64,000 nt of DNA from Hyphomicrobiales bacterium. Its GTDB lineage: Bacteria > Pseudomonadota > Alphaproteobacteria > Rhizobiales > Rhizobiaceae. Position 1 is the stretch's first letter. Each line of letters opens with the position of its first letter. Below the pieces are notes generated by a model. The model worked only from the letters and a program-made list of their open reading frames with translations, made no database searches and was not told where the DNA came from. The stretch lies in assembly GCA_900471815.1 (NCBI GenBank), contig UICE01000001.1, forward strand, positions 335,114 through 399,113, read 5' to 3'. Positions 1 through 64,000 of the stretch are shown here, piece after piece. A program made the translations under genes and the position numbers.

Positions 1-83
1 TTCCAGCTGATCATCCCGCAAAAGTCGGCTCGCCGCTGGCATTCTTGCCAAAGCACTGGCGCGTATTTGGGAAAAGCGCCTAG
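1..83 (+). CDS. 3' end of an unidentified protein gene (partial)
   Basis: The frame beginning at base 3 stays open to a TAG at 81-83 and encodes about 26 residues ending VFGKSA. A hairpin terminator begins 17 bases after the stop, which is why I take this as the end of a real gene. A second frame is open to a TGA at 88-90, so the frame choice is only probable. The product cannot be identified from so short a tail. Confidence 0.4.
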   Translation, partial: PADHPAKVGSPLAFLPKHWRVFGKSA

Positions 84-99
84 TAATTGATTGGTAAAA

Positions 100-129
100 G
101 CCGGAATCTTCAAACTCCGGCCTTTATTT
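100..129 (+). terminator. Rho-independent terminator
   Basis: GCCGGA (100-105) pairs with TCCGGC (116-121) around a 10-base loop and is followed by a T-rich run. It would end the transcript of the partial gene at the left edge. Confidence 0.7.
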
Positions 130-357
130 CAGCAAATAAATTTTTCGTCTTAGCGATTTCAGAGTCATTTTATTTATTGTTGCCGACTATCTCGGCGACC
201 ACACATAATTCGTTATGGCAATCTGACTCATTTTCATCAAAACTGATCGATAACAACAAAGTGGTGATAGCGTCATTGCTCTGAACCGATTAGATCGTAA
301 AATGCCGCCTTATATTGCAATCTCGAAGATTTTTTTCTTCCAACAGAAACGAAGCAA

Positions 358-3300
358 ATGCCCTCATTAAGCTTTTTTCCAGCGTTCGCATCTCAGAAGA
401 AAACCGTCGGCCAGATTTTTTCTGTCCAGCCAAACCCGATCCGGGCACATTATAAGTCGATTGACGATTTGCGTGATCTTGGCGCACGGGTTGCCAAGGG
501 CGAAGATGTACGCCTGCCTGATTACGAGCCCATGGTTTTTGAGCAAAGAACCGTTGAAAATGCACGGTTGATCTTACACTCTTACCGATCTTCGGATGCC
601 GCGGCCCGTAAAGGCGAAACCATTACCCCAGCGGCTCAATGGCTGCTCGACAACTACTATCTTGTTGACCAAAACATCCAGCAGGTCGAACGCGATCTGC
701 CCAAGAAATTCATTCGGCAATTGCCTTCGCTTGTAAGTCAGAGCGATATACCGCGCGTTATGGCTCTGGCGTGGCTCTATGTGGCCCACACAGACAGCCA
801 ATTCTCGCTGAACAGCCTCAGCGCAATTGTTGAAGGTTTTCAAACTGTCGAGCCGCTGCATATCGGCGAATTGTGGGCTCTGCCCTCTGCCGTCCGCTTC
901 ATCCTGATCGAAAATGCAAGACGTCTTTCCTTGCGTGTTGAGCGTGCACGGCGCATGCGCGCCTTTGCCAATAGCGTTGCTGATGAGATTACGCTGAACG
1001 CGGAAAAAGACACACTGCCCCAGATGCTGGAACAGTATACGACGGCGGCGCGGGACAGCACCTTTGCGACGCACCTGCTTTATCGCCTGCGTGGTGGCGC
1101 CATGCACTCCGGAGCGGCAGTGGCGTGGCTGGAAGAGGTGCTGGAAAAGAACGGCAGCGATGCCGAGGACGCGATTATTCAGGAACATACCCGCCAGTCC
1201 ACTGGCGGCGTGACGATGGGAAACCTTATCCGCAGCCTGAAGGCTATCGACGATGTTGACTGGATTACATGGTTTGAAACAGTCAGTGGTGTAGATGCTG
1301 TTCTGCGCGAAAATTCCAATTTCGACGCGCTCGACTTTCATTCGCGTAATGCCTACCGCGTTGCCATCGAAAAGATTGCGCGTCGTTCCGGCAAAAGCGA
1401 AAATGACATTACGCAGGCCGCACTTGAGCTTGCGCATAAGAGCGCGGAACAGACCGGCGGTGAAGGCGGGGTTCCCGAACAGCGCAAACGTGACGTAGGC
1501 TATTACCTTGCCGGCGATGGGCGGCCCGAGCTTGAGGCAGTTTGCGATTATACACCGACGCTGATTTTGCGTTGGGTGCGTTTCTACCGCAATCTTGGTC
1601 TTGCAGGATTATGGGTGCCAGCCTCCATTTTTTCGATCGCCATATTGCTTGTGGTCCATTACTGGCTGACGCGTGCTGGCTTGCCCCGCGATCTGGTTCT
1701 GCTGTTTACAATCCTGGCGGTTTTTCCGACCATGGAAACTGCAAACGGCTTTGTTAACTGGATCATTCCAATGTTCATGCCGCCCACGCGGTTGATTGGT
1801 TTTGAGTATAAGAACGGCCTGCCTCCAGAGGCGAAAACACTTGTAGCCGTGCCCACATTAATCACTTCGCGGGATTCAGTCGATGAACACATCCGTAATC
1901 TCGAAGTTCACTATCTGACCAATCCGCGAGGCGAAGTCTATTTCGCACTGCTGACGGATTGGGCGGACAGCAAAGTTGAACAAAGCGACGATGATCTGGA
2001 CATATTGGATTATGCCCGCGAAAAAATCACCGCGCTCAACAACCATTATACACAGAGCAATCCCCGGTTTTTCCTCCTTCATCGCAAGCGCCTTTTCAAT
2101 GCCCAAGAAAATCGCTGGATGGGTTGGGAGCGCAAGCGCGGTAAACTGCATGAGCTGAACCTGCTGCTACGCGGTGATAAAGATACGACCTATTTCCCCT
2201 CCAATGAAGTTATCCCGACCGACATCAAGTTCGTGATGACACTGGATTCGGACACACGTCTTACACCTGATTCAGTCAACCGCCTTGCGGGCAAGCTCAT
2301 CCATCCCCTCAACCGTCCGATTTACAGCGAGAAAGCCGGTCGCATTGTAAGTGGTTATGCAATTTTGCAACCGCGCGTCACGCCGTCGCTGACGACTGGT
2401 GACGATGCCTCCTTCCTGCAACGGGTATTCTCCGTCAATCGCGGCATTGACCCTTATGTCTTTGCTGTTTCTGACGTTTATCAGGATGTCGTTGGCGAAG
2501 GCACGTTCACCGGCAAAGGCCTTTATGACATCGATTTCTTCGAGCTCGCCCTTGATGGCAAAATTGGTGAAAACACAATCCTGAGCCACGATTTGCTCGA
2601 AGGTGGTTATGCCCGTGCGGCTTTGGTCAGCGATGTGGAAGTCGTCGAAGACTATCCTACCGGCTATAATGTCGATATTTCGCGTCACCACCGCTGGACC
2701 CGTGGTGACTGGCAATTATTGCCGTACCTGTTCAGCACCAAGCCTGGAATTACCGCTGTTACCCGATGGAAAATGGTGGATAATCTGCGCCGTTCGCTGA
2801 CGCCGATTTTCTGGATTCTGGCATCCATTGCAGCTTGGACATTGCTGCCGCCCGGCATCGCTGCCTTGTGGCAGTTCTTCATGATTTTCAGCATGTTCAT
2901 CGTACCAACGATGATCCTGTTCACCAATCTTGTGCCTACGGACATGAACCTTTCACTAAAGGGGCATTTCCAAGCCATTTTAACGGACATATTTGCTGGT
3001 GCTGCGGATATTGCCCTGCGCATTACCTTCATTGCCAACATGGCTTGTCTCATGGCAGATGCAATTGCGCGTACTTTGTACCGCCTGTTTGTCTCGCGCA
3101 AAAATCTTCTGGAGTGGCGCGCTGCCGCCCAAGCCAAGACAAGCTCGCCTGACACGTTGCAATATTATACGCGTCTGATGTGGCCAGCGGTCATCGTTGC
3201 ACTGGTTGCAATTATCCTGCCGCTCGCTGGCCATAGCCGCGCCTGGATGCTTGCGGTCCCGTTTGCCGCAATCTGGTTTTTCTCGCCGGTTATTGCCTGG

Positions 3301-6300
3301 CTGGTCAGTCGGTCTGCCAAGCCTCTGGACGATCTGATCGTGCGATCATCCGACAAGGGCGAATTGCGCCGTTTTGCCCGCCGGACCTGGCATTATTACG
3401 ATACATTCGTAACCAAGGAACAAAACTTCATTCCTCCAGATAACTTCCAGGAAGATCCCTTTCCCGTTATCGCAACGCGTACCTCGCCAACCAATATCGG
3501 CATGTATTTGCTCTCCACTGTTGCCGCCCGTGACTTCGGCTGGATCAGCTTCAACGAAACATTGACGCGTATTGGCGATACAATCGACACGCTCGAAAAA
3601 ATGGAGAAGTATCGCGGCCATCTTTATAACTGGTACGAAACAACGACACTTCGCCCGCTGCTACCGCTATACGTATCAGCGGTAGATAGCGGTAATCTCG
3701 CCGGTCATCTTGTTGCTCTGTCTTCCGCTCTGGAAAAATGGGCGGAAGCGCCGTCTGTCTATCTTCAAAGTGAGCTCGACGGGATTCTTGATGTTAGCGA
3801 TATCCTTGAAGAAACAGTTGCCGAAATTCCGGATGACCGCCGTGTTCTGCGGCCTCTCCGCCGCCGTCTTGAAGAGCGTGTGGCCAATTTCCGCCGGGCA
3901 ATTACAACGATCAAGGAAGAGCCTGAGACCGCATCGCTCCGGACAATCAATCTTGCTCTGTTCGCGGGCGATATTCAACGCCTGACCGAAGAGCTGCATG
4001 GTGAGCTAGAGACACCGATAAGTCTCACGGCGAATGAATGGGCGCTGCTTTTGGTCAAAACCTGCCAGGGTCATACTGACGATGCCATGGGCGGCCATGA
4101 AAGCACCGACATTTTGCGCGAAAGGCTTGTTTCTCTCGCAACACGTGCTCGTCAATTGGCCTTCGATACCGACTTCACCTTCCTTGAGCGGAAGGAACGC
4201 CGCTTGCTTTCCATCGGCTTCCGGGTTGAAACCAATGAACTCGACGCAAGTTGCTATGATCTTCTCGCGTCCGAGGCGCGATTGGCCAGCCTTTTTGCTA
4301 TCGCCAAGGGTGATATACCTGTCGACCATTGGTTCAAGCTCGGCCGGTTGCTCGTCCCAGTGGGCTGGCGCGGAGCGCTGATCTCCTGGTCCGGCTCGAT
4401 GTTCGAGTATCTGATGCCACCCCTCGTCATGATCGAACCCCTCGGATCGATGCTTGACCAGACCAACAAGCTGATCGTGCAACGTCAGATCGAATATGGC
4501 GACTCCAAAGGATTGCCATGGGGCATTTCGGAAGCGGCTTACAATGCGCGCGATCCGGAAATGAATTACCAGTACACCAATTTTGGTGTGCCGACCCTCG
4601 GCTTGAAACGCGGCCTGTCCAAGAATTATGTAGTCGCCCCTTATGCAAGCATCATGGCAAGCCAGTATCAGCCAGCGGCCGCTGTCAAGAACCTGAACCG
4701 CCTGCGTGAGATGGGAGCGCTCGGAAAATACGGCTTTTATGATGCCGTTGATTTCACCAAATCGCGTGTTCGCGAAGACGAGGAATACGCAATCGTACGC
4801 AACTACATGGCGCATCATCACGGCATGTCGATTGTAGCAGTCAACAATGTTGTCTTCGAAGGCCGTATGCGGGAACGCTTCCACGCTGATCCGGTTATCG
4901 AAGCCGCCGAGCTTTTGTTGCAGGAAAAAGCTCCACGCGAAATACCGGTATTGCAGGCCAAAGCCGACAATCCCATGCGTAAAGCTGTCGAAAGTTCGGA
5001 GGAACCGGCTTCAATCCGTTATATTCCGAACCCAATGACCGCACCTTGTGCGACACAGATCATGTCCAACGGACATTATTCTGTGATGGTCACGGCAAAT
5101 GGTGGCGGATATAGCCGCTGGAATGGTCTGGCCATCACGCGGTTCCAGCCTGATCCTATAGAGAGTGGCTATGGTACATTTCTCTTCCTGCGCGACATGG
5201 AAAACGGAGAATGGTGGTCCGCCACCAGCGACCCAGTTCGCTTGGCAGGAGAGAAAAGCACCACGATCTTTACCGATTACAAGGCTGAATTCATCAAGGA
5301 AACGGGTACGATCCACTCTACTGTGGAAACTATCGTTGCCTCCGATTCCGATGGTGAAGGCCGCCGCATCGTTATTACCAACACTGGTACCAAGGATCGT
5401 ATCATCGAAGTTACGTCCTATGCCGAATTGGTTTTGACCAATGACGACACAGATACCGCTCATCCGGCTTTTGCGAAAATGTTCGTGGAAACGGAGATCG
5501 ATGATCGCGGCGATGCCATTTATGCAACGCGCCGCAAACGAGGTGCGGATGACCCCGATATTCACGTTGCCCACGTCGTTAGCGATGGCTCGGGCGCTAT
5601 GCGTGAAGTGCAGGTCGAAACCGACCGCCGGGCATTTATAGGTCGGGGGCGTACCCTTCGCAATCCAGTGGTATTCGACGAAGGCGTCACTTTGAGCGGC
5701 AATCATGGGTTCGTTCTCGACCCTATTGCCTCCCTGCGATGCCGCGTTCGCGTTCCGGCGCACAAGAAAGTTTCTTTGGTATTCTGGACGCTTGTAAGAC
5801 CCAACCGCCAGGAGCTTGAAGAAGTGGTCGCCCGCTTCCGTCATCCGGATTGCTTCGCTCGCGAATTCTCGTTGTCCTGGACAAGTTCGCAGGTCCGTCT
5901 ACATCATATCGGCATTAACCCCGATGAAGCAGCTGTCTTCCAGCGTGTGGCGACCAATCTGATTTACCCGGAAAAATCGTTGCGGTTGCCTTCGAGCAGC
6001 ATTGCAAGCGGTCTGGGCAGTCAATCTGAACTCTGGCCAATGTCGATTTCAGGCGATTTTCCGATCCTCGCGCTGCGTATCGACGACGAAGCTGATATGG
6101 AAACGCTGAGAAACATTCTCAAAGCGCACGAATATTGGCGGGCAAAAGGACTGGTGGTCGACGTTGTTGTAATCAACGAACGCTCCTTCTCATATGCTCA
6201 GGATTTCCAGCGTGGACTGGAGGCGATCTGTGAGAATAGCCGCGCACGCGGCGGTCAGTATGGACCCCGGGTTCACATCTTCACTGTTCGCAAGGATCAG

Positions 6301-8946
6301 ATGAGTGATGCCAGCTACAATACGCTTCTGGCCTCGGCCCGTATCGTATTGCACGCTCAAAATGGCTCGCTTTCCGAACAGTTGAACCGTGTTACTGAAC
6401 TGAATGCCGAAGCGTTCCCGGCATCCGACATCAAAAGCAAAGCACTGATCGAGACCGAAACAGATGATCTGCGTGGCGTTGCACCAGCGCCGAGCCAGCT
6501 TATAGGCAAAGTCCCAGCTAGAACATCAGGCGATGATCTTCAGTTCTGGAATGGTTTTGGCGGATTTGATCTGGGGACCGGCGAATATGTCGTGCGTTTG
6601 AGCGGATTGGCTTGCACGCCGCAGCCATGGATCAATGTGATTTCCAATTCCAGTTTTGGCTTCCATGTTTCTGCGGAAGGTGCTGGCTTTACATGGTCGG
6701 GCAATAGCCGTGACTATCAATTGACGCAGTGGTCGAATGATCCGGTAATCAATCGCTCCGGTGAAGCTATCTATGTCGTGGACCTTGATGCGAATACGGC
6801 ATTCGCTCCAACTGCATCGGTTTTGCGTGACCCATCGGTTCAATATGAAACACGCCACGGACAAGGTTACTCAACCTTCATTTCCAAACATGGCAATATC
6901 GGACTTGAACTGACGCATACGATCGACCCTGTGCTACCGGTCAGGGTTTCCAGCCTGAAAATCACCAATCACGGTCGATCATCCAAACAGCTTCGCGTTT
7001 ACGGCTTCGTTGAGTGGATGCTCGGCAATGTTCGCGCAAAGACCGCCCCCTTCATCGTGCCGTCTTACGATAGCGAGAAAGGAGTTCTGTTTGCCCGAAA
7101 TCCTTACGGGGTCGAACGACGCAATCAGATGGCTTTCTTTGCAAGCAGCGTGAAGCCACAATCCGTCACCGCGGATCGGACAGAATTTTTGGGAAATCTT
7201 GGCTCGGTAGAGCGTCCCGCGGCTGTTCTAGAGGCAAAGCCACTATCCAATCTGGTGGAAGCTGGCGGCGACCCTTGTGCCGCGTTTGCGGTGGATATTG
7301 AGGTTGGCCCCGGCGAAACCAAGGAAGTGCTGTTCTATATGGGCGACACGGGAAACACTGAAGATGCTCACAAGATACTTGCCGAGCACGCAACCCGTAC
7401 GTTTGAAGACACATTGTTGGCTTCCAAGGCGATCTGGGCCGACTTCCTTGACGGTCTTCAGGTTGACACGCCTGACAACGCTTTCGACATCATGGTCAAC
7501 CGGTGGCTGCCCTATCAAAGTCTGGCTTGCCGTATATGGGCGCGCTCGGCATTCTATCAAGCCAGTGGCGCTTTCGGGTTCCGCGATCAGTTGCAGGACA
7601 CATTGTCGATGCTGATCCTTGATCCAGCGCTTGCCCGCAAGCAAATCCTGAATGTCTCAGCACGACAATTCAAGGAAGGTGATGTCCAGCATTGGTGGCT
7701 TCCGACAACCGGAGCCGGTGTGCGGACAAAGATTTCCGACGACGTGGTCTGGCTTGGCTATGCAATCGCGCATTACACGTCCGTGACAGGCGATTTGAGC
7801 ATTCTTGATGAGCAAGTTGCCCTTATCGAAGGACGTGCTCTGGAAGAAGCCGAACACGATGCCTTTTATCAGCCGACAATTTCCACCGAGATTGTCAGCG
7901 TCTACGAGCATGCTGCCAGAGCGCTTGATCTTGCTGTTGCCCGTACAGGCAGCAATGGATTGCCACTTATGCTGACCGGCGACTGGAACGACGGCATGAA
8001 CCGTGTCGGCGAAGAGGGCAAAGGCGAGAGCGTGTGGCTTGGCTGGTTCCTGATCAGCACCTTGCGCGATATGTTGCCTATAGCTGAACGCTATAATGAT
8101 GCTGAGCGTGTAAAACGCTGGCAAGCACATATAGAAAGCGTGAAGGCTTCATTGGAAAAGAATGCCTGGGACGGAGAATGGTATCGCCGCGGCTATTTCG
8201 ATGATGGCTCTCCATTGGGCTCAAAGATGAGCGAGGAATGCAAGATCGATTCTATCGCTCAATCTTGGAGCGTCCTTTCCGGTTATGGCGATCCGGACCG
8301 GGCCAAGCAGGCAATGGGATCGGTCGCCACCCATCTGATTGACGAAGAAGCACAGGTCGTCAAACTGTTTACGCCTCCGTTCAACAAATCGCGCCACGAT
8401 CCGGGTTATATCAAAAGCTATCCGGTTGGTGTGCGCGAGAATGGCGGACAATATACGCACGCGGCAACTTGGGCGGTTCTGGCAATGGCCAAACTCGGCA
8501 ATGCCGATGAAGCCTATCGCTGGTTCAGCATGCTTAACCCGGTCAATCACTCGCTTAATGCTGACAAGGCGGAGTCGTATCGTGTTGAACCCTATGTCGT
8601 CGCTGCGGATGTTTACTCCGTCGATCCCATGCGCGGTCGCGGTGGCTGGACTTGGTATACGGGCTCCGCTGGCTGGTTATATCGCGTTGCGACGGAAGGA
8701 ATTCTTGGCATTACCCGACAAGCCGACCGATTGTTCGTTAATCCGGCCCTGCCCTCCACATGGGATGGCTTCAGCTTTGTCTTGCGCAATGGTGATGCCA
8801 AATATTCAGTTGAGGTCAAACCACTTGCCAGCGGAACCAAGAAGATTACAGTCAATGGAAAGAAGCTGACAAAGCCAGAAGGCGGTATTCCCATGGAGAT
8901 ATCCGGCGAACACAAGGTCACCGTGGAAGTGCCAAGAGTGAGCTAG
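358..8946 (+). CDS. cgs: Cyclic beta-1,2-glucan synthase
   Basis: This giant (2862 aa) inner-membrane enzyme makes periplasmic cyclic beta-1,2-glucan from UDP-glucose. The family (Brucella Cgs, Agrobacterium ChvB, Rhizobium NdvB) does initiation, elongation and cyclisation with a glycosyltransferase half and controls chain length with a C-terminal glycoside-phosphorylase half. Hydrophobic segments lie near residues 413-470, 814-860 and 941-985. The transferase motifs are LDSDT at 629-633 and RHHRW at 776-780 (a QxxRW-type site). The GH94-type half carries GDWNDGM at 2541-2547, which includes the usual catalytic Asp. Length matches full-length family members and no frame break is seen. The ATG at 358 has only a weak ribosome-binding site. 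It is monocistronic, with a terminator directly after. Confidence 0.97.
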   Translation: MPSLSFFPAFASQKKTVGQIFSVQPNPIRAHYKSIDDLRDLGARVAKGEDVRLPDYEPMVFEQRTVENARLILHSYRSSDAAARKGETITPAAQWLLDNYYLVDQNIQQVERDLPKKFIRQLPSLVSQSDIPRVMALAWLYVAHTDSQFSLNSLSAIVEGFQTVEPLHIGELWALPSAVRFILIENARRLSLRVERARRMRAFANSVADEITLNAEKDTLPQMLEQYTTAARDSTFATHLLYRLRGGAMHSGAAVAWLEEVLEKNGSDAEDAIIQEHTRQSTGGVTMGNLIRSLKAIDDVDWITWFETVSGVDAVLRENSNFDALDFHSRNAYRVAIEKIARRSGKSENDITQAALELAHKSAEQTGGEGGVPEQRKRDVGYYLAGDGRPELEAVCDYTPTLILRWVRFYRNLGLAGLWVPASIFSIAILLVVHYWLTRAGLPRDLVLLFTILAVFPTMETANGFVNWIIPMFMPPTRLIGFEYKNGLPPEAKTLVAVPTLITSRDSVDEHIRNLEVHYLTNPRGEVYFALLTDWADSKVEQSDDDLDILDYAREKITALNNHYTQSNPRFFLLHRKRLFNAQENRWMGWERKRGKLHELNLLLRGDKDTTYFPSNEVIPTDIKFVMTLDSDTRLTPDSVNRLAGKLIHPLNRPIYSEKAGRIVSGYAILQPRVTPSLTTGDDASFLQRVFSVNRGIDPYVFAVSDVYQDVVGEGTFTGKGLYDIDFFELALDGKIGENTILSHDLLEGGYARAALVSDVEVVEDYPTGYNVDISRHHRWTRGDWQLLPYLFSTKPGITAVTRWKMVDNLRRSLTPIFWILASIAAWTLLPPGIAALWQFFMIFSMFIVPTMILFTNLVPTDMNLSLKGHFQAILTDIFAGAADIALRITFIANMACLMADAIARTLYRLFVSRKNLLEWRAAAQAKTSSPDTLQYYTRLMWPAVIVALVAIILPLAGHSRAWMLAVPFAAIWFFSPVIAWLVSRSAKPLDDLIVRSSDKGELRRFARRTWHYYDTFVTKEQNFIPPDNFQEDPFPVIATRTSPTNIGMYLLSTVAARDFGWISFNETLTRIGDTIDTLEKMEKYRGHLYNWYETTTLRPLLPLYVSAVDSGNLAGHLVALSSALEKWAEAPSVYLQSELDGILDVSDILEETVAEIPDDRRVLRPLRRRLEERVANFRRAITTIKEEPETASLRTINLALFAGDIQRLTEELHGELETPISLTANEWALLLVKTCQGHTDDAMGGHESTDILRERLVSLATRARQLAFDTDFTFLERKERRLLSIGFRVETNELDASCYDLLASEARLASLFAIAKGDIPVDHWFKLGRLLVPVGWRGALISWSGSMFEYLMPPLVMIEPLGSMLDQTNKLIVQRQIEYGDSKGLPWGISEAAYNARDPEMNYQYTNFGVPTLGLKRGLSKNYVVAPYASIMASQYQPAAAVKNLNRLREMGALGKYGFYDAVDFTKSRVREDEEYAIVRNYMAHHHGMSIVAVNNVVFEGRMRERFHADPVIEAAELLLQEKAPREIPVLQAKADNPMRKAVESSEEPASIRYIPNPMTAPCATQIMSNGHYSVMVTANGGGYSRWNGLAITRFQPDPIESGYGTFLFLRDMENGEWWSATSDPVRLAGEKSTTIFTDYKAEFIKETGTIHSTVETIVASDSDGEGRRIVITNTGTKDRIIEVTSYAELVLTNDDTDTAHPAFAKMFVETEIDDRGDAIYATRRKRGADDPDIHVAHVVSDGSGAMREVQVETDRRAFIGRGRTLRNPVVFDEGVTLSGNHGFVLDPIASLRCRVRVPAHKKVSLVFWTLVRPNRQELEEVVARFRHPDCFAREFSLSWTSSQVRLHHIGINPDEAAVFQRVATNLIYPEKSLRLPSSSIASGLGSQSELWPMSISGDFPILALRIDDEADMETLRNILKAHEYWRAKGLVVDVVVINERSFSYAQDFQRGLEAICENSRARGGQYGPRVHIFTVRKDQMSDASYNTLLASARIVLHAQNGSLSEQLNRVTELNAEAFPASDIKSKALIETETDDLRGVAPAPSQLIGKVPARTSGDDLQFWNGFGGFDLGTGEYVVRLSGLACTPQPWINVISNSSFGFHVSAEGAGFTWSGNSRDYQLTQWSNDPVINRSGEAIYVVDLDANTAFAPTASVLRDPSVQYETRHGQGYSTFISKHGNIGLELTHTIDPVLPVRVSSLKITNHGRSSKQLRVYGFVEWMLGNVRAKTAPFIVPSYDSEKGVLFARNPYGVERRNQMAFFASSVKPQSVTADRTEFLGNLGSVERPAAVLEAKPLSNLVEAGGDPCAAFAVDIEVGPGETKEVLFYMGDTGNTEDAHKILAEHATRTFEDTLLASKAIWADFLDGLQVDTPDNAFDIMVNRWLPYQSLACRIWARSAFYQASGAFGFRDQLQDTLSMLILDPALARKQILNVSARQFKEGDVQHWWLPTTGAGVRTKISDDVVWLGYAIAHYTSVTGDLSILDEQVALIEGRALEEAEHDAFYQPTISTEIVSVYEHAARALDLAVARTGSNGLPLMLTGDWNDGMNRVGEEGKGESVWLGWFLISTLRDMLPIAERYNDAERVKRWQAHIESVKASLEKNAWDGEWYRRGYFDDGSPLGSKMSEECKIDSIAQSWSVLSGYGDPDRAKQAMGSVATHLIDEEAQVVKLFTPPFNKSRHDPGYIKSYPVGVRENGGQYTHAATWAVLAMAKLGNADEAYRWFSMLNPVNHSLNADKAESYRVEPYVVAADVYSVDPMRGRGGWTWYTGSAGWLYRVATEGILGITRQADRLFVNPALPSTWDGFSFVLRNGDAKYSVEVKPLASGTKKITVNGKKLTKPEGGIPMEISGEHKVTVEVPRVS

Positions 8947-8972
8947 CTCACCTTTTACAGAGAAACCGCCGT

Positions 8973-9009
8973 AATCGCCGCCGATGAAATTCATTGGCGG
9001 CGATTTCTT
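8973..9009 (+). terminator. Rho-independent terminator after cgs
   Basis: A perfect 10-bp stem (8973-8982 with 8996-9005) is followed by a short T-rich run. It separates cgs from the regulator gene downstream. Confidence 0.8.
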
Positions 9010-9036
9010 TATAACCAAATTTAAAGGCGTCCTCAG

Positions 9037-9510
9037 TTGAGAAAATTTGCAACTGAGAGCGATCTGACGCATATTCCAGCTATGAAACATGCTTTGAATC
9101 AGAAACCTGAATATGAAAAGGAATTGCGCAAAGCGGGCGTACGTATTACGCGGCCCCGGCGCATTATCCTGGATATTTTGAGCTCAACGGAAGACCATCC
9201 TGACGCGATGAAAATATTTCATCGTGCCATTGAGATTGACGACAGCATTTCGCTTTCCACAGTCTATCGAACGATGAATTTGCTTGAAGATATGGGTGCC
9301 ATACATCGCCATGCGTTCAATGGCGGACCATCGCGTTTTGAACAGGCGCATGGCGACCATCATGACCATCTGATTGATATTGATACCGGCGCAGTCATCG
9401 AATTCAAATCGGACAAAATTGAAAAACTGCAGGAGGAAATCGCCAAATCGCTCGGGTACGATATTGTACACCACCGACTTGAACTCTATGCGCGAAAAAC
9501 CGAAAAATAA
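9037..9510 (+). CDS. fur: Fur-family metal-dependent regulator (Fur/Mur type)
   Basis: A DNA-binding repressor of the ferric-uptake-regulator family. In Hyphomicrobiales the closest relatives (Mur) often sense manganese rather than iron. The N-terminal winged helix contains GVRITRPRR and the recognition-helix region [18 protein letters not shown]. The metal site contains GDHHDHL. No C-terminal CxxC pair is present, as in Mur and unlike Zn-structural Fur proteins. The TTG at 9037 has a Shine-Dalgarno (AAAGGCG, 9023-9029). An ATG at 9082 would give a family-typical 142-residue protein but lacks one, so the start is uncertain. The gene stands alone between two terminators. Whether it answers to Fe or Mn cannot be told from sequence. 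Confidence 0.9.
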
Positions 9511-9537
9511 AAAGCCGCCCAAAGGCGGCCTTTTTTA
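9511..9537. terminator. Terminator between fur and ptsN
   Basis: GCCGCC (9514-9519) pairs with GGCGGC (9524-9529), with an A-run before and a T-run after. It can therefore act on both strands and sits between the convergent fur and ptsN genes. Confidence 0.85.
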
Positions 9538-9555
9538 AAACTACGCAATAAGCCG

Positions 9556-10020
9556 TCAGGCCGCATTGGAGGCTGGCTGCGACGTCAGCAACTCATAAAG
9601 CAGGCTGGCATCATGGGCGGTACGCAATTTGGCGATCCGCTCTGGATCGCGCAACATGCGAGCAATCCTGGACAATGCCTTCAAGTGGTCAGCGCCAGCA
9701 TTTTCCGGAGCTAGCAAGAGAAACACGATGTCGACGGGCTGATCGTCCAACGCCTCAAAATCGACAGGCGTATCCAACTGGGCAAAAACCCCGGCAATAC
9801 GCTTTACGCTGTTGATCTTGCCGTGTGGAATGGCAATGCCATTGCCGACACCGGTTGATCCTAGACGCTCGCGTTGCAAAACCGTATCGAAAACCTCGCG
9901 CTCGCTCAAACCGGTCAAGGCGGCTGCCTTTTCCGACATGATCTGCAAGAGTTGCTTCTTGGAATTGACTTTCAATGCGGGCAGGACAGCGTCGGGCTGA
10001 ATGAGATCACCCAGATCCAT
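9556..10020 (-). CDS. ptsN: Nitrogen-regulatory phosphotransferase IIA protein (EIIA-Ntr)
   Basis: The terminal phosphate acceptor of the nitrogen PTS; it regulates rather than transports (potassium, nitrogen and stress outputs in related bacteria). The 154-residue cytoplasmic protein has the PTS_EIIA type-2 fold. GIAIPHGK places the phosphorylated His at residue 66. The ATG at 10020 is chosen because a GGAAGGAAGAG ribosome-binding site precedes it; a longer frame to 10050 has none. It is the last gene of the conserved lptC-lptA-lptB-rpoN-hpf-ptsN block, which points to coupling with sigma-54 and envelope functions. Confidence 0.95.
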   Translation of the reverse strand: MDLGDLIQPDAVLPALKVNSKKQLLQIMSEKAAALTGLSEREVFDTVLQRERLGSTGVGNGIAIPHGKINSVKRIAGVFAQLDTPVDFEALDDQPVDIVFLLLAPENAGADHLKALSRIARMLRDPERIAKLRTAHDASLLYELLTSQPASNAA

Positions 10021-10100
10021 TATTCTCTTCCTTCCAGTTACCGTCCGCACCTTGTTAAGAGTGCGAACGGTAGTTCAACTCGCCATGAACTTGTTTTTTG

Positions 10101-10691
10101 TTACCGGGATACGACTTGATCGGCCACCGTTGAGGGATCGATCCAACCAATATTCCCATCTGCGCGGCGATATACGATATTAACCTGCGTACTACCAGCG
10201 TTGCGGAACACAACCACAGGACTATCTTTCAAGTCGAGCTCTACGACCGCAGATGCAACGCTCATGCTTCTCAAAGCCATCGAGGTTTCAGCGACGATTG
10301 TGGGAGCATAATCCTCCGGAATATCCTCATCTTCATCCGGTACAGGTGCCATCACGCGATAAGAAACATCATCGAAAACACCGTTTGAGCCAGGAGCCTG
10401 ATGCGATTTCAGCCGACGCTTATAGCGGCGCAACCGCTTGTCAACACGCTCACCGGCGGCATCAAATGCCAGTTGTGGATCTTGAGCTTCACCAGCGGCC
10501 TGCAATACCGTTCCGGTATCGAGACGCACGAGACAATCTGCGATAAATCGGGAGCCCTGCTTTTCCACAGTAACGTGGCCAGAATACCCGCCACCGAAAT
10601 ATTTGGTGACCATTTCAGCCATCCGCTCTTCGATTTTGACGCGGAAAGCATCGCCGATGTCCATATGTTTTCCAGATACACGCAGACTCAT
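10101..10691 (-). CDS. hpf: Long-form ribosome hibernation promoting factor
   Basis: This protein binds the 30S decoding region in slow growth and drives 100S dimer formation. At 196 residues it is the long form: an N-terminal S30AE domain (about 1-110, opening SLRVSGKHMDIGDAF), a charged linker (about 110-140), and a C-terminal dimerisation domain with the VVFRNAGSTQVNIVYRRADG segment. The ATG at 10691 has an AGGTGAGGT ribosome-binding site. It follows rpoN by 200 bp, and a promoter-like TTGCTC-N17-TAGATT lies just upstream, so it may be transcribed separately from rpoN. Confidence 0.95.
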   Translation of the reverse strand: MSLRVSGKHMDIGDAFRVKIEERMAEMVTKYFGGGYSGHVTVEKQGSRFIADCLVRLDTGTVLQAAGEAQDPQLAFDAAGERVDKRLRRYKRRLKSHQAPGSNGVFDDVSYRVMAPVPDEDEDIPEDYAPTIVAETSMALRSMSVASAVVELDLKDSPVVVFRNAGSTQVNIVYRRADGNIGWIDPSTVADQVVSR

Positions 10692-10891
10692 GATACCTCA
10701 CCTTCATTGTGATTTCATTGCCCGATCCAATCTACACTGTTGTTTCGAATCGAGCAAAGACATCCCGCAAAATCGCGGGGATGATCAATCACATTTCACT
10801 TTCCTGATGTTCCATCCTTAGGCGCGCTTCAACTCCATCGTCGTAAACTATCAGCGCTTCGTTCTCCCTGACTGGACTTCTTTGGCCCAGT

Positions 10892-12529
10892 TCATTTGCC
10901 CACTGCCAGTAATCCTACACGTGGCGGAGCAATGAATCCAGACCTTACATTGCTCTTGGTAGCGGAAGCCTCAGCTTTTTTCTCGCGGCGCCGTTGCACC
11001 GAGGAAGCGATGTTCATCGCTTCGCGGTATTTGGCTACAGTTCGCCGCGCAATATCAATATTTTGTTCCTTCAACATTTCCACGATTGTATCATCCGAAA
11101 GGATTGAATCCGGCGACTCAGCATCAATGAGAATTTTGATTTGATGCCTTACAGATTGCGAAGAATGTTGCTCGGCGCCCTCACTGGCAGCAATGGCTGC
11201 ATTGAAAAAGTATCGCAGTTCGAAAACGCCACGCTTGGTGAGCATGTACTTATTTGTCGTGACCCGGCTAACCGTGGATTCGTGCATCCCAATGGCATCG
11301 GCAACATTGCGCAGATTGAGAGGTTTCAAATATGCGACGCCCTGCAAAAGAAACTGCTCCTGCTGGCGAACAATCTCCGTGGCGACCTTAAGAATCGTCT
11401 GAGCGCGCTGGTCAAGACTTCGAATCAACCAGTTCGCATTGTGCATGCATTCCCCCAGAAATGTCTTTTCGTCCGGAGATGTTTTCGCCCTCATTATAGT
11501 TGCATAGTAGTTGTTGTTGATCAGCACCCTGGGCAATGTCTCCGAGTTAAGCTCGATACGCCAACTGCCATCGGGAGCCTGGTCAACCTGAACATCGGGG
11601 ATGATACTATCGGCTATGCCAGACGAAAACGCAGTGCCTGGTTTTGGGTCAAGCAACTGTATTTCCCGAAGCATATCGATAATTTCGGTGTCTCCAAGCC
11701 GGCACAGTTTTTTCAAACTATGAAAATCGCGTTTGGCGAGCAGCTCAAGATTTTGAAGCAGGATATCCATCGCTGGTGAGAGGCGTTTTCTGGCACGCAA
11801 TTGAAGCCGCAGGCATTCAGCAAGATCGCGTGCAAACAAGCCTGCGGGCTCAAATCCCTGCAGGACAAAAAGCAGCTTCTCCAGATGTTCAACGGAAGAA
11901 CCAATCCGGATGGCGAGTTCGGCAATATCACCACGAAAATAACCAATTTCGTCGACCTGATCAGCGAGTTCGGCTGCGATCATTCGATCTTCTGCTTTTT
12001 CGAAAGCGAAAATGATCTGTTCCCTGATATGCTCCTGCATATTGAGAGGCGCTGCGGTCACCTGTTCAAGATTATAGTTCTCTCCACCCGACGAGACATA
12101 GCCATCGCCTGCAGATGACTTCCACTGAGAAGCAAGATCACTTGCAATAAAATCGCGGCTACCGGGATCGTCAGGAAAAATATTCTCGAGCGAGCTATCA
12201 AACGTATCGGACATTGCACTTGAGCTGGTGGTCTCGCCGCTATTCAACCAAAGACTATCGGCATCATCAGATAAAACCCTGTCGGCACTACCGTCGCTTC
12301 GTAGATCCTGATCGCTGTCTGAACGATGTTCGGAATGAACGCCGCCAAACAAAATAGTGTCGTCTGAAGCATCCAGTCTTTCCAATAATGGGTTTTTTTC
12401 GATTTCCTGCTCTATGAACTGCTCAAGCTCGATATGATTCAGCTGCAGCAGCCGTATCGACTGCATCAGCAATGGAGTCATCACCAGAGATTGGGTTTGC
12501 CTCAAATCGAGTTTTGGCGACAGAGCCAT
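10892..12529 (-). CDS. rpoN: RNA polymerase sigma-54 factor
   Basis: The alternative sigma factor that reads -24/-12 promoters and needs AAA+ activators. Region I is glutamine/leucine rich (about residues 7-50, LDLRQTQSLVMTPLLMQSI). An acidic linker follows (about 55-120), then the core-binding domain, the HTH, and the RpoN box ARRTVAKYRE at 494-503. At 545 residues it carries a basic tail of about 40 residues after the RpoN box, longer than many homologues; the role of this tail is unknown. It lies downstream of lptB and upstream of hpf, the usual order in alphaproteobacteria. Confidence 0.97.
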   Translation of the reverse strand: MALSPKLDLRQTQSLVMTPLLMQSIRLLQLNHIELEQFIEQEIEKNPLLERLDASDDTILFGGVHSEHRSDSDQDLRSDGSADRVLSDDADSLWLNSGETTSSSAMSDTFDSSLENIFPDDPGSRDFIASDLASQWKSSAGDGYVSSGGENYNLEQVTAAPLNMQEHIREQIIFAFEKAEDRMIAAELADQVDEIGYFRGDIAELAIRIGSSVEHLEKLLFVLQGFEPAGLFARDLAECLRLQLRARKRLSPAMDILLQNLELLAKRDFHSLKKLCRLGDTEIIDMLREIQLLDPKPGTAFSSGIADSIIPDVQVDQAPDGSWRIELNSETLPRVLINNNYYATIMRAKTSPDEKTFLGECMHNANWLIRSLDQRAQTILKVATEIVRQQEQFLLQGVAYLKPLNLRNVADAIGMHESTVSRVTTNKYMLTKRGVFELRYFFNAAIAASEGAEQHSSQSVRHQIKILIDAESPDSILSDDTIVEMLKEQNIDIARRTVAKYREAMNIASSVQRRREKKAEASATKSNVRSGFIAPPRVGLLAVGK

Positions 12530-12696
12530 AATATACGCAGCTACTCCATACAGAATTAGTTACTGCAGTACAGAAGTGGCCCAATCCTTGCTTGTCAATT
12601 GAAAAGCTCCAAAAACTCGCGTGCTGATGTCATTTTCAACCAGTACGGGTTTGAAAGTTGAGATTTTTATGTCACCGGAGGGCCTGATCGGCAAAA

Positions 12697-13524
12697 TCAG
12701 AGCTTGAACTCATCACCAAGATAAAGTCGGCGGACATCCGGATTAGCAATTATTTCGTCCGGGCGACCATGGGTCAAAACCTGACCGGCATGGATAATAT
12801 AGGCCCTGTCGATGAGCTTGAGCGTTTCGCGAACATTGTGGTCTGTAATCAATACGCCAATGCCACGGCCAGTCAGATGCCTTACCAATTGCTGAATATC
12901 CGCAACAGCAATCGGATCAACACCAGCAAACGGCTCGTCGAGCAACATGAAGTTTGGACGCGAGGCCAAAGCACGCGCGATCTCTAGGCGCCTGCGCTCA
13001 CCACCGGAAAGGGAAATCGCTGGAGCTTTTCGCAAATGGGCAATGTGGAACTCTTCAAGAAGTGAATCCAACTCCTGCGCGCGGGCGTGCCTGTCCTTTT
13101 CGACAACCTCGAGCACGGCCTTGATATTATTTTCTACTGATAATCCGCGAAAAATTGAGGCCTCTTGCGGCAAATACCCGATACCAAGGCGCGATCGCCG
13201 ATACATGGGCATTGTTGTGACATCGAACCCGTCAATTTCTATCGTGCCCTTGTCGACTGGCACGAGCCCGGTCACCATATAAAAACATGTTGTCTTGCCA
13301 GCGCCATTCGGCCCAAGAATGCCAACAGCCTCACCGGAACGCACGCCGAATGAAACGCCATTTACGACTTGGCGCCCATTATAGCTTTTCGTGATCCCAC
13401 GCGCGACGAGCGTGCCCTTCATGCGATCCACGGCCAAGGGATCCGCCGGGCGCATCTCCTGTGAAACACTGGAGTTTGGCCGTGCGGCATTTGTGCTGGG
13501 TGAGCGGCGTGAAAATAGGGACAC
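12697..13524 (-). CDS. lptB: LPS export ABC transporter ATPase LptB
   Basis: The cytoplasmic ATPase of the LptB2FGC motor that extracts lipopolysaccharide from the inner membrane. It has Walker A GPNGAGKTT at 71-79, the signature LSGGE at 172-176 and Walker B FMLLDEP ending at 192-198. About 34 extra N-terminal residues precede the canonical start of the ABC domain, so M35 is a possible alternative start. The gene lies just downstream of lptA and lptC, so the three form one operon for the Lpt bridge. Confidence 0.95.
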   Translation of the reverse strand: MSLFSRRSPSTNAARPNSSVSQEMRPADPLAVDRMKGTLVARGITKSYNGRQVVNGVSFGVRSGEAVGILGPNGAGKTTCFYMVTGLVPVDKGTIEIDGFDVTTMPMYRRSRLGIGYLPQEASIFRGLSVENNIKAVLEVVEKDRHARAQELDSLLEEFHIAHLRKAPAISLSGGERRRLEIARALASRPNFMLLDEPFAGVDPIAVADIQQLVRHLTGRGIGVLITDHNVRETLKLIDRAYIIHAGQVLTHGRPDEIIANPDVRRLYLGDEFKL

Positions 13525-13543
13525 TTACAATTCTTCCGGCGGC

Positions 13544-14152
13544 TTAGTTCTTTTGGGCGTTTTTAGGCGCAACGACGATTGAAACGCGTCCGGTCTGGCC
13601 ACTCTTGCAGCTTTCCAGCTGAGCTTCACCGGTTTTCAGCTGAGCTGTAAGCTTACATCCAACAGCAACATTGTCCCCTTGGGAAAGGACGACCTTGCTT
13701 CCCGTCAGGACGAGCACTTCGGTCTTCATGTCAAATGTACCGTGATCCCCGGTGGCTACTTGGTCTTCAGACTTCACATAGACTTTATCGCTGACTTCGA
13801 GATGATCAATGTCCTGGGCTCCGGCACCAGCCACGCCGCTCGAAACTTTCGAAGCATCTGCGTTTGCGGCATCTTTATTGCCACCTTTAACGTAGTAGAC
13901 GATCATTGAGCCTGCTTTTAGCAAGGTTGCGCCCTGAACAACCGTAACATTTCCAGTGAATGTTGCGGTACCTGCATCATTATGCAGCACGACCTTGTCG
14001 GAATCGATCTGAATTGGCTGATCGCCTGAAAGCTTTATACCGCCGGGCGCTGCACCTGGAGTCTGCTGCGCCATGGCAGGGACAACCAACGCGGAGGCCA
14101 ACAAACTCACTGCAACCGATGATATCCTGATCAGTTTCGCCCCGAAAGACAT
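13544..14152 (-). CDS. lptA: LPS transport periplasmic protein LptA
   Basis: Forms the periplasmic beta-jelly-roll bridge that carries LPS between LptC and LptD. A signal peptide is visible (ISSVAVSLLASALVVPAMAQ), followed by an OstA-like domain (ADSDKVVL-type opening and TFTGNVTVVQGATLLKAGSMIVYY). The start at 14152 has a strong ribosome-binding site (GGAGAGAG); the longer frame begins with a TTG at 14185 that has none. It lies 54 bp from lptC and 19 bp from lptB, consistent with one operon. Confidence 0.93.
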   Translation of the reverse strand: MSFGAKLIRISSVAVSLLASALVVPAMAQQTPGAAPGGIKLSGDQPIQIDSDKVVLHNDAGTATFTGNVTVVQGATLLKAGSMIVYYVKGGNKDAANADASKVSSGVAGAGAQDIDHLEVSDKVYVKSEDQVATGDHGTFDMKTEVLVLTGSKVVLSQGDNVAVGCKLTAQLKTGEAQLESCKSGQTGRVSIVVAPKNAQKN

Positions 14153-14206
14153 TGCTCTCTCTCCTAATCCGAGAAATTTCTTCAAAGTAACAATCCCGAC
14201 TGTAGA

Positions 14207-14944
14207 TCAGTTGGACGATTTTACCTCATTGTCACCTTCTTGCAGCTTTGTAGGTTGAATGACAAGCCTTACTCGCTTTTCAAACGTCACTACCTTACCA
14301 CCCTCAGTGATCTGCATACTATCGGCAACAATACTGCCATTACGATTTTTCACGCTGACTGGATCATTGGTGGACATGGTATTTCCGGCAATATCAATAT
14401 CGGCAGATTGCAACTGAGCAGTTATGCCATCCGATGTCACCAAACTTATCTCGCTGTCGAGCTTCAACTGCCTGTTGGCATTGTCGAAAACCCCTGACTT
14501 CGCTTTAACCTCAGCGCGCATGTCTTTGCCGATTGGAATTTCCGCGTCAATACCTTCAAGCGATATGACTGAACTGTTTCCAACCTGCTGCAAGGCTCTT
14601 ACAGCACTCATTTTGTAGGGAAGCTTATCCTTGGTAAAGCCGTCGAGCTTGGGATTCGTCATCACAAGCTTGCCATCCTCGATTCCAGCACCATCCAGAG
14701 CAATGTTGTTTGGAACGCCCGAGGCGGAAAAGAATGTAAACCACGAAAATACCGCAGCGCCCACAAGGGCAATTACAGGCAAAGAAAACTTCAACAACCG
14801 AACGCGGCGCGAATGACGTTCCGCAGCTTCGAAAACAGTCGATCCCTTGTCGGATGCCGCAAATTGCCGTGCAACCGTCGCATGATGCTCGGCGTCTGCG
14901 GCGGCATTTCGCACACCAGTGATATCGGTTTTTTCAATAGACAT
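14207..14944 (-). CDS. lptC: LPS export inner-membrane protein LptC
   Basis: A bitopic protein that docks LptA to the LptBFG complex. The 245-residue product has a basic cytoplasmic N terminus, one membrane helix near residues 50-70 (LKFSLPVIALVGAAVFSWFTFF), and a periplasmic LptC/OstA-like beta domain. It is the first gene of the lptC-lptA-lptB unit. The N terminus is longer than in enterobacteria, which is common in Hyphomicrobiales. Confidence 0.9.
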   Translation of the reverse strand: MSIEKTDITGVRNAAADAEHHATVARQFAASDKGSTVFEAAERHSRRVRLLKFSLPVIALVGAAVFSWFTFFSASGVPNNIALDGAGIEDGKLVMTNPKLDGFTKDKLPYKMSAVRALQQVGNSSVISLEGIDAEIPIGKDMRAEVKAKSGVFDNANRQLKLDSEISLVTSDGITAQLQSADIDIAGNTMSTNDPVSVKNRNGSIVADSMQITEGGKVVTFEKRVRLVIQPTKLQEGDNEVKSSN

Positions 14945-15188
14945 GGGTTTGGCTGCTGTTACCGTTTATAATATTTCTAGCTAGTTCAACGCCAATATGG
15001 TTATTTTTCGATGAAATAGACGTGATTTAGAGCATATGCGATGCGTGTAGGAACAAGTATGTGGTGAGATGGCCAGTTACAAGGTCATTCGCGCACCCAT
15101 ATTTGTACTCATCGATTGGCGCACTGTCTGGACTTCCACTGGGCGATATCGCAAAAGAGTATCACAAACATTGGCGAAACGGACAAAA

Positions 15189-16178
15189 ATGATGGCCAAC
15201 ACAGCGGATGCAATTATCGATAGGCGCAAGCTACGGCGAAAGGTAACTTTCTGGCGTATTGTTGCTTTGCTGGTGGCTGCTTTTGCTTTGATTGCGATCT
15301 ATCTCATCACCAGCGGTTCGGAAGGCTATACAAGCAAATCCGTTCCTCACATTGCAAAAGTGCGTGTTGAGGGAACAATTCTTGAAGATGAAGAGCTTCT
15401 CAAACGCTTGAAAGATATTGGGGAGTCCGACGCCGTCAAAGGTGTTATCGTGTCCATTGATTCACCCGGTGGCACCACTGCTGGCGGTGAAGCAATTTAC
15501 GAATCTGTCCGCAAAATTGCAGAGAAAAAACCCGTCGTTGCGCAGGTTGGGACTTTGGCTGCCTCAGCCGGATATATGATCGCAGTCGCTACGGATCATA
15601 TTGTTGCAAGGCAGTCGTCCATTGTCGGTTCCATTGGCGTCTTGTTTCAGTATCCGGATATATCGGAGCTTTTGACAAAGGTCGGTGTAAAAGTCGAAAC
15701 TATTAAATCCAGCCCGCTAAAAGCTGAACCCAATTTTTTCAATCCTGCAAGCGATGAAGCCAAGGCAATGATCCATCGCATGATAATCGATTCCTACAAT
15801 TGGTTTGTGGGCCTCGTTGAGGATCGTCGCAAATTTAACCACGAACAGGCGTTGGCGCTGGCAGATGGCTCCGTATTTACTGGTCGTCAGGCTCTATCGA
15901 ACAAACTTATCGACGCGCTTGGCGGTGAAGAAAAGGCGCTTGAATGGCTTGAAGGTAAGGGCGTAGACCCGAAACTTAAGGTCGTTGAATGGAAACCGGT
16001 TGAAAAATCCACCTTTGGTTCTCTTTTCTCGCAATCGGCGATGAAAATGGCTGCCAAACTGCTGGGTCTGCCTGAGACAAGCACTGGAGTGCTCCACGAA
16101 ATTACTGGCGACAGGATGTTTCTTGACGGACTCGTTTCGGTTTGGCACGTTGACGGCAAGCCCGTGGGAGCGCAATAA
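15189..16178 (+). CDS. sppA: Signal peptide peptidase SppA (S49 family)
   Basis: A membrane serine protease that degrades cleaved signal peptides. The short (329 aa) single-domain form has one N-terminal membrane helix (about 21-41). The catalytic pair fits family spacing: Ser126 in AASAGYM and Lys178 in SSPLKAEP, 52 residues apart as in Bacillus SppA. The glycine-rich SIDSPGGTTAGGEA loop is present. ATGs at 15189 and 15192 both give sensible starts; an upstream in-frame extension to 15069 lacks any signal or family sequence. It is followed by ihfB. Confidence 0.93.
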   Translation: MMANTADAIIDRRKLRRKVTFWRIVALLVAAFALIAIYLITSGSEGYTSKSVPHIAKVRVEGTILEDEELLKRLKDIGESDAVKGVIVSIDSPGGTTAGGEAIYESVRKIAEKKPVVAQVGTLAASAGYMIAVATDHIVARQSSIVGSIGVLFQYPDISELLTKVGVKVETIKSSPLKAEPNFFNPASDEAKAMIHRMIIDSYNWFVGLVEDRRKFNHEQALALADGSVFTGRQALSNKLIDALGGEEKALEWLEGKGVDPKLKVVEWKPVEKSTFGSLFSQSAMKMAAKLLGLPETSTGVLHEITGDRMFLDGLVSVWHVDGKPVGAQ

Positions 16179-16256
16179 GCTATTTACATATAAGATCAGT
16201 GGCATAGTCCAGTTCGACTGTGTATCCTGATCTCAAAACCAGAAGGGAATTTTGCT

Positions 16257-16541
16257 GTGATCAAATCAGAGCTTGTGCAAATAATTGCCAACCGCAATCC
16301 GCACCTATTCCAGCGCGATGTGGAGAATATTGTCGGCGCCATCTTTGACGAAATTACAGATGCTTTGGCTGAGGGCAATCGCGTCGAGCTACGAGGCTTC
16401 GGTGCATTTTCCGTAAAGAACCGGCCGGCCCGCAGCGGCCGCAACCCGCGAACAGGTGAAAGCGTTGACGTCGAAGAGAAGTGGGTACCGTTCTTCAAGA
16501 CCGGCAAGGAACTCCGCGACAGGCTGAATGCAAACAGCTGA
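16257..16541 (+). CDS. ihfB: Integration host factor beta subunit
   Basis: A DNA-bending protein that pairs with IhfA and acts in recombination, sigma-54 promoter activation and phage integration. The 94-residue protein has the HU/IHF fold and the DNA-intercalating arm [12 protein letters not shown]. The GTG start at 16257 has a ribosome-binding site (AGAAGGGA). The sppA-ihfB-lapA order is common. IHF is a likely host partner for the integrase found later in this window. Confidence 0.96.
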
Positions 16542-16578
16542 ATCCATACTTAGTGAATAAGCAAAAAGAGGCTTCAAT

Positions 16579-16911
16579 ATGATTAATCGCGTGGTCGCCG
16601 TACTGATTCTCGTACCGATCGCGATTATTCTGATCGCTTTATCGGTTGCCAATCGCGGTAATGCCCTGTTTACGATTGATCCCTTTAATCCGGGCAACCC
16701 TGCGCTTTCCTACTCGGCTCCTTTGTTTGTCTGGTTGTTTGCCGCTTTGATCATCGGTCTTGTTCTCGGCAGTCTTGTCACTTGGTCCAATCAGGGCAAG
16801 CATCGCAAGCTGGCGCGTCAACGCAAGCTCGAAGCAGAAATGTTACGCAAGGAAGCGCGCAAGGCAGCCACTGAAACGGCCTCGACACCCAATCTTCCCT
16901 CCTTGCATTAA
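16579..16911 (+). CDS. LapA-domain membrane protein (DUF1049)
   Basis: A small inner-membrane protein of 110 residues with two hydrophobic helices (about 4-23 and 47-68) and a basic, Arg/Lys-rich cytoplasmic tail. This matches the LapA/YciS family, which in E. coli associates with LPS-assembly regulation. It sits directly after ihfB, as is usual. The function in this lineage is not established. Confidence 0.8.
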   Translation: MINRVVAVLILVPIAIILIALSVANRGNALFTIDPFNPGNPALSYSAPLFVWLFAALIIGLVLGSLVTWSNQGKHRKLARQRKLEAEMLRKEARKAATETASTPNLPSLH

Positions 16912-16930
16912 TTTCTATCAAGGACCTTTA

Positions 16931-17896
16931 ATGAAACTCGTCTCCCCCGTTGAGGTCGATGCCCTGTTGAACTGGCCCGACATGATTAACGCAATCGAGC
17001 TGGCATTCCGCCAAGGCGTGATCCAGCCCGTGCGCCACCATCATACTGTTGAGCGCCCGGATGGAGCGGCCTCCACACTGCTTCTAATGCCCGCATGGTC
17101 CGATTTTGATGCGCTGGGCGACTCGTCCAAGGGTTATATGGGCGTTAAGATTGTAACTGTCTCGCCAGATAATGGTGCCGTCTCGAAACCTGCCGTGATG
17201 GGTGTATATCTGTTGCTCGACGGTAAGACCGGTGAACCAAAAGCTCTTATAGATGGTCAACGCCTGACCTTATGGCGGACAGCAGGGGCGTCCGCTCTTG
17301 CAGCACGCTATCTCGCCCGGGAAGATGCATCAAAGCTTGTGGTTCTCGGTGCGGGCGCACTTTCGGGCTTTTTGGCCCGAGCTCATAGCGCCATACGCCC
17401 AATTAACGACATCTCGATCTGGAACAGAAATTTTGCCGGAGCCGAGAAAGTAGCGGCAGAGTTGATCCGGGACGGTTTTAACGCCAGAGCTGTTGAAGAC
17501 AAGGATGCAGCGATCGCGGAGGCCGATATCATCACCGCCGGTACGCTATCCACCGAGCCGTTGATCCTTGGAAAACATCTGAAAGCCGGCGCACACGTCG
17601 ATCTTATCGGTGCTTTTACGCCGAAGATGCGAGAAAGTGACGATGAGTGCATCAAACGAGCGCGTGTTTTTGTTGATACGAGAGACGGAGCGCTAAAAGA
17701 GGGCGGTGATATCGTCCAGCCGATCAAGGCCGGGGTAATCGATTCCGGCCACATAATTGGCGATTTGTTCGACCTCACACGAGGAACAATGAGAGGTCGT
17801 CAATCGACGGGCGAGATTACATTGTTCAAATCTGTTGGCGCAGCTCTTGAAGACCTTGCTGCGGGTATCCTTGTCTATGAAAAGGCAATGGCGTAG
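16931..17896 (+). CDS. Ornithine cyclodeaminase / mu-crystallin family protein
   Basis: A 321-residue NAD(P)-dependent enzyme of the ornithine cyclodeaminase/mu-crystallin superfamily. Members deaminate ornithine to proline or reduce cyclic imines such as pyrroline-2-carboxylate. The Rossmann motif reads VVLGAGALSGFLARA, so the usual GxGxQA-type glutamine is replaced. The substrate-pocket signature LIDGQRLTLWRTAG is intact. The start at 16931 gives the family N terminus; a longer upstream frame overlaps the preceding gene and is artefactual. The exact substrate cannot be assigned. Confidence 0.88.
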   Translation: MKLVSPVEVDALLNWPDMINAIELAFRQGVIQPVRHHHTVERPDGAASTLLLMPAWSDFDALGDSSKGYMGVKIVTVSPDNGAVSKPAVMGVYLLLDGKTGEPKALIDGQRLTLWRTAGASALAARYLAREDASKLVVLGAGALSGFLARAHSAIRPINDISIWNRNFAGAEKVAAELIRDGFNARAVEDKDAAIAEADIITAGTLSTEPLILGKHLKAGAHVDLIGAFTPKMRESDDECIKRARVFVDTRDGALKEGGDIVQPIKAGVIDSGHIIGDLFDLTRGTMRGRQSTGEITLFKSVGAALEDLAAGILVYEKAMA

Positions 17897-17929
17897 TAAC
17901 CTTGGAAAAGGTTGCAAGGAAAATACGGT

Positions 17930-19036
17930 TTGAAATCGCCCGGCGGTAAAATTAGAAAAACGAAAAACGGCAGTGGCCGACAAGGTGACGTTTCAAAAAA
18001 TGCTGTGCAGCGGCAAAGCGTAACGAAGCCCCGCCCGCAATTCGCCAAAGCGCACCGTTCCTCCGATGAAGAAACGGAGCGTGCATCGCCGCGAACAGAA
18101 CAAACTCCAAAGCGCGTGGTTACCCGCCGTACCGGTGCACGTCCGCAGGAAAAGACTGGGCTTATTCTGGAAACGCTTCCGTCTGAAGATTATGCGCTTC
18201 TTGATAGCGGCAATGGTTTGAAACTGGAACAGTATGGCCCTTACCGGATTGTCCGCCCGGAAGGTCAAGCGATCTGGCTTCCGGCGTGGAGTAAGAGCGA
18301 GTGGGACAAGGCCGATGCAATTTTCACCGGCAATACAGATGAAGAGGGCGTTGGGCGCTGGCAGTTTCCTAATGTGCCGTTGGGTGAAACCTGGCCGCTC
18401 GCTTATGATGGCATTTCGTTTTTGGGTCGTTTCACCTCATTCCGGCATGTTGGCGTATTTCCTGAACAGGGGACGCATTGGGCGTATATGCATGATCTGA
18501 TCCGCGGTGCAAAACGCCCCGTCAAAGTGCTAAACCTCTTTGGTTATACGGGGGTTGCTTCACTCGTAGCAGCCCGGGCAGGCGCCGAGGTCACGCATGT
18601 AGACGCGTCGAAGAAAGCCATTCTCTGGGCACGCGAAAATCAGGAAATGGCTGGACTATCGAGCAAGCCTATTCGCTGGATATGCGAAGATGCAATGAAA
18701 TTCGTGGCGCGGGAAGAACGCCGCGGAAATGGTTACGACATCATCCTCCTTGATCCACCTGCCTATGGGCGCGGCCCCAACGGCGAGGTCTGGCAACTTT
18801 TCGACAATCTGCCAGACATGATTGATTTATGCCGATCAATTCTTACGCCCAATCCCTTGGCGGTTGTGCTAACTGCCTATTCGATCCGCGCATCATTTTT
18901 TGCCATTCACGAATTGATGCGGGATACGTTTACGGGCCTTGGCGGCGAAGTGCAGTCCGGCGAACTTATTCTTCGCGAGCGCTCCTCAAAGCGGGCCCTT
19001 TCCACATCTCTCTTCAGCCGCTGGGGTGCATCATGA
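17930..19036 (+). CDS. Class I SAM-dependent methyltransferase (RNA methyltransferase type)
   Basis: A probable RNA methyltransferase. The SAM-binding motif is VLNLFGYTGVASLVAARAGAEVTHVDASKK, and the catalytic-type LLDPPAYGRGPNG (DPPxxG) resembles RlmI/RlmK-like enzymes. The first ~65 residues are basic and low in complexity. The start is uncertain: a TTG at 17930 is about 9 bases after AAGGA, while another TTG at 17912 would add six residues. Its stop overlaps the next start as ATGA, so the two genes are translationally coupled. The modified site is not known. Confidence 0.82.
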   Translation: MKSPGGKIRKTKNGSGRQGDVSKNAVQRQSVTKPRPQFAKAHRSSDEETERASPRTEQTPKRVVTRRTGARPQEKTGLILETLPSEDYALLDSGNGLKLEQYGPYRIVRPEGQAIWLPAWSKSEWDKADAIFTGNTDEEGVGRWQFPNVPLGETWPLAYDGISFLGRFTSFRHVGVFPEQGTHWAYMHDLIRGAKRPVKVLNLFGYTGVASLVAARAGAEVTHVDASKKAILWARENQEMAGLSSKPIRWICEDAMKFVAREERRGNGYDIILLDPPAYGRGPNGEVWQLFDNLPDMIDLCRSILTPNPLAVVLTAYSIRASFFAIHELMRDTFTGLGGEVQSGELILRERSSKRALSTSLFSRWGAS

Positions 19037-19902
19037 GCAAGCAGGACGACCACCATCGCGGCAGCGGCATCGTCCGCCCGGGCAAAGTCAAGGAAGTCAC
19101 CAGCCTTACCAACCCGATCGTCAAGGATCTGCGTTCGCTGGCATTGAAAAAATTCCGCGATCAGCAGGGTGTGTTTCTTGCCGAAGGACTAAAGCTCGTC
19201 ATCGACGCACTCGACCTTGGTTGGACAATCAAGACCTTGGTTTACTCCAAAGCCGGTAAGGGAAACTCGCTTGTCGAGCAAGTTGCCGCCAGAACGGTGG
19301 CCAAGGGCGGCGATGTGCTGGAGGTCAATGAAAAGATCATCTCGGCAATAACCCGGCGTGACAACCCGCAAATGGTAGTCGGGGTGTTCCAGCAAAACCT
19401 CCAAATGCTTTCCAACATCCGTCCACAAGCCAACGACGTTTTCGTGGCTCTGGATCGGGTTCGGGACCCTGGAAACCTCGGTACAATCATTCGAACTGCC
19501 GACGCAGCAGGCGCCAAAGGTATTATCCTCATCGGCGACACAACGGACCCGTTCTCGCTTGAAACGGTTCGCGCGACAATGGGGTCGGTATTTGCAGTTC
19601 CCCTCATCAGGGCAACGGAAGCAGAATTTCTATCCTGGAGAAAGAGTTTCACGGGTCTGATCGTTGGAACGCATCTCAAGGGTTCAGTGGACTATCGGAC
19701 TATCCCTTACGCCAATAAGCCGGTCGTCTTGTTAATGGGCAACGAGCAGCAGGGCCTACCCGATCAGCTGTCCTCGGCATGTGATCGGCTGGCGCGAATA
19801 CCCCAAGCCGGCCGAGCTGACTCCCTTAATCTTGCCATCGCAACCGGAGTAATGCTGTTTGAAATCCGGCGTGACGCCCTGAAGCTTGACGCGACCACTT
19901 GA
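19033..19902 (+). CDS. SpoU/TrmH-family RNA 2'-O-methyltransferase
   Basis: A SPOUT-fold RNA ribose methyltransferase (RlmB/TrmH-like). All three motifs are visible: [34 protein letters not shown] and [14 protein letters not shown]. An N-terminal substrate-binding domain precedes them. The ATG at 19033 overlaps the upstream stop codon (ATGA); a longer frame into the upstream gene is spurious. Target rRNA or tRNA is not determinable from sequence. Confidence 0.93.
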
Positions 19903-19906
19903 GAAA

Positions 19907-20413
19907 ATGCCATTTATGAGCCGCACGCGTTTTTTTAGCCTTTCTGCAATCATCATGGTTGCTGTCCTGACCGACCAGATAATCAAATATCTCGTCGAAA
20001 CAGGTATGGATTATCAGCAGCAAATCGATCTTTTACCCTTTCTGGCATTGTTTCGTGTTCACAATGAAGGCATTGCCTTTTCAATGTTGAGCGGAATGCA
20101 CGACATTGCGCTCATAGGGCTTACACTCGTCGTCATAGGCTTCGTAAGTTACCTTTGGTGGAGTACAAACCCGGATCGGTGGATTTCTCGTGCGGGCTTT
20201 GCGCTTATTATTGGCGGCGCTCTCGGTAACCTCATTGATCGCAGCGTTCATGGCTATGTAATCGACTATATTCTCTTCCATCTGCCATCATGGTCATTCG
20301 CCGTTTTCAATCTCGCCGATGCCTATATTTCTGTTGGTGCAGCATTGGTTGTAATTGAAGAGTTTTTTGTTTGGGCTAAAGAGCGGAAGAACCCGCCTGA
20401 TAAGGCAAACTAG
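19907..20413 (+). CDS. lspA: Lipoprotein signal peptidase LspA
   Basis: An inner-membrane aspartyl protease that removes the signal peptide from prolipoproteins. The 168-residue protein has four membrane helices. The catalytic Asp pair is D111 in GNLIDR and D138 in FNLADAY. The start at 19907 follows the previous stop by four bases; M4 is an alternative. Co-transcription with the methyltransferase genes upstream is likely. Confidence 0.95.
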
Positions 20414-20526
20414 CTGATCAAGCATCGCCGGTTTGGCCTTCGTTTTACGTCATGTTGCCGTCATTAAATCGTAGTAATGAGGGCGAGAACGACTACCGGT
20501 CAACCTCCGACGAGGGTCAAATCGAT

Positions 20527-21417
20527 ATGGACATCTCCTTGCTTGAATCCGCTTCAATCTCTAAAGATCAAAGCATCATGTCGCAGGTTGATTCAACATC
20601 TTCGCCATTTACGGCTCCACAGATTGTCTCGGTGCTTGGCCGAATCGGGACTATGGAGGTTTGCCTTGCGCAAACCGAGGACGAAATTGCCTCCTCCCAG
20701 CAATTGCGGTTCAAAGTATTCTTTGACGAACTGGGCGCCAAAGGTTCTGCAACATTAGAGCAGCGCGACGCTGATCGGTTTGATCCCTTTTGCGATCACC
20801 TCCTTGTTTATGACACAGCAATACCTGGACCAAAGCACAAACAGATCGTTGGAACATACCGACTCCTGCGTTCCGAAAAAGCGTTCGAGACAGGCGGTTT
20901 TTATACTGCAAGCGAATTTTCCATCGAACGCCTCGTCGCCGCCAAGCCGGATTTGCGTTTTCTCGAACTTGGCCGTTCCTGTGTCCTGCCTGAATATCGC
21001 TCGAAACGTACTGTCGAATTGCTCTGGCAAGGCATCTGGACCTATTGCCGGTTCCATTCAATTGGCGTGATGTTTGGATGCGCATCCTTCCAAGGCACTG
21101 TTCCGGCCGCCCATGCTTTGCCGCTCTCCTTTCTTCATCACAATTGCCGGGCAACGGCCGACTGGGATGTCAAAGCTTTACCTGCTCTTTATCAAGCCAT
21201 GGACCTTGTTCCGAACGAAGCTATCAATGCCCGTGTGGCACTCTTTGCGATGCCACCCTTGATCAAAGGTTATTTGCGACTTGGTGCAATGATAGGTGAT
21301 GGTGCCGTTATCGATCACGATTTTGGCACAACGGATGTTTGCATCATTTTGCCCGTTAGCCGCATCTCCGAACGCTACGTCAGCCATTATGCGGCCGAAT
21401 CGAAACGTTTCGGATAA
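20527..21417 (+). CDS. olsB: Ornithine-lipid N-acyltransferase OlsB (3-hydroxyacyl-ACP:ornithine)
   Basis: Catalyses the first step of ornithine-lipid synthesis, transfer of a 3-hydroxyacyl group from ACP to the alpha-amino group of ornithine. The GNAT/hemolysin-like fold shows LRFKVFFDE, FCDHLLVYD, IVGTYRLL and LELGRSCVLPEYR. The ATG at 20527 (GAGGGTC upstream) gives 296 residues, the size I recall for Sinorhizobium OlsB; a longer frame from 20452 has no ribosome-binding site. OlsA, the second enzyme, is not in the window. Confidence 0.88.
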   Translation: MDISLLESASISKDQSIMSQVDSTSSPFTAPQIVSVLGRIGTMEVCLAQTEDEIASSQQLRFKVFFDELGAKGSATLEQRDADRFDPFCDHLLVYDTAIPGPKHKQIVGTYRLLRSEKAFETGGFYTASEFSIERLVAAKPDLRFLELGRSCVLPEYRSKRTVELLWQGIWTYCRFHSIGVMFGCASFQGTVPAAHALPLSFLHHNCRATADWDVKALPALYQAMDLVPNEAINARVALFAMPPLIKGYLRLGAMIGDGAVIDHDFGTTDVCIILPVSRISERYVSHYAAESKRFG

Positions 21418-21522
21418 ACATCGTTTTATCACCTGTGGAGAATATCGCAGTTTGACTCTGCAGAGGTGTGTAAATTCGCGGATACCGAATAGATTGCTCC
21501 TGCTTAGCTCAGGAGACAAGTT

Positions 21523-24246
21523 TTGGCCGAATTGGCATCCTCTGTAATTGAACAATCCCCATATGAAGCGAATATCTCGGCGCGTCCAACGCCGATGATG
21601 GAGCAGTATATCGAGATTAAGGCGACTAATTCTGACAGTCTTCTGTTTTATCGAATGGGTGATTTTTACGAGCTTTTCTTCGACGATGCGGTTGAGGCAT
21701 CCAGAGCGCTTGGAATTACCCTGACAAAGCGTGGGAAGCATCTCGGCGAGGATATTCCGATGTGCGGCGTCCCGGTCCATGCCGCGGATGACTATTTGCA
21801 AAAACTTATAGCAAGGGGCTTTCGGGTCGCTGTTTGCGAACAAATCGAAGATCCCGCCGAAGCGAGAAAACGTGGTTCGAAATCTGTCGTAAAACGTGAT
21901 GTCGTTCGTCTGGTTACACCTGGAACCATCACTGAAGAGAAACTTCTCGACCCATCCGAAGCGAACTATCTAATGACTCTCGGCCGGGTCAAAGGTACCG
22001 ACAAAGCCCAATTTGCCTTGGCTTGGATTGATATTTCGACCGGTACATTCCGCGTCAGTGAGTCGGATGCTTCGCGCTTGCTCGCTGATATTTTGCGTGT
22101 CGATCCTCGTGAGTTGATTGTCGCTGATACGGTTTTTCACGATCCGGAATTGCGCGGTGTTTTTGATGTGGTCGGCCGCGCAGTCAGCCCACAGCCGCCA
22201 AGTCTCTTTGACAGCGCAACGGCTGAAAATCGCATACAACGCTATTTTGATGTCGGCACTCTGGATGGTTTCGGCCAATTTTCACGCGCTGAACTCTCCG
22301 CCATATCGGGCGCTATCGCCTATGTTGAAAAAACACAGCTCGCGGAACGCCCTCCCTTGATGCGTCCGGAGCGGGAATCAGAAGGTTCCTCGCTATTCAT
22401 CGATCCGGCGACGCGAGGGAACCTTGAACTGCTGCGTACGCTTTCCGGCAAGCGCGAGGGCAGCTTGCTGCGAGCGATTGATCGCACGACTACCGGCGGC
22501 GGAGCGCGTCTTCTGGCCGAACGTCTGACATCACCTTTAACAGATACCACAGCCATATCCGAGCGTCTCGACTCCATCTCATTCTTCCTTGCGAGGCAAT
22601 CCCTTGCCGATCTGATGCAAGGAGCCCTGAAAGGCGTTCCGGATATGCCCCGCGCATTGTCGCGGCTGGCTGTCGGTCGTGGCGGCCCCCGTGATCTTGG
22701 GGCTCTCGCGCTAGGTCTGGAAGCCGCCTCCGAGATTTTTCACTTGTTTTCGGGTGAAGAATTACCGTCGGAACTTGCCCGCGTTCGCGAATGTCTCGCC
22801 CAATTGCCTCTGGATTTTGCCACACACCTTGACCGGTCTTTGGGTGATGAATTGCCGTTGCTAAAACGTGATGGGGGATTTGTTCGTGCGGAGTATCACG
22901 CCGAACTCGATGAAATGCGTGCTCTGCGGGATCACTCGCGCCGGATCATCGCTGGCTTGCAAGCCGACTATATGGAAACCACAGGCATCCGATCACTGAA
23001 AATCAAGCATAATAATGTGCTGGGCTACTTCATCGAGGTAACTGCGAACAATGCTTCCGTCATGACGGATAGCGTTGAGGCAAAGAGCAAGTTCATACAT
23101 CGTCAAACAATCGCCAATGCCATGCGGTTTACAACCACCGAGCTGGCTGAGCTTGAAACCAAAATCGCAAATGCAGCAGAACGGGCTCTTTCGATCGAAC
23201 TTGGTATCTTCGACGCTTTGACAAATGAAACGATTCTCAATGCTGACGCCATACGTGCTGGCGCACTCGCATTATCAACCCTTGATGTATCCGTTGCTCT
23301 GGCTGCTCTCTCCGGCGAACAGGGATATTGCCGCCCACTTGTCGACGACAGCTTAGCTTTCGAGATTGTCGCCGGGCGTCATCCTGTGGTCGAGCAATCC
23401 CTTAGACGGCAGGCAGAAAATCCTTTTGTTGCTAACGACTGCAATCTCTCGCCGCTCACCACCGGTAAAGGAGCCATTTGGCTCCTGACGGGCCCCAATA
23501 TGGGCGGTAAATCAACTTTTCTGCGCCAGAACGCGCTTATAGCCATCCTCGCCCAAATGGGTTCTTTTGTCCCTGCGGGTTCAGCGCATATAGGCGTGGT
23601 CGATCGGCTGTTCTCCCGCGTTGGTGCATCCGATGACTTGGCACGCGGCCGCTCTACATTCATGGTAGAAATGGTCGAAACGGCTGCGATTTTGAACCAG
23701 GCAACGGATCGTTCCCTTGTGATCCTTGATGAGATCGGACGCGGCACTGCGACTTTCGATGGTCTTTCCATCGCGTGGGCAGCGGTTGAATATTTGCATG
23801 AGAAAAATCAATGCCGCGCAATCTTTGCAACGCATTTTCATGAAATGACTTCGCTTTCCGAAAAGCTTGAGCGCCTAAGCAATGTAACAATGCGGGTAAA
23901 GGAATGGGACGGAGACGTTGTATTTTTGCATGAGGTTGCCAAGGGTGCAGCCGACCGTTCCTATGGCGTGCAGGTGGCACGTCTGGCGGGTTTGCCGGAA
24001 GCTGTCGTAAATCGGGCCCGCGATGTTTTGCATCAGCTGGAAGCTGGCGAAACCTCTGGCAAAGCGGATAAGCTAATTGATGATTTGCCGCTGTTTTCCG
24101 TAGAGGTAAAACGACAGGCACCCAAGCCAGTCCAAGGCAAAGACAGTGCGCTCCTTGTCGCCCTATCGGCAATTAACCCCGACGAGTTGACCCCACGCGA
24201 AGCACTTGAAGAACTTTACCGCCTGAAAGGACTAAGCGCGCATTAG
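21523..24246 (+). CDS. mutS: DNA mismatch repair protein MutS
   Basis: Recognises base mismatches and recruits MutL. The 907-residue protein has the mismatch-binding domain with the [15 protein letters not shown] segment (the Phe-x-Glu wedge lies in this region of family members), the connector, clamp and lever, and the ATPase with Walker [10 protein letters not shown] at 657-665 and Walker [10 protein letters not shown]. The TTG start at 21523 is supported by a CAGGAGA ribosome-binding site. It is upstream of glnD. Confidence 0.98.
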
Positions 24247-24342
24247 CGCCAAGACGTATTACTGCCTGCTTCAAAATGTAATCATTTCGTTTGGCGCAAA
24301 TTCGCGCTATAGCGTGCGGCCATCATTTGTAAAGTCGTGTTC

Positions 24343-27156
24343 ATGAGCGCCACAGACCTGAAACTGGAACAGATCGTCAGCCCGGACAGGCTTCATCAAC
24401 AATTTGAAGATCTCGTCAAAGCGGCAGCCAAGCAGGGCAAACCGTCTGTCGAGCGCAGCGATGTTTTGCAGCTCATCAAGCAAACGCTGGAACTTGGCCG
24501 CAAAAGCGCTGAAACGATGCTGATGCAAGATGCCCGCGGCACGCGATGCTCCGTGCGTCTCTCATGGTTGATGGATCAGATCATTACGGCGCTCTATAAT
24601 TTTGCAACCCGCCATGTTTATCCCGCAGTTAATCCTTCGACTTCAGAGAAAATGACGATCATAGCGGTTGGTGGTTATGGCCGCGGCGGTCTGGCTCCAG
24701 GTTCTGATATCGATCTGTTATTTCTCCTACCCTATAAGCAAACCCCCTGGGGTGAGCAGGTGGTCGAATACATTCTATATATGCTTTGGGATATTGGCCT
24801 GAAAATTGGTCATGCTACCCGCAATCTGGATGAATCAGTCCGCTTATCGCTTTCGGATATGACCATCCGCACCAGTATTCTGGAGGCACGCTATATTTGC
24901 GGCAATCAGGAGCTGTTCGACAAGCTCATTGAGCGATTTGATAAAGAGGTTGTTGAGGGCACCGGTCCCGCCTTCATCGAAGCAAAGCTTGCAGAGCGGG
25001 ATGCGCGCCACAAGAAATCCGGCGCAACCCGCTATCTCGTCGAACCGAACGTAAAGGAAGGCAAAGGCGGTCAGCGCGACCTGCATACACTCTTCTGGAT
25101 CGCCAAATATTATTATCGCGTCAAGACAAGCGATGAATTGGTCAAACTGGGCGTGCTTTCGCGCGCGGAACACAATATTTTCCGCAAGGCTGAAGACCTT
25201 TTATGGGCAGTTCGCTGCCACATGCACTTTCTTACAGGAAAGTCCGAAGAACGTCTTTCTTTCGATATACAGAGCGAAATCGCAAGGCGCCTTGGCTATA
25301 CCGCGCATCCCGGACAACGGGATGTCGAGCGCTTTATGAAACATTACTTTCTTGTGGCGAAAGAAGTTGGCGATCTAACGCGTATCATTTGTGCTGCGCT
25401 GGAAGAGGAGCAGGCGAAGCATGTTCCAGGTTTCAACCGGATTTTCCTCACTTTTTCGCGCCGAAAACGTAAATTGGCGGGAACCACGGATTTTGTTGTC
25501 GACAATCACCGCATTACGATTGCCAATGACGGAGTATTTCACAAGGACCCTGTGAACCTCATCCGTCTTTTCCATCTTGCTGACAAACATGGGTTGGAAT
25601 TTCACCCGGATGCGATGCAACTGGTTACGCGCTCTCTTTCTCTGATCAAAGCAGACCTGCGCGACAATCAGGAGGCCAATAAACTCTTCCTTGAAATCCT
25701 GACTTCAGAGCGCAATCCGGAACTTATCCTACGCCGCATGAACGAATCCGGCGTATTGGGTAAGTTCATTCCGGATTTTGGCAAAGTCGTCGCGATGATG
25801 CAGTTCAATATGTACCATCACTACACCGTTGATGAGCATTTACTGCGATGCATCGCAGTAATGTCCGAAATCGAGCGCGGGGAACTCGAACAGGAGCATC
25901 CCTTAGCCAATCAGATCATGCCCGGCCTGAAAAAGGACCGTAGTCTCATATATATTGCGCTTCTGCTACATGACATTGCGAAAGGCCGCCCGGAAGATCA
26001 TTCCATTGCAGGTGCACGTATTGCTAAACGCATATGCCCGCGCTTGGGTCTTTCTAAGGCCGATACCCAAACCGTGGCCTGGTTGGTCGAACAACATCTG
26101 ACAATGAGCATGGTCGCGCAATCACGCGACTTGAATGATCGCAAAACAATCGAAGACTTTGCCGAGATTGTACAAACGCTCGACCGCATGAAACTGCTGC
26201 TGATCCTGACGATCTGCGACATAAAAGCAGTCGGCCCCGGTGTGTGGAACGGCTGGAAGGGGCAGTTATTGCGAAATCTGTTCTACGAAACGGAATTGAT
26301 GCTTACAGGCGGTTTTTCGGAAGTGCCGCGCAAAGAGCGAACCGACCACGCCAGAGCGCAGCTTGAGCATGCTCTGTCATCGTGGCCGCAGGTCGAACGT
26401 CAATCTTATCTCGCACTTCACTATCAGAACTACCTGCTGACAGTGAGCATTGCCGATCAGGTGCGCCATGCGACCTTTGTTCGAGAATCTGACGCCAGTG
26501 GCAAGACACTTGCTACCATGGTGAAAACTCACGATTTCGAAGGTGTGACGGAAATTACTGTCCTTTCTCCAGATCATCCGCGACTTCTATCCGTCATCGC
26601 GGGTGCATGCGCGGCTGCAGGCGCGAATATCGTCGACGCACAGATTTTTACCACTAGTGATGGGCGGGCGCTCGACACAATCCTGATCAGCCGTGAATTT
26701 GCAACTGACGATGACGAGCGGCGGCGCGCCACGCGCGTTGGACGTTTAATTGAGGACGTATTGTCGGGTAAAACCTATCTGCCTGAGATGCTTGCCTCCA
26801 GAACAAAGCCTAAGCGCGCTGCAAAGGCATTCAAGATTACGCCCCGGGTGGAGATCAACAATACTCTATCAAACAAATTCACGGTAATCGAAGTTGAAGG
26901 TTTGGATCGTCCGGGCGTTCTGTCAGAGATTACAGGAGTAATCTCCGACTTATCGCTCGACATTGCCTCGGCACATGTGACGACATTCGGCGAAAAGGTT
27001 ATCGACGTGTTCTATGTGACCGACCTTGTTGGCCATCAAATTACCAATACGACCCGGCAAAGCCGCATCCGTAAAAAACTTCTCGCGCTTTTCGGCGAGG
27101 GCGACATTATTACAGCCCAGCCTCAACGGCAAAACGCCCTCATGACGGCAGAATAG
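24343..27156 (+). CDS. glnD: Bifunctional uridylyltransferase/uridylyl-removing enzyme GlnD
   Basis: The primary nitrogen sensor, which uridylylates and deuridylylates PII proteins according to glutamine. The 937 residues carry a nucleotidyltransferase site ([15 protein letters not shown], 110-124), an HD hydrolase site (H543-D544 in LLLHDIAKG) and two C-terminal ACT domains. The ATG at 24343 is preferred to the GTG two codons earlier. Its stop is two bases from the murJ start. Confidence 0.97.
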
Positions 27157-27157
27157 T

Positions 27158-28750
27158 ATGAGCCTCGTCAAGAAATTTGCGACCGTCGCGTCCGGCACAT
27201 TGATGAGCCGTGTCTTTGGTCTTACCCGCGAAATGCTTATGGCCGCAGCTCTGGGAACGGGTCCGGTTGCGGATGCGTTCAATGCTGCCTTCCGATTTCC
27301 CAATACCTTCCGCCGATTGTTTGCGGAGGGTGCATTCAACGCAGCCTTTGTGCCTCTTTTTGCAAAGGAAATTGAAGCCAACGGTATAGATGGGGCCAAG
27401 CGGTTTTCTGAAGAAGTCTTTGGCGTTCTGTTCAGCGTTCTGATGGCTCTGACCATTATCATGGAACTGTCCATGCCTCTCATCGTGCGAACCGTGATTG
27501 CTCCGGGATTTGTCGATGATCCGCAAAAGTTCGGCAATACGGTTTCGATGGCGATCATCATGTTTCCATATCTGGCATGCATGTCGCTGGCAGCCATGAT
27601 GGGGGGAATGCTGAACTCCCTTCACCGTTATTTTGCCGCTGCAGTAGCGCCGGTTTTCCTGAATATCATTCTGATCGGAGTGCTCGCCTATGCCTGGTAT
27701 GCCGGCCATGACGGGATCGCAATTGGCTATGGCCTTTCCTGGGGTGTAATGGCTGCGGGGCTGGTGCAATTGACTATCGTCTGGTTTGCCGTGCGTAAAG
27801 CTGGAATATCGATTGGCTTTCGCCGCCCCCGCATGACTGCAAACGTCAAACGACTTTTGGTTTTGGCTTTACCCGCAGCAATTACAGGCGGCATAACGCA
27901 GATAAATCTGCTGATAAACACCAATATCGCTTCCGGTAAGGAAGGCGCAATTACGTCACTGGCAAACGCTGATCGCGTCTATCAACTCCCACTCGGCGTT
28001 GTAGGTATCGCTGTCGCAACTGTGCTCTTGCCTGAACTTGCACGCGCCCTCCGATCCGGCAATTTGAAGGAGGCGGGCAACCTCCAAAATCGTTCGGTCG
28101 AGTTCATCTTGTTTCTTACATTGCCAGCCGCTGCAGCGCTTCTGGTCATGTCCGAGCCGATTATTCGGCTCTTGCTCGAACGCGGCGAATTTACCGCTGA
28201 GTCAACAAGCCGTGTTGCGAATATTCTTGCGATATATGGTCTTGGCCTACCCGCCTTCGTGCTGATCAAGGCGTTCATACCCGGCTTTTTCGCACGTGAA
28301 GATACCAAGACGCCTATGATCTTTGCGGCCGTTTCGGTGGTCATCAATATAGCCATGGCGCTGACACTCTTTCCCATTTTGGCAGAGACAGGCATTGCCA
28401 CCGCCGAAGTGACAGCTGGATGGGTCAACGCCATCCTTCTGTTTGCTACTCTTATCTGGCGAGGGCATTGGGGACGTGACATCCCGCTTTTGACCCGTAT
28501 ACCGCGATTGATCATTGCCGCTGCCATTATGGCGCTTGCATTGTCCTATGCAATCAAATGGGCGGAGCCCTATCTCGTCGCGCAAGCACCTGTCCATGTT
28601 CAGGCAGCTGGCGTTTTCGGTCTCATCTTCATGTCGATGGTCATATATTTCGCATTGGCCTTTGGCAGTGGCGGCGCAAGTCTTGGCATGATCCGCCGCA
28701 ACGTAAAGCGCCGTGCAAAAGCACCTGAACCACCAGCGGAGAATCCATAA
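27158..28750 (+). CDS. murJ: Lipid II flippase MurJ
   Basis: Flips lipid II across the inner membrane for peptidoglycan synthesis. It is a 530-residue MOP-superfamily protein with about 14 membrane helices. Conserved features include the N-terminal SLVKKFATVASGTLMSRVFGLTRE and the PNTFRRLFAEGAFNAAFVP region. The gene starts two bases after glnD and its stop overlaps the next start (TAATG), so it is part of a compact operon. Confidence 0.97.
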   Translation: MSLVKKFATVASGTLMSRVFGLTREMLMAAALGTGPVADAFNAAFRFPNTFRRLFAEGAFNAAFVPLFAKEIEANGIDGAKRFSEEVFGVLFSVLMALTIIMELSMPLIVRTVIAPGFVDDPQKFGNTVSMAIIMFPYLACMSLAAMMGGMLNSLHRYFAAAVAPVFLNIILIGVLAYAWYAGHDGIAIGYGLSWGVMAAGLVQLTIVWFAVRKAGISIGFRRPRMTANVKRLLVLALPAAITGGITQINLLINTNIASGKEGAITSLANADRVYQLPLGVVGIAVATVLLPELARALRSGNLKEAGNLQNRSVEFILFLTLPAAAALLVMSEPIIRLLLERGEFTAESTSRVANILAIYGLGLPAFVLIKAFIPGFFAREDTKTPMIFAAVSVVINIAMALTLFPILAETGIATAEVTAGWVNAILLFATLIWRGHWGRDIPLLTRIPRLIIAAAIMALALSYAIKWAEPYLVAQAPVHVQAAGVFGLIFMSMVIYFALAFGSGGASLGMIRRNVKRRAKAPEPPAENP

Positions 28751-29136
28751 TGGCCCGCGGAATTGGACTGATCACACTCGTCGTTGATGACTATGATGAG
28801 GCGATTGCCTGGTACACAAATGTGCTGGGTTTTTCCGTTGAGAGCGACACTAAACAATCGGAAACAAAGCGCTGGGTGGTTGTCTCACCGGAAAGAGGTG
28901 GCGCAAAGCTGCTTCTTGCTCGGGCTCAAGGCCCGCAACAACAGCAAGCGATAGGCAATCAGACAGGTGGCCGTGTTGCCCTGTTTCTCTATACGGATGA
29001 CTTTTCAAACGATCACGCGAAAATGCTGCGTGCAGGTGTGAAATTTCTCGAAGAACCAAGACATGAAGCCTATGGCAGCGTAGCTGTTTTCGAGGATCTC
29101 TACGGCAATAAATGGGACCTGTTGCAGCTCAAATGA
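28750..29136 (+). CDS. VOC (glyoxalase/bleomycin-resistance) superfamily protein
   Basis: A small (128 aa) vicinal-oxygen-chelate fold protein: GIGLITLVVDDYDEAIAWYTNVLGFSVE opens a typical beta-alpha-beta-beta-beta module, and EDLYGNKWDLLQLK closes it. Such proteins bind a metal and act as lyases, isomerases or resistance factors. The metal ligands cannot be assigned confidently. The start overlaps the murJ stop, which implies co-translation. Confidence 0.85.
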   Translation: MARGIGLITLVVDDYDEAIAWYTNVLGFSVESDTKQSETKRWVVVSPERGGAKLLLARAQGPQQQQAIGNQTGGRVALFLYTDDFSNDHAKMLRAGVKFLEEPRHEAYGSVAVFEDLYGNKWDLLQLK

Positions 29137-29223
29137 TGGTAGGGCTTGAATCCCATGCTTTGCTCTGCCAGAACCGCACGTCATGGCTATCCACCTTGGC
29201 CGAAGAAGAATTAAGGACGATTT

Positions 29224-30303
29224 ATGAGCACGTTTGAACCGCTCGTTTTTTCCGGTGTTCAACCAACCGGAAACCTGCACCTTGGCAACTATCTCGGCGC
29301 AATCCGCCGTTGGGTCGCTTTGCAGGAAAACAATAATTGCATCTATTGCGTGGTCGATCAGCACGCCATAACGCAGGCGATTTCTGTCTGGGGCGGGCCT
29401 TCGGAGCTTTTGCGCAACACGCGTGAGGTTACAGCTGCCTTTTTGGCTGCTGGAGTCGATCCGAAGAAACATATAGTCTTCAATCAAAGCCGTGTTCGCC
29501 AGCATTCTGAACTCGCTTGGATATTTAACTGCATCGCCCGGATGGGCTGGCTGAACCGCATGACACAATTCAAGGATAAGGCTGGCAAGGATCGCGAAAA
29601 CGCGTCCGTTGGCCTATATGTCTACCCCAATCTGATGGCTGCTGACATTCTCGTCTATCGCGCTACGCATGTGCCGGTTGGCGAGGATCAAAAGCAACAT
29701 CTCGAACTGACCCGTGACATCGCGCAAAAATTCAACACTGATTTTTCCGACCGGATCTCTGAACTTGGCCTTGGAATAGAGACCCAGTCAGGCGACGAAA
29801 CCATATCAAGCTTCTTTCCATTGACTGAACCAGTCATTGGCGGCCCTGCCGCACGGCTTATGAGCTTACGCGACGGCACCAAGAAAATGTCGAAGTCCGA
29901 CCCGTCGGATCTTTCCCGAATCAATCTCATCGACGATGCCGATACGATTTCCAAGAAGATCCGAAAGGCAAAGACAGACTCCGATCCTTTGCCTTCCGAA
30001 GTCGATGGCTTAAAAGACCGACCCGAGGCGGACAATCTGGTCGGCATTTATGCCGCTTTGACGGATACCGACAAGGAAACCGTACTTCGCAACTTCGGCG
30101 GACAGCAATTTTCCATTTTCAAGCCAGCGCTAGCTGAGCTAGCTGTTGAAAAGCTCTCGCCTATCGCTGATGAAATGCGCCGCATTTCCGCTGACCCCGG
30201 TTATGTCGACAACGTTCTCAAGGATGGTGGCGAACGGGCTAGTGTCCTTGCGGAAAAGACGATGCATAAGGTTCGTGATATCGTTGGCTTCCTTCAAGAC
30301 TAG
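29224..30303 (+). CDS. trpS: Tryptophanyl-tRNA synthetase
   Basis: A class I aminoacyl-tRNA synthetase that charges tRNA-Trp. The HIGH-type motif is HLGN at 19-22 and the KMSKS loop is at 221-225. The length (359 aa) is typical of bacterial TrpRS. The ATG at 29224 has an upstream purine-rich stretch. It is followed by a universal-stress gene. Confidence 0.97.
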
Positions 30304-30345
30304 ACAAGGCTTGCAGACGATCGACGCTTAAGGCAGGTTGCACAA

Positions 30346-30834
30346 ATGGTATCAAAACGTCTCAGCCGCGAAGCTGGCCATCGCCGTAAATTTCTGGCCA
30401 TTATTGATGAAACCCCTGAATGTGAGCGGGCGGTTGCTTATGCAGCCCGCCGTGCCAAGACCACTGGGGGTGTTTTGCTGCTCCTGTTTGTCATCGACTC
30501 AGCGGACTTTCAAGCGTTTCTCGGAGTTGAGCAAATCATGCGGGCCGAGGCTGAGGAAACCGCAAATTCCACGCTTAGCAAGTTTGCCGCCAGCGTTCGG
30601 GAAAGTATTGGCATAGAGTCTGAACTTGCCGTACGAGAGGGGATAACCTCAGAAGAGATCCAAAAACTCATCGAAGAAGATCAGGATATTGCCATCCTGG
30701 TTTTGGCTGCCGGTTCCGGCAAGGACGGCCCGGGGCCACTCGTTCAGTCATTAGCAGGTCGGGAAACCTTCTCTATTCCCGTGACCGTCGTGCCCTATAA
30801 CCTCTCTGACGAAGATCTGGACGCTATTACCTGA
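30346..30834 (+). CDS. Universal stress protein (UspA family)
   Basis: A 162-residue single-domain Usp fold: RKFLAIIDETPECERAVAYAARRAKTTGG at the start and ILVLAAGSGKDGPGPLVQSLAG at the end. The latter is a variant of the GxxGxxxxxxG ATP-loop of this family, so ATP binding is possible but not certain. It lies between trpS and the NifU-like gene; this is a familiar order in Hyphomicrobiales. Confidence 0.87.
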   Translation: MVSKRLSREAGHRRKFLAIIDETPECERAVAYAARRAKTTGGVLLLLFVIDSADFQAFLGVEQIMRAEAEETANSTLSKFAASVRESIGIESELAVREGITSEEIQKLIEEDQDIAILVLAAGSGKDGPGPLVQSLAGRETFSIPVTVVPYNLSDEDLDAIT

Positions 30835-30933
30835 CGGCATTCTTAAAACGTGATATAATCTTGACTTGAAGAGAATGGTTTAAAGGCCTATATGCTTTTT
30901 GAATAGTTCTAAACTAGGGACGCGAGATACGCC

Positions 30934-31512
30934 ATGTTTATCCAGACCGAAGCCACGCCTAATCCAGCAACATTGAAATTCTTGCCGGGAAAGGTGGTGC
31001 TTGAGGAAGGCACCGCTGATTTTCGGGATGCAGCTACCGCAGGTGACGCGTCACCTCTCGCTGCCAAGATCTTTGCAGTTCGCGGCGTTTCCGGTGTATT
31101 CTTCGGATATGATTTTGTAACTGTGACTAAAACGGATGCGCCCGAATGGCAGCATTTGAAGCCGGCGATCCTCGGCGCCATCATGGAGCATTTCATGTCC
31201 GGCGCTCCAGTTATGGCGAATGTGACAGATATTGCTGACAATGCTCAGCGTGAAACTGAAGGCGAGTTCTTCGACAGTGCCGACACCGAGATCGTTGATA
31301 CGATCAAGGAATTATTGGAAACACGGGTTCGCCCCGCTGTCGCTCAAGATGGTGGCGATATTACATTTCGCGGCTTCGAAAATGGCACGGTGTTTCTCCA
31401 CATGAAAGGCGCATGCTCAGGCTGCCCCTCTTCCACCGCAACGCTCAAGCACGGTATCCAGAACCTGCTGAAGCACTTCGTTCCGGAAGTTCAACAGGTC
31501 GAAGCTATCTGA
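30934..31512 (+). CDS. NfuA-type iron-sulfur cluster carrier (NifU C-terminal domain)
   Basis: Carries and delivers Fe-S clusters. An N-terminal Nfu_N domain (about 1-90, MFIQTEATPNPATLKFLPG) is joined to a NifU domain holding the cluster-binding CSGC motif (C161, C164). It follows the Usp gene by 99 bp and ends in a strong terminator. Confidence 0.95.
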   Translation: MFIQTEATPNPATLKFLPGKVVLEEGTADFRDAATAGDASPLAAKIFAVRGVSGVFFGYDFVTVTKTDAPEWQHLKPAILGAIMEHFMSGAPVMANVTDIADNAQRETEGEFFDSADTEIVDTIKELLETRVRPAVAQDGGDITFRGFENGTVFLHMKGACSGCPSSTATLKHGIQNLLKHFVPEVQQVEAI

Positions 31513-31522
31513 TGTAAAGCTC

Positions 31523-31550
31523 GAAGCCCGCGCAAGCGGGCTTCTTCTTT
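31523..31550. terminator. Terminator between the NifU-like gene and xylG
   Basis: A perfect 9-bp stem (31523-31531 with 31536-31544), GCAA loop and T-rich tail on the plus strand. It separates the convergent NifU-like gene and the xylose transporter operon. Confidence 0.9.
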
Positions 31551-31553
31551 ATA

Positions 31554-32333
31554 TCAGTTAACGGCGCCTGGTCCAGGAATTGCTCCGGGTGGACATTTGC
31601 CCAAGATGATCATGCCGAGCACCTCATCCTCATTTACATCGCCGACCTTTGCGGTTCCGACGACCTGACCATTCTTCATCACCGCGACACGATCTGCGAG
31701 ATGGAAGACGTCATGAATATCGTGGCTGATAAGGAAAATGCCTATCCCTTCGCTCTTTAGCTGCTTGATTAGCTCGCCGACCTGCGCTGTTTCCTGCGGG
31801 CCAAGTGCTGCTGTTGGCTCATCCATGATAAGTATGCGCGCGTTAAAGAGAATAGCTCTCGCAATTGCTACAGACTGACGCTGACCACCTGATAGGGCCT
31901 TGACCGGATCCTTAAAGCGTTGAAAGCGCGGGTTGAGACGCCCCATCACTTCTCTTGCACTGTGTTCCATCGCAACATCATCCAGCGTACCCCATGGCGT
32001 CATCAGTTCTCGCCCGAGATATAGATTGGCCGCCGTATCCACATTGTCGGCCAGTGCAAGGGTCTGGTAAATCGTCTCAATGCCGTAGGCTTTCGCGTCG
32101 CGCGGATTGTTGATCGTGGCCTCTTCGCCACTAACTTTGATCGTACCGCTATCCCGTTTGTAAGCGCCGGATAGAATTTTGATCAATGTCGATTTTCCGG
32201 CACCATTATGCCCAAGGAGAGCAACAACTTCCCCCGGGAAAAGATCGATTGATGCGCCATCAACTGCACGGATACCTCCGAAGGCAATTGAGATATTTTC
32301 CATATCGATGAGAGCGGTTTGTTTGTTTGTCAT
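31554..32333 (-). CDS. xylG: Sugar ABC transporter ATPase (xylose importer, single ATPase domain)
   Basis: Powers the sugar importer encoded by the two genes upstream. At 259 residues it has just one ABC domain (Walker [10 protein letters not shown] 41-49, signature LSGGQRQS, Walker [12 protein letters not shown]). E. coli XylG has two fused domains, so here a homodimer is implied, as in FrcA-type transporters. The ATG at 32333 has a strong GGAGGAGA ribosome-binding site. It is 14 bp from xylH and the last gene of xylF-xylH-xylG. The gene name rests on its neighbours. Confidence 0.85.
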
Positions 32334-32347
32334 AATTTTCTCCTCCC

Positions 32348-33655
32348 TCAAGCGGTCCGACGGCGATAAATTGTATCAAGCCAAACTGCTATGACGAGCA
32401 CCAGGCCAACAACGATATTCTGCAATGGAGTGTCGAGGCCCAACAAGACCATCCCGGAACTAAGCGATTGCATTAAAAGCGCTCCGATCATTGCCCCGGC
32501 AATCGTGCCCACACCGCCAGCCAATGAGGTGCCACCGATAACAGCGGCTGCAATCGTCAGCAATTCATCCAATGTACCTTGCGCGTTGGTGGCGGCGTTC
32601 AGGCGTGCCGTCGAGATGGCGCCGGCTATCGCGCAGAGAATTCCCATAATGATAAAGATTTTCATCGTGACCCAACGCGTATTGATACCCGCAAGGTCGG
32701 CTGCTTCCGGGTTACCCCCCATTGCAAAAACGTAACGGCCAAAACGCGTGCGTGTTGTCACGAAAGTCATGATGATGCCTGTCGCCACCGCGATAAGGAC
32801 TGGTACAGCAATGCCATGGGAAATAAACAACCCACCTTCCGGGATCACAATGCTGTTTGCTTCCGCATATTTACGAACAATGCCTATGGGCCAGTAATAG
32901 GCATTTGCGACTGCGACAACGCCCAGCACCAAACCACAAGCGACAAAGCCCATGAATATCTCCGCCCACACAGGGCGACGCGGGAAATTGAAACGTTTCC
33001 GCTGACGACGGCTATTAATGATCATGACGACCAAAGCGACACAGGCGACCAAGCCGACAATCCAGCTCCACATCGCGCCAATTGATCCCTCGGGCCCACC
33101 GCCCATAAGGCGGAAAGTGGAGTCCATTGGCGCTACGGTTCTGCCGGAGGTTACCCACCACGCAGCACCACGCCAGACCAGAAGCCCGCCGAGCGTTACG
33201 ATGAATGCAGGGACGCCCATAAATGCAATGATAAAACCTTGAGCGGCGCCGATAATGGCACCCGTTAAAATACCAATGGCAAGGACTATCAGCCAAGTTG
33301 CTGAGTGTTCAAACCCCAGCAGTTTGGGTAGAAATTCTGCTTGCGTAACGCCCATGATCATGCCGACAAACCCCAATACCGAGCCGACTGACAGATCAAT
33401 ATTCCGCGTAACAATGATGAGAACCATGCCAGTTGCCATGACAGCCACCGACGAAGTTTGCACGGAAAGGTTCCAGAGATTTCGCGGGGTCAGAAACTGG
33501 CCACCAGACAGGAACTGGAAAGCCACCCAGATGATCACCAGCGCCCCTATCATACCAAGGAGCCGCGTATCGAGTTCCGTCGCTTTGAAGAAACGGGCAA
33601 CAACACTCAGTTCAGAAGCGCGAGCGCGGTCAAGGCTAATAGCCGGATCACTCAT
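32348..33655 (-). CDS. xylH: Sugar ABC transporter permease (xylose type)
   Basis: The membrane channel of the importer, of the BPD_transp_2 (RbsC/XylH) family. The 435-residue protein has about 10-12 hydrophobic segments. It carries the conserved [16 protein letters not shown] motif and the [22 protein letters not shown] cytoplasmic loop that docks the ATPase. It lies between xylF and xylG. Confidence 0.92.
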
Positions 33656-33736
33656 GAAATTTCTCCCAGTTATCTTGTTTGAACGCCGCCGACCCGGAGG
33701 ATCAGCGGCGTCAAATTTCAGGATATCTTGATCAAA

Positions 33737-34780
33737 CTATTTGCAAGCTGCCACTGCATCGGCTTTTACGCCTTGGCATACGACGTCTTTCGTGACCCAG
33801 CCGGCGTCAATGACAACACCCAGATTGTCCTTGGTAACCGGAACTGGTGTCAGAAACACTGCATTGACCTCAACCTTGTTGGCACCGCCAGCAAACTTCT
33901 GGACGTTTGGAATTTCTTCCATCTTTTTGCCATCAGCCAATGCCGCCGCGATGTCTGCAGCTTCTTTGCCAAGTTCACGCGAGTCTTTCCAGATTGTCAC
34001 TGTCTGCGTGCCTAGAGCGACACGATTAAGCGCAGCGAAATCGGCATCCTGACCTGAAACCGGCACGGATCCGGCTAGACCCTGAGCCTGGAGCGCCGCG
34101 ATGGCACCGCCAGCCGTTCCGTCATTGGCAGCAACAACAGCGTCAATCTTGTTGTCGTTGGCAGTAAGAAACTGCTCCATGTTCTTCTGCGCGTTGGCCG
34201 GCAGCCAGCCATCTGTATAAGCCTCACCGACATTCTTGATCTTACCGGAATCGATAGCATCTTTGAGTACTTCCTGTGCGCCGGCGAAGAGGAAGTCAGC
34301 ATTAGGATCGGCCGAGCTGCCCTTGATGAAGGCATAGTTGCCTTCTGGCTTTACAGCCAATACGCCGCGAGCCTGCATGCGTCCAACTTCCTTGTTGTCG
34401 AACGTGACATAGAACGCATCTTTATTTTCAATCAAACGGTCATAACCCACAACAGGAATGCCTTCAGCGACAGCTTTTTCTACCGCTGGACCAATTGCGC
34501 TGGAATCCTGTGCCAAGATGATCAAGGCATTGGCGCCCTGCGAAATCAGGCTTTCTACGTCGGTTAACTGTTTTGCCGCAGACGACTGCGCATCGGCAGA
34601 AATGTACTTGTCACCATTTGCCTCGAGAGCCTTCTTGATGGCAGCTTCATCGGTCTTCCAACGCTCTTCCTGGAAGTTCGACCAAGAAACGCCGATGATC
34701 TTGTCCTTCGCCAAAACAGGTCCTGCAAACGAGACAGCTAGAATCGTTGCCCCCGCCAATGCGGCCGCATATTTCTTCAT
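33737..34780 (-). CDS. xylF: D-xylose-binding periplasmic protein
   Basis: Captures D-xylose in the periplasm for XylGH. A signal peptide ([23 protein letters not shown]) precedes a family 4 periplasmic binding fold. It closely follows E. coli XylF features, including QEERWKTDE near the N terminus, the [15 protein letters not shown] segment, ASNDATAGG-like [20 protein letters not shown] and [12 protein letters not shown]. The start at 34780 has a GGGAGGG ribosome-binding site; the longer frame to 34831 lacks one. It is the first gene of the importer operon, divergent from xylR. Confidence 0.93.
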
Positions 34781-34817
34781 GATAACCCTCCCAGTGCCTT
34801 TAGCACGCTGACTATTT

Positions 34818-34845
34818 ATTGCTGGCTTCACCTCCGCCCAGCAAT
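34818..34845. promoter_or_regulatory. Inverted repeat upstream of xylF (possible operator or leader hairpin)
   Basis: ATTGCTGG (34818-34825) and CCAGCAAT (34838-34845) form a perfect 8-bp inverted repeat with a 12-bp gap, 38 bp upstream of the xylF start codon in the xylF/xylR divergent region. It could be a XylR operator or an mRNA hairpin. Nothing in the sequence decides between these. Confidence 0.4.
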
Positions 34846-34984
34846 TAAACCTCTTTATTTCGAGGCTCGAAAAAAATAGTGACTTAAAACTAATTCCGTG
34901 TCAACTTGGTTTTTGAAGACGCAAGTCATTGCACTGCAACAACTTTTTTGCGTCGCACAAAAAAAGATTTCGGGAGGAAGTCAT

Positions 34985-36229
34985 TTGTTGCTGGATGAGA
35001 TTGCGCGACCGGACGATGTCCGCCGTCAGAATCGGCGGCTTATATTGGGGTCCATACGACAGCATGAGCATTTATCCAGAACCGACATCGTGGCCCATAC
35101 GGGGCTAAGTCCATCGACGGTTTCAGCCATTACTACGGCCCTTATAGCCGAAGGTATTATTGGCGAAAACCGCGGCGGCGACCCGGCTGAAACGAAGCGG
35201 GGACGACCTCAAATAGCCTTGGCTTTAAACCCTGAAATCGCAACAGTCGCTACGGTGGAACTCGCGCTCAACCTTATCCATGTCGTGCTGTTCGACTATA
35301 CCGGCCAAGTCACTGCGGAGCAGTTTCGTCATTTACCCACTTTAGAAGCGACAACCGGCGAGTTGATCGCAACTGTCTCATCCATGCTTGATGAGTTAAT
35401 CGAAAACAGCCCGAAGAATGCTGGTCCCCTGCTCCACATCTCAATGGGTGTGCAGGGCGTCACAGACGCTGCAAGCTCTGCGATGCTTTGGTCTCCCATT
35501 ACGCCTGACACAAATATCGCATTCGGCAATGCTCTTTCGCAGCGCTATGGAGTGGGTGTAGCAGTTACCAATGATTGCAACATGATAGCGGAAGCTCTGC
35601 GCTGGACTGACCCTCAAAATTATACCGAGGATTTTGCTGCTATTTTGCTTTCTCACGGCATCGGTATGGGCCTTTATTTGAAAGGAAAACCCTTTGTCGG
35701 CGCCTACTCCTCCGCATCGGAGTTCGGGCATATGTTGCATGTCCCCAACGGAGCGCTATGCCGGTGCGGGCGGCACGGATGTATTGAAGCCTATGCCAGC
35801 GACTATGCCATTTTGAGAAACATCGCTGACGAAGATGAAAAAGCACAACCTATACAGGGCGTCGACGCCGCAAGTTTCAACAAGGTTGCCGACATTGCAC
35901 GGGCAAAGGATGGTCCGGAACGTGCGGCCTTCGCCAAAGCAGGACAGGCAATCGGTTCAGGACTACGCAGCCTTTTTTCGCTGATTGACCCCGTTCCCGT
36001 TGCGCTGGTTGGCCCGGGCGCAGGTGTTTTCGATCTTCTTGAAAAGGATTTGCGCGCCATCATTTCGGGAACATCCGGCTGGGGCGCGACAGAGGACCTC
36101 AATATTCGCTGCTATCCTGATGAACACCCGCTTATTTTACAAGGATGCATGATGACATCCCTGCTTCATCTCGATACGCACATTTTTGCCCCCGGAGATG
36201 CCCCGGTCAAACGGGCAATTTCAGCATAG
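34985..36229 (+). CDS. xylR: ROK-family transcriptional repressor of xylose genes
   Basis: A probable xylose-responsive repressor. An N-terminal winged HTH (about 15-60, SRTDIVAHTGLSPSTVSAIT) is fused to a ROK sugar-kinase-like domain with the zinc motif C259-x-C261-x4-C266 (CRCGRHGC). No ATG is suitable: the GGGAGGAAG ribosome-binding site at 34972-34980 points to TTG at 34985 or 34988. The frame from 34898 adds 29 residues unlike the family. It is divergent from xylF and is followed directly by xylB-xylA. Confidence 0.88.
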   Translation: MLLDEIARPDDVRRQNRRLILGSIRQHEHLSRTDIVAHTGLSPSTVSAITTALIAEGIIGENRGGDPAETKRGRPQIALALNPEIATVATVELALNLIHVVLFDYTGQVTAEQFRHLPTLEATTGELIATVSSMLDELIENSPKNAGPLLHISMGVQGVTDAASSAMLWSPITPDTNIAFGNALSQRYGVGVAVTNDCNMIAEALRWTDPQNYTEDFAAILLSHGIGMGLYLKGKPFVGAYSSASEFGHMLHVPNGALCRCGRHGCIEAYASDYAILRNIADEDEKAQPIQGVDAASFNKVADIARAKDGPERAAFAKAGQAIGSGLRSLFSLIDPVPVALVGPGAGVFDLLEKDLRAIISGTSGWGATEDLNIRCYPDEHPLILQGCMMTSLLHLDTHIFAPGDAPVKRAISA

Positions 36230-36244
36230 TTCAGGAGAAATCTT

Positions 36245-37699
36245 ATGTATCTCGGTCTCGATCTCGGCACATCAGGTGTCAAGGCGTTATTGATTGACGA
36301 TGAACAGCGGATCATAGCTTCCGGCAATGGATCGCTGGAAGTCACGCGGCCCCACTCCGGCTGGTCAGAGCAAGACCCTGAGCACTGGATCAGAGCAACA
36401 GAACACGCTGTACAGGAACTGCGTGCCAGTCATGGCAAGGAACTTGCTGCCGTAAAGGGCATCGGTCTTTCGGGTCAAATGCACGGCGCAACGCTACTCG
36501 ACGCCAATGATCAGGTGTTACGCCCATGTATGCTTTGGAACGATACACGAAGCCATAAAGAAGCAAGCACGCTTGATGCAGATCCGAGATTCAGGGCGCT
36601 CACGGGCAATATTGTTTTCCCCGGCTTTACGGCGCCAAAAGTGGACTGGGTTAGAAACAATGAGCCAGATATCTTCAGTAAAACCCGCCATATTCTTTTA
36701 CCAAAAGACTATTTGCGCCTTTGGTTGACGGGCGAGTACGTCTCGGAAATGTCGGACGCTGCGGGCACATCCTGGTTGGACGTTGGTAAGCGCGCTTGGT
36801 CGCAAGAACTTTTGGCCGCCACAGAACTAAGTCTCGATCATATGCCGTCGCTGGTGGAAGGCACTGATGTTTCCGGCACATTAAAATCCGATATTGCTTC
36901 GCGTTGGGGAATGAAAAGTAACGTCGTTGTTGCTGGTGGAGCCGGCGACAATGCAGCATCCGCATGTGGCATGGGAACTGTTGGCGAGGGTCACGCTTTC
37001 ATTTCTCTAGGCACGTCCGGTGTGCTTTTTGCCACAAACAATGCCTATTTGCCCAATCCGGAAAGTGCCGTGCATACGTTTTGCCATGCATTGCCGAATA
37101 CATGGCATCAGATGGGGGTAATTCTGTCGGCTACCGACGCGTTGAACTGGTATGCCGGGATAACCTCGCGCAATGCAGCTGAGCTCACAAACGAGCTTGG
37201 GCCAGATTTACGGGAACCATCAGGCGTCACGTTCCTTCCCTATCTTTCCGGCGAGCGCACTCCGCTTAACGACTCCTCTATTCGCGGGTCGTTTTATGGG
37301 TTGGAGCACGCAAGTGACCGCGCAGTATTGACACAAGCCGTTCTGGAAGGTGTGGCCTTCGCATTTCGCGACTGTTCGCGTGCATTGGCGGCGGCGGGCA
37401 CACAGCTTGAACGCGTTACGGCTGTCGGCGGCGGCTCGCGCTCAACCTATTGGTTGAAAACCATAGCGACGGCGCTCAATATCCCAGTTGACGTGCCAGC
37501 AGACGGCGATTTCGGCGCAGCTTTCGGGGCAGCGCGTCTCGGATTGATCGCCGCCGAGCAAGTTAACCCACGTGAAATATGCGTCGCGCCTTCAACCGCC
37601 GCGACCATCGAGCCAGAAACAAAACTGACCGCTCAATTTGATGCGGCCTATCATCGTTATCATAATCTATATCCAGCATTAAAAGGAGTTCAGCCATGA
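36245..37699 (+). CDS. xylB: Xylulokinase
   Basis: Phosphorylates D-xylulose to xylulose 5-phosphate. The FGGY-family signatures are present: [17 protein letters not shown] at the N terminus, the [10 protein letters not shown] segment, and [19 protein letters not shown] in the C-terminal domain; the likely catalytic Asp is in [11 protein letters not shown]. It has 484 residues. It starts 15 bp after xylR, and its stop overlaps the xylA start codon (ATGA). Confidence 0.95.
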
Positions 37700-39006
37700 A
37701 CAGCGGATTTTTCGGCGACACCAAACCAGTCAAATATGAGGGGCCGGACAGCACAAATCCGCTAGCCTACCGCTTCTACAATGCGGATGAAGTGGTTTTG
37801 GGGAAACGCCTTGAAGACCATTTGCGTTTTGCCGTTGCCTATTGGCACTCCTTTGTCTGGCCGGGCGGCGATCCGTTTGGTGGGCAGACATTTGAGCGCC
37901 CCTGGTTTAATGAGACCATGGAAGGAGCAAAACTGAAAGCAGATGTTGCCTTCGAAATGTTCTCGATTCTGGGCGCACCTTATTTCTGTTTCCACGATGC
38001 CGATGTGCGCCCGGAAGGCGATACACTTGCAGAAAGCAACAAGCGCCTCCATGAAATAGCGGACTATTTTGCCGGGAAGATGGAGAAAACAGGAACAAAG
38101 CTTCTCTGGGGCACAGCTAACCTCTTTTCCAACCGCCGTTATATGTCAGGTGCCGCAACCAATCCCGATCCAGACGTATTCGCCTATGCCGCCGCAACGG
38201 TGAAAACCTGCATCGACGTTACGCAGAAGCTCAAGGGCGAAAACTACGTTCTCTGGGGCGGTCGCGAAGGCTACGAAACGCTGCTGAATACCGATATGAA
38301 GCGCGAACTCGACCAGATGGGACGTTTCCTGAGCCTTGTCGTCGATTATAAGCATAAGATTGGCTTCAAGGGCGCCATCCTTATTGAACCGAAGCCACAA
38401 GAGCCGACCAAACATCAGTACGACTATGACGCGGCAACTGTTTACGGCTTCCTCAAGCGCTTCGGTCTTGAAAATGAAGTGAAGGTCAATCTGGAGCAGG
38501 GTCATGCCATTCTTGCAGGCCATTCCTTTGAGCATGAACTTGCGACTGCCTCGGCTCTGGGCATCTTCGGTTCAATCGATATGAACCGTAATGACTATCA
38601 GTCCGGCTGGGATACAGACCAGTTCCCTAACAACGTTCCGGAAGTTGCGCTGGCATATTTTGAAATTCTCAAAGCAGGAGGATTTACGTCGGGTGGCACG
38701 AATTTCGACTCGAAATTGCGCCGCCAGTCACTTGATCCGCGGGATTTGTTGATTGCTCATATTGGCGGCATGGACACTTGCGCTCGTGGCCTCAAGGCAG
38801 CAGCAAAGATGATCGAAGACAAGGTGCTGACAGGGTTTGTCGATGAGCGTTATGCTGGCTGGTCAAAGCCGGAAGCCCAGCAAATGCTTTCGGGCAAGCT
38901 TTCGCTTGAGGACATTGCGAAAAAGGTTGAGGGTTCAGGACTGCAGCCGCAACCGCGCTCCGGACGTCAGGAATATTTGGAAAATGTAGTCAATCGCTAC
39001 GTTTAA
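37696..39006 (+). CDS. xylA: Xylose isomerase
   Basis: Interconverts D-xylose and D-xylulose with divalent metals, feeding XylB. The 436-residue class II enzyme shows [13 protein letters not shown] (catalytic His), [28 protein letters not shown] and [10 protein letters not shown] motifs that carry metal ligands. It is translationally coupled to xylB and ends before a strong palindromic terminator. Confidence 0.97.
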
Positions 39007-39032
39007 ACCACCAAAGATAAAAGCCACGTCTA

Positions 39033-39064
39033 ATAAACAAGCTCTCATATGAGAGCTTGTTTAT
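39033..39064. terminator. Bidirectional palindromic terminator between xylA and the SDR gene
   Basis: A perfect 32-bp palindrome (16-bp half sites, no loop mismatch) lies between the convergent xylA and SDR genes. T-rich bases follow it. It is probably a shared terminator. Confidence 0.75.
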
Positions 39065-39073
39065 CCTTTAGAA

Positions 39074-39823
39074 TCAAACGTGTTGGCCACCATTGATGTG
39101 TATTTCCGAGCCGGTGACATAAGATGACGCCTCGGAACAGAGGAAGAAGATCGTTTCGGCAACTTCGGCTGTTTTGCCAAGCCTGCGAAGCGGCAAATGC
39201 TCCACCAGCTTGTCGGTTCCGGGAGAGAGAATTGCCGTATCGATCTCGCCAGGCGCGATGGCATTGACTCGAATTCCGTGGGGACCGAAGTCGGATGCCA
39301 TTTCGCGGGTCAATGACGCCAAAGCTGCCTTGGATGTAGCATAGGCTGTACCTGCAAATGGATGTACGCGACTGCCAGCAATTGATGTCACGTTCACCAC
39401 AGAACCTTTTGCAGTGGCCAACTCATTGAACAGGCCACGCGCCAGCATGATTGGGGCAAAGAAATTTACCTGGAACACGCTCATCCAGGTCTGCATTGGC
39501 GTTTCAATGGAATCGAGACGATTACCCGAGCCATTCTTTGGTGAAATACCCGCATTGTTGACTAGGGCGTTAAGCATCCCGCCTTCGACCTTAAGCCGCT
39601 GCCTGATCTCCGACACCGCATGATCTACATCAGCAGGATCAGCAAGATCGACCTTGATATGATCGTCTGGACCAGCAGGCCAAGGGCAGTTGTCATCGAA
39701 ACTCTGGCGAGAGCAGGTGATAACGCGCCAACCTGCACGCGAAAAACGCTTAACAGTTGCGTGGCCAATACCGCGGCTTGCGCCGGTCAGTACAAGGACC
39801 TTGCGAGGTTCTTTTTCACTCAT
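39074..39823 (-). CDS. Short-chain dehydrogenase/reductase
   Basis: An NAD(P)-dependent oxidoreductase of 249 residues. The nucleotide motif is TGASRGIG (13-20), NNAG is at 89-92, and the catalytic residues are S147, Y161 and K165. The C terminus has the usual YVTGSEIHINGGQHV. The start at 39823 has GGAG upstream. The substrate is unknown; its position between xylose and glycerol genes hints at sugar or polyol metabolism, but this is only context. Confidence 0.9.
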   Translation of the reverse strand: MSEKEPRKVLVLTGASRGIGHATVKRFSRAGWRVITCSRQSFDDNCPWPAGPDDHIKVDLADPADVDHAVSEIRQRLKVEGGMLNALVNNAGISPKNGSGNRLDSIETPMQTWMSVFQVNFFAPIMLARGLFNELATAKGSVVNVTSIAGSRVHPFAGTAYATSKAALASLTREMASDFGPHGIRVNAIAPGEIDTAILSPGTDKLVEHLPLRRLGKTAEVAETIFFLCSEASSYVTGSEIHINGGQHV

Positions 39824-39945
39824 GAGAAATTCTCCGTTGGAGACTCCATAGCCGATCAGCAGTTGAATATCGAGGCATAACATTCGCGGCGTTATTGATC
39901 CCGTTGAACGAAATCAATAACGTCGTTCAAAACGCGGGAGGAAGC

Positions 39946-41436
39946 ATGAACGGATATATATTGGCCATCGACCAGGGCACGACATCAAGCCGCGCAATCA
40001 TTTTTGATAAGAGCCGGAAGGTTGTCGGCAAAAGCCAACAAGAATTCACGCAAATATATCCGCAGTCTGGCTGGGTTGAGCACGATCCTGATGAAATCTG
40101 GCAATCCGTTCTGGCAACTTGTGAAGTTGCTATCGAGAATGCAAAAATCCAAGCGGGCGACGTTGCGGCAATCGGCATTACCAATCAGCGCGAAACGGTG
40201 ATCGTCTGGGAAAAGGCAACGGGCAAACCGATACACAACGCCATAGTTTGGCAGGATCGCCGAACCGCTTCCCTTTGCCAAAAGCTGAAGAAGCAAGGGC
40301 TGGAAAAGAAATTCACCCGGAAAACGGGCTTGCTGCTCGATCCCTATTTTTCTGGCACCAAGCTTTCCTGGATTTTGGATAAAGTGCCCGGTGCCCGCAA
40401 GCGCGCAGCCAATGGCGAACTGCTTTTCGGTACAATCGACAGTTTTTTGATTTGGCGACTGACTGGCGGCAAGGTTCACGCGACAGATGCCACCAATGCC
40501 TCACGCACGCTGCTTTTTAACATTGCTACCAATGAGTGGGATGACGAACTGCTCGAAATTCTCCGTGTTCCTCGTGCAATGTTGCCGGAGGTTAAAGACT
40601 GCGCGGCAAATTTCGGCTCGGCGGAAGCGTCTTTATTTGGCGCAACAATTCCAATTCTCGGTGTTGCCGGTGATCAACATGCAGCGACCATTGGCCAAGC
40701 TTGTTTTGAACCGGGAATGTTCAAATCCACTTATGGTACGGGCTGTTTTGCCTTGCTCAATACGGGCAGCGATATGGTGATCTCCAAAAACCGGCTCCTG
40801 ACAACCATCGCTTATCGTCTCAACGGCAAAACGACCTATGCGCTGGAGGGTTCGATTTTCATTGCAGGTGCGGCGGTGCAATGGCTGCGGGACGGGTTGA
40901 AAATCATTGGATCCGCGCCCGAAACCGGTAAGCTCGCTGATCAGGCAGACCCGAGCCAAGATGTTTATCTCGTTCCCGCCTTCGTAGGGCTAGGGGCACC
41001 CCATTGGGACGCAGAAGCACGTGGCGCGATATATGGACTGACCCGAAACTCTGGCCCTGCGGAATTTGCAAGAGCCGCGCTGGAATCTGTGGCCTATCAA
41101 ACGCGCGATCTCCTTGACGCCATGCGAAAGGATTGGAAGACTTCTGACACCAAGACCGTGCTGCGCGTCGATGGCGGGATGGTCGCCTCGGACTGGACCA
41201 TGCAGCGCCTTGCCGATATTCTTGATGCGCCCGTGGATCGACCAACCATTCTCGAAACAACGGCACTTGGCGCAGCATGGCTTGCCGGCTCCAAGGCGGG
41301 CATATGGCCAAACCGCCGCGAATTCTCCAAAACATGGGAAAGAGACACGCGCTTTATACCGAAAATGGATGAGAAGACCCGCAAGGCCAAGATTGCCGGA
41401 TGGAAGATCGCCGTGAAAAGAACCCTGACAAGTTAG
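39946..41436 (+). CDS. glpK: Glycerol kinase
   Basis: Phosphorylates glycerol to sn-glycerol 3-phosphate. The 496-residue FGGY kinase carries [17 protein letters not shown], the [11 protein letters not shown] and WQDRRTA segments, and [16 protein letters not shown], which are characteristic of GlpK. The ATG at 39946 follows a GGGAGGAAG ribosome-binding site, so the upstream 17-residue extension is not used. No glpF or glpD is nearby. Confidence 0.96.
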
Positions 41437-41465
41437 TTCCTGGCAAGACGCTTGGTATCGCTCGT

Positions 41466-43670
41466 TCAATTTCCCATGATGAGATCGAACAGCGTTGTCT
41501 TGCGACCTGCCTGACCGTTTTGACCCACGTCTCCCGGTGGAATAGGTCTCGTAGATCCAGTCTGGTCGCCAAGTCCAACCTGCGTGCCGGGGTCGAGTTG
41601 TGCTGATGGAGCTGAAGGATCAACACCCGAATCAGGCAAAATATCATTGCCCTCTTCGATCAATTTATCGAGGCGATAATCTCCGGGAAGCGGTGCGATG
41701 GGAACGCCCTTATGGGCTGCCACCATGAAATCTTTCCAAGCGATTGCCGGTAACGATCCGCCGGTGATCTTCTTCGTTGGCTTGCCGTTATCGTTGCCGA
41801 ACCACACGCCTGTCGTCAGATTGGACGTATAGCCAATAAACCAGGCATCACGGAAGTTCTGGCTGGTTCCGGTCTTGCCAGCTGCCGGCCAGCCAAATCT
41901 TGCCTTGGTTGCCGTGCCAGTCTCGATAGTCTGGCTCAACATGGCGTTCATCATGCTGAGATTGCGCGGGCTTACAACACGGTCCGGTGTCGGCCCCTTA
42001 TACTCAAAAAGCAGCTTACCGCTATTCGTGGTGACACGGCGAATAATGTGGACAGGTGCCTTGTAGCCTCCATTGGCAAATGGGACAAAGGAATCTGTCA
42101 GTTCCAGCAAAGTTACTTCAGATGTGCCGAGGGCCAGCGAAGCATTCGACGTAAGGCTGGAATCGATGCCAAGACGATGAGCCGTTGAGACAACGGTTGC
42201 AGGTCCCACTTCCATGACAAGTTGCGCAGATACGGAATTGAGCGAGCGGGCCAGTGCTTCAGCCAATGTTACTTTGCCAAAATATTTTCCATTGTAATTT
42301 CCTGGTGTCCATTTGCCGATGCGGATTGGCGCATCATTGCGAATAGATTCCGGCGTAAGTCCCTTTTCCAAAGCAGAAAGATAAACGAAAGGCTTGAAGG
42401 CCGATCCCGGCTGGCGCTTTGCCTCGCTGGCCCGGTCAAACTGACTGTTGGCGTAATCATACCCGCCTACGAGAGCGCGCACGGCGCCTGTTCCATCAAC
42501 TGAGACCAGCGCGCCTTGCGAAACATTCAACTTCTCACCGTTTTTACTGATGAGATCGCGGATCGATGCTTCTCCCAACTTCTGCAAGCCAAGATCCACA
42601 GTGGTATCAACCACAATATCATTCGATACATCGCCGATTAGATTTGGCAACTCCTCCATGACGCGGTCAGCAACATACTGTTCTGATCCTGACCAATAGG
42701 AAGCGGCGCGTGCTGTAGGCTGCTTCATCGCCACATCCAATTCGTCAACGCCGATCATGCCTTGCTCACGCATTGCAGCAAGCACCAATTGCGAACGTTC
42801 GCGGGCAGCTTTTGGATCACGTGCAGGTGACAAACGCGAAGGAGCCTTGAGCAGACCCGCAAGCAGCGCAGCTTCTGGCAAGGTCACTTCTTTGGCTGAT
42901 TTGTTGAAGTACCGGTGCGATGCAGCGGCCACACCATAAGAGCCAGACCCCAGATAGACCCGATTAAGATACATCTCCAGGATTTGTGTCTTGGTATATT
43001 TCTGCTCCAGCCACAGCGCCAGCAATACCTCCTGAACCTTGCGTTCAAGGGTGCGATCAGGTGTCAGGAAAAGATTCTTGGCCAACTGCTGGGTGATCGT
43101 CGAGCCCCCCTGTACCAAGCGACCCGAAATCACATTGGTTACCATCGCCCGGGCAAAGCCAATAGGATCGACGCCAAAATGCGAATAGAACCGGCGATCT
43201 TCAATGGCAATAACCGCCTCAGGTATATAGGGCGACATATCATGCAGCCCGATTGCCTCTCCGCCCGAAGCGCCACGATTGGCAATCAATTCGCTTTCCA
43301 CGGAAACTATCCTAACGTTGGGTGCACGGTCAGGAATGGTCCATGTCGTCGTCTGGGGCATCTTGGCGGCGAAATAGAGAACCGTGGCTGTCAGAGCGAT
43401 TCCACCCCAAATGCATAAAACAAACGACCAATAAACTGCGCGGCGCAGCAACCCAATAAATCCACTGCCGTTTTTGCTGCGGCGTGAGCTGCTACGCTTT
43501 GACTTTGAGACTTTGCGCACTGCCGATTTGCGTTTTGCCACGGGCCTATCCTCCGGATCTGCACGCATGTCATCGCTCGAATCCCGACCGGAGCCAAAGC
43601 CGGGTTCGATGCGTTGCCTGCCTTTATCGCGTGGTGCCATTGATGATAAATTCCGCGCCGTTGTACCCAT
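41466..43670 (-). CDS. Class A penicillin-binding protein (PBP1A family)
   Basis: A bifunctional peptidoglycan synthase. A basic cytoplasmic N terminus precedes one membrane helix (about 78-98). The GT51 domain has EDRRFYSHFGVDP and GGSTITQQLAKN; the transpeptidase has S423-xx-K (SAFK), SLN and KTGTS motifs. The C terminus is proline rich. ATG 43670 lacks a clear ribosome-binding site, and M11 (43640) is an alternative. The integrated element begins only 41 bp upstream, so its native promoter may have been displaced. Confidence 0.94.
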   Translation of the reverse strand: MGTTARNLSSMAPRDKGRQRIEPGFGSGRDSSDDMRADPEDRPVAKRKSAVRKVSKSKRSSSRRSKNGSGFIGLLRRAVYWSFVLCIWGGIALTATVLYFAAKMPQTTTWTIPDRAPNVRIVSVESELIANRGASGGEAIGLHDMSPYIPEAVIAIEDRRFYSHFGVDPIGFARAMVTNVISGRLVQGGSTITQQLAKNLFLTPDRTLERKVQEVLLALWLEQKYTKTQILEMYLNRVYLGSGSYGVAAASHRYFNKSAKEVTLPEAALLAGLLKAPSRLSPARDPKAARERSQLVLAAMREQGMIGVDELDVAMKQPTARAASYWSGSEQYVADRVMEELPNLIGDVSNDIVVDTTVDLGLQKLGEASIRDLISKNGEKLNVSQGALVSVDGTGAVRALVGGYDYANSQFDRASEAKRQPGSAFKPFVYLSALEKGLTPESIRNDAPIRIGKWTPGNYNGKYFGKVTLAEALARSLNSVSAQLVMEVGPATVVSTAHRLGIDSSLTSNASLALGTSEVTLLELTDSFVPFANGGYKAPVHIIRRVTTNSGKLLFEYKGPTPDRVVSPRNLSMMNAMLSQTIETGTATKARFGWPAAGKTGTSQNFRDAWFIGYTSNLTTGVWFGNDNGKPTKKITGGSLPAIAWKDFMVAAHKGVPIAPLPGDYRLDKLIEEGNDILPDSGVDPSAPSAQLDPGTQVGLGDQTGSTRPIPPGDVGQNGQAGRKTTLFDLIMGN

Positions 43671-43711
43671 CTGGAGTGATAGCCACGCGTTGCAGAGTAA
43701 ATGCGGCGATT

Positions 43712-43725
43712 TAAGGTGCGGTTAA
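43712..43725. repeat. Left copy of 14-bp direct repeat (candidate attL core)
   Basis: TAAGGTGCGGTTAA is identical at 61812-61825. It lies between the penicillin-binding-protein gene and the 3' end of the integrase gene. Together with the preceding T it forms TTAA-N7-TTAA, the full CtrA-box pattern. Confidence 0.75.
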
Positions 43726-43773
43726 AAACACAGCTGTTAATTATTGTTCATGTTCAATGCATTGGCACGGGCG

Positions 43774-43804
43774 CGTTACCGCCCGTTACCGCTTCCGTTA
43801 CCGC
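43774..43804. repeat. Three direct repeats of CGTTACCGC next to the candidate attL
   Basis: Copies lie at 43774-43782, 43784-43792 and 43796-43804, with start-to-start spacings of 10 and 12 bp. They overlap the 3' end of int, where they encode SGNGSGNGR, and lie about 50-90 bp from the core repeat. They could be integrase or Xis arm-binding sites, or simply a repetitive protein tail. Confidence 0.5.
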
Positions 43805-45005
43805 TCTGTTCTCGACCCTTCAGTCGAGCATCTGCAAAGCGGTCTGCTGCTGCTTCATTTGCTCGGTCATAGACCGATGAAGTTGTGCGTGTTCCACTGT
43901 GTCCAGCGACCTTCGCAGCATCGTCCGTGGTGGCGCCTGATGCCCTGCCCTCGGTTATTCCCGATGCACGTAAGTCACGAGCCCAGACCTTCGGATCTAT
44001 GTTTGCAGCCTTGCGATCTTCTGCCCATCGCTCGGTTATCGTGCGAGAGATGTAAGGCAAGCTTGTTGCTTCCGAAACGACGACAGGCCCAACGCGCTTC
44101 TCGATAGGCCAATACTTTAGTTCTTCGAGGACCATTGGCGCTTTTGACAACGGATAAACAACTGTCTTGCCCGAGGTGTTGGATGTCTTGGACGGCGTGA
44201 ACTTCAACTGGAGATTGTCATCAATGTTCTCCCAACGAAGACCAAACCACTTCAAGCCAGCCTGCGCATCTATCACATCTGAAACGCCACCTCTCTCGAT
44301 TGGCCACCATTGGCCAGAAACATCCCACAGGCGCAACGTTGTCTCGTAGACCAATGCGTACAGGAGTGCCGAGGATGGCCTTCCAGCGGCATGCGCCGCG
44401 TTTCTGGCAGCGATGGCCTGATCTGCTGTTAGAACCGCTTCACGGCGCCTTGGTTGAGGTAAGCCGGCGCGTGCTGTTTGAAGGATTTCACGAAGTTCGA
44501 TACATCCCTCGAAGCGGCGCAAGATGCCATGCCTCACCGCTGCTTCCAGCACAGCGCGACAGGTAGCAGCAGCGGCAAGCTTCCTGTCACTGCCACTCCA
44601 CACTTTATGCCAGCGGATAACGTCGATGCCCATTATTGAGTCCACGCGCCGCGGACCAATGTGCTCTTCAAGTTTGGCGATATAGTGCTTGTACGGGACG
44701 AGCGAGCCTGGCTTGAGTTTGTGAAACGCGCTTTCCTCGTCGCGCTGATAGACCGAAAACAAACTCCGAAGAGTCCCATCAAATGCCAACGGGTCGTGAC
44801 GATATCCGGTACGCCACAGCAGCATGTCAGCCTGCAGGGCATTACATTTTGCCACAAGCATTTCTGGGTTATCTTTTAGGAATCCAAGATTAACTGTTTT
44901 CGGACAATAGCCGCGCTTAACATCTTCCTCATTGGCCACCCACACGGGTACGTGTCCAGAGGCGCGCTTCATCCACTTCAAACCTAGTGCTTTCGGCCTT
45001 TCCAT
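43776..45005 (-). CDS. int: Phage tyrosine-recombinase integrase
   Basis: Catalyses site-specific integration and excision. The 409-residue protein has an N-terminal arm-binding/SAM-like region and a C-terminal catalytic domain. Catalytic residues visible include Arg in TTLRLWDV, Arg in DLRAS, His369 in GHSGTRTTSS and nucleophile Tyr379 in SSVYDR. The HxxR His is replaced (DLRAS). A GGGAGGGCGA ribosome-binding site supports 45005. It overlaps the upstream xis-like gene by 22 bp and reads toward the left repeat. Confidence 0.95.
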   Translation of the reverse strand: MERPKALGLKWMKRASGHVPVWVANEEDVKRGYCPKTVNLGFLKDNPEMLVAKCNALQADMLLWRTGYRHDPLAFDGTLRSLFSVYQRDEESAFHKLKPGSLVPYKHYIAKLEEHIGPRRVDSIMGIDVIRWHKVWSGSDRKLAAAATCRAVLEAAVRHGILRRFEGCIELREILQTARAGLPQPRRREAVLTADQAIAARNAAHAAGRPSSALLYALVYETTLRLWDVSGQWWPIERGGVSDVIDAQAGLKWFGLRWENIDDNLQLKFTPSKTSNTSGKTVVYPLSKAPMVLEELKYWPIEKRVGPVVVSEATSLPYISRTITERWAEDRKAANIDPKVWARDLRASGITEGRASGATTDDAAKVAGHSGTRTTSSVYDRANEAAADRFADARLKGREQSGNGSGNGR

Positions 45006-45268
45006 TCGCCCTCCCCTCGGTCAGGCATGCCACCCTTACCGACTGTTATTCCCAGATAGCTCTCATAGAAAACCCGAACCAACGGAACCGCTCGACCACC
45101 GTGAAAGGCGTCAATCTTCGGAAAACCTGGCTTGCCTGATATGGTCGGCAGGCGTTCCTTCATCCAGCGTGTCGCTGCCTTTTTGCCGACGATTGCCTCG
45201 GCTATCTCCACATCGCTCGCGAACAGCGGCAATCGCGAAAATGGGTCATTGTCATTTGCTGCTCGCAT
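44984..45268 (-). CDS. Excisionase-like small DNA-binding protein
   Basis: A 94-residue protein with an HTH-like stretch (VEIAEAIVGKKAATRWMKERLP) and a beta-wing-like FPKIDAFHGGRAVPLVRVFYES. It resembles the small winged-helix proteins that accompany integrases in Hyphomicrobiales phages. The ATG at 45268 has a strong AAGGAGGG ribosome-binding site; a longer frame to 45334 does not. Overlap with int implies coupled translation. The role as Xis is inferred from position. Its N terminus contains AANDND, a motif that recurs in this element. Confidence 0.7.
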   Translation of the reverse strand: MRAANDNDPFSRLPLFASDVEIAEAIVGKKAATRWMKERLPTISGKPGFPKIDAFHGGRAVPLVRVFYESYLGITVGKGGMPDRGEGEWKGRKH

Positions 45269-45396
45269 GTGTCCCTCCTTCTTATAGACTCGCCTATCTA
45301 CGATGATGTGCGCGCATCGCGCATATGAATTCACTTAGTCAGGCTGTTTTGCTGGTGGATATATAAAAGGGCGGCTGTGGTGAGCAGCGACCCTAT

Positions 45397-45473
45397 TGGC
45401 GAACACGGTAGGATTCGAACCCACAACCAGAGGAGTAGAAATCCTCCGCGCTATCCAATTGCGCTACGTGCCC
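45397..45473 (-). tRNA. tRNA-Arg (anticodon UCU)
   Basis: A complete cloverleaf. The acceptor GGGCACG/CGTGTTC includes two G-U pairs, the D-stem is GCGC/GCGC, the anticodon stem is GAGGA/TCCTC with loop TTTCTAC, and the T-arm is GTGGG-TTCGAAT-CCTAC. The discriminator is G and CCA is encoded. The anticodon (complement of 45437-45439) reads AGA. It lies inside the element between an AGA-rich mini-frame and xis-int, on the same strand. No second copy of its 3' end occurs in the window, so it does not look like the integration target. Confidence 0.97.
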
Positions 45474-45499
45474 TTTGTTCGTGGGTGGCCACCCGGTAG

Positions 45500-45526
45500 T
45501 CATCTTCTTTTCTGGCGTCTTCTCAT
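45500..45526 (-). other. Eight-codon mini-frame rich in AGA, just 5' of tRNA-Arg(UCU)
   Basis: Encodes M-R-R-R-Q-K-R-R and stop. Codons 2, 3, 7 and 8 are AGA, the codon read by the tRNA 27 bp downstream. A strong ribosome-binding site (GAGGAGAG) lies 4 bases before the ATG. GGGTGGCCACCC, a 12-bp palindrome, follows the stop. Its stop also overlaps an ATG (ATGA) opening a 36-codon frame that runs through the tRNA and ends at 45393. A regulatory role is inference. Confidence 0.55.
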
Positions 45527-45600
45527 CTAACTCTCCTCGTGTTGGCCGCTTGCTTGGGAGGACGTGCGGCGTGGTGATGTGGTGGCGGTTGGTCGGACCG

Positions 45601-45906
45601 TTATTCTGCTGCCATCATGAAGGCTGGAGGGAGGCTGGTAATAAGCCTGGCAATCTGTCGTGTGTAGCACTGATGCTGGTTGTAACCCTCAAGGCACGCA
45701 ATCGCATCGAGCTTGGCCTGCCGATCTTCTTCCGTACGAGACTGTAACTCCACCAGTGCATCAATTACGGCCAGCCCCGCATCGCGCAGGTGGTTCATGG
45801 CTTCGTCTGGCATATCGCAAAGGTACTTGGCGCCCATGATCTGAACCAGAAGGCTAGACAGGTCTTGAAGCTCGGTTCTTCTCGGGGTGTCGATCTGTGT
45901 TGGCAT
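45601..45906 (-). CDS. Hypothetical phage protein (first gene of integration operon)
   Basis: 101 residues, largely helical by composition, with no recognised family. The ATG at 45906 follows a GAGGAGA ribosome-binding site, and a TTGACG-N17-TATGCA promoter lies about 45-70 bp upstream. It is the first gene of a likely transcript that continues through the AGA mini-frame, the tRNA, xis-like and int. A role in control of integration is possible but unproven. Confidence 0.7.
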   Translation of the reverse strand: MPTQIDTPRRTELQDLSSLLVQIMGAKYLCDMPDEAMNHLRDAGLAVIDALVELQSRTEEDRQAKLDAIACLEGYNQHQCYTRQIARLITSLPPAFMMAAE

Positions 45907-45928
45907 TGCTGGTCTCCTCGGTTGATAA

Positions 45929-46004
45929 TGTAATGCAGTGTCATGCAATGCATAACAAACGTTTTTATAGCCGTCAACAGGAAAATGCAGTACATTGTAT
46001 TACA
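45929..46004. promoter_or_regulatory. Divergent control region with a pair of 19-bp inverted operator-like sites
   Basis: Site A (45929-45947, plus strand) and site B (45986-46004, minus strand) share 15 of 19 positions (TGTAATRCARTGT..TGCA). Between them is a minus-strand promoter with -35 TTGACG (45977-45972) and -10 TATGCA (45954-45949), spacing 17. Site A covers the expected transcription start and site B lies upstream of the -35. The region separates the integration operon from the plus-strand ribbon-helix-helix gene. Confidence 0.6.
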
Positions 46005-46025
46005 CCACCATAGGAGAACCACCGA

Positions 46026-46181
46026 ATGTCTAAAACTGCCAATTTGGCGCTACGAATCCCGCCAAACGTAAAGGTAGCTTTGGAACAAGCAGCAAAAGCC
46101 GATCGGCGAACTGTTTCCAGCTACGTCGAGGTAATTATTATCGATGATTTAGAGGCGAAGGGGTTTTTGCCCAAAGAATGA
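46026..46181 (+). CDS. Small ribbon-helix-helix (Arc-type) DNA-binding protein
   Basis: A 51-residue protein: a short beta strand (TANLALRIPP) is followed by two helices (VKVALEQAAKADRRT and VSSYVEVIIIDDLEAKG), the Arc/MetJ pattern. An AGGAG ribosome-binding site precedes the ATG by about 10 bases. Such proteins are usually autorepressors. It is divergent from the integration operon and next to the two 19-bp inverted sites, which are plausible binding targets. Confidence 0.8.
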   Translation: MSKTANLALRIPPNVKVALEQAAKADRRTVSSYVEVIIIDDLEAKGFLPKE

Positions 46182-46194
46182 TACGGGAGAGTAG

Positions 46195-46395
46195 ATGAAA
46201 GCTCGCAACGATAAAGTCACACTTGCGGACATAGAGCGCGCACTCATCGTCTATGCAGGCCTATACGACCTGTACGGAGAGTGCATGAAGCCGCTCCTTG
46301 ACCGGATGGAGCGTGAATATATGGCAGCCAAAAGCAAAGTGAATCAAATGAATAGAATTCGAAAGTTAATCGCTGGCCCGGTAGAAATTCAATGA
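46195..46395 (+). CDS. Hypothetical small phage protein
   Basis: 66 residues, predicted mainly helical (LADIERALIVYAGLYDLYGE, then a charged helix through about 60). It begins 13 bp after the ribbon-helix-helix gene with a GGGAGAG ribosome-binding site. No family is recognised. It is probably part of the same early plus-strand transcript. Confidence 0.65.
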   Translation: MKARNDKVTLADIERALIVYAGLYDLYGECMKPLLDRMEREYMAAKSKVNQMNRIRKLIAGPVEIQ

Positions 46396-46426
46396 AGCGC
46401 TCCGCGTCAACGGTGATGGAGATGGC

Positions 46427-46687
46427 TTGAACACTCAATTCCTGTTGCTCGCCCAATATGGGATGCGTCCAACGATCACTGTGGATGAGCTTTGTCGGGA
46501 TTACTTTACCCACCTTACCGTGGAGAAATTCCTGCGTAAGGTTAGTCTTGGCGAGATTAATATCCCGCTGATGCGTTTGGAGGGCAGCCAACGCAGCGCG
46601 AAGTGTGTGCACGTCCTCGATTTAGCGGCATACATTGACGAAAGGCGTGCGGAGGCGCTTAGAGAATTCAGCCAACTCCACGGATAG
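46427..46687 (+). CDS. PrtN-like (pyocin activator) family protein
   Basis: 86 residues with the PrtN pattern: MNTQFLLLAQYG, then DYFTHLTVEKFLRKVSLGEINIPLMRLEGSQ and a VLDLAAYIDERR C terminus. In Pseudomonas PrtN turns on pyocin genes through P-boxes; the family is common in alphaproteobacterial prophages. The TTG start has a GGAG ribosome-binding site. It is the only recognisable activator in the element and could drive late or accessory genes. Confidence 0.85.
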   Translation: MNTQFLLLAQYGMRPTITVDELCRDYFTHLTVEKFLRKVSLGEINIPLMRLEGSQRSAKCVHVLDLAAYIDERRAEALREFSQLHG

Positions 46688-46742
46688 CCAATTGCCTTCC
46701 ACCCTCCACCATGCAAGCGTGCTTAGAACAACGGGAGGGGAT

Positions 46743-46907
46743 ATGAAACAACTGATATACGTGATGGGAATCCTGCAAATCGTGGCGGCCATATTTGTGG
46801 CCATTGGTTCCAAATCAGCGATCCACGAGATACTAGCGACAACGGCTTTCGGGTTTGGCGTTCTTTCGCTCGGCTTTGGCGCCGTTTTGGGCAAGCTGGA
46901 GGGATAG
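46743..46907 (+). CDS. Small two-helix membrane protein
   Basis: 54 residues with two hydrophobic helices (LIYVMGILQIVAAIFVAIG and ILATTAFGFGVLSLGFGAVLG). A GGGAGGGG ribosome-binding site supports the ATG at 46743. It lies at the end of the early plus-strand group. Holin, exclusion or stress roles are all possible; nothing decides. Confidence 0.65.
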   Translation: MKQLIYVMGILQIVAAIFVAIGSKSAIHEILATTAFGFGVLSLGFGAVLGKLEG

Positions 46908-46987
46908 CCCGCCACCTATTCGAGGATGTTTTTTTGTCTTTCGAGCTCCCATGGGCGCCGAATAGTAATAATCATGCATCCCGTAGT

Positions 46988-47022
46988 GCGAATCGCGTAT
47001 CATCCAAAATGCGAAATCGCAT
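46988..47022. promoter_or_regulatory. Tandem GCGA...TCGC palindromic sites
   Basis: GCGAATCGC at 46988-46996 and ATGCGAAATCGCAT at 47009-47022 have centres about 23 bp apart, roughly two helical turns. This pattern suits a dimeric regulator binding in tandem upstream of the promoter at 47077. Confidence 0.4.
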
Positions 47023-47064
47023 AAAGGGGCCTTTATATGTGCGACAATTTTGCACCGTACCGAT

Positions 47065-47104
47065 TTGTCAACCCAGTTGACAAGATGTGAATAACCACTA
47101 AAAT
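47065..47104 (+). promoter_or_regulatory. Promoter overlapped by a perfect 19-bp operator palindrome
   Basis: TTGTCAAC-CCA-GTTGACAA (47065-47083) is a perfect inverted repeat. Its right half contains a consensus -35 TTGACA (47077-47082), and TAAAAT (47099-47104) is a good -10 at 16-bp spacing. A repressor bound here would block the promoter. Expected start near 47111. Confidence 0.65.
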
Positions 47105-47110
47105 AAGTGT

Positions 47111-47195
47111 AACGCGCTGTAATAACAATTATATGTAGACTCTAATATCATTTTATGTAAAAAAGGGCCGTTCACTGGTGTGAACAGGCCCTTTG
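47111..47195 (+). ncRNA. Candidate short regulatory RNA (about 85 nt)
   Basis: The interval runs from the expected start of the operator-controlled promoter to the end of a strong hairpin and has no frame with a ribosome-binding site. The 5' part is AT rich. It may be a small RNA, or the leader of the gene at 47313 ended by an attenuator. Confidence 0.4.
47162..47194 (+). terminator. Terminator or attenuator hairpin
   Basis: Stem AAAGGGCC-GTTCAC pairs with GTGAAC-(A)-GGCCCTTT around TGGT, one bulged base. The tail TGTCGTTT is only moderately T rich. Confidence 0.65.
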
Positions 47196-47312
47196 TCGTT
47201 TGCGTTTCCGCGGTTTAGTGCTGCCGTTTGAACAATACGACCGCGATTACGCACCCTCGCAAGTACGTTCTTATCGCTCTGGGCTTTTTAACGCAAGCAC
47301 CGGAGAATGAGC

Positions 47313-47456
47313 ATGGCAAAAGGTGGGAACACCTTCAAAGCTGGTCGCGATTCAAAAACAGGTCACTTCATACCTGTGAGCGAAGCGATCCGTCGTCCTT
47401 CGACTACTACAGTCGAACGCGTGCCCAAAGCAGGACATGGCGACACTAAGAAGTAA
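47313..47456 (+). CDS. Small GRDSKTG-motif protein, copy 1
   Basis: 47 residues containing GRDSKTGHFIPVSEAIRRPS and then TTTVERVPK; strongly basic. A paralogue with the same core lies at 48005-48187, on the other side of the membrane-protein gene. Homologues are short proteins of unknown function, sometimes labelled transporter-related without evidence. GGAGA is 6-7 bases before the ATG at 47313, making this start better than the ATG at 47307. A terminator follows at 47463. Confidence 0.75.
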   Translation: MAKGGNTFKAGRDSKTGHFIPVSEAIRRPSTTTVERVPKAGHGDTKK

Positions 47457-47462
47457 TAATGA

Positions 47463-47486
47463 GGGCCGGGTTAAACCGGCCCTTTT
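47463..47486 (+). terminator. Rho-independent terminator after GRDSKTG copy 1
   Basis: GGGCCGG (47463-47469) pairs with CCGGCCC (47476-47482), followed by TTTT. It overlaps the 3' end of the convergent membrane-protein gene. Confidence 0.85.
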
Positions 47487-48006
47487 AAATTATAAGCGCC
47501 ATCCAGTGAAAGATAGCTACTAAAGCTCCTATTGCGACAGTAACTTCAGCAGTCCAACCTGCCATCCGCATGTAATGGGCACTTGCAGCCATTGCGGCTC
47601 GATTGTTCTTGAGCATCTCATCATAATGAGACGCTTGTTCTGCAAGAGCATTATCGATCGAGATATTGCTTTCTATATCTTCCACCCACGAGGATGGATC
47701 GTTGCCCACCATCTCAAAGTCAGTGGGAACTGCTGCCTGCAACGCGAAATATGCAGAAACTACGAGCCCAATAGCTGCCAATGCGGCGATCGCAGATAAC
47801 ATGTAGCTTACTTTTATCATCGCGAAGGACGCACCGGTGACTACGATCACAGCAGCGACCATGAATCCGAAGAAATTCATAGCGCGTTGATCGGAAGCCA
47901 GCGCTGTTGACAGCTGTGCGGATAGCCTTGACTCAGACTCCTTAATTATCTCATCTAAGAGCGGGCGAGGCGCTGATCGTAGCGTGTCGACGAGGGGTTT
48001 TTCCAT
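47485..48006 (-). CDS. Three-helix membrane protein resembling Pycsar/CBASS-type TM effectors
   Basis: 173 residues. An amphipathic N-terminal region with SDQRAMNFFGF is followed by two membrane helices (about 44-62 and 66-90), a cytoplasmic helical stretch with ASHYDEMLKNNRAAM, and a third membrane helix (about 147-170). This order resembles the PycTM-like (DUF5706) pore-forming effector family, but the match is by eye and no cyclase gene is nearby. An exclusion or plain phage membrane protein is equally possible. AGGAT supports the start at 48006. The start codon overlaps the divergent start at 48005. Confidence 0.6.
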   Translation of the reverse strand: MEKPLVDTLRSAPRPLLDEIIKESESRLSAQLSTALASDQRAMNFFGFMVAAVIVVTGASFAMIKVSYMLSAIAALAAIGLVVSAYFALQAAVPTDFEMVGNDPSSWVEDIESNISIDNALAEQASHYDEMLKNNRAAMAASAHYMRMAGWTAEVTVAIGALVAIFHWMALII

Positions 48007-48187
48007 GTTACATCCTGCTGTAGAGTTTCAACCTAAGCGTCCCCCAAAAGAAAACAAGGGTACAAATAAGATCGGGCGCGATTCTAAAACTGGACAGTTC
48101 GTACCGTTGAACGAAGCAGTAAGACGCCCCAATACTACGACCGTAGAGCGCGTGCCTAAACCGGGGCGAGGTGACACTAAAAAGTAA
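48005..48187 (+). CDS. Small GRDSKTG-motif protein, copy 2
   Basis: 60 residues. The last ~40 repeat copy 1 (GRDSKTGQFVPLNEAVRRPN, then TTTVERVPKPG), with a different N terminus. GAGGGG precedes the ATG by about 8 bases. The ATG overlaps the start codon of the minus-strand membrane protein within the tetranucleotide CATG (48004-48007), so each gene's promoter would lie inside the other. Confidence 0.7.
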   Translation: MLHPAVEFQPKRPPKENKGTNKIGRDSKTGQFVPLNEAVRRPNTTTVERVPKPGRGDTKK

Positions 48188-48274
48188 AAGCTAGGTTGCT
48201 GAGCAAGACTTTTCACCATCCCTTAACCAACTGCGCGCACGCTGTCTGTGCTGATCCCCTGTTTGTCAGCAATG

Positions 48275-48311
48275 GCCCGGTGCGTTTGTATTGCGTATTT
48301 GCGCACCGGGC
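48275..48311. repeat. 10-bp inverted repeat near the end of the tail fibre gene
   Basis: GCCCGGTGCG (48275-48284) and CGCACCGGGC (48302-48311) form a stem with a 17-base loop between the convergent GRDSKTG copy 2 and tail fibre genes. There is no T-run on either side, so a terminator role is possible but weak. Confidence 0.5.
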
Positions 48312-48324
48312 TTCCAAGACTGCG

Positions 48325-50073
48325 CTAATGCTGATGCCCTATGAACCAAGTCCACGCCGATGATCCGCTAACGGTTTTATTTCCCCCAGAGTCAGCGCGA
48401 GCGTATACCTGATAGTAATCAAATCCATTTGCCACATCTTCAATCGATATTTGCATTCCTTGCCCACCTGTTCCGTTCACAACGTTAAGTGAGGTTTTAA
48501 ACTCTACACCGTTTTTGAAGATCGAAATTCCCATTAACCAGCCGTCGACAAGACCAGCAGTGAATACAACCGCAGCCCTCATGCTGACAACGCCGGCTCT
48601 TGGGACAAAGCGCGAATTGGTGGCGTCATATGCACCGCCAACGTTATAGGCCACGCTTGGGAGTGGTATAAAGTTCCAAGCCCCAGGCGTTATGGTGTAG
48701 TCGGTGAATCCTCGATGAGCCGAAAACCGAGGACCATAATCAAATCTGCCCCCACCATCTTCGTAGCCAGGGACGCTGCCAGGAAGAAAGTTTGGATCAT
48801 CAGTTCCAGTTCGTATTGATCCGTTTAGGTGGGTTAGAAACCGTCGACCTGTTGCCGCGCCACTGAAGAGGAGATTGACCAAGGCGATCATTGATTTGGC
48901 ACACCCGGCAAACTGTCCTGTAAATGCTGGAGTTCCCGTCAGCGTTATGGTGCCAGACGCAGCAGTGAACTTGATGCTACCGCCTTCTGTGGCGTGATAA
49001 TGGTTTAATGCGCCACCATTTATCGCATACCCGGTGTCGAAAGTTACGACCGAGCCAAGCTGGGAGAATATGTGATCGGCAGTTGAAGCACCAAAACTCC
49101 AGTTGCCGAAGTTGACATTGGTCCCAGAATCTTCCGCAAAAATGTGATAGCCATCAGATCCGGTTGTTACGGTTCTAAATCCATGCAGGTCGACGCCAGC
49201 GCCACCATTAGCCGTGATGCATTTTCCGCTGGATGGTGCGATCACCACGTTTGCTGGTGTGCCGGTATCGCCTGTCAGATAGATAGGGAATTTTTGACCC
49301 GACTTGCCAGCCCATGCGGGGCGGCCTGAGAAACTAAGGTTCTCAACATATGTGCCAGTGCGCACAACGATAAAAGCTGTAAAATTGCGAAGATCCTGCT
49401 TAGAGTACGCTGCATTGATTGCGGCGTTGATAGTGAGGAACGCACCAGTATTGTTGTCGGTAAGGCCTGTATTGGCGTCATTGCCATCCTTGCGCACATA
49501 ATAGGTGCGATTGGCGGCAAGCTGTTCCGGCAATCCAAGGACTGCCAACTGAGCCAAAGCGCTTGTTGCGCCAACCAGCCCCCGGCCTGCAGCGGTCAGA
49601 TCAAATAGCGCAGCCGTATTTGCATCGGTGAAATAAACGCTTTTATTGGCCGCTGGCGTCAATGACAGGAACGATAGAGCCCAAGCCTTGAAATCAGCCA
49701 GAGCCATAGTCGTAGCACTGGTGTAATAGGGAATCTTATTAGCAGCGCCTGTAACGGCTTGCAGCGCGGCCAAAGAGCCGCCACCAATGGCAGTAACCAA
49801 ATCGCGAAGAGCCGCAGTATACCGCGAGCCATCGGGCTGATATCTTATCCGGTATGGCGCAGCGGTAAGGGTTGTTCCGGTCCATGGTGTGTTCAGTTCG
49901 ACATGCGTGGCGTCTGTTACCGTCGCAATAATAGCGTCAAGGTTCTGCACCTTGAATGTATCGCCTGGCTGAATATCTGCTGCGGTAATATTGGCGCCAC
50001 CGGAGAACGTGACGGTTGTGCCGCCAGCCGCAAGTGTGGCGACGCCTGCGGAGTAATCGGCTTTAATTGCCAT
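48325..50073 (-). CDS. Phage tail fibre / tail spike-like protein
   Basis: A probable receptor-binding protein of 582 residues. The N-terminal part (about 1-80) is Gly/Ala/Thr rich. The middle, from YYVRKDGNDANTGLTDNNTGAFLTINAAI, is typical of right-handed beta-helix spikes (Asn/Gly-rich turns). The C-terminal ~140 residues (GAWNFIPLPSVAYNVGGAYD, then RAAVVFTAG and IFKNGVEF) look like a C1q-type jelly-roll trimer. The start at 50073 has AAAGGACT upstream; the longer frame to 50151 overlaps the small gene upstream in another frame. Confidence 0.85.
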   Translation of the reverse strand: MAIKADYSAGVATLAAGGTTVTFSGGANITAADIQPGDTFKVQNLDAIIATVTDATHVELNTPWTGTTLTAAPYRIRYQPDGSRYTAALRDLVTAIGGGSLAALQAVTGAANKIPYYTSATTMALADFKAWALSFLSLTPAANKSVYFTDANTAALFDLTAAGRGLVGATSALAQLAVLGLPEQLAANRTYYVRKDGNDANTGLTDNNTGAFLTINAAINAAYSKQDLRNFTAFIVVRTGTYVENLSFSGRPAWAGKSGQKFPIYLTGDTGTPANVVIAPSSGKCITANGGAGVDLHGFRTVTTGSDGYHIFAEDSGTNVNFGNWSFGASTADHIFSQLGSVVTFDTGYAINGGALNHYHATEGGSIKFTAASGTITLTGTPAFTGQFAGCAKSMIALVNLLFSGAATGRRFLTHLNGSIRTGTDDPNFLPGSVPGYEDGGGRFDYGPRFSAHRGFTDYTITPGAWNFIPLPSVAYNVGGAYDATNSRFVPRAGVVSMRAAVVFTAGLVDGWLMGISIFKNGVEFKTSLNVVNGTGGQGMQISIEDVANGFDYYQVYARADSGGNKTVSGSSAWTWFIGHQH

Positions 50074-50233
50074 GCTTGGCAGTCCTTTCTGCAAGATATT
50101 CAGCGGCAATGCGTTCTGCTTCAGCAAAACCCGCAGCGCTCGCCGCTTCAAAGGCGGACTTATCTCGAAGGTATTTGGCTGTTTCTGCGCATGGTTCTTC
50201 CTTCGCCGCGGTTGCGGCGTTGTTCAGTGTCAT
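50063..50233 (-). CDS. Small hypothetical phage gene between tape measure and tail fibre
   Basis: 56 residues, Ala/Glu rich and probably helical (AKYLRDKSAFEAASAAGFAEAERIAAEYLAERT). AAGGAAAA precedes its ATG, and its end overlaps the tail fibre start by 11 bp, so it is translationally coupled to it. A fibre-folding role would fit this position but is a guess. Confidence 0.65.
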   Translation of the reverse strand: MTLNNAATAAKEEPCAETAKYLRDKSAFEAASAAGFAEAERIAAEYLAERTAKHGN

Positions 50234-50248
50234 GATTTTTCCTTGGAT

Positions 50249-52486
50249 TTAGCGGAGTTTTACGTTCGTTTTGTTGGCTTGCCGTATCGTCTGAACAATT
50301 GTTGCCGGCAGCTCTGCTTTCAGGCGGGCCAGACTCTGCTCATTGCGAGCTACGGCTTCCACGGACGCCCCGCGGTTGTCGATGACGGGATTGAAGTTCA
50401 CGACGACTGGCTGGTTGTTATTAGCCGTAGCTTGTAACCGAGGCATAGATGGCATTCCAACCAACCCACCCTTGGCATAGCCCGACATCATGGCTCCGAT
50501 GCCACTGGCACCAACCTTGTCGACGATGCTTTTCGGGATGACATACTCACCCTTGTGCACGATACCGGCTGGCTCGTTCTTGCCACCCTGGCCGGTATAG
50601 CCGCCGCTAGCGAAACCCAACGCCTTGCCAATACCAGAAAATATACCACCAAATGCGCCGCCGCTAGAACTTCCAGAAGCAGGCTTGAACAGCGCATCAA
50701 AGGCAGAGTTCAACAGCAGGTCACCCAGCTTTTTGGCAAGGTTACTCAATGCATCCGATAGGCTTTCCGCACCAGTCAGTGCATCCATCGCACCCGACTT
50801 GAACGTGTCGTAGAACTCGGAGGAAGCCTGCTTAGCACGTTCCTGCGAATCCTGCACTCGACGTAAATCATCGGCCTGTTTCGCGTATGCGGCTGATACA
50901 GCGTCGATCTGGGAAACATGCTCGGGCGATAGCTTGATGCTGTCGAGGTCCGTCTGGCCCTTCTTGCGAGCCTCTTCCTTGAGATCGGCCAAAGCGGCTT
51001 GCTCAAGGTCGAGTGACATACGGCGCTTTTCTTGGGCTTCGTATGACTGACCAACCAGACCTAGCTCGACCTTGAGCGCTTCTGTTCGATCGCGGATAGC
51101 CTGAATGTCATCGGTAAAACGACTGTCAGCAGTCCGAGGTGCTGCCTTGGCCTTTGGTGTCTTTGGTGTCTTGGTTGGATCCACCGGATAGTCAGCCAAC
51201 GAGACCGGCACAACTTTTTCTGGCTGGACGGGAGTCGGGGTAAATGGTCTGCTCGGCATCTTGAAGGCTGGTTTGGCCTGCTCTGGGTATTGGAGCAATT
51301 GTGCTTGGAACTGACCAATATCCCGCTTAACCAACGGACTGTTTTTCAGAGGGCTGTTCTGAAGATCACTGATCTTCTTTTCAATTTCCAGCCGCCTCTC
51401 TGAAATATCTAGCGCTTGCCTTTCAGGCGTGACCGTGGATTTGATGCCGATCGCACCACCCAAAAAGCTGCGCTCGCCCGTGGGGCCAGCCAGGTACTTA
51501 CCAATGCTGTCCAAGCCCGTCCAATGTCCTGCCTCGGTAAAGAAGTCCTGTCCAGCCTTTGTAGCATCGCGGAAAGCTGTGGCGATATTTCCAATCTGAG
51601 TGATGAATGTATTAAAGTCCCAACCTGCAATCTCGTCGGAAATTTCACCCATTGCGCCGCCGAAAGTCTTGGCAGCCGTCGAAGACTTGTTGAACCGGCC
51701 TGCTACATCAGTGAGTACGTTAAAGAGCCGTACAAAGCCGGATGAAACCGTTTGTTCCGCGTTGGCGACTTTGTCTTGCAAGATAGGAGCGCCAGCTGCA
51801 AACGCATCGAAGAATGCTTTCGAGGATACCTTACCGTCCTTAACCAAGCGGGTCAGCGCACCAACCGACCCGCCAGTTTCTTTCATACCAGCGGCAACGG
51901 CCTGCAAGAGCGCAGGTGCGCCATCGATAAGGCTGTTGAATTCTTCTGCCTGAACCTTCGAACCGCTTATCGCTTGCCCCAACTGGAGCAATGCGCCGGC
52001 AGATTCGGACGCCGACTGACCACCAGCACGCAGAGCCAATGCGACATTGTCCGTAAATTTTACCAACTGCCCTTGGTTTACTCCCAAATCTTTTGCCGCA
52101 AGCGAGGCGCGCCCATAAAGGGTAGCAAGGTCGCCAACTGGCACCGCGTTGCGTTGCGCTGCTGCGAACAATTGGTCATATACGTTAGTAAGGTCTTCAC
52201 CAGCCAGTCCAGCGGACTTCAATGAGTTTTCTATCTTGATGCTGGAGTCTATGAGGGATGAAGCACTCTTCAACGCGGCAGCTCCCACGAAACCTCCTGC
52301 TAAAAATCCACCGGCACGGCCAACTTTTGAAAACGCAGCATTCATCTTCGCGGCAGCCGACTCAGCTTGCCTCTGCATGCCTTTGAATTCGCGGCCCGTA
52401 ACTTTGGACGCATTCTTCATCTGCCGCTCCAGAAGCGCTGTACGCGCCTCTATTGAGAGCAGAAGTTTTTCTTCATCCGTTGCCAT
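50249..52486 (-). CDS. Tail tape measure protein
   Basis: Sets tail length in siphophages. The 745-residue protein is helical, with an N-terminal coiled-coil-like region, a Gly-rich membrane-active segment (GGFLAGGFVGAAALKSASS) and the tape-measure N domain (LASLYGRA-like and SAGALLQLGQAISGSKVQAEEF). The C terminus contains GGYTGQGGKNEPAGIVHKGEYV, a common tape-measure end motif. At this length the tail would be short to moderate. It follows the gp10-like gene with a 14-bp frame overlap. Confidence 0.93.
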   Translation of the reverse strand: MATDEEKLLLSIEARTALLERQMKNASKVTGREFKGMQRQAESAAAKMNAAFSKVGRAGGFLAGGFVGAAALKSASSLIDSSIKIENSLKSAGLAGEDLTNVYDQLFAAAQRNAVPVGDLATLYGRASLAAKDLGVNQGQLVKFTDNVALALRAGGQSASESAGALLQLGQAISGSKVQAEEFNSLIDGAPALLQAVAAGMKETGGSVGALTRLVKDGKVSSKAFFDAFAAGAPILQDKVANAEQTVSSGFVRLFNVLTDVAGRFNKSSTAAKTFGGAMGEISDEIAGWDFNTFITQIGNIATAFRDATKAGQDFFTEAGHWTGLDSIGKYLAGPTGERSFLGGAIGIKSTVTPERQALDISERRLEIEKKISDLQNSPLKNSPLVKRDIGQFQAQLLQYPEQAKPAFKMPSRPFTPTPVQPEKVVPVSLADYPVDPTKTPKTPKAKAAPRTADSRFTDDIQAIRDRTEALKVELGLVGQSYEAQEKRRMSLDLEQAALADLKEEARKKGQTDLDSIKLSPEHVSQIDAVSAAYAKQADDLRRVQDSQERAKQASSEFYDTFKSGAMDALTGAESLSDALSNLAKKLGDLLLNSAFDALFKPASGSSSGGAFGGIFSGIGKALGFASGGYTGQGGKNEPAGIVHKGEYVIPKSIVDKVGASGIGAMMSGYAKGGLVGMPSMPRLQATANNNQPVVVNFNPVIDNRGASVEAVARNEQSLARLKAELPATIVQTIRQANKTNVKLR

Positions 52487-52937
52487 TCCACACCTTTCGA
52501 ACGGCCTTGCGAACCGCTGTGTTTACTCTGCGCGTGACCTTTTTTCTGTTCGCTCGATACGACACGAAAAAGAAGGGTTGCTTCGATGTTCCTGGGTTTT
52601 TTGATCCGGCAAAGCGTCCACCATTGATGTGTGGCGCGGTGCCAAACTCGACAAACCTGGCGTAATAAGCTTTGGCATTGCCAGCAAATATCGTGATGGC
52701 CGCATTGCCGCTGGTTGGCTTTACCTTGCCAATCACCATGGAGCCCTTGGGTGCCATGCCCCATGTCCAACCAATGCTGGCCTTTAGATCGCCGTCATCT
52801 ACAGCAACCAAATTGCGCATCATCGTCACAATCTCTTCGGCGCCGATCTCCATGGCGTCATAGGCGGCGATCTCGCCTGCCTTAGCCATTGCGAGCATTT
52901 TGCGCTGGATACGCGCCAAGCCGCCATCATTAGCCAT
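52473..52937 (-). CDS. HK97 gp10-like minor tail / head-tail protein
   Basis: 154 residues. The pattern AYYARFVEFGTAPHINGGRF, followed by a C-terminal FFFVSYRANRKKVTRRV, is characteristic of the HK97-gp10 family, which completes the tail end that joins the head. The ATG at 52937 lies within the stop of the upstream gene (AATGGCTAA), so translation is coupled. In full phages it sits before the major tail protein, which is absent here. Confidence 0.8.
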   Translation of the reverse strand: MANDGGLARIQRKMLAMAKAGEIAAYDAMEIGAEEIVTMMRNLVAVDDGDLKASIGWTWGMAPKGSMVIGKVKPTSGNAAITIFAGNAKAYYARFVEFGTAPHINGGRFAGSKNPGTSKQPFFFVSYRANRKKVTRRVNTAVRKAVRKVWNGNG

Positions 52938-53280
52938 TGACGGGCACAACTGGCGGCGTGTCTGTACCGAAGAACGCGGCTTCCAGGATCATCAAGGAAA
53001 GTGCCATATTCTCTGACAGCGGACGCTTTTCGACGTACCGATCGACAAGCCGAAGGGCTTCAACAGGCTTGGCGCCACCGCCAACCAATGCAAGACGAAT
53101 GATCTCCTTGATATCTCCGATGAGATATATGCCTTCGCGGTGCATCCGGTTGAATGTGCCGAACAGGCTGCGGCTATATTTAGCTTCCCATTCCAACGCT
53201 TCAGGCCAGCCAAATTGGAAGTCGTAGTTACCATCACCAAAAGGTTGGGTGATGCGGGCATAGGTGTGGTCGTTGTTCAT
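52930..53280 (-). CDS. Tail assembly chaperone of the GTA/TAC_11 type
   Basis: 116 residues. FGDGNYDFQFGWPEALEWEAK followed by IKEIIRLALVGGGAKPVEALRLVDRYV matches the gene-transfer-agent gp10/TAC_11 family, small proteins encoded just before the tape measure. GGAGAATCC supports the ATG at 53280. It is the first gene left of the plus-strand cassette. Confidence 0.8.
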   Translation of the reverse strand: MNNDHTYARITQPFGDGNYDFQFGWPEALEWEAKYSRSLFGTFNRMHREGIYLIGDIKEIIRLALVGGGAKPVEALRLVDRYVEKRPLSENMALSLMILEAAFFGTDTPPVVPVNG

Positions 53281-53291
53281 GGATTCTCCAT

Positions 53292-53316
53292 AAGAAAAAA
53301 CCCGCTCAATGGCGGG
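53292..53316 (-). terminator. Minus-strand terminator upstream of the tail genes
   Basis: On the minus strand a short CCCGC/GCGGG stem with an ATTGA-containing loop is followed by TTTTTTCTT. It would stop transcription arriving from the capsid/terminase side, so the tail genes need their own promoter or an antiterminator. Confidence 0.7.
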
Positions 53317-53375
53317 AGATTAGCTATCCGTTTACCTTGTGGAAGTATCGTTAAGGGAATGTAACGGAGCCCAAG

Positions 53376-53567
53376 ATGCTTAAGTTTAGTACACTTCTTT
53401 TTCCGGGACTCGTCATCGGCCCTATTATCGCAACTTTCTTCTCCGGTTTCGCAAACGGAGGAGTGCTCTTGTACGATGACAATATGGGCGTACTAGAATT
53501 AATGGGTTTTGGGCTGATAGCCTCTTTCGTTATCTACTTTCTGGATTATATCTGGAAGAAAAAATAA
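53376..53567 (+). CDS. Small membrane protein of plus-strand cassette, gene 1
   Basis: 63 residues with two membrane helices (LLFPGLVIGPIIATFFSGFA and ELMGFGLIASFVIYFLDYIW) and a basic C terminus (KKK). GGAG lies about 7 bases before the ATG. It is on the opposite strand to the phage structural genes around it and overlaps the next gene by one base (TAATG). AT-rich composition. Function unknown. Confidence 0.7.
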   Translation: MLKFSTLLFPGLVIGPIIATFFSGFANGGVLLYDDNMGVLELMGFGLIASFVIYFLDYIWKKK

Positions 53568-53872
53568 TGTTGTATTCGACAATTATTATTTTGACGTCGC
53601 CATTGGTTCTATTTTTGTCAATTATTATATTTACTATAATAGCGTTTGCTGTAAGTGGCAGCTCAGTTGATCACTCACCTCAAAAGATGGCCCACATTGC
53701 CGCGAGTGGAATGGCAAGTGTACTTCTTCTAATCTTTTGCGTATCGCTTTTTGATATACAGACATCATGTAAGTTACTTATCGACAACAATCTTCTCCAG
53801 ACCGAATTTATCGTGATTACGGCCTATTCTATGGTCCACATGCTCGCAACTTTCTTATTGAAAGCCGACTGA
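53567..53872 (+). CDS. Small membrane protein of plus-strand cassette, gene 2
   Basis: 101 residues with three to four hydrophobic helices (about 4-28, 44-62, 77-95). Visibly AT rich compared with neighbours. Coupled to gene 1 by TAATG. With gene 1 it forms a two-gene inserted cassette (moron), for which superinfection exclusion or host fitness functions are common. No family recognised. Confidence 0.7.
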   Translation: MLYSTIIILTSPLVLFLSIIIFTIIAFAVSGSSVDHSPQKMAHIAASGMASVLLLIFCVSLFDIQTSCKLLIDNNLLQTEFIVITAYSMVHMLATFLLKAD

Positions 53873-53884
53873 GACCAGCGATAG

Positions 53885-54262
53885 TTACCGCTCAAACAAT
53901 TCATCATCTGGATCGTCAATTTGAGGCGTCCAATTGATCTTGCCCGCACTGACTGGTGTAGCTCCAAGCTGTCCCAGCACCTGCCTCAGAAGCTGCATGC
54001 CTGGCACTCCGATAGTGCCTGACATTAATTGAGACTGCAGTAATGCAGCGATACCTACGATGCAACGGTGGCTTTGATCCAGCCACGGCAAGCGCTTGTC
54101 TAGATCTTTCCAAATGCTTGCCTGAACTTTTGTCAGCCAAGCGGGTGGCTTTCCTAGCGGTTCATCGACTTTGGGTTCTACCCGATTGCGATAGCGTTGC
54201 GGATCTTTGGCAATTGCGCCTGTTAGGCGAGCTTTTGCGAGTGAATTTCGTGGTCTTGCCAT
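53885..54262 (-). CDS. Phage terminase small subunit (P27-like)
   Basis: 125 residues. The N terminus MARPRNSLAKARLTGAIAKD is followed by YRNRVEPKVDEPLGKPPAWLT, typical of P27-family small terminases that bind DNA at the packaging site. GGGGGTAAGA lies upstream of the ATG at 54262. It follows the HNH gene, as in cos-type phages, but the large subunit expected next is missing and a plus-strand cassette occupies the place. Confidence 0.82.
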   Translation of the reverse strand: MARPRNSLAKARLTGAIAKDPQRYRNRVEPKVDEPLGKPPAWLTKVQASIWKDLDKRLPWLDQSHRCIVGIAALLQSQLMSGTIGVPGMQLLRQVLGQLGATPVSAGKINWTPQIDDPDDELFER

Positions 54263-54358
54263 GAGTCTTACCCCCATGTTCTCAATTGCGGATACGTGCG
54301 GAAAGCGGGGGCACAGGTCCGCAGGAAAACAAGTCTCCAGACTTTTTCTTTGCCCCCC

Positions 54359-54646
54359 CTAGGCTGGCCATCCATCAGCGCTGAAGGTCAATACAGTTTT
54401 GCCGTTCTCTTCAAGTTGTTTATGTCTTGAGTGACATGAAGCGCACAAACTCTGAAGTTCTCCCTCCCAGAACAGATGCTCATTGCCGCGGTGCGGAATG
54501 ATATGGTCAGCGACAGTAGCGACAGTGACGGTCTCAGACCGCAGGCACATCACGCAAAGCGGCTGTTCGGTCAGCAACTGTTCGCGCAACCGCCGCCAGC
54601 GTGCGGTTTTATACCAGCGTGACCAAGGTCGATTGATTTCGATCAT
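54359..54646 (-). CDS. HNH endonuclease
   Basis: 95 residues: W-rich N terminus (PWSRWYKTARWRRLREQLL), CxxC (CVMC), VADHIIPHRG (catalytic His region) and CASCHSRH. In HK97-like phages this nuclease is encoded next to the small terminase and is needed for cos cleavage and packaging. The ATG at 54646 is used. Confidence 0.9.
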   Translation of the reverse strand: MIEINRPWSRWYKTARWRRLREQLLTEQPLCVMCLRSETVTVATVADHIIPHRGNEHLFWEGELQSLCASCHSRHKQLEENGKTVLTFSADGWPA

Positions 54647-54743
54647 GTTGATCCTTGGAATAGACGTGTTGGTTTCTGTCTAGGTCACCCCTGTACGGCG
54701 ACAAGACGGCATGCTAGCCATCCTGAACAACATCGGGGGATGG

Positions 54744-55082
54744 ATGATGAATCAGTATAAAATCGCCGCACTTATCGCAGTGGCGTTGCTTGCAACGGGT
54801 TGCACGACTACTAAAGAAGACGTGAAGGTTGTCAGCGAAGCAATGAAGGGCAGCCCCAAACTCAGGTCGCGCGTTTATCAAGATTGTATCAGGCGTGTTA
54901 ACTTGGAAAGCACAGCAGAACGTCATAATATCGCTGATATCATGAACGTTGAGTATGCAGTCATGCCGGCGACTTTTTGCCAGCGTACAGTGAAAGCGAT
55001 CACCGCTGGGCGGTTGACGCATGATGACTATAACAATCCCTCAAAATCCACGGAAATGGTCAAGGTTCTTCAAGGGCGGTAG
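54744..55082 (+). CDS. Small lipoprotein (accessory cassette)
   Basis: 112 residues. The signal peptide KIAALIAVALLATGC ends in a lipobox with Cys at about 20, giving a likely lipoprotein. Two more Cys (YQDCIRR, TFCQRT) could form a disulfide. GGGGGA precedes ATGs at 54744 and 54747. It is on the opposite strand to the flanking HNH and capsid genes, like other inserted phage cassettes. Phage lipoproteins often block receptors; this role is only inferred. Confidence 0.75.
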   Translation: MMNQYKIAALIAVALLATGCTTTKEDVKVVSEAMKGSPKLRSRVYQDCIRRVNLESTAERHNIADIMNVEYAVMPATFCQRTVKAITAGRLTHDDYNNPSKSTEMVKVLQGR

Positions 55083-55219
55083 TAGTATCGCGCGCTTGCG
55101 CGCACGCCTTGGCCTTTGGAAATAAACTTTGAAAACTTGCGGGATGACGTGTTGCAGAGTGACACCGGTCCGTAATGGACAGGCAGAGCGAGTTGGGTGC
55201 CACCCGGCATGATATGAAA

Positions 55220-55266
55220 AGCACCGCGTGCATTGACCGAGGTCAAAGGGGATCTCACGCGGTGCT
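55220..55266 (-). terminator. Nested hairpin terminator after the capsid gene
   Basis: An 11-bp perfect stem (55220-55230 with 55256-55266) encloses a second 6-bp palindrome TTGACC-GA-GGTCAA (55233-55246). On the minus strand the stem is followed by TTTTCAT, so it can terminate the capsid transcript. The rest of 55083-55358 holds no gene. Confidence 0.75.
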
Positions 55267-55358
55267 GTGCTCATGACGAGTGAAGGTATGAAAGGTATCC
55301 GGCGGGCCTTCACTCACCTAACGACTGAGCGGGCCGTCAAACATCCCCCGCCTTATTA

Positions 55359-56483
55359 CTATGCAGCCTCAAGCGCGCCCGTGATGAACGCATCCGGACG
55401 AAACACCGCCATCGCTAGACGCGACTCGATGCGTATAGTGGCTCGGTTGGTAGAAAAATCGTCCTCGTTCTCCGTGCTCAGAAGGACTTCTGTCTCAAGC
55501 CGATCGAAGATGGAAGCACCTTCGCCAAAGGCACCCGCAAGGAAGGATCCTACAGGCATGGCGTTGGTTGCCACGATCTGAACGTTCCACAACCGAGGAT
55601 CTGTTAGACCGAAAGGCGAATTCTCGCTGAGGTAGTTACCACCCAAGTCTTTAATGCCGGTGATTTTGCGCCAGTCTCGTTTATTGAGCACGACTGCATT
55701 TACTGGAATGTCACTGTCTTCTGCCTGCGATATGGCCTGCAGAATTCGGTCGATAGAAGTCTCGCTGGCCGAGGTAAACTCCGGATCGAACGCTGTTGCT
55801 TGCGGGAGAATACCCAGGAGGTTCTGGCCGGTGCCATCACCATTAAGAACTTGCTGCTCTTCAACGAATTTTAGACCGTAAGTGCCTCTACGCCCAATAT
55901 ATGCAGCCAAGGCAGGCGCATCATCGAGCATCTGGCGGCTGATTTTAAAAGTATGAGCCAGCGTTCGCACTGGGGCGCTGAACATATTGAACGCAAGATC
56001 AGATCGAGGCTTCAATGTTGTTTCAGCAACGGGTGCCGCATTGTTCGTAAAACTCGTTTCGCGAACAAATTCCACCACGTTGGAGGTTGTGCGAGCCGAT
56101 CCTATGACATCACGGATTTTGAGTTCACGAATATATGGCTCAACGATGCCTGGAACGCGATGCCCTGCTACCAGAGAGGTGCCCTGAGAGCGACCAGCAC
56201 CTACTGTGCTGTTGGCTGATGTGATGTCGGCGCGTTCTCCTGCAAGTTTTACGACTGCCTTGCCGCGGAAGGAGGACGTAAGGTCCTGGATTTCGTCAGA
56301 GGCGGCGATAGCAGCTGCTAGTGGGTTATTGTCATTTGCTGCGCCGATGTAGTTGTCGTTATCGTTGTAGTGAGGATCGCGCGCGATGCGCTGCTCGATG
56401 CCATGAAGACGACTGCCGTATTCAGATTTGAAATTTTCAATAGAGGTGGCGATTTCGCCAATTTGTGTAGCAAGTTGAGACAC
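55359..56483 (-). CDS. HK97-fold major capsid protein
   Basis: 374 residues. An N-terminal helical delta-like region (QLATQIGEIATSIENFKSEYG) contains AANDNN and is followed by the HK97 core: SLVAGHRVPGIVEPYIREL, TLAHTFKISRQMLDDAPALAAYI, QVLNGDGTGQNLLGIL and FLAGAFGEGASIFDRL. The GTG at 56483 has a good AAAGGAT ribosome-binding site; the longer frame to 56576 overlaps the upstream gene. No protease gene is next to it. It ends its own transcript, apart from the other structural genes. Confidence 0.93.
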   Translation of the reverse strand: MSQLATQIGEIATSIENFKSEYGSRLHGIEQRIARDPHYNDNDNYIGAANDNNPLAAAIAASDEIQDLTSSFRGKAVVKLAGERADITSANSTVGAGRSQGTSLVAGHRVPGIVEPYIRELKIRDVIGSARTTSNVVEFVRETSFTNNAAPVAETTLKPRSDLAFNMFSAPVRTLAHTFKISRQMLDDAPALAAYIGRRGTYGLKFVEEQQVLNGDGTGQNLLGILPQATAFDPEFTSASETSIDRILQAISQAEDSDIPVNAVVLNKRDWRKITGIKDLGGNYLSENSPFGLTDPRLWNVQIVATNAMPVGSFLAGAFGEGASIFDRLETEVLLSTENEDDFSTNRATIRIESRLAMAVFRPDAFITGALEAA

Positions 56484-56539
56484 AGATATCCTTTCGGCCC
56501 TATAGGCCGGTTGTGTAGTTTTGATTGTGAGGGTGGGTG

Positions 56540-56935
56540 TTAAGGGCGGTAGCCGCCTTGCAGCGCTGCTGTGCATGCCTTGCGGGCTGCTAGTCGGGCT
56601 CGAATTCGAGCGTTCTCGGAGGTGGCCGTACTCTTATCTGCTGTTGCGGTTGGGACTGGTGCGCCGAGAGCCGCGGCCAGTTTGGCAAGGGCACCAACGT
56701 CATCATCGCCTGCGCTATTCTCCGCGACGAATTCATTGATAATATAAAAGGCTCGCTCACGTTTGTGCTGAGCGGTCATTCCATGATCACGATCGTACTC
56801 GCGATGTCGGATTGCCGATTCCGACATGTCTTCGTCAGCATATTCGGACTTAAAGAGCGACTTGAGATCAAAGTTTGGCGGCAGGCCAAAGAGGCCGTTT
56901 GCCAATTTTGGGAAGGTGTATGTTTCGTCAGTCAT
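56540..56935 (-). CDS. Hypothetical phage protein upstream of the capsid gene
   Basis: 131 residues, acidic in the middle (SEYADEDMSESAIRHREYDRD), Ala-rich and basic near the C terminus. AGGAAA supports the ATG at 56935. It lies between an HTH protein gene and the capsid gene in one transcript. Scaffold or head-assembly function would fit the place, but there is no sequence signature. Confidence 0.7.
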   Translation of the reverse strand: MTDETYTFPKLANGLFGLPPNFDLKSLFKSEYADEDMSESAIRHREYDRDHGMTAQHKRERAFYIINEFVAENSAGDDDVGALAKLAAALGAPVPTATADKSTATSENARIRARLAARKACTAALQGGYRP

Positions 56936-56943
56936 ATGGTTTC

Positions 56944-57465
56944 CTAGTTAAAAGCTCGCCTGAGCCTTGCTAGCTCGATCATCGAGTCTGCTTGTACTGG
57001 AGGCTGCCCCTGAAGTTCAGCTGCAATTGCTACCAGTGCGTAACCCGGCACAATCGACGCTTTCGCGGCGGTTTTTGCCGGTGCTTCTGCGCCGAAGACC
57101 GTGTGATTGTGGTTGATTACGGCAGACACGCCTGCAGGCTCGTGCCGAATGATTACGTGCCCAATATCGGCAGGTTGACCAAAGAGAATGTCCGAGAGAA
57201 CTTCGCTGAAGCGCTGGCCGTGCTCATTCTGAAGCGCGCCAAATGTGTCGACAGACTGGCGAACGTGTCCGAGCCCGTTGTCTACTAATGTTGCCAACAC
57301 CAGCCGAAGCATTTCGAGGTTATCTAGCTTTGGTGGGTAGCGCCTTGAGCCTTCGGCTTTGGACAACTGGCCCTCATCAGCGAGGCGCGAAGCAATGTTG
57401 TGAATACGGCTCGGCATAATATTGAGGCGCCGCGCCAGAACCTCGACGACCTGCGACTTGCGCAT
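56944..57465 (-). CDS. HTH-containing phage protein of unknown role
   Basis: 173 residues. The N terminus (KSQVVEVLARRLNIMPSRIHNIASRLADEGQL) looks like a winged HTH; the rest is unrecognised. A perfect AGGAGG ribosome-binding site precedes the ATG at 57465. It opens the capsid transcript, so it may regulate it or act in DNA packaging. Confidence 0.7.
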   Translation of the reverse strand: MRKSQVVEVLARRLNIMPSRIHNIASRLADEGQLSKAEGSRRYPPKLDNLEMLRLVLATLVDNGLGHVRQSVDTFGALQNEHGQRFSEVLSDILFGQPADIGHVIIRHEPAGVSAVINHNHTVFGAEAPAKTAAKASIVPGYALVAIAAELQGQPPVQADSMIELARLRRAFN

Positions 57466-57831
57466 CGACGCCTCCTATATGGATGGGATTAATAATGAGC
57501 GCTTAAAAAAACGCAGTGACGGCCAAGCGAGCGCAGAGGAATGCCGCCACTCAACTGCGCTCATAGCCGGATCAGAGGAGAGGAGAACAATCCTTTGATT
57601 TTTGCTGACGCTAGTACATCCGTAGTCGCCAGCCCCTTGCGGGAACTAAAAAAAGACCAACCGTTAAGGTGGTCAACGCGAACCGCAAAGAACGCGCGCA
57701 AAGAAAAAGGCCGCCGAAGCGACCTTGAATTCATGCTCTAATATATACGCGCTCAGTTGGCACGGTTTGTAACATCGGGCGCCAATTTCATCCCTTCACC
57801 TTTATAGGGTGTCGAGATTCGACAATCGGAA
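57466..57831. other. 366-bp gap between the capsid operon and the regulator-like gene
   Basis: A 66-codon plus-strand frame (57541-57741) is not convincing: a minus-strand terminator lies inside it. The right part, 57742-57831, has no clear signal. The promoter of the capsid operon should lie just upstream of 57465 but no strong match is seen. Confidence 0.6.
57700..57726 (-). terminator. Rho-independent terminator on the minus strand
   Basis: On the minus strand an 8-bp stem (57726-57719 with 57714-57707, one G-U pair), TTCG loop and TTTCTTT tail. It lies about 105 bp past the stop of the regulator-like gene. Confidence 0.8.
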
Positions 57832-58836
57832 CTATGCTGCGTGCTTTTTTACAGCGGCATTAAAGTTGTCATTTGCTGCCATGAGTGTGTCGATGGCGCG
57901 CAGGAAGGCATGCTTGCCAGCCCTATCGGCATACCTGCCTTTGTAGCCAAGTCGGGTGCCAATATCGGCAAGCGTTGCGTTGGATAGTGCCTCTTCCAAT
58001 ATCCGCGCCTCGGCTTCAGGCAACTCTGGTTTTTCGTATTGCTGAACTAATGGTATTGCGCCCCTTGAGGAGGTTTGCTTCGAGCTAACCACGCCACCAA
58101 GCCACACCGCCCCCTTGGCAATAACTGTAGGGAGTTTTTGGATGGCCGGTAGAACAGGCGTGTTCGCATAGGCTGCGGCGAGTACCCTGGCGCTCACCAA
58201 TGCCCGTGCCATAGCTGCCTCATCCTCAGGGGAATGTGACTCTGCCGGAGGCGTGTTGGCCATTCCGATAGGTGCAGCGCGCACAGCCACCGCCCGGTGT
58301 TCAACGGGCACGCCACGTAGCTCAAGGTATCCAAGCTTGCGAGGATTGCGCTCGGCATCTGAAGAGGGAAGTTTGACGATGCGCTTAGCTGTCTTGCCAC
58401 CACGTGGCTTGTTCGCTTCGATCTTAGGTTCGATAGGTCTGCCGCTAGCCGTTGTAGCGTACTGCACAAGAACACCCGCGCGGAATACGAGCTCACCAAT
58501 GACCGCGGTATCACTGGGGGGTTGCTGAAGATATTCATAGGCAACCCATGCGGAAGGTTTGGAGTTCCTTAAAGCGCGCTTGCGTGGAACTGTGTTGGTC
58601 GCCCGAGTTCGATACATCTGCGAAACCATATAATCAGCTTCGGGCTTAATGCTGTGCAGGTATTCAATAGACGGATTGGCTGGCGTTTCTCCGTCTACGT
58701 CGGTTTCACGCTCGAAAGTCTGGTGATTGTCGTTGGATGGCTTACCATATTGGCGCAGGACTGTTCCCGCGTCCGGGTCTTTCTTCAAAAGCCATGTTAC
58801 GAGGCGTGCGCCTCCGCGATATCTGTAAGCTGTCAT
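57832..58836 (-). CDS. Probable phage DNA-binding regulator with ssrA-like C terminus
   Basis: 334 residues, not matched to a named family. It is basic through the middle, and its C-terminal ~75 residues (LPEAEARILEEALSNATLADIGTRLGYKG) look like an HTH domain. The last residues, AANDNFNAAVKKHAA, resemble an alphaproteobacterial ssrA tag. The start is uncertain: ATG 58836 overlaps the stop of a five-codon mini-frame that has an AGGAG site, while the ATG at 58890 has no ribosome-binding site. Regulator function is inferred. Confidence 0.6.
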   Translation of the reverse strand: MTAYRYRGGARLVTWLLKKDPDAGTVLRQYGKPSNDNHQTFERETDVDGETPANPSIEYLHSIKPEADYMVSQMYRTRATNTVPRKRALRNSKPSAWVAYEYLQQPPSDTAVIGELVFRAGVLVQYATTASGRPIEPKIEANKPRGGKTAKRIVKLPSSDAERNPRKLGYLELRGVPVEHRAVAVRAAPIGMANTPPAESHSPEDEAAMARALVSARVLAAAYANTPVLPAIQKLPTVIAKGAVWLGGVVSSKQTSSRGAIPLVQQYEKPELPEAEARILEEALSNATLADIGTRLGYKGRYADRAGKHAFLRAIDTLMAANDNFNAAVKKHAA

Positions 58837-59509
58837 GCGTGCTGATTCATTTTGGCGGTTCTCCTGTGGTGAAAAGCGTACATACGACACGCGTACAGAT
58901 GCGAGTCGTGGCGCTGTGTATGTCTTGGAATTGGGGTTGGCCGTTGGCCAGGTTGAAGGCCGTCGATGTGACGGGCGGTCTTTGCCGCGCTGATTTGGGA
59001 TGGTCCGAGAACCGTCCTGTTTATTGAGCTAGCATTGCTGGTAGGTATCAGAAGGTCAAACACTAAACTGAGTATCAACAAAGATAAAAGTGACTCACAG
59101 TAGAGTGTCAAGCGGCGCCTGCAGAAATTCCCGCTCACACAGTTGATCGATTGTCAATAATTTATTTATTGTTTATTTTTATTGAAGCACCTAGTCGCCT
59201 AGCGCCATAGGCTCACAAAAGGCCAAGGATCGCTATATAGGCGGTTTATTCAACATTTGGTTGAATGTTGTGTTTAAGCGTAGCCACCTTTCGTATGGGG
59301 CTCTGTGGCGATTTATAGGCCTATGTGACGCGGGCATCTTGTGCGGATTACAAATCGCGGATAGAAGTAGTTCTATAGGGAATCGCTTATGTGCAGCCCC
59401 TTCGGAGCTCTCCGCCTTCCACCAGGGAGGAATATAGAGCTTCGGCGGAATAGCTGTCGAGGGGATGGTAAGTCCACCTTACCTTTTCAATCGCGAAAAG
59501 GAATAGGAT
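58837..59509. other. 673-bp intergenic control region
   Basis: No gene is convincing here apart from an upstream frame extension of the regulator-like gene and a 13-codon leader frame (59465-59506). It holds an AT-rich plus-strand promoter candidate (TTGTCA 59151-59156, N17, TATTTT 59174-59179) and an inverted repeat at 59249-59270. Confidence 0.6.
59249..59270. promoter_or_regulatory. Overlapping inverted repeats, possible operator
   Basis: TTCAAC-N5-GTTGAA (59249-59265) overlaps CAACATT-N6-AATGTTG (59251-59270). It lies about 70 bp downstream of the promoter candidate at 59151. The half-site core TCAAC/GTTGA is shared with the operator at 47065, though the spacing differs. Confidence 0.45.
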
Positions 59510-59638
59510 ATGCGCATAGCATGCCCCCTATACCGGCCGGTGTCTGTTACAGATTATTGGCGATATCGATTGGGGCAGTGGGAGCACGTAGTGCCCCACT
59601 GCAGGCGGTGGCCGCGTTACAGCGCCGTCACAGCTTAA
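59510..59638 (+). CDS. Small 42-residue protein
   Basis: 42 residues, aromatic and arginine rich (YRPVSVTDYWRYRLGQWEHV). AAAGGAATAGG precedes the ATG, and a 13-codon leader frame (59465-59506, own GAGGGG site) ends three bases before it, suggesting coupling. A perfect terminator follows 17 bp later. Its function is unknown; it is likely real because of signals on both sides. Confidence 0.6.
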   Translation: MRIACPLYRPVSVTDYWRYRLGQWEHVVPHCRRWPRYSAVTA

Positions 59639-59654
59639 CCAATCAAAGTGCGAG

Positions 59655-59682
59655 GAACCCCGCTTCGGCGGGGTTCTTTTTT
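59655..59682 (+). terminator. Strong rho-independent terminator
   Basis: A perfect 9-bp stem GAACCCCGC/GCGGGGTTC (59655-59663, 59668-59676), TTCG loop and six Ts. It ends the plus-strand transcript carrying the 42-residue gene. Confidence 0.95.
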
Positions 59683-59878
59683 ATCCACGGTTGCCCGTCG
59701 AATATGTGAATTCCTATGCTGAATCGCTGATTTCTGCAAGCATTTTAGCAAACTTTGAGTTCAGTCTAAAACTTGTCAAAAATTGACGCACAGACTTTAA
59801 TCATATTTTTCAGCTACTTACGGTAGGTTGGCCGTACCCCAATTATAAAAGTTGTGTCAAGAGGCCAATATCGCGCTT

Positions 59879-59907
59879 CCTGTGGACAAATCCCCGTTAT
59901 CCACAGG
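59879..59907. promoter_or_regulatory. Inverted pair of DnaA boxes, origin candidate
   Basis: CCTGTGGACAA and TTATCCACAGG are separated by seven bases. The right arm is a perfect consensus DnaA box (TTATCCACA, 59897-59905) and the left arm, read on the minus strand, differs by one base (59881-59889). They lie 75 bp from the end of the initiator gene, next to AT-rich DNA. Confidence 0.65.
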
Positions 59908-59981
59908 CAAACTACTGGTTAAAAACACCACAGGTAGACAGATAATCCACTAAGCAAACTAGGTGTAGTGCTCGCGCTGTT

Positions 59982-61469
59982 TCACGCGGCGTTCTTCATC
60001 ATATCTGGATGAGGCAAGAACTCTTTTACACCTTTGCCCTGTTTGATGATTTTCAGGCGCTTGCCAATCAAGTCTCGCTCATCGTCAACGCCTGTGACGC
60101 CAACAGCCCTCAGCAGACATGCAATCCTACGCTGATCCTCCATTTGCTCTTCATGGTCATCACACTTCAGCATCGCGAACCACTCGATGGTAACGTCGTC
60201 ATCTGTCATCATTTTAATTTCGAGACACTCTTCTTCAGACCCAGGCTCGATTGGCGATGCATTTGCGCCGGTGATCGCGACTTCAACGATCTCTTCTTTT
60301 GGCGCTAGGAACGACTTCGAGAATCCGATAGTGCCGTCTGACATGTTTGCGACTTTAACTGGTTGCCCCTTTATATCAGCGATATTGAACGTCCAGTCGA
60401 CAGCTTTATTAAGAGCTATCCATCCAGGTTGACCACTGGATGGTCCATTAACATCTTGAATGTGAAGTTCGTGAGTAAGTATCTCACCTGTTTCAACGTA
60501 CTCGAGGTCTAGCGTCACTCGATGCACGTCAGACATATACGTGCCTTCCTCCCTGACCCCGACAATGTACATTTCGTTGATGCCGCCCTTCACTACAGAG
60601 TGAGCGTATGGTTTCGCCTTTGCAGGCCTGTCCTTTGCCTTCGAGATGGCCCGCTCTTTTGGATCCTCATAAATCTCGGGCAAGTCCTCATCATAGCGCT
60701 CACCAGCGAGCCAATTTGCAGGGCTAGGCATCCACTTCTTATCTATGGGATTGATTGTGTAGTGCTCCGCCCAAAGGCTGGCCGCTTCTATGATCCTATC
60801 GGCCAGTTCTTCGCTTGGATTAAGTTTGTCCCATGCAGCACGCGCCTTGGGCTTTTTATACTTCCTCGGAAAGGTTTGCCAAAATATATCGAACGGCTTC
60901 TTCTTTTCTTCTGGGTCCCTTGGTGCAGCGGCGGGCGTAAGCCCCGCAAGCGTAGCACCATGGGTATCTATATTCCTACCTACCTGTAACTCGGCTTTGT
61001 CAGCCGGTTTCGGTAAGTAGGATTCGTTCGACACGGGTAGAACGCTAATATCTGTAGTGTTCGACTCCAGTGGAACACTTGCGTTCGACTCCTGTAGAAC
61101 ACTAGATAAATTGCTCTTAGTGTTCGATGCGGGTGAAACACTAGACCAATTTGGGCTATATTCCGTGGGCCGTGTACCAATGCCAGTGCGTTGGGTCATA
61201 TAACCCCACTCGACGAGCTCGCGGCATGCCTTGATAATGATGCCTTTGGAAAGGCCAGTTGCCTGCTCGATAAACCGAATGCTTGCTCTACTGTTACCTT
61301 TGGCCTGCATGTGGCGGTCAATTATAACCCACGCTACCTTTGTGTGTCGTCCAGAGCCATTCGTGCGGCGATCCAGAATGATTTCGCCGAGTGTCCACCA
61401 TTGTGAAAGGAGGCTTCCAGCAGTGGCAGTTCTTGGCGTGACGATTTCGGGAGCTTTCTCGCCGCTCAT
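59982..61469 (-). CDS. Lambda O-like replication initiator with extra C-terminal domain
   Basis: 495 residues. Residues about 20-108 form a winged-HTH domain (GRHTKVAWVIIDRHMQ, then FIEQATGLSKGIIIKACRELVEWGYM). Residues 111-148 are a Ser/Asn-rich linker whose DNA holds four iterons. FDIFWQTFPRKYKKPKARAAWDKL to WMPSPANWLAGERYDED is a domain common in phage replication proteins. The last ~215 residues end in AVGVTGVDDERDLIGKRLKI, like DUF669 single-strand-binding proteins. The start overlaps the upstream stop (ATGA). It probably opens the element's origin and loads host helicase. Confidence 0.8.
   Translation of the reverse strand: MSGEKAPEIVTPRTATAGSLLSQWWTLGEIILDRRTNGSGRHTKVAWVIIDRHMQAKGNSRASIRFIEQATGLSKGIIIKACRELVEWGYMTQRTGIGTRPTEYSPNWSSVSPASNTKSNLSSVLQESNASVPLESNTTDISVLPVSNESYLPKPADKAELQVGRNIDTHGATLAGLTPAAAPRDPEEKKKPFDIFWQTFPRKYKKPKARAAWDKLNPSEELADRIIEAASLWAEHYTINPIDKKWMPSPANWLAGERYDEDLPEIYEDPKERAISKAKDRPAKAKPYAHSVVKGGINEMYIVGVREEGTYMSDVHRVTLDLEYVETGEILTHELHIQDVNGPSSGQPGWIALNKAVDWTFNIADIKGQPVKVANMSDGTIGFSKSFLAPKEEIVEVAITGANASPIEPGSEEECLEIKMMTDDDVTIEWFAMLKCDDHEEQMEDQRRIACLLRAVGVTGVDDERDLIGKRLKIIKQGKGVKEFLPHPDMMKNAA
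61026..61139. repeat. Four 18-bp iterons inside the initiator gene
   Basis: Copies at 61026-61043, 61059-61076, 61083-61100 and 61122-61139 share GTTCGAYNCSDGTRRAAC. Each is partly palindromic (GTTC/GAAC ends). Start-to-start spacings are 33, 24 and 39 bp, all multiples of three, with AT-rich spacers. This is the lambda ori layout: iterons within the linker-coding part of the O gene. Confidence 0.75.
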
Positions 61470-61705
61470 CTGGCCACCTGCAGCGCTTCAACAGCCATCT
61501 CTGTCATTCTCTTGGCGAGGCCAGCCGAGAACGTAGCCGAGCGGCGTTTCCCAGCTTGAGGAGCGTAAAGTGTGTGATTTCCGTCAGGATGCTGAACCAA
61601 TCGCAGTCCGTACAAACGGAGATGTTCGTTGAGTTCAACGTCCACGAAGGCGATGCAGTCGCGGGCACCCTTTTCACGTGTCGGATGGCAGTAAAGAATT
61701 CTCAT
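61466..61705 (-). CDS. Small conserved phage protein upstream of the initiator
   Basis: 79 residues. FVDVELNEHLRLYGLRLVQH, followed by DGNHTLYAPQAGKRRSATFS, resembles a family of small phage/plasmid proteins with a SpoVG-like pattern; function not known. AAAGG lies before the ATG at 61705; the longer frame to 61795 has no support. It is coupled to the initiator by ATGA and is the first gene of the replication transcript. Confidence 0.75.
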   Translation of the reverse strand: MRILYCHPTREKGARDCIAFVDVELNEHLRLYGLRLVQHPDGNHTLYAPQAGKRRSATFSAGLAKRMTEMAVEALQVAR

Positions 61706-61811
61706 TTTGATACCTTTGGTTACGGCGCAAAGATGCGCGCCCGCGTGGGTAAGCGGGTTGGCTGAATCTTTGTGTTGGTAACTGCCCGTAATCAAATCAA
61801 CGACTTGATGG

Positions 61812-61825
61812 TAAGGTGCGGTTAA
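61812..61825. repeat. Right copy of 14-bp direct repeat (candidate attR core)
   Basis: Identical to 43712-43725 and exactly 18,100 bp from it. The preceding base is G instead of T, so only the left copy has the full TTAA-N7-TTAA pattern. Confidence 0.75.
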
Positions 61826-61994
61826 GGACCAGTGAAGTTAAATTCGTTTAACAAAACAGCGGCGCGAAGACAGGCCAGCCAAAGCAGCTCTATCGTGTGC
61901 AGTTGCAGTTTTTGCAACTAATACACTAAAGGGTTGCGATAGTGTGCAGCTTCCTTTAGGTCTCGGCGCTTCGCTGTCTTATAAGGTCCGTGAC

Positions 61995-62675
61995 ATGGAA
62001 CAGGCAAAGTTCACAACGGGTTTCGCGCTGCTTTTACTGGCTGCACTCGTTATCAACATCGGTTATTTCGCGTTTTCAATCGACCCACTGGACGTTTCTG
62101 TTTCGCTGGATGAGTCGGGTGCGATTGAAACTTTCCAGCTGGCATATATCGCCGGTGCAACTGCCCTGTTCTTCATCGCAGGCCTGCTCCAGCATAAAGC
62201 TGGCCGAATGTTTTCCATTGGCATGGCTGTGCTTTGTATCGTTTTTTTCCTGCGTGAGCTTGAGGTTGATCGCGTGGGTCCAATAACGACCTATATGAAC
62301 AGCAAAGTATTCCGTATTCACGAAGCTATTATAATAATTGCGGTGGCATGTGTTTATCTGGCCTTTCGCTGGCGGACAGTTGGCGAAATTGCGCGATTTG
62401 TTTTCAGCAAATCTGCTTGGCCATTCTACGTCGCGGCAATTTTTCTTCTTATTGGTGCCTATTGTGATTCACAGCACGGCACAGTTTCCATGCAGATAAA
62501 AGAAGAGATTGCGGAAAGCGCAAGCTATCTTGCATTAATGGTTACAGCGGCGGGCCTGTGTTACCAGCATTCTCGCCACAGTGAGCATAAGAATGGCATT
62601 AATGCCTTGATTATAAGCATTTTTATGTTGGTATTGGTGGGCGCATATGCACATGGTCTTTACGTGCTGACATAA
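61995..62675 (+). CDS. Multi-helix membrane protein of unknown function
   Basis: 226 residues with about six membrane helices, starting with FALLLLAALVINIGYFAF. Conserved-looking polar spots (FFLRELEVDRVGP, YCDSQHGT) lie between helices. AAGG supports the ATG at 61995; the upstream extension lacks it. It is next to two glycosyltransferase genes, so a role in cell-surface glycan metabolism is possible. No family recognised. Confidence 0.75.
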   Translation: MEQAKFTTGFALLLLAALVINIGYFAFSIDPLDVSVSLDESGAIETFQLAYIAGATALFFIAGLLQHKAGRMFSIGMAVLCIVFFLRELEVDRVGPITTYMNSKVFRIHEAIIIIAVACVYLAFRWRTVGEIARFVFSKSAWPFYVAAIFLLIGAYCDSQHGTVSMQIKEEIAESASYLALMVTAAGLCYQHSRHSEHKNGINALIISIFMLVLVGAYAHGLYVLT

Positions 62676-62708
62676 AACTCAATACCGCAATCGGACACGC
62701 TTTTTACA

Positions 62709-63740
62709 TTGTCAGAAACGAATTTGGCATTTCCCGACAAGGGCTCACCGGCAATCGAACGCAGTCTTTTTCAAAGGCTGAGGAGCCGTCTGGATTCGTG
62801 GCGGATCGAGACGCGATTGAAGCGCCGAAAAAATAATGTTGCCGCGATATCACCTCTTGGTTCTGGAATGCGCCCGTTACAGAATACGGACATTCCACTC
62901 ATTTTCCTGACGCGCAACAGCGTAAATTTTCTGCCCTCATTTCTGTCTCACTATCGCAAAATTGGTGTCACACGCTTCCTATGTATCGATGATAATTCGT
63001 CTGATGCTACCCGGGACATATTGCTGCAACAGCCCGATGTCGATCTCTTCAAGTCACCCCTACGCTATGGGGAAGCTGACCGTGGGAAGCTCTGGAGACA
63101 TGAACTTCTGAAACTGTATGGAATCAATCGCTGGTATCTTAATGTCGATTGCGATGAATATTTCATTTATGACAATTGCGAAGAAGAACCGTTACCGGAG
63201 CTCATTGCAAATCTTGAGCTGAAGGGCATTAGGCATTGTCCAGCGCCCATGATTGACCTTTATCCTTCGGGCCCGCTGTCATCGGCAGTATTCGATGGTT
63301 CCAGCGAGATCATGCCTTGGAAAATTGCCGATATGTTTGACGCGTCCGGCTATCGCATGAGCGCGGATAACCGTTTCATGTCTTTAACGGGTGGCCCCCG
63401 CGGACGTATTCTCAAGGAACATGTTGAATTGATGAAATACCCGCTTCTATACGTGGAGACGACGATGGCGTTCGCTTCCAGTATTCACAAGCCATTGCCA
63501 TTCTATCGCAATTTTTCTCCTATTTATGGCTCGCTTTTGCATTTCAAATTTTTCAGTGATGCCTTGTTTTTCGCGCAGGCCGCTGTTGCGGACGCGCAAT
63601 ATTATGGTGGCTCACATGTTTACAAAAACGTGGTTGACGTGCTTGGTGCCGAAGAAAATGTGAGCTTGATTGGGCCGGACTCCATAAGGTTTCGAGATTC
63701 CCGTCAATTTACAGAGCTGGGACTCTTCGCGCGCCCGTGA
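62709..63740 (+). CDS. Family 2-type glycosyltransferase
   Basis: 343 residues with a GT-A-like fold: IPLIFLTRNSVNFLPSFLSHYRKIGVTRFLCIDDNSSDATRDIL and the DxD motif in YLNVDCDEYFI. The acceptor side includes PMIDLYPSGPL and a His-rich stretch SIHKPLPFYRN. It resembles the Glyco_tranf_2_4 group. The TTG start at 62709 has no clear ribosome-binding site, and an ATG further in is possible. It probably acts on polysaccharide or LPS. Confidence 0.85.
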   Translation: MSETNLAFPDKGSPAIERSLFQRLRSRLDSWRIETRLKRRKNNVAAISPLGSGMRPLQNTDIPLIFLTRNSVNFLPSFLSHYRKIGVTRFLCIDDNSSDATRDILLQQPDVDLFKSPLRYGEADRGKLWRHELLKLYGINRWYLNVDCDEYFIYDNCEEEPLPELIANLELKGIRHCPAPMIDLYPSGPLSSAVFDGSSEIMPWKIADMFDASGYRMSADNRFMSLTGGPRGRILKEHVELMKYPLLYVETTMAFASSIHKPLPFYRNFSPIYGSLLHFKFFSDALFFAQAAVADAQYYGGSHVYKNVVDVLGAEENVSLIGPDSIRFRDSRQFTELGLFARP

Positions 63741-63762
63741 TGCTCCGATAGGACGATGGCTG

Positions 63763-64000
63763 ATGCGTTTTCTTTTTATTATCGCAGATCTCGGGCCGAA
63801 CGGAGTCACCTATTCGCGACTCCGTTATGCAGGGGAGTTGGCGCGTCGCGGCCACGAGGTCACGATTTTGGCACTTGTAGATGGCGAGACGAGGCCCATC
63901 CCAGACGGGGTTGAATTTGAGGTTTTGGATCGCTCGACGACCAGGCTAAGTGGTTTCGTTCAACAGATAAAATCCGCGTTACGTCTGCGGCAGTGGTTCA
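63763..64000 (+). CDS. GT4-type glycosyltransferase (5' part, cut by the window)
   Basis: The first 79 residues show the GT-B N-terminal fold: RFLFIIADLGPNGVTYSRLR, then AGELARRGHEVTILAL and DGVEFEVLDRS. This is the donor/acceptor domain start of family 4 glycosyltransferases. It starts 23 bp after the preceding gene, so the two are probably co-transcribed. The rest lies outside the window. Confidence 0.8.
   Translation, partial: MRFLFIIADLGPNGVTYSRLRYAGELARRGHEVTILALVDGETRPIPDGVEFEVLDRSTTRLSGFVQQIKSALRLRQWF

What the first reader, a model, noticed from the sequence alone, without database searches (positions are those of the whole stretch)
45393..45526. AGA-rich mini-frame directly upstream of the phage tRNA-Arg(UCU) and the xis-int genes
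The minus strand has a strong ribosome-binding site, then an eight-codon frame M-R-R-R-Q-K-R-R using AGA at four of seven sense positions after ATG, then a 12-bp palindrome, then a complete tRNA-Arg(UCU) that reads AGA, then xis-like and int. Known precedent: lambda int expression depends on scarce AGA/AGG tRNA, and AGA minigenes can trap peptidyl-tRNA-Arg. Inference: the frame may sense or titrate charged tRNA-Arg(UCU) and so tune integrase expression or tRNA release. A 36-codon frame coupled by ATGA runs through the tRNA.
Basis: partly seen in the sequence, partly recalled or inferred. Interest (0 to 1): 0.75.

Follow-up and report, generated by a model that had tools for sequence, protein, structure and literature searches.

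The report
AGA-codon leader before phage tRNA-Arg
In related viruses of the soil bacterium Phyllobacterium, a tiny gene made mostly of the codon AGA sits just in front of the gene for the tRNA that reads AGA, and the pair stays together while the sequence around it changes, so the tiny gene probably senses or adjusts the supply of that tRNA.

Summary
The minus strand has an SD site, ATG AGA AGA CGC CAG AAA AGA AGA TGA (45526-45500), GGGTGGCCACCC, then tRNA-Arg(UCU). Five further prophage loci (six in all, in five Phyllobacterium genomes) have an SD-led frame of 6-10 codons before a tRNA(UCU). AGA is 25 of 28 Arg codons in the six frames, against 5% in host ORFs of the window. Five of six keep the palindrome, 7-9 nt after the last AGA pair, although the stop codon moves. 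A relative without the tRNA also lacks the palindrome. Integrases, upstream genes and tRNA bodies differ; the leader hardly does.

Control of integrase is not supported: terminator-like hairpins follow the tRNA (clear in four of five, weak in the window), and two copies lie about 40 kb from the nearest integrase. The ATGA-coupled frame is not conserved.

Best reading: a translated, cis-acting AGA sensor for the tRNA it precedes (0.42); direction of control unknown, all regulation inferred. Found only in Phyllobacterium. By-product: nine tRNA(UCU)-like genes without a D-arm, mostly in Rhizobiaceae prophage-like loci; eight start 6-7 nt after the stop codon of the frame upstream.

The parts
45500..45526 (-). 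AGA-rich mini-frame, M-R-R-R-Q-K-R-R
   Evidence: equivalent frames in five further loci
45532..45538 (-). Shine-Dalgarno site GAGGAGA
   Evidence: AGGAGA is invariant in 6 of 6 aligned leaders
45553..45562 (-). Invariant element TCCTCCCAAG, complementary to the SD (possible SD-masking hairpin)
   Evidence: 10 of 10 bases in 6 of 6 leaders; pairing predicted by RNAalifold without covariation
45483..45494 (.). Palindrome GGGTGGCCACCC between frame and tRNA
   Evidence: exact in 5 of 6 loci; one copy per stretch examined
45397..45473 (-). tRNA-Arg(UCU), CCA encoded
   Evidence: ARAGORN; Rfam
45368..45394 (-). Terminator-like hairpin followed by TTTTATAT (weak)
   Evidence: fold of 60 nt, -13.6 kcal/mol; not listed by the consensus scan
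45601..45906 (-). Upstream gene, 101 aa, no Pfam match; relatives precede other copies
44984..45268 (-).
   Evidence: 94 aa, no family match
43776..45005 (-). Tyrosine integrase, context only
   Evidence: PHROG 1, E 9e-18

Best explanation
The mini-frame is a translated leader of the tRNA-Arg(UCU) gene. Shown: a strong SD, a short in-frame run of AGA codons, a 12-nt palindrome at a near-fixed distance from the last AGA pair, then the tRNA that reads AGA, conserved as a unit. Inferred: frame and tRNA lie on one RNA that also carries the upstream gene and is cut at the tRNA by RNase P; ribosomes slow or drop off at AGA-AGA when charged tRNA-Arg(UCU) is scarce. A ribosome held at the last pair would cover the start of the palindrome; one that finishes and leaves would let the hairpin form. 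That changes stability, processing or onward transcription and so sets how much tRNA is made: a supply loop in which the product reads its own leader. Which way the switch works is unknown.
For: Six loci in five genomes. AGA 25 of 28 Arg codons in the frames (summed by hand) against 5.1% and 6.3% in host and prophage ORFs. The two AGA pairs are AGA at all four codons in W, P628, Pbour and G006, although about half of the shared integrase Arg codons are spelled differently between W, P628 and Pbour and 59-64% of fourfold sites differ. Indels inside the frame are multiples of 3. Last AGA pair to palindrome 7-9 nt in 5 of 5, stop to palindrome 1-5 nt. G013 lacks tRNA and palindrome together. The cassette stays with different integrases, upstream genes and tRNA bodies 61-83% identical. 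No SD-led mini-frame before the host tRNA-Arg(UCU) in 3 of 3 loci tested.
Against: No terminator lies between frame and tRNA, so there is no classical attenuator. The 4-bp palindrome hairpin is weak (-3.5 to -5.0 kcal/mol) and no helix of the leader shows covariation. G011 has AAA for one AGA; C12 keeps four AGA but lacks the palindrome. G013 keeps a tiny AGA-AGA-stop frame without any tRNA. Upstream of the ATG the frame is open for 76, 15 and 40 codons in P628, Pbour and G006, so the start is inferred from the SD. The phyllobacterial locus G002 has a tRNA(UCU)-like gene without a mini-frame, as have five others. Few loci, one genus; nothing measured.
Confidence: 0.42

Rival explanations
1. 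AGA minigene trap: translating the frame makes peptidyl-tRNA-Arg drop off and ties up the cell's AGA-reading tRNA early in infection or induction, while the tRNA on the same transcript makes good the loss. The palindrome may protect the 3' end of the small mRNA that RNase P releases.
For: Short frame, strong SD, AGA at codons 2-3 and next to the stop. PMC2408971 (passages) says depletion of rare tRNAs by minigenes is toxic, AGA and AGG among the worst; PMC6456624 (passages) reports that early tandem rare Arg codons block translation in E. coli and that extra tRNA relieves this. Lambda bar-type minigenes are recalled.
Against: The tandem-codon data are from E. coli. The conserved palindrome position is not needed for it. 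No gain for the phage is shown.
Confidence: 0.2
2. Termination coupling: the frame serves to bring a ribosome close to the 5' end of the tRNA, shielding or presenting the RNA for processing; codon choice is secondary.
For: In 8 of 9 D-arm-less tRNA(UCU)-like genes an open frame of at least 40 codons stops 6-7 nt before the tRNA, in C12 the AGA frame stops 5 nt before it, in the five canonical copies the mini-frame stops 21-27 nt before it. PMC8708949 (passages) argues that a minigene can protect an mRNA.
Against: Does not explain 25 of 28 Arg codons as AGA, nor the constant AGA-palindrome distance while the stop moves.
Confidence: 0.18
3. Not a coding element: AGAAGA plus palindrome is a protein- or RNA-binding site that happens to be open.
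For: Exact palindrome and near-constant spacing.
Against: SD, start and stop are kept; indels in the frame are multiples of 3; AGA pairs persist where the palindrome is absent (C12, G013). One copy per stretch examined, unlike a typical operator set.
Confidence: 0.08
4. The product is a functional arginine-rich peptide, for instance an RNA binder.
For: All six peptides are very basic.
Against: AGA rather than the host's usual CGC is kept; the middle and the length vary.
Confidence: 0.06

Closest known systems
Ribosome-mediated leader-peptide attenuation (trp, his leaders)
   Same: Short SD-led frame with tandem codons for the limiting tRNA, followed by a hairpin-forming sequence
   Different: The downstream gene is the tRNA itself; no terminator/antiterminator pair was found
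AGA minigenes and rare-Arg control of lambda int (Zahn and Landy 1996 seen only as a reference; minigene work recalled)
   Same: Phage setting, tiny frame, AGA at codons 2-3 and near the stop
   Different: Linked to a tRNA gene, not to int; carries a conserved palindrome
tRNA-dependent lysogeny (PMC10865867, abstract and outline)
   Same: A temperate phage carries one tRNA near its integration region
   Different: Host tRNA-Arg(UCU) is intact; no leader frame is mentioned in the abstract
Phage tRNAs that evade anticodon nucleases (PMC10264068, two passages; PMC11555353, listing only)
   Same: Phage tRNAs differ from the host's; 3 of 5 canonical ones have UUUCUAC where the host has CUUCUAA (by eye)
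   Different: No nuclease or resistance shown here; the word 'upstream' does not occur in the main text of PMC10264068

Membership tests
Ribosome-mediated transcription attenuator | Leader frame with tandem codons for the sensed tRNA | tested here: met
   AGA pairs in six frames
Ribosome-mediated transcription attenuator | Mutually exclusive terminator and antiterminator between frame and gene | tested here: not met
   Only an SD helix and a 4-bp palindrome hairpin are predicted, no terminator
AGA minigene of the lambda bar kind | Very short SD-led frame with AGA at start and end | tested here: met
   6-10 codons
AGA minigene of the lambda bar kind | Drop-off and dependence on peptidyl-tRNA hydrolase | not testable with these tools
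   needs an experiment
tRNA-dependent lysogeny | Integration disrupts the host tRNA of the same isotype | tested here: not met
   Host-type tRNA-Arg(UCU) sequence in 19 of 19 genus genomes by pattern, complete by ARAGORN in 3 of 3 loci tested, the window's own genome included
Anticodon-nuclease-evading phage tRNA | Anticodon-loop changes against the host tRNA | tested here: inconclusive
   Present in 3 of 5 canonical copies, absent in 2
Anticodon-nuclease-evading phage tRNA | Resistance of the phage tRNA to a host tRNA-cutting defence | not testable with these tools
   needs an experiment

The most novel reading that the evidence does not exclude
A sense-and-replace device: a phage tRNA gene controlled by ribosome stalling at its own codon. 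To my knowledge it would be the first tRNA gene under a cognate-codon leader frame. The wider operon family carries a second form, a D-arm-less tRNA(UCU) whose start lies 6-7 nt after a stop codon.
Probability: 0.2. Interest if true: 0.85.

Novelty: new variant of a known kind. Interest (0 to 1): 0.62.

Why it matters
Why temperate phages carry single tRNAs is debated (codon supply, defence evasion, lysogeny). In the window's prophage AGA is about as rare as in the host (6.3% and 5.1% of Arg codons), and the host has its own tRNA-Arg(UCU), so plain codon supply is a poor explanation. A tRNA gene tied to a mini-frame of its own codon makes feedback control of tRNA supply testable with a few recoded reporters. 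The D-arm-less UCU family adds a possible new tRNA architecture in bacterial viruses.

Tried and rejected
Integrase control in cis: no sign of a shared unit (hairpins after the tRNA; distant int in G011 and C12; other int in G006). ATGA-coupled frame: not conserved. tRNA-dependent lysogeny: host tRNA intact. Classical attenuator: no terminator. Repeated operator: one palindrome per stretch; with up to 2 mismatches 4 matches in the window against 2.1 expected. Attachment core: no second copy of 43640-43790 in the genome.

Wider searches for the cassette. Family pattern, 394 genomes, 9 with a match, only the window's locus has a tRNA. Model R2, 394 family genomes: two own copies plus 4 weak matches, none followed by a tRNA. 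Model R2, 397 order genomes: only the own copies at E<=1e-4. Over 40 genomes that tool uses stricter filters that lose weak matches. Genome contigs pattern: 14 stretches, 2 real, both Phyllobacterium. Viral contigs patterns: 20, 16, 7 and 3 stretches; the only real cassette is L037, whose printed stretch equals the P. bourgognense copy. Plasmids: no match. Phages: matches to the tRNA part, 20 of 27 records listed; the one read closely, a Bordetella phage, shows by eye no AGA mini-frame. 28 viral contigs with a relative of the G006 xis-like protein: no tRNA-Arg by ARAGORN and no D-arm-less tRNA at the score of known members. R1 in 19 genus genomes: 13 matches, 6 kept, 7 weak ones (E 0.05-0.71) dropped; ARAGORN on six of these seven found no adjacent tRNA.

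Leader folds: SD masking, palindrome hairpin and a long-range GGCCA:UGGCC pairing each fit some sequences; with six sequences none is proven.

No paper with a cognate-codon frame before a tRNA gene was seen in the listings of the paper search; the library holds open-licence papers only and the listings were capped, so this is weak.

Full report
WHAT IS THERE. On the minus strand: TCCTCCCAAG (45562-45553), SD GAGGAGA (45538-45532), frame ATG AGA AGA CGC CAG AAA AGA AGA TGA (45526-45500), GGGTGGCCACCC (45494-45483), tRNA-Arg(UCU) (45473-45397), a weak terminator-like hairpin, a small gene and the integrase. The genus is taken to be Phyllobacterium: contigs with the same lengths as G009:C12 and G012:C1 are named P. 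bourgognense and Phyllobacterium sp. 628.

CONSERVATION. A search of 59 relative genomes with the integrase matched 6: the window's own, three of the same genus at 86-88% identity, and two distant ones. Of the three, P628 (G012) and Pbour (G009) have the same cassette; G013 has neither tRNA nor palindrome, and its frame is GTG AAC AGA AGA TAG. A pattern search of 20 genus genomes matched 4 and added G006, with another small gene and integrase. A leader-only model over 19 genus genomes added G011 and a second copy in the window's own genome, C12: six loci in five genomes. Frames after ATG: W AGA AGA CGC CAG AAA AGA AGA TGA; P628 AGA AGA CTG ACC AAA AGA AGA TCG TAA; Pbour AGA AGA GCC CAG ACT AGA AGA AGA CGC TAA; G006 AGA AGA AGA CCG TAC AAA AGA AGA CGC TAA; G011 AGA AAA CTG ACC AAA AGA AGA TGA; C12 ACG AGA AGA AGA AGA TGA. 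That is 25 AGA among 28 Arg codons and 45 sense codons after the start (summed by hand).

CODON OR PEPTIDE. AGA is 5.1% of Arg codons in 30 host ORFs and 6.3% in 15 prophage ORFs of the window. Between W, P628 and Pbour about half of the shared integrase Arg codons differ in spelling (18 of 35, 18 of 36, 21 of 34) and 59-64% of fourfold sites differ, but the two AGA pairs of the frame are unchanged there and in G006; G011 has AAA at one of the four places. The cassette may have moved on its own, so integrase divergence is only a yardstick. Indels inside the frame are multiples of 3. The last AGA pair lies 7-9 nt from the palindrome in 5 of 5 palindrome-bearing copies, while the stop lies 1-5 nt from it. 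A ribosome covers about 10-12 nt beyond its A site (recalled), so one waiting at the last AGA would reach the palindrome. The start codon is inferred from the SD: upstream of it the frame is closed at once in W, but open for 76, 15 and 40 codons in P628, Pbour and G006.

THE UNIT. In P628, Pbour, G006, G011 and C12 an ORF on the opposite strand that looks by eye like an XRE-type repressor lies just before the gene that precedes the cassette; in the window the opposite-strand gene weakly resembles Arc-type repressors. The preceding gene is of three types; two may be remotely related, since searches with both hit the same G194 gene. tRNA bodies are 61-83% identical to each other and 62-86% to the host's. 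So the leader stays while its neighbours vary. That it belongs to an early, repressor-controlled operon is inferred; the scan found no sigma-70-type promoter on the minus strand of 44900-46200.

NOT INTEGRASE CONTROL. Hairpins after the tRNA fold at -13.6 kcal/mol in the window and -19.6, -25.7, -20.3 and -19.9 in P628, Pbour, G006 and G011, the last four with a T-run; the consensus scan lists none on the minus strand in the window. In G011 and C12 the cassette lies next to tRNA-Asn, and the nearest Pfam integrase match on the contig is about 40 kb away. If that is the int of the same prophage, the cassette would lie across attP from it in the circular genome (inference), so a loose link with the integration region remains.

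DISTRIBUTION. No further copy was found outside Phyllobacterium (searches in Tried and rejected). It is either lineage-specific or too changed elsewhere for these patterns and models.

D-ARM-LESS tRNAs. Searches with two of the upstream protein types matched 4 of 337 and 5 of 337 family genomes and led to tRNA-like genes. With C12 and viral contigs there are nine distinct ones: L093, L169, L170, L173, L174, L175, L179, L184, L185. ARAGORN missed the seven it was run on. All nine have TTCTA in the anticodon loop and end in CCA. Over the first seven, acceptor and T stems pair in 100% of cells, with both-sided changes in 4 and 3 pairs. Instead of a D-arm there are 5-6 nt before the anticodon arm; a segment such as CCGUAACGGAUCAU follows it and could pair with the 5' piece (82% of cells, one pair with a both-sided change), weak evidence for an extended anticodon stem with a D-loop-like strand behind it. 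Five seem by eye to have 8-nt anticodon loops. Of five loci given to Rfam, L093 and L170 pass its tRNA cut-off; L173, L174 and L175 gave no match at E up to 1 for this gene. In 8 of 9 an open frame of at least 40 codons stops 6-7 nt before the tRNA; in C12 the AGA frame stops 5 nt before it. No SD-led mini-frame precedes the six other members tested. Blast with one of them found nothing in phage or plasmid records. The paper search listed nothing to the point.

VERDICT. The AGA frame goes with the tRNA, not with integrase. A cognate-codon leader that adjusts tRNA-Arg(UCU) output is the best explanation (0.42); an AGA minigene trap (0.20) and termination coupling (0.18) stay open. Conservation and codon choice are shown; every regulatory step is inferred.

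Noticed in passing
L093:1584-1666, L169:1793-1870, L170:1772-1848, L173:1488-1409, L174:1781-1859, L175:1214-1139, L179:7300-7376, L184:12711-12788, L185:6675-6751: Nine distinct tRNA(UCU)-like genes without a D-arm and with a long segment between anticodon arm and T-arm; acceptor and T stems covary. Eight start 6-7 nt after the stop of the frame upstream.
   Followed up: partly
L166 (viral contig), about 1430-1500, minus strand: ATG AGA AGA TAG without an SD, about 33 nt before a tRNA-Arg(UCU) in an unrelated tRNA cluster; by eye it lies in the loop of a long perfect hairpin.
   Followed up: no
G013:C4:449334-449360 (L149): A 3' half of the host tRNA-Arg(UCU), as an attachment-site duplicate would leave; the full gene is elsewhere in that genome.
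   Followed up: no
L126 (G032:C12:30883-30928): SD-led frame ATG AGC AAT AAA AGA AGA TGA followed by a GC-rich hairpin-like sequence, no tRNA next to it; perhaps chance.
   Followed up: no
window 45906-45601 (minus) and L161:17450-17755: The upstream gene itself has AGA AGA at codons 9-10 in both copies.
   Followed up: no
window 46427-46687 (+): Protein of the PrtN pyocin-activator family (Pfam E 4.8e-27), called excisionase in PHROGs, on the strand opposite the cassette.
   Followed up: no
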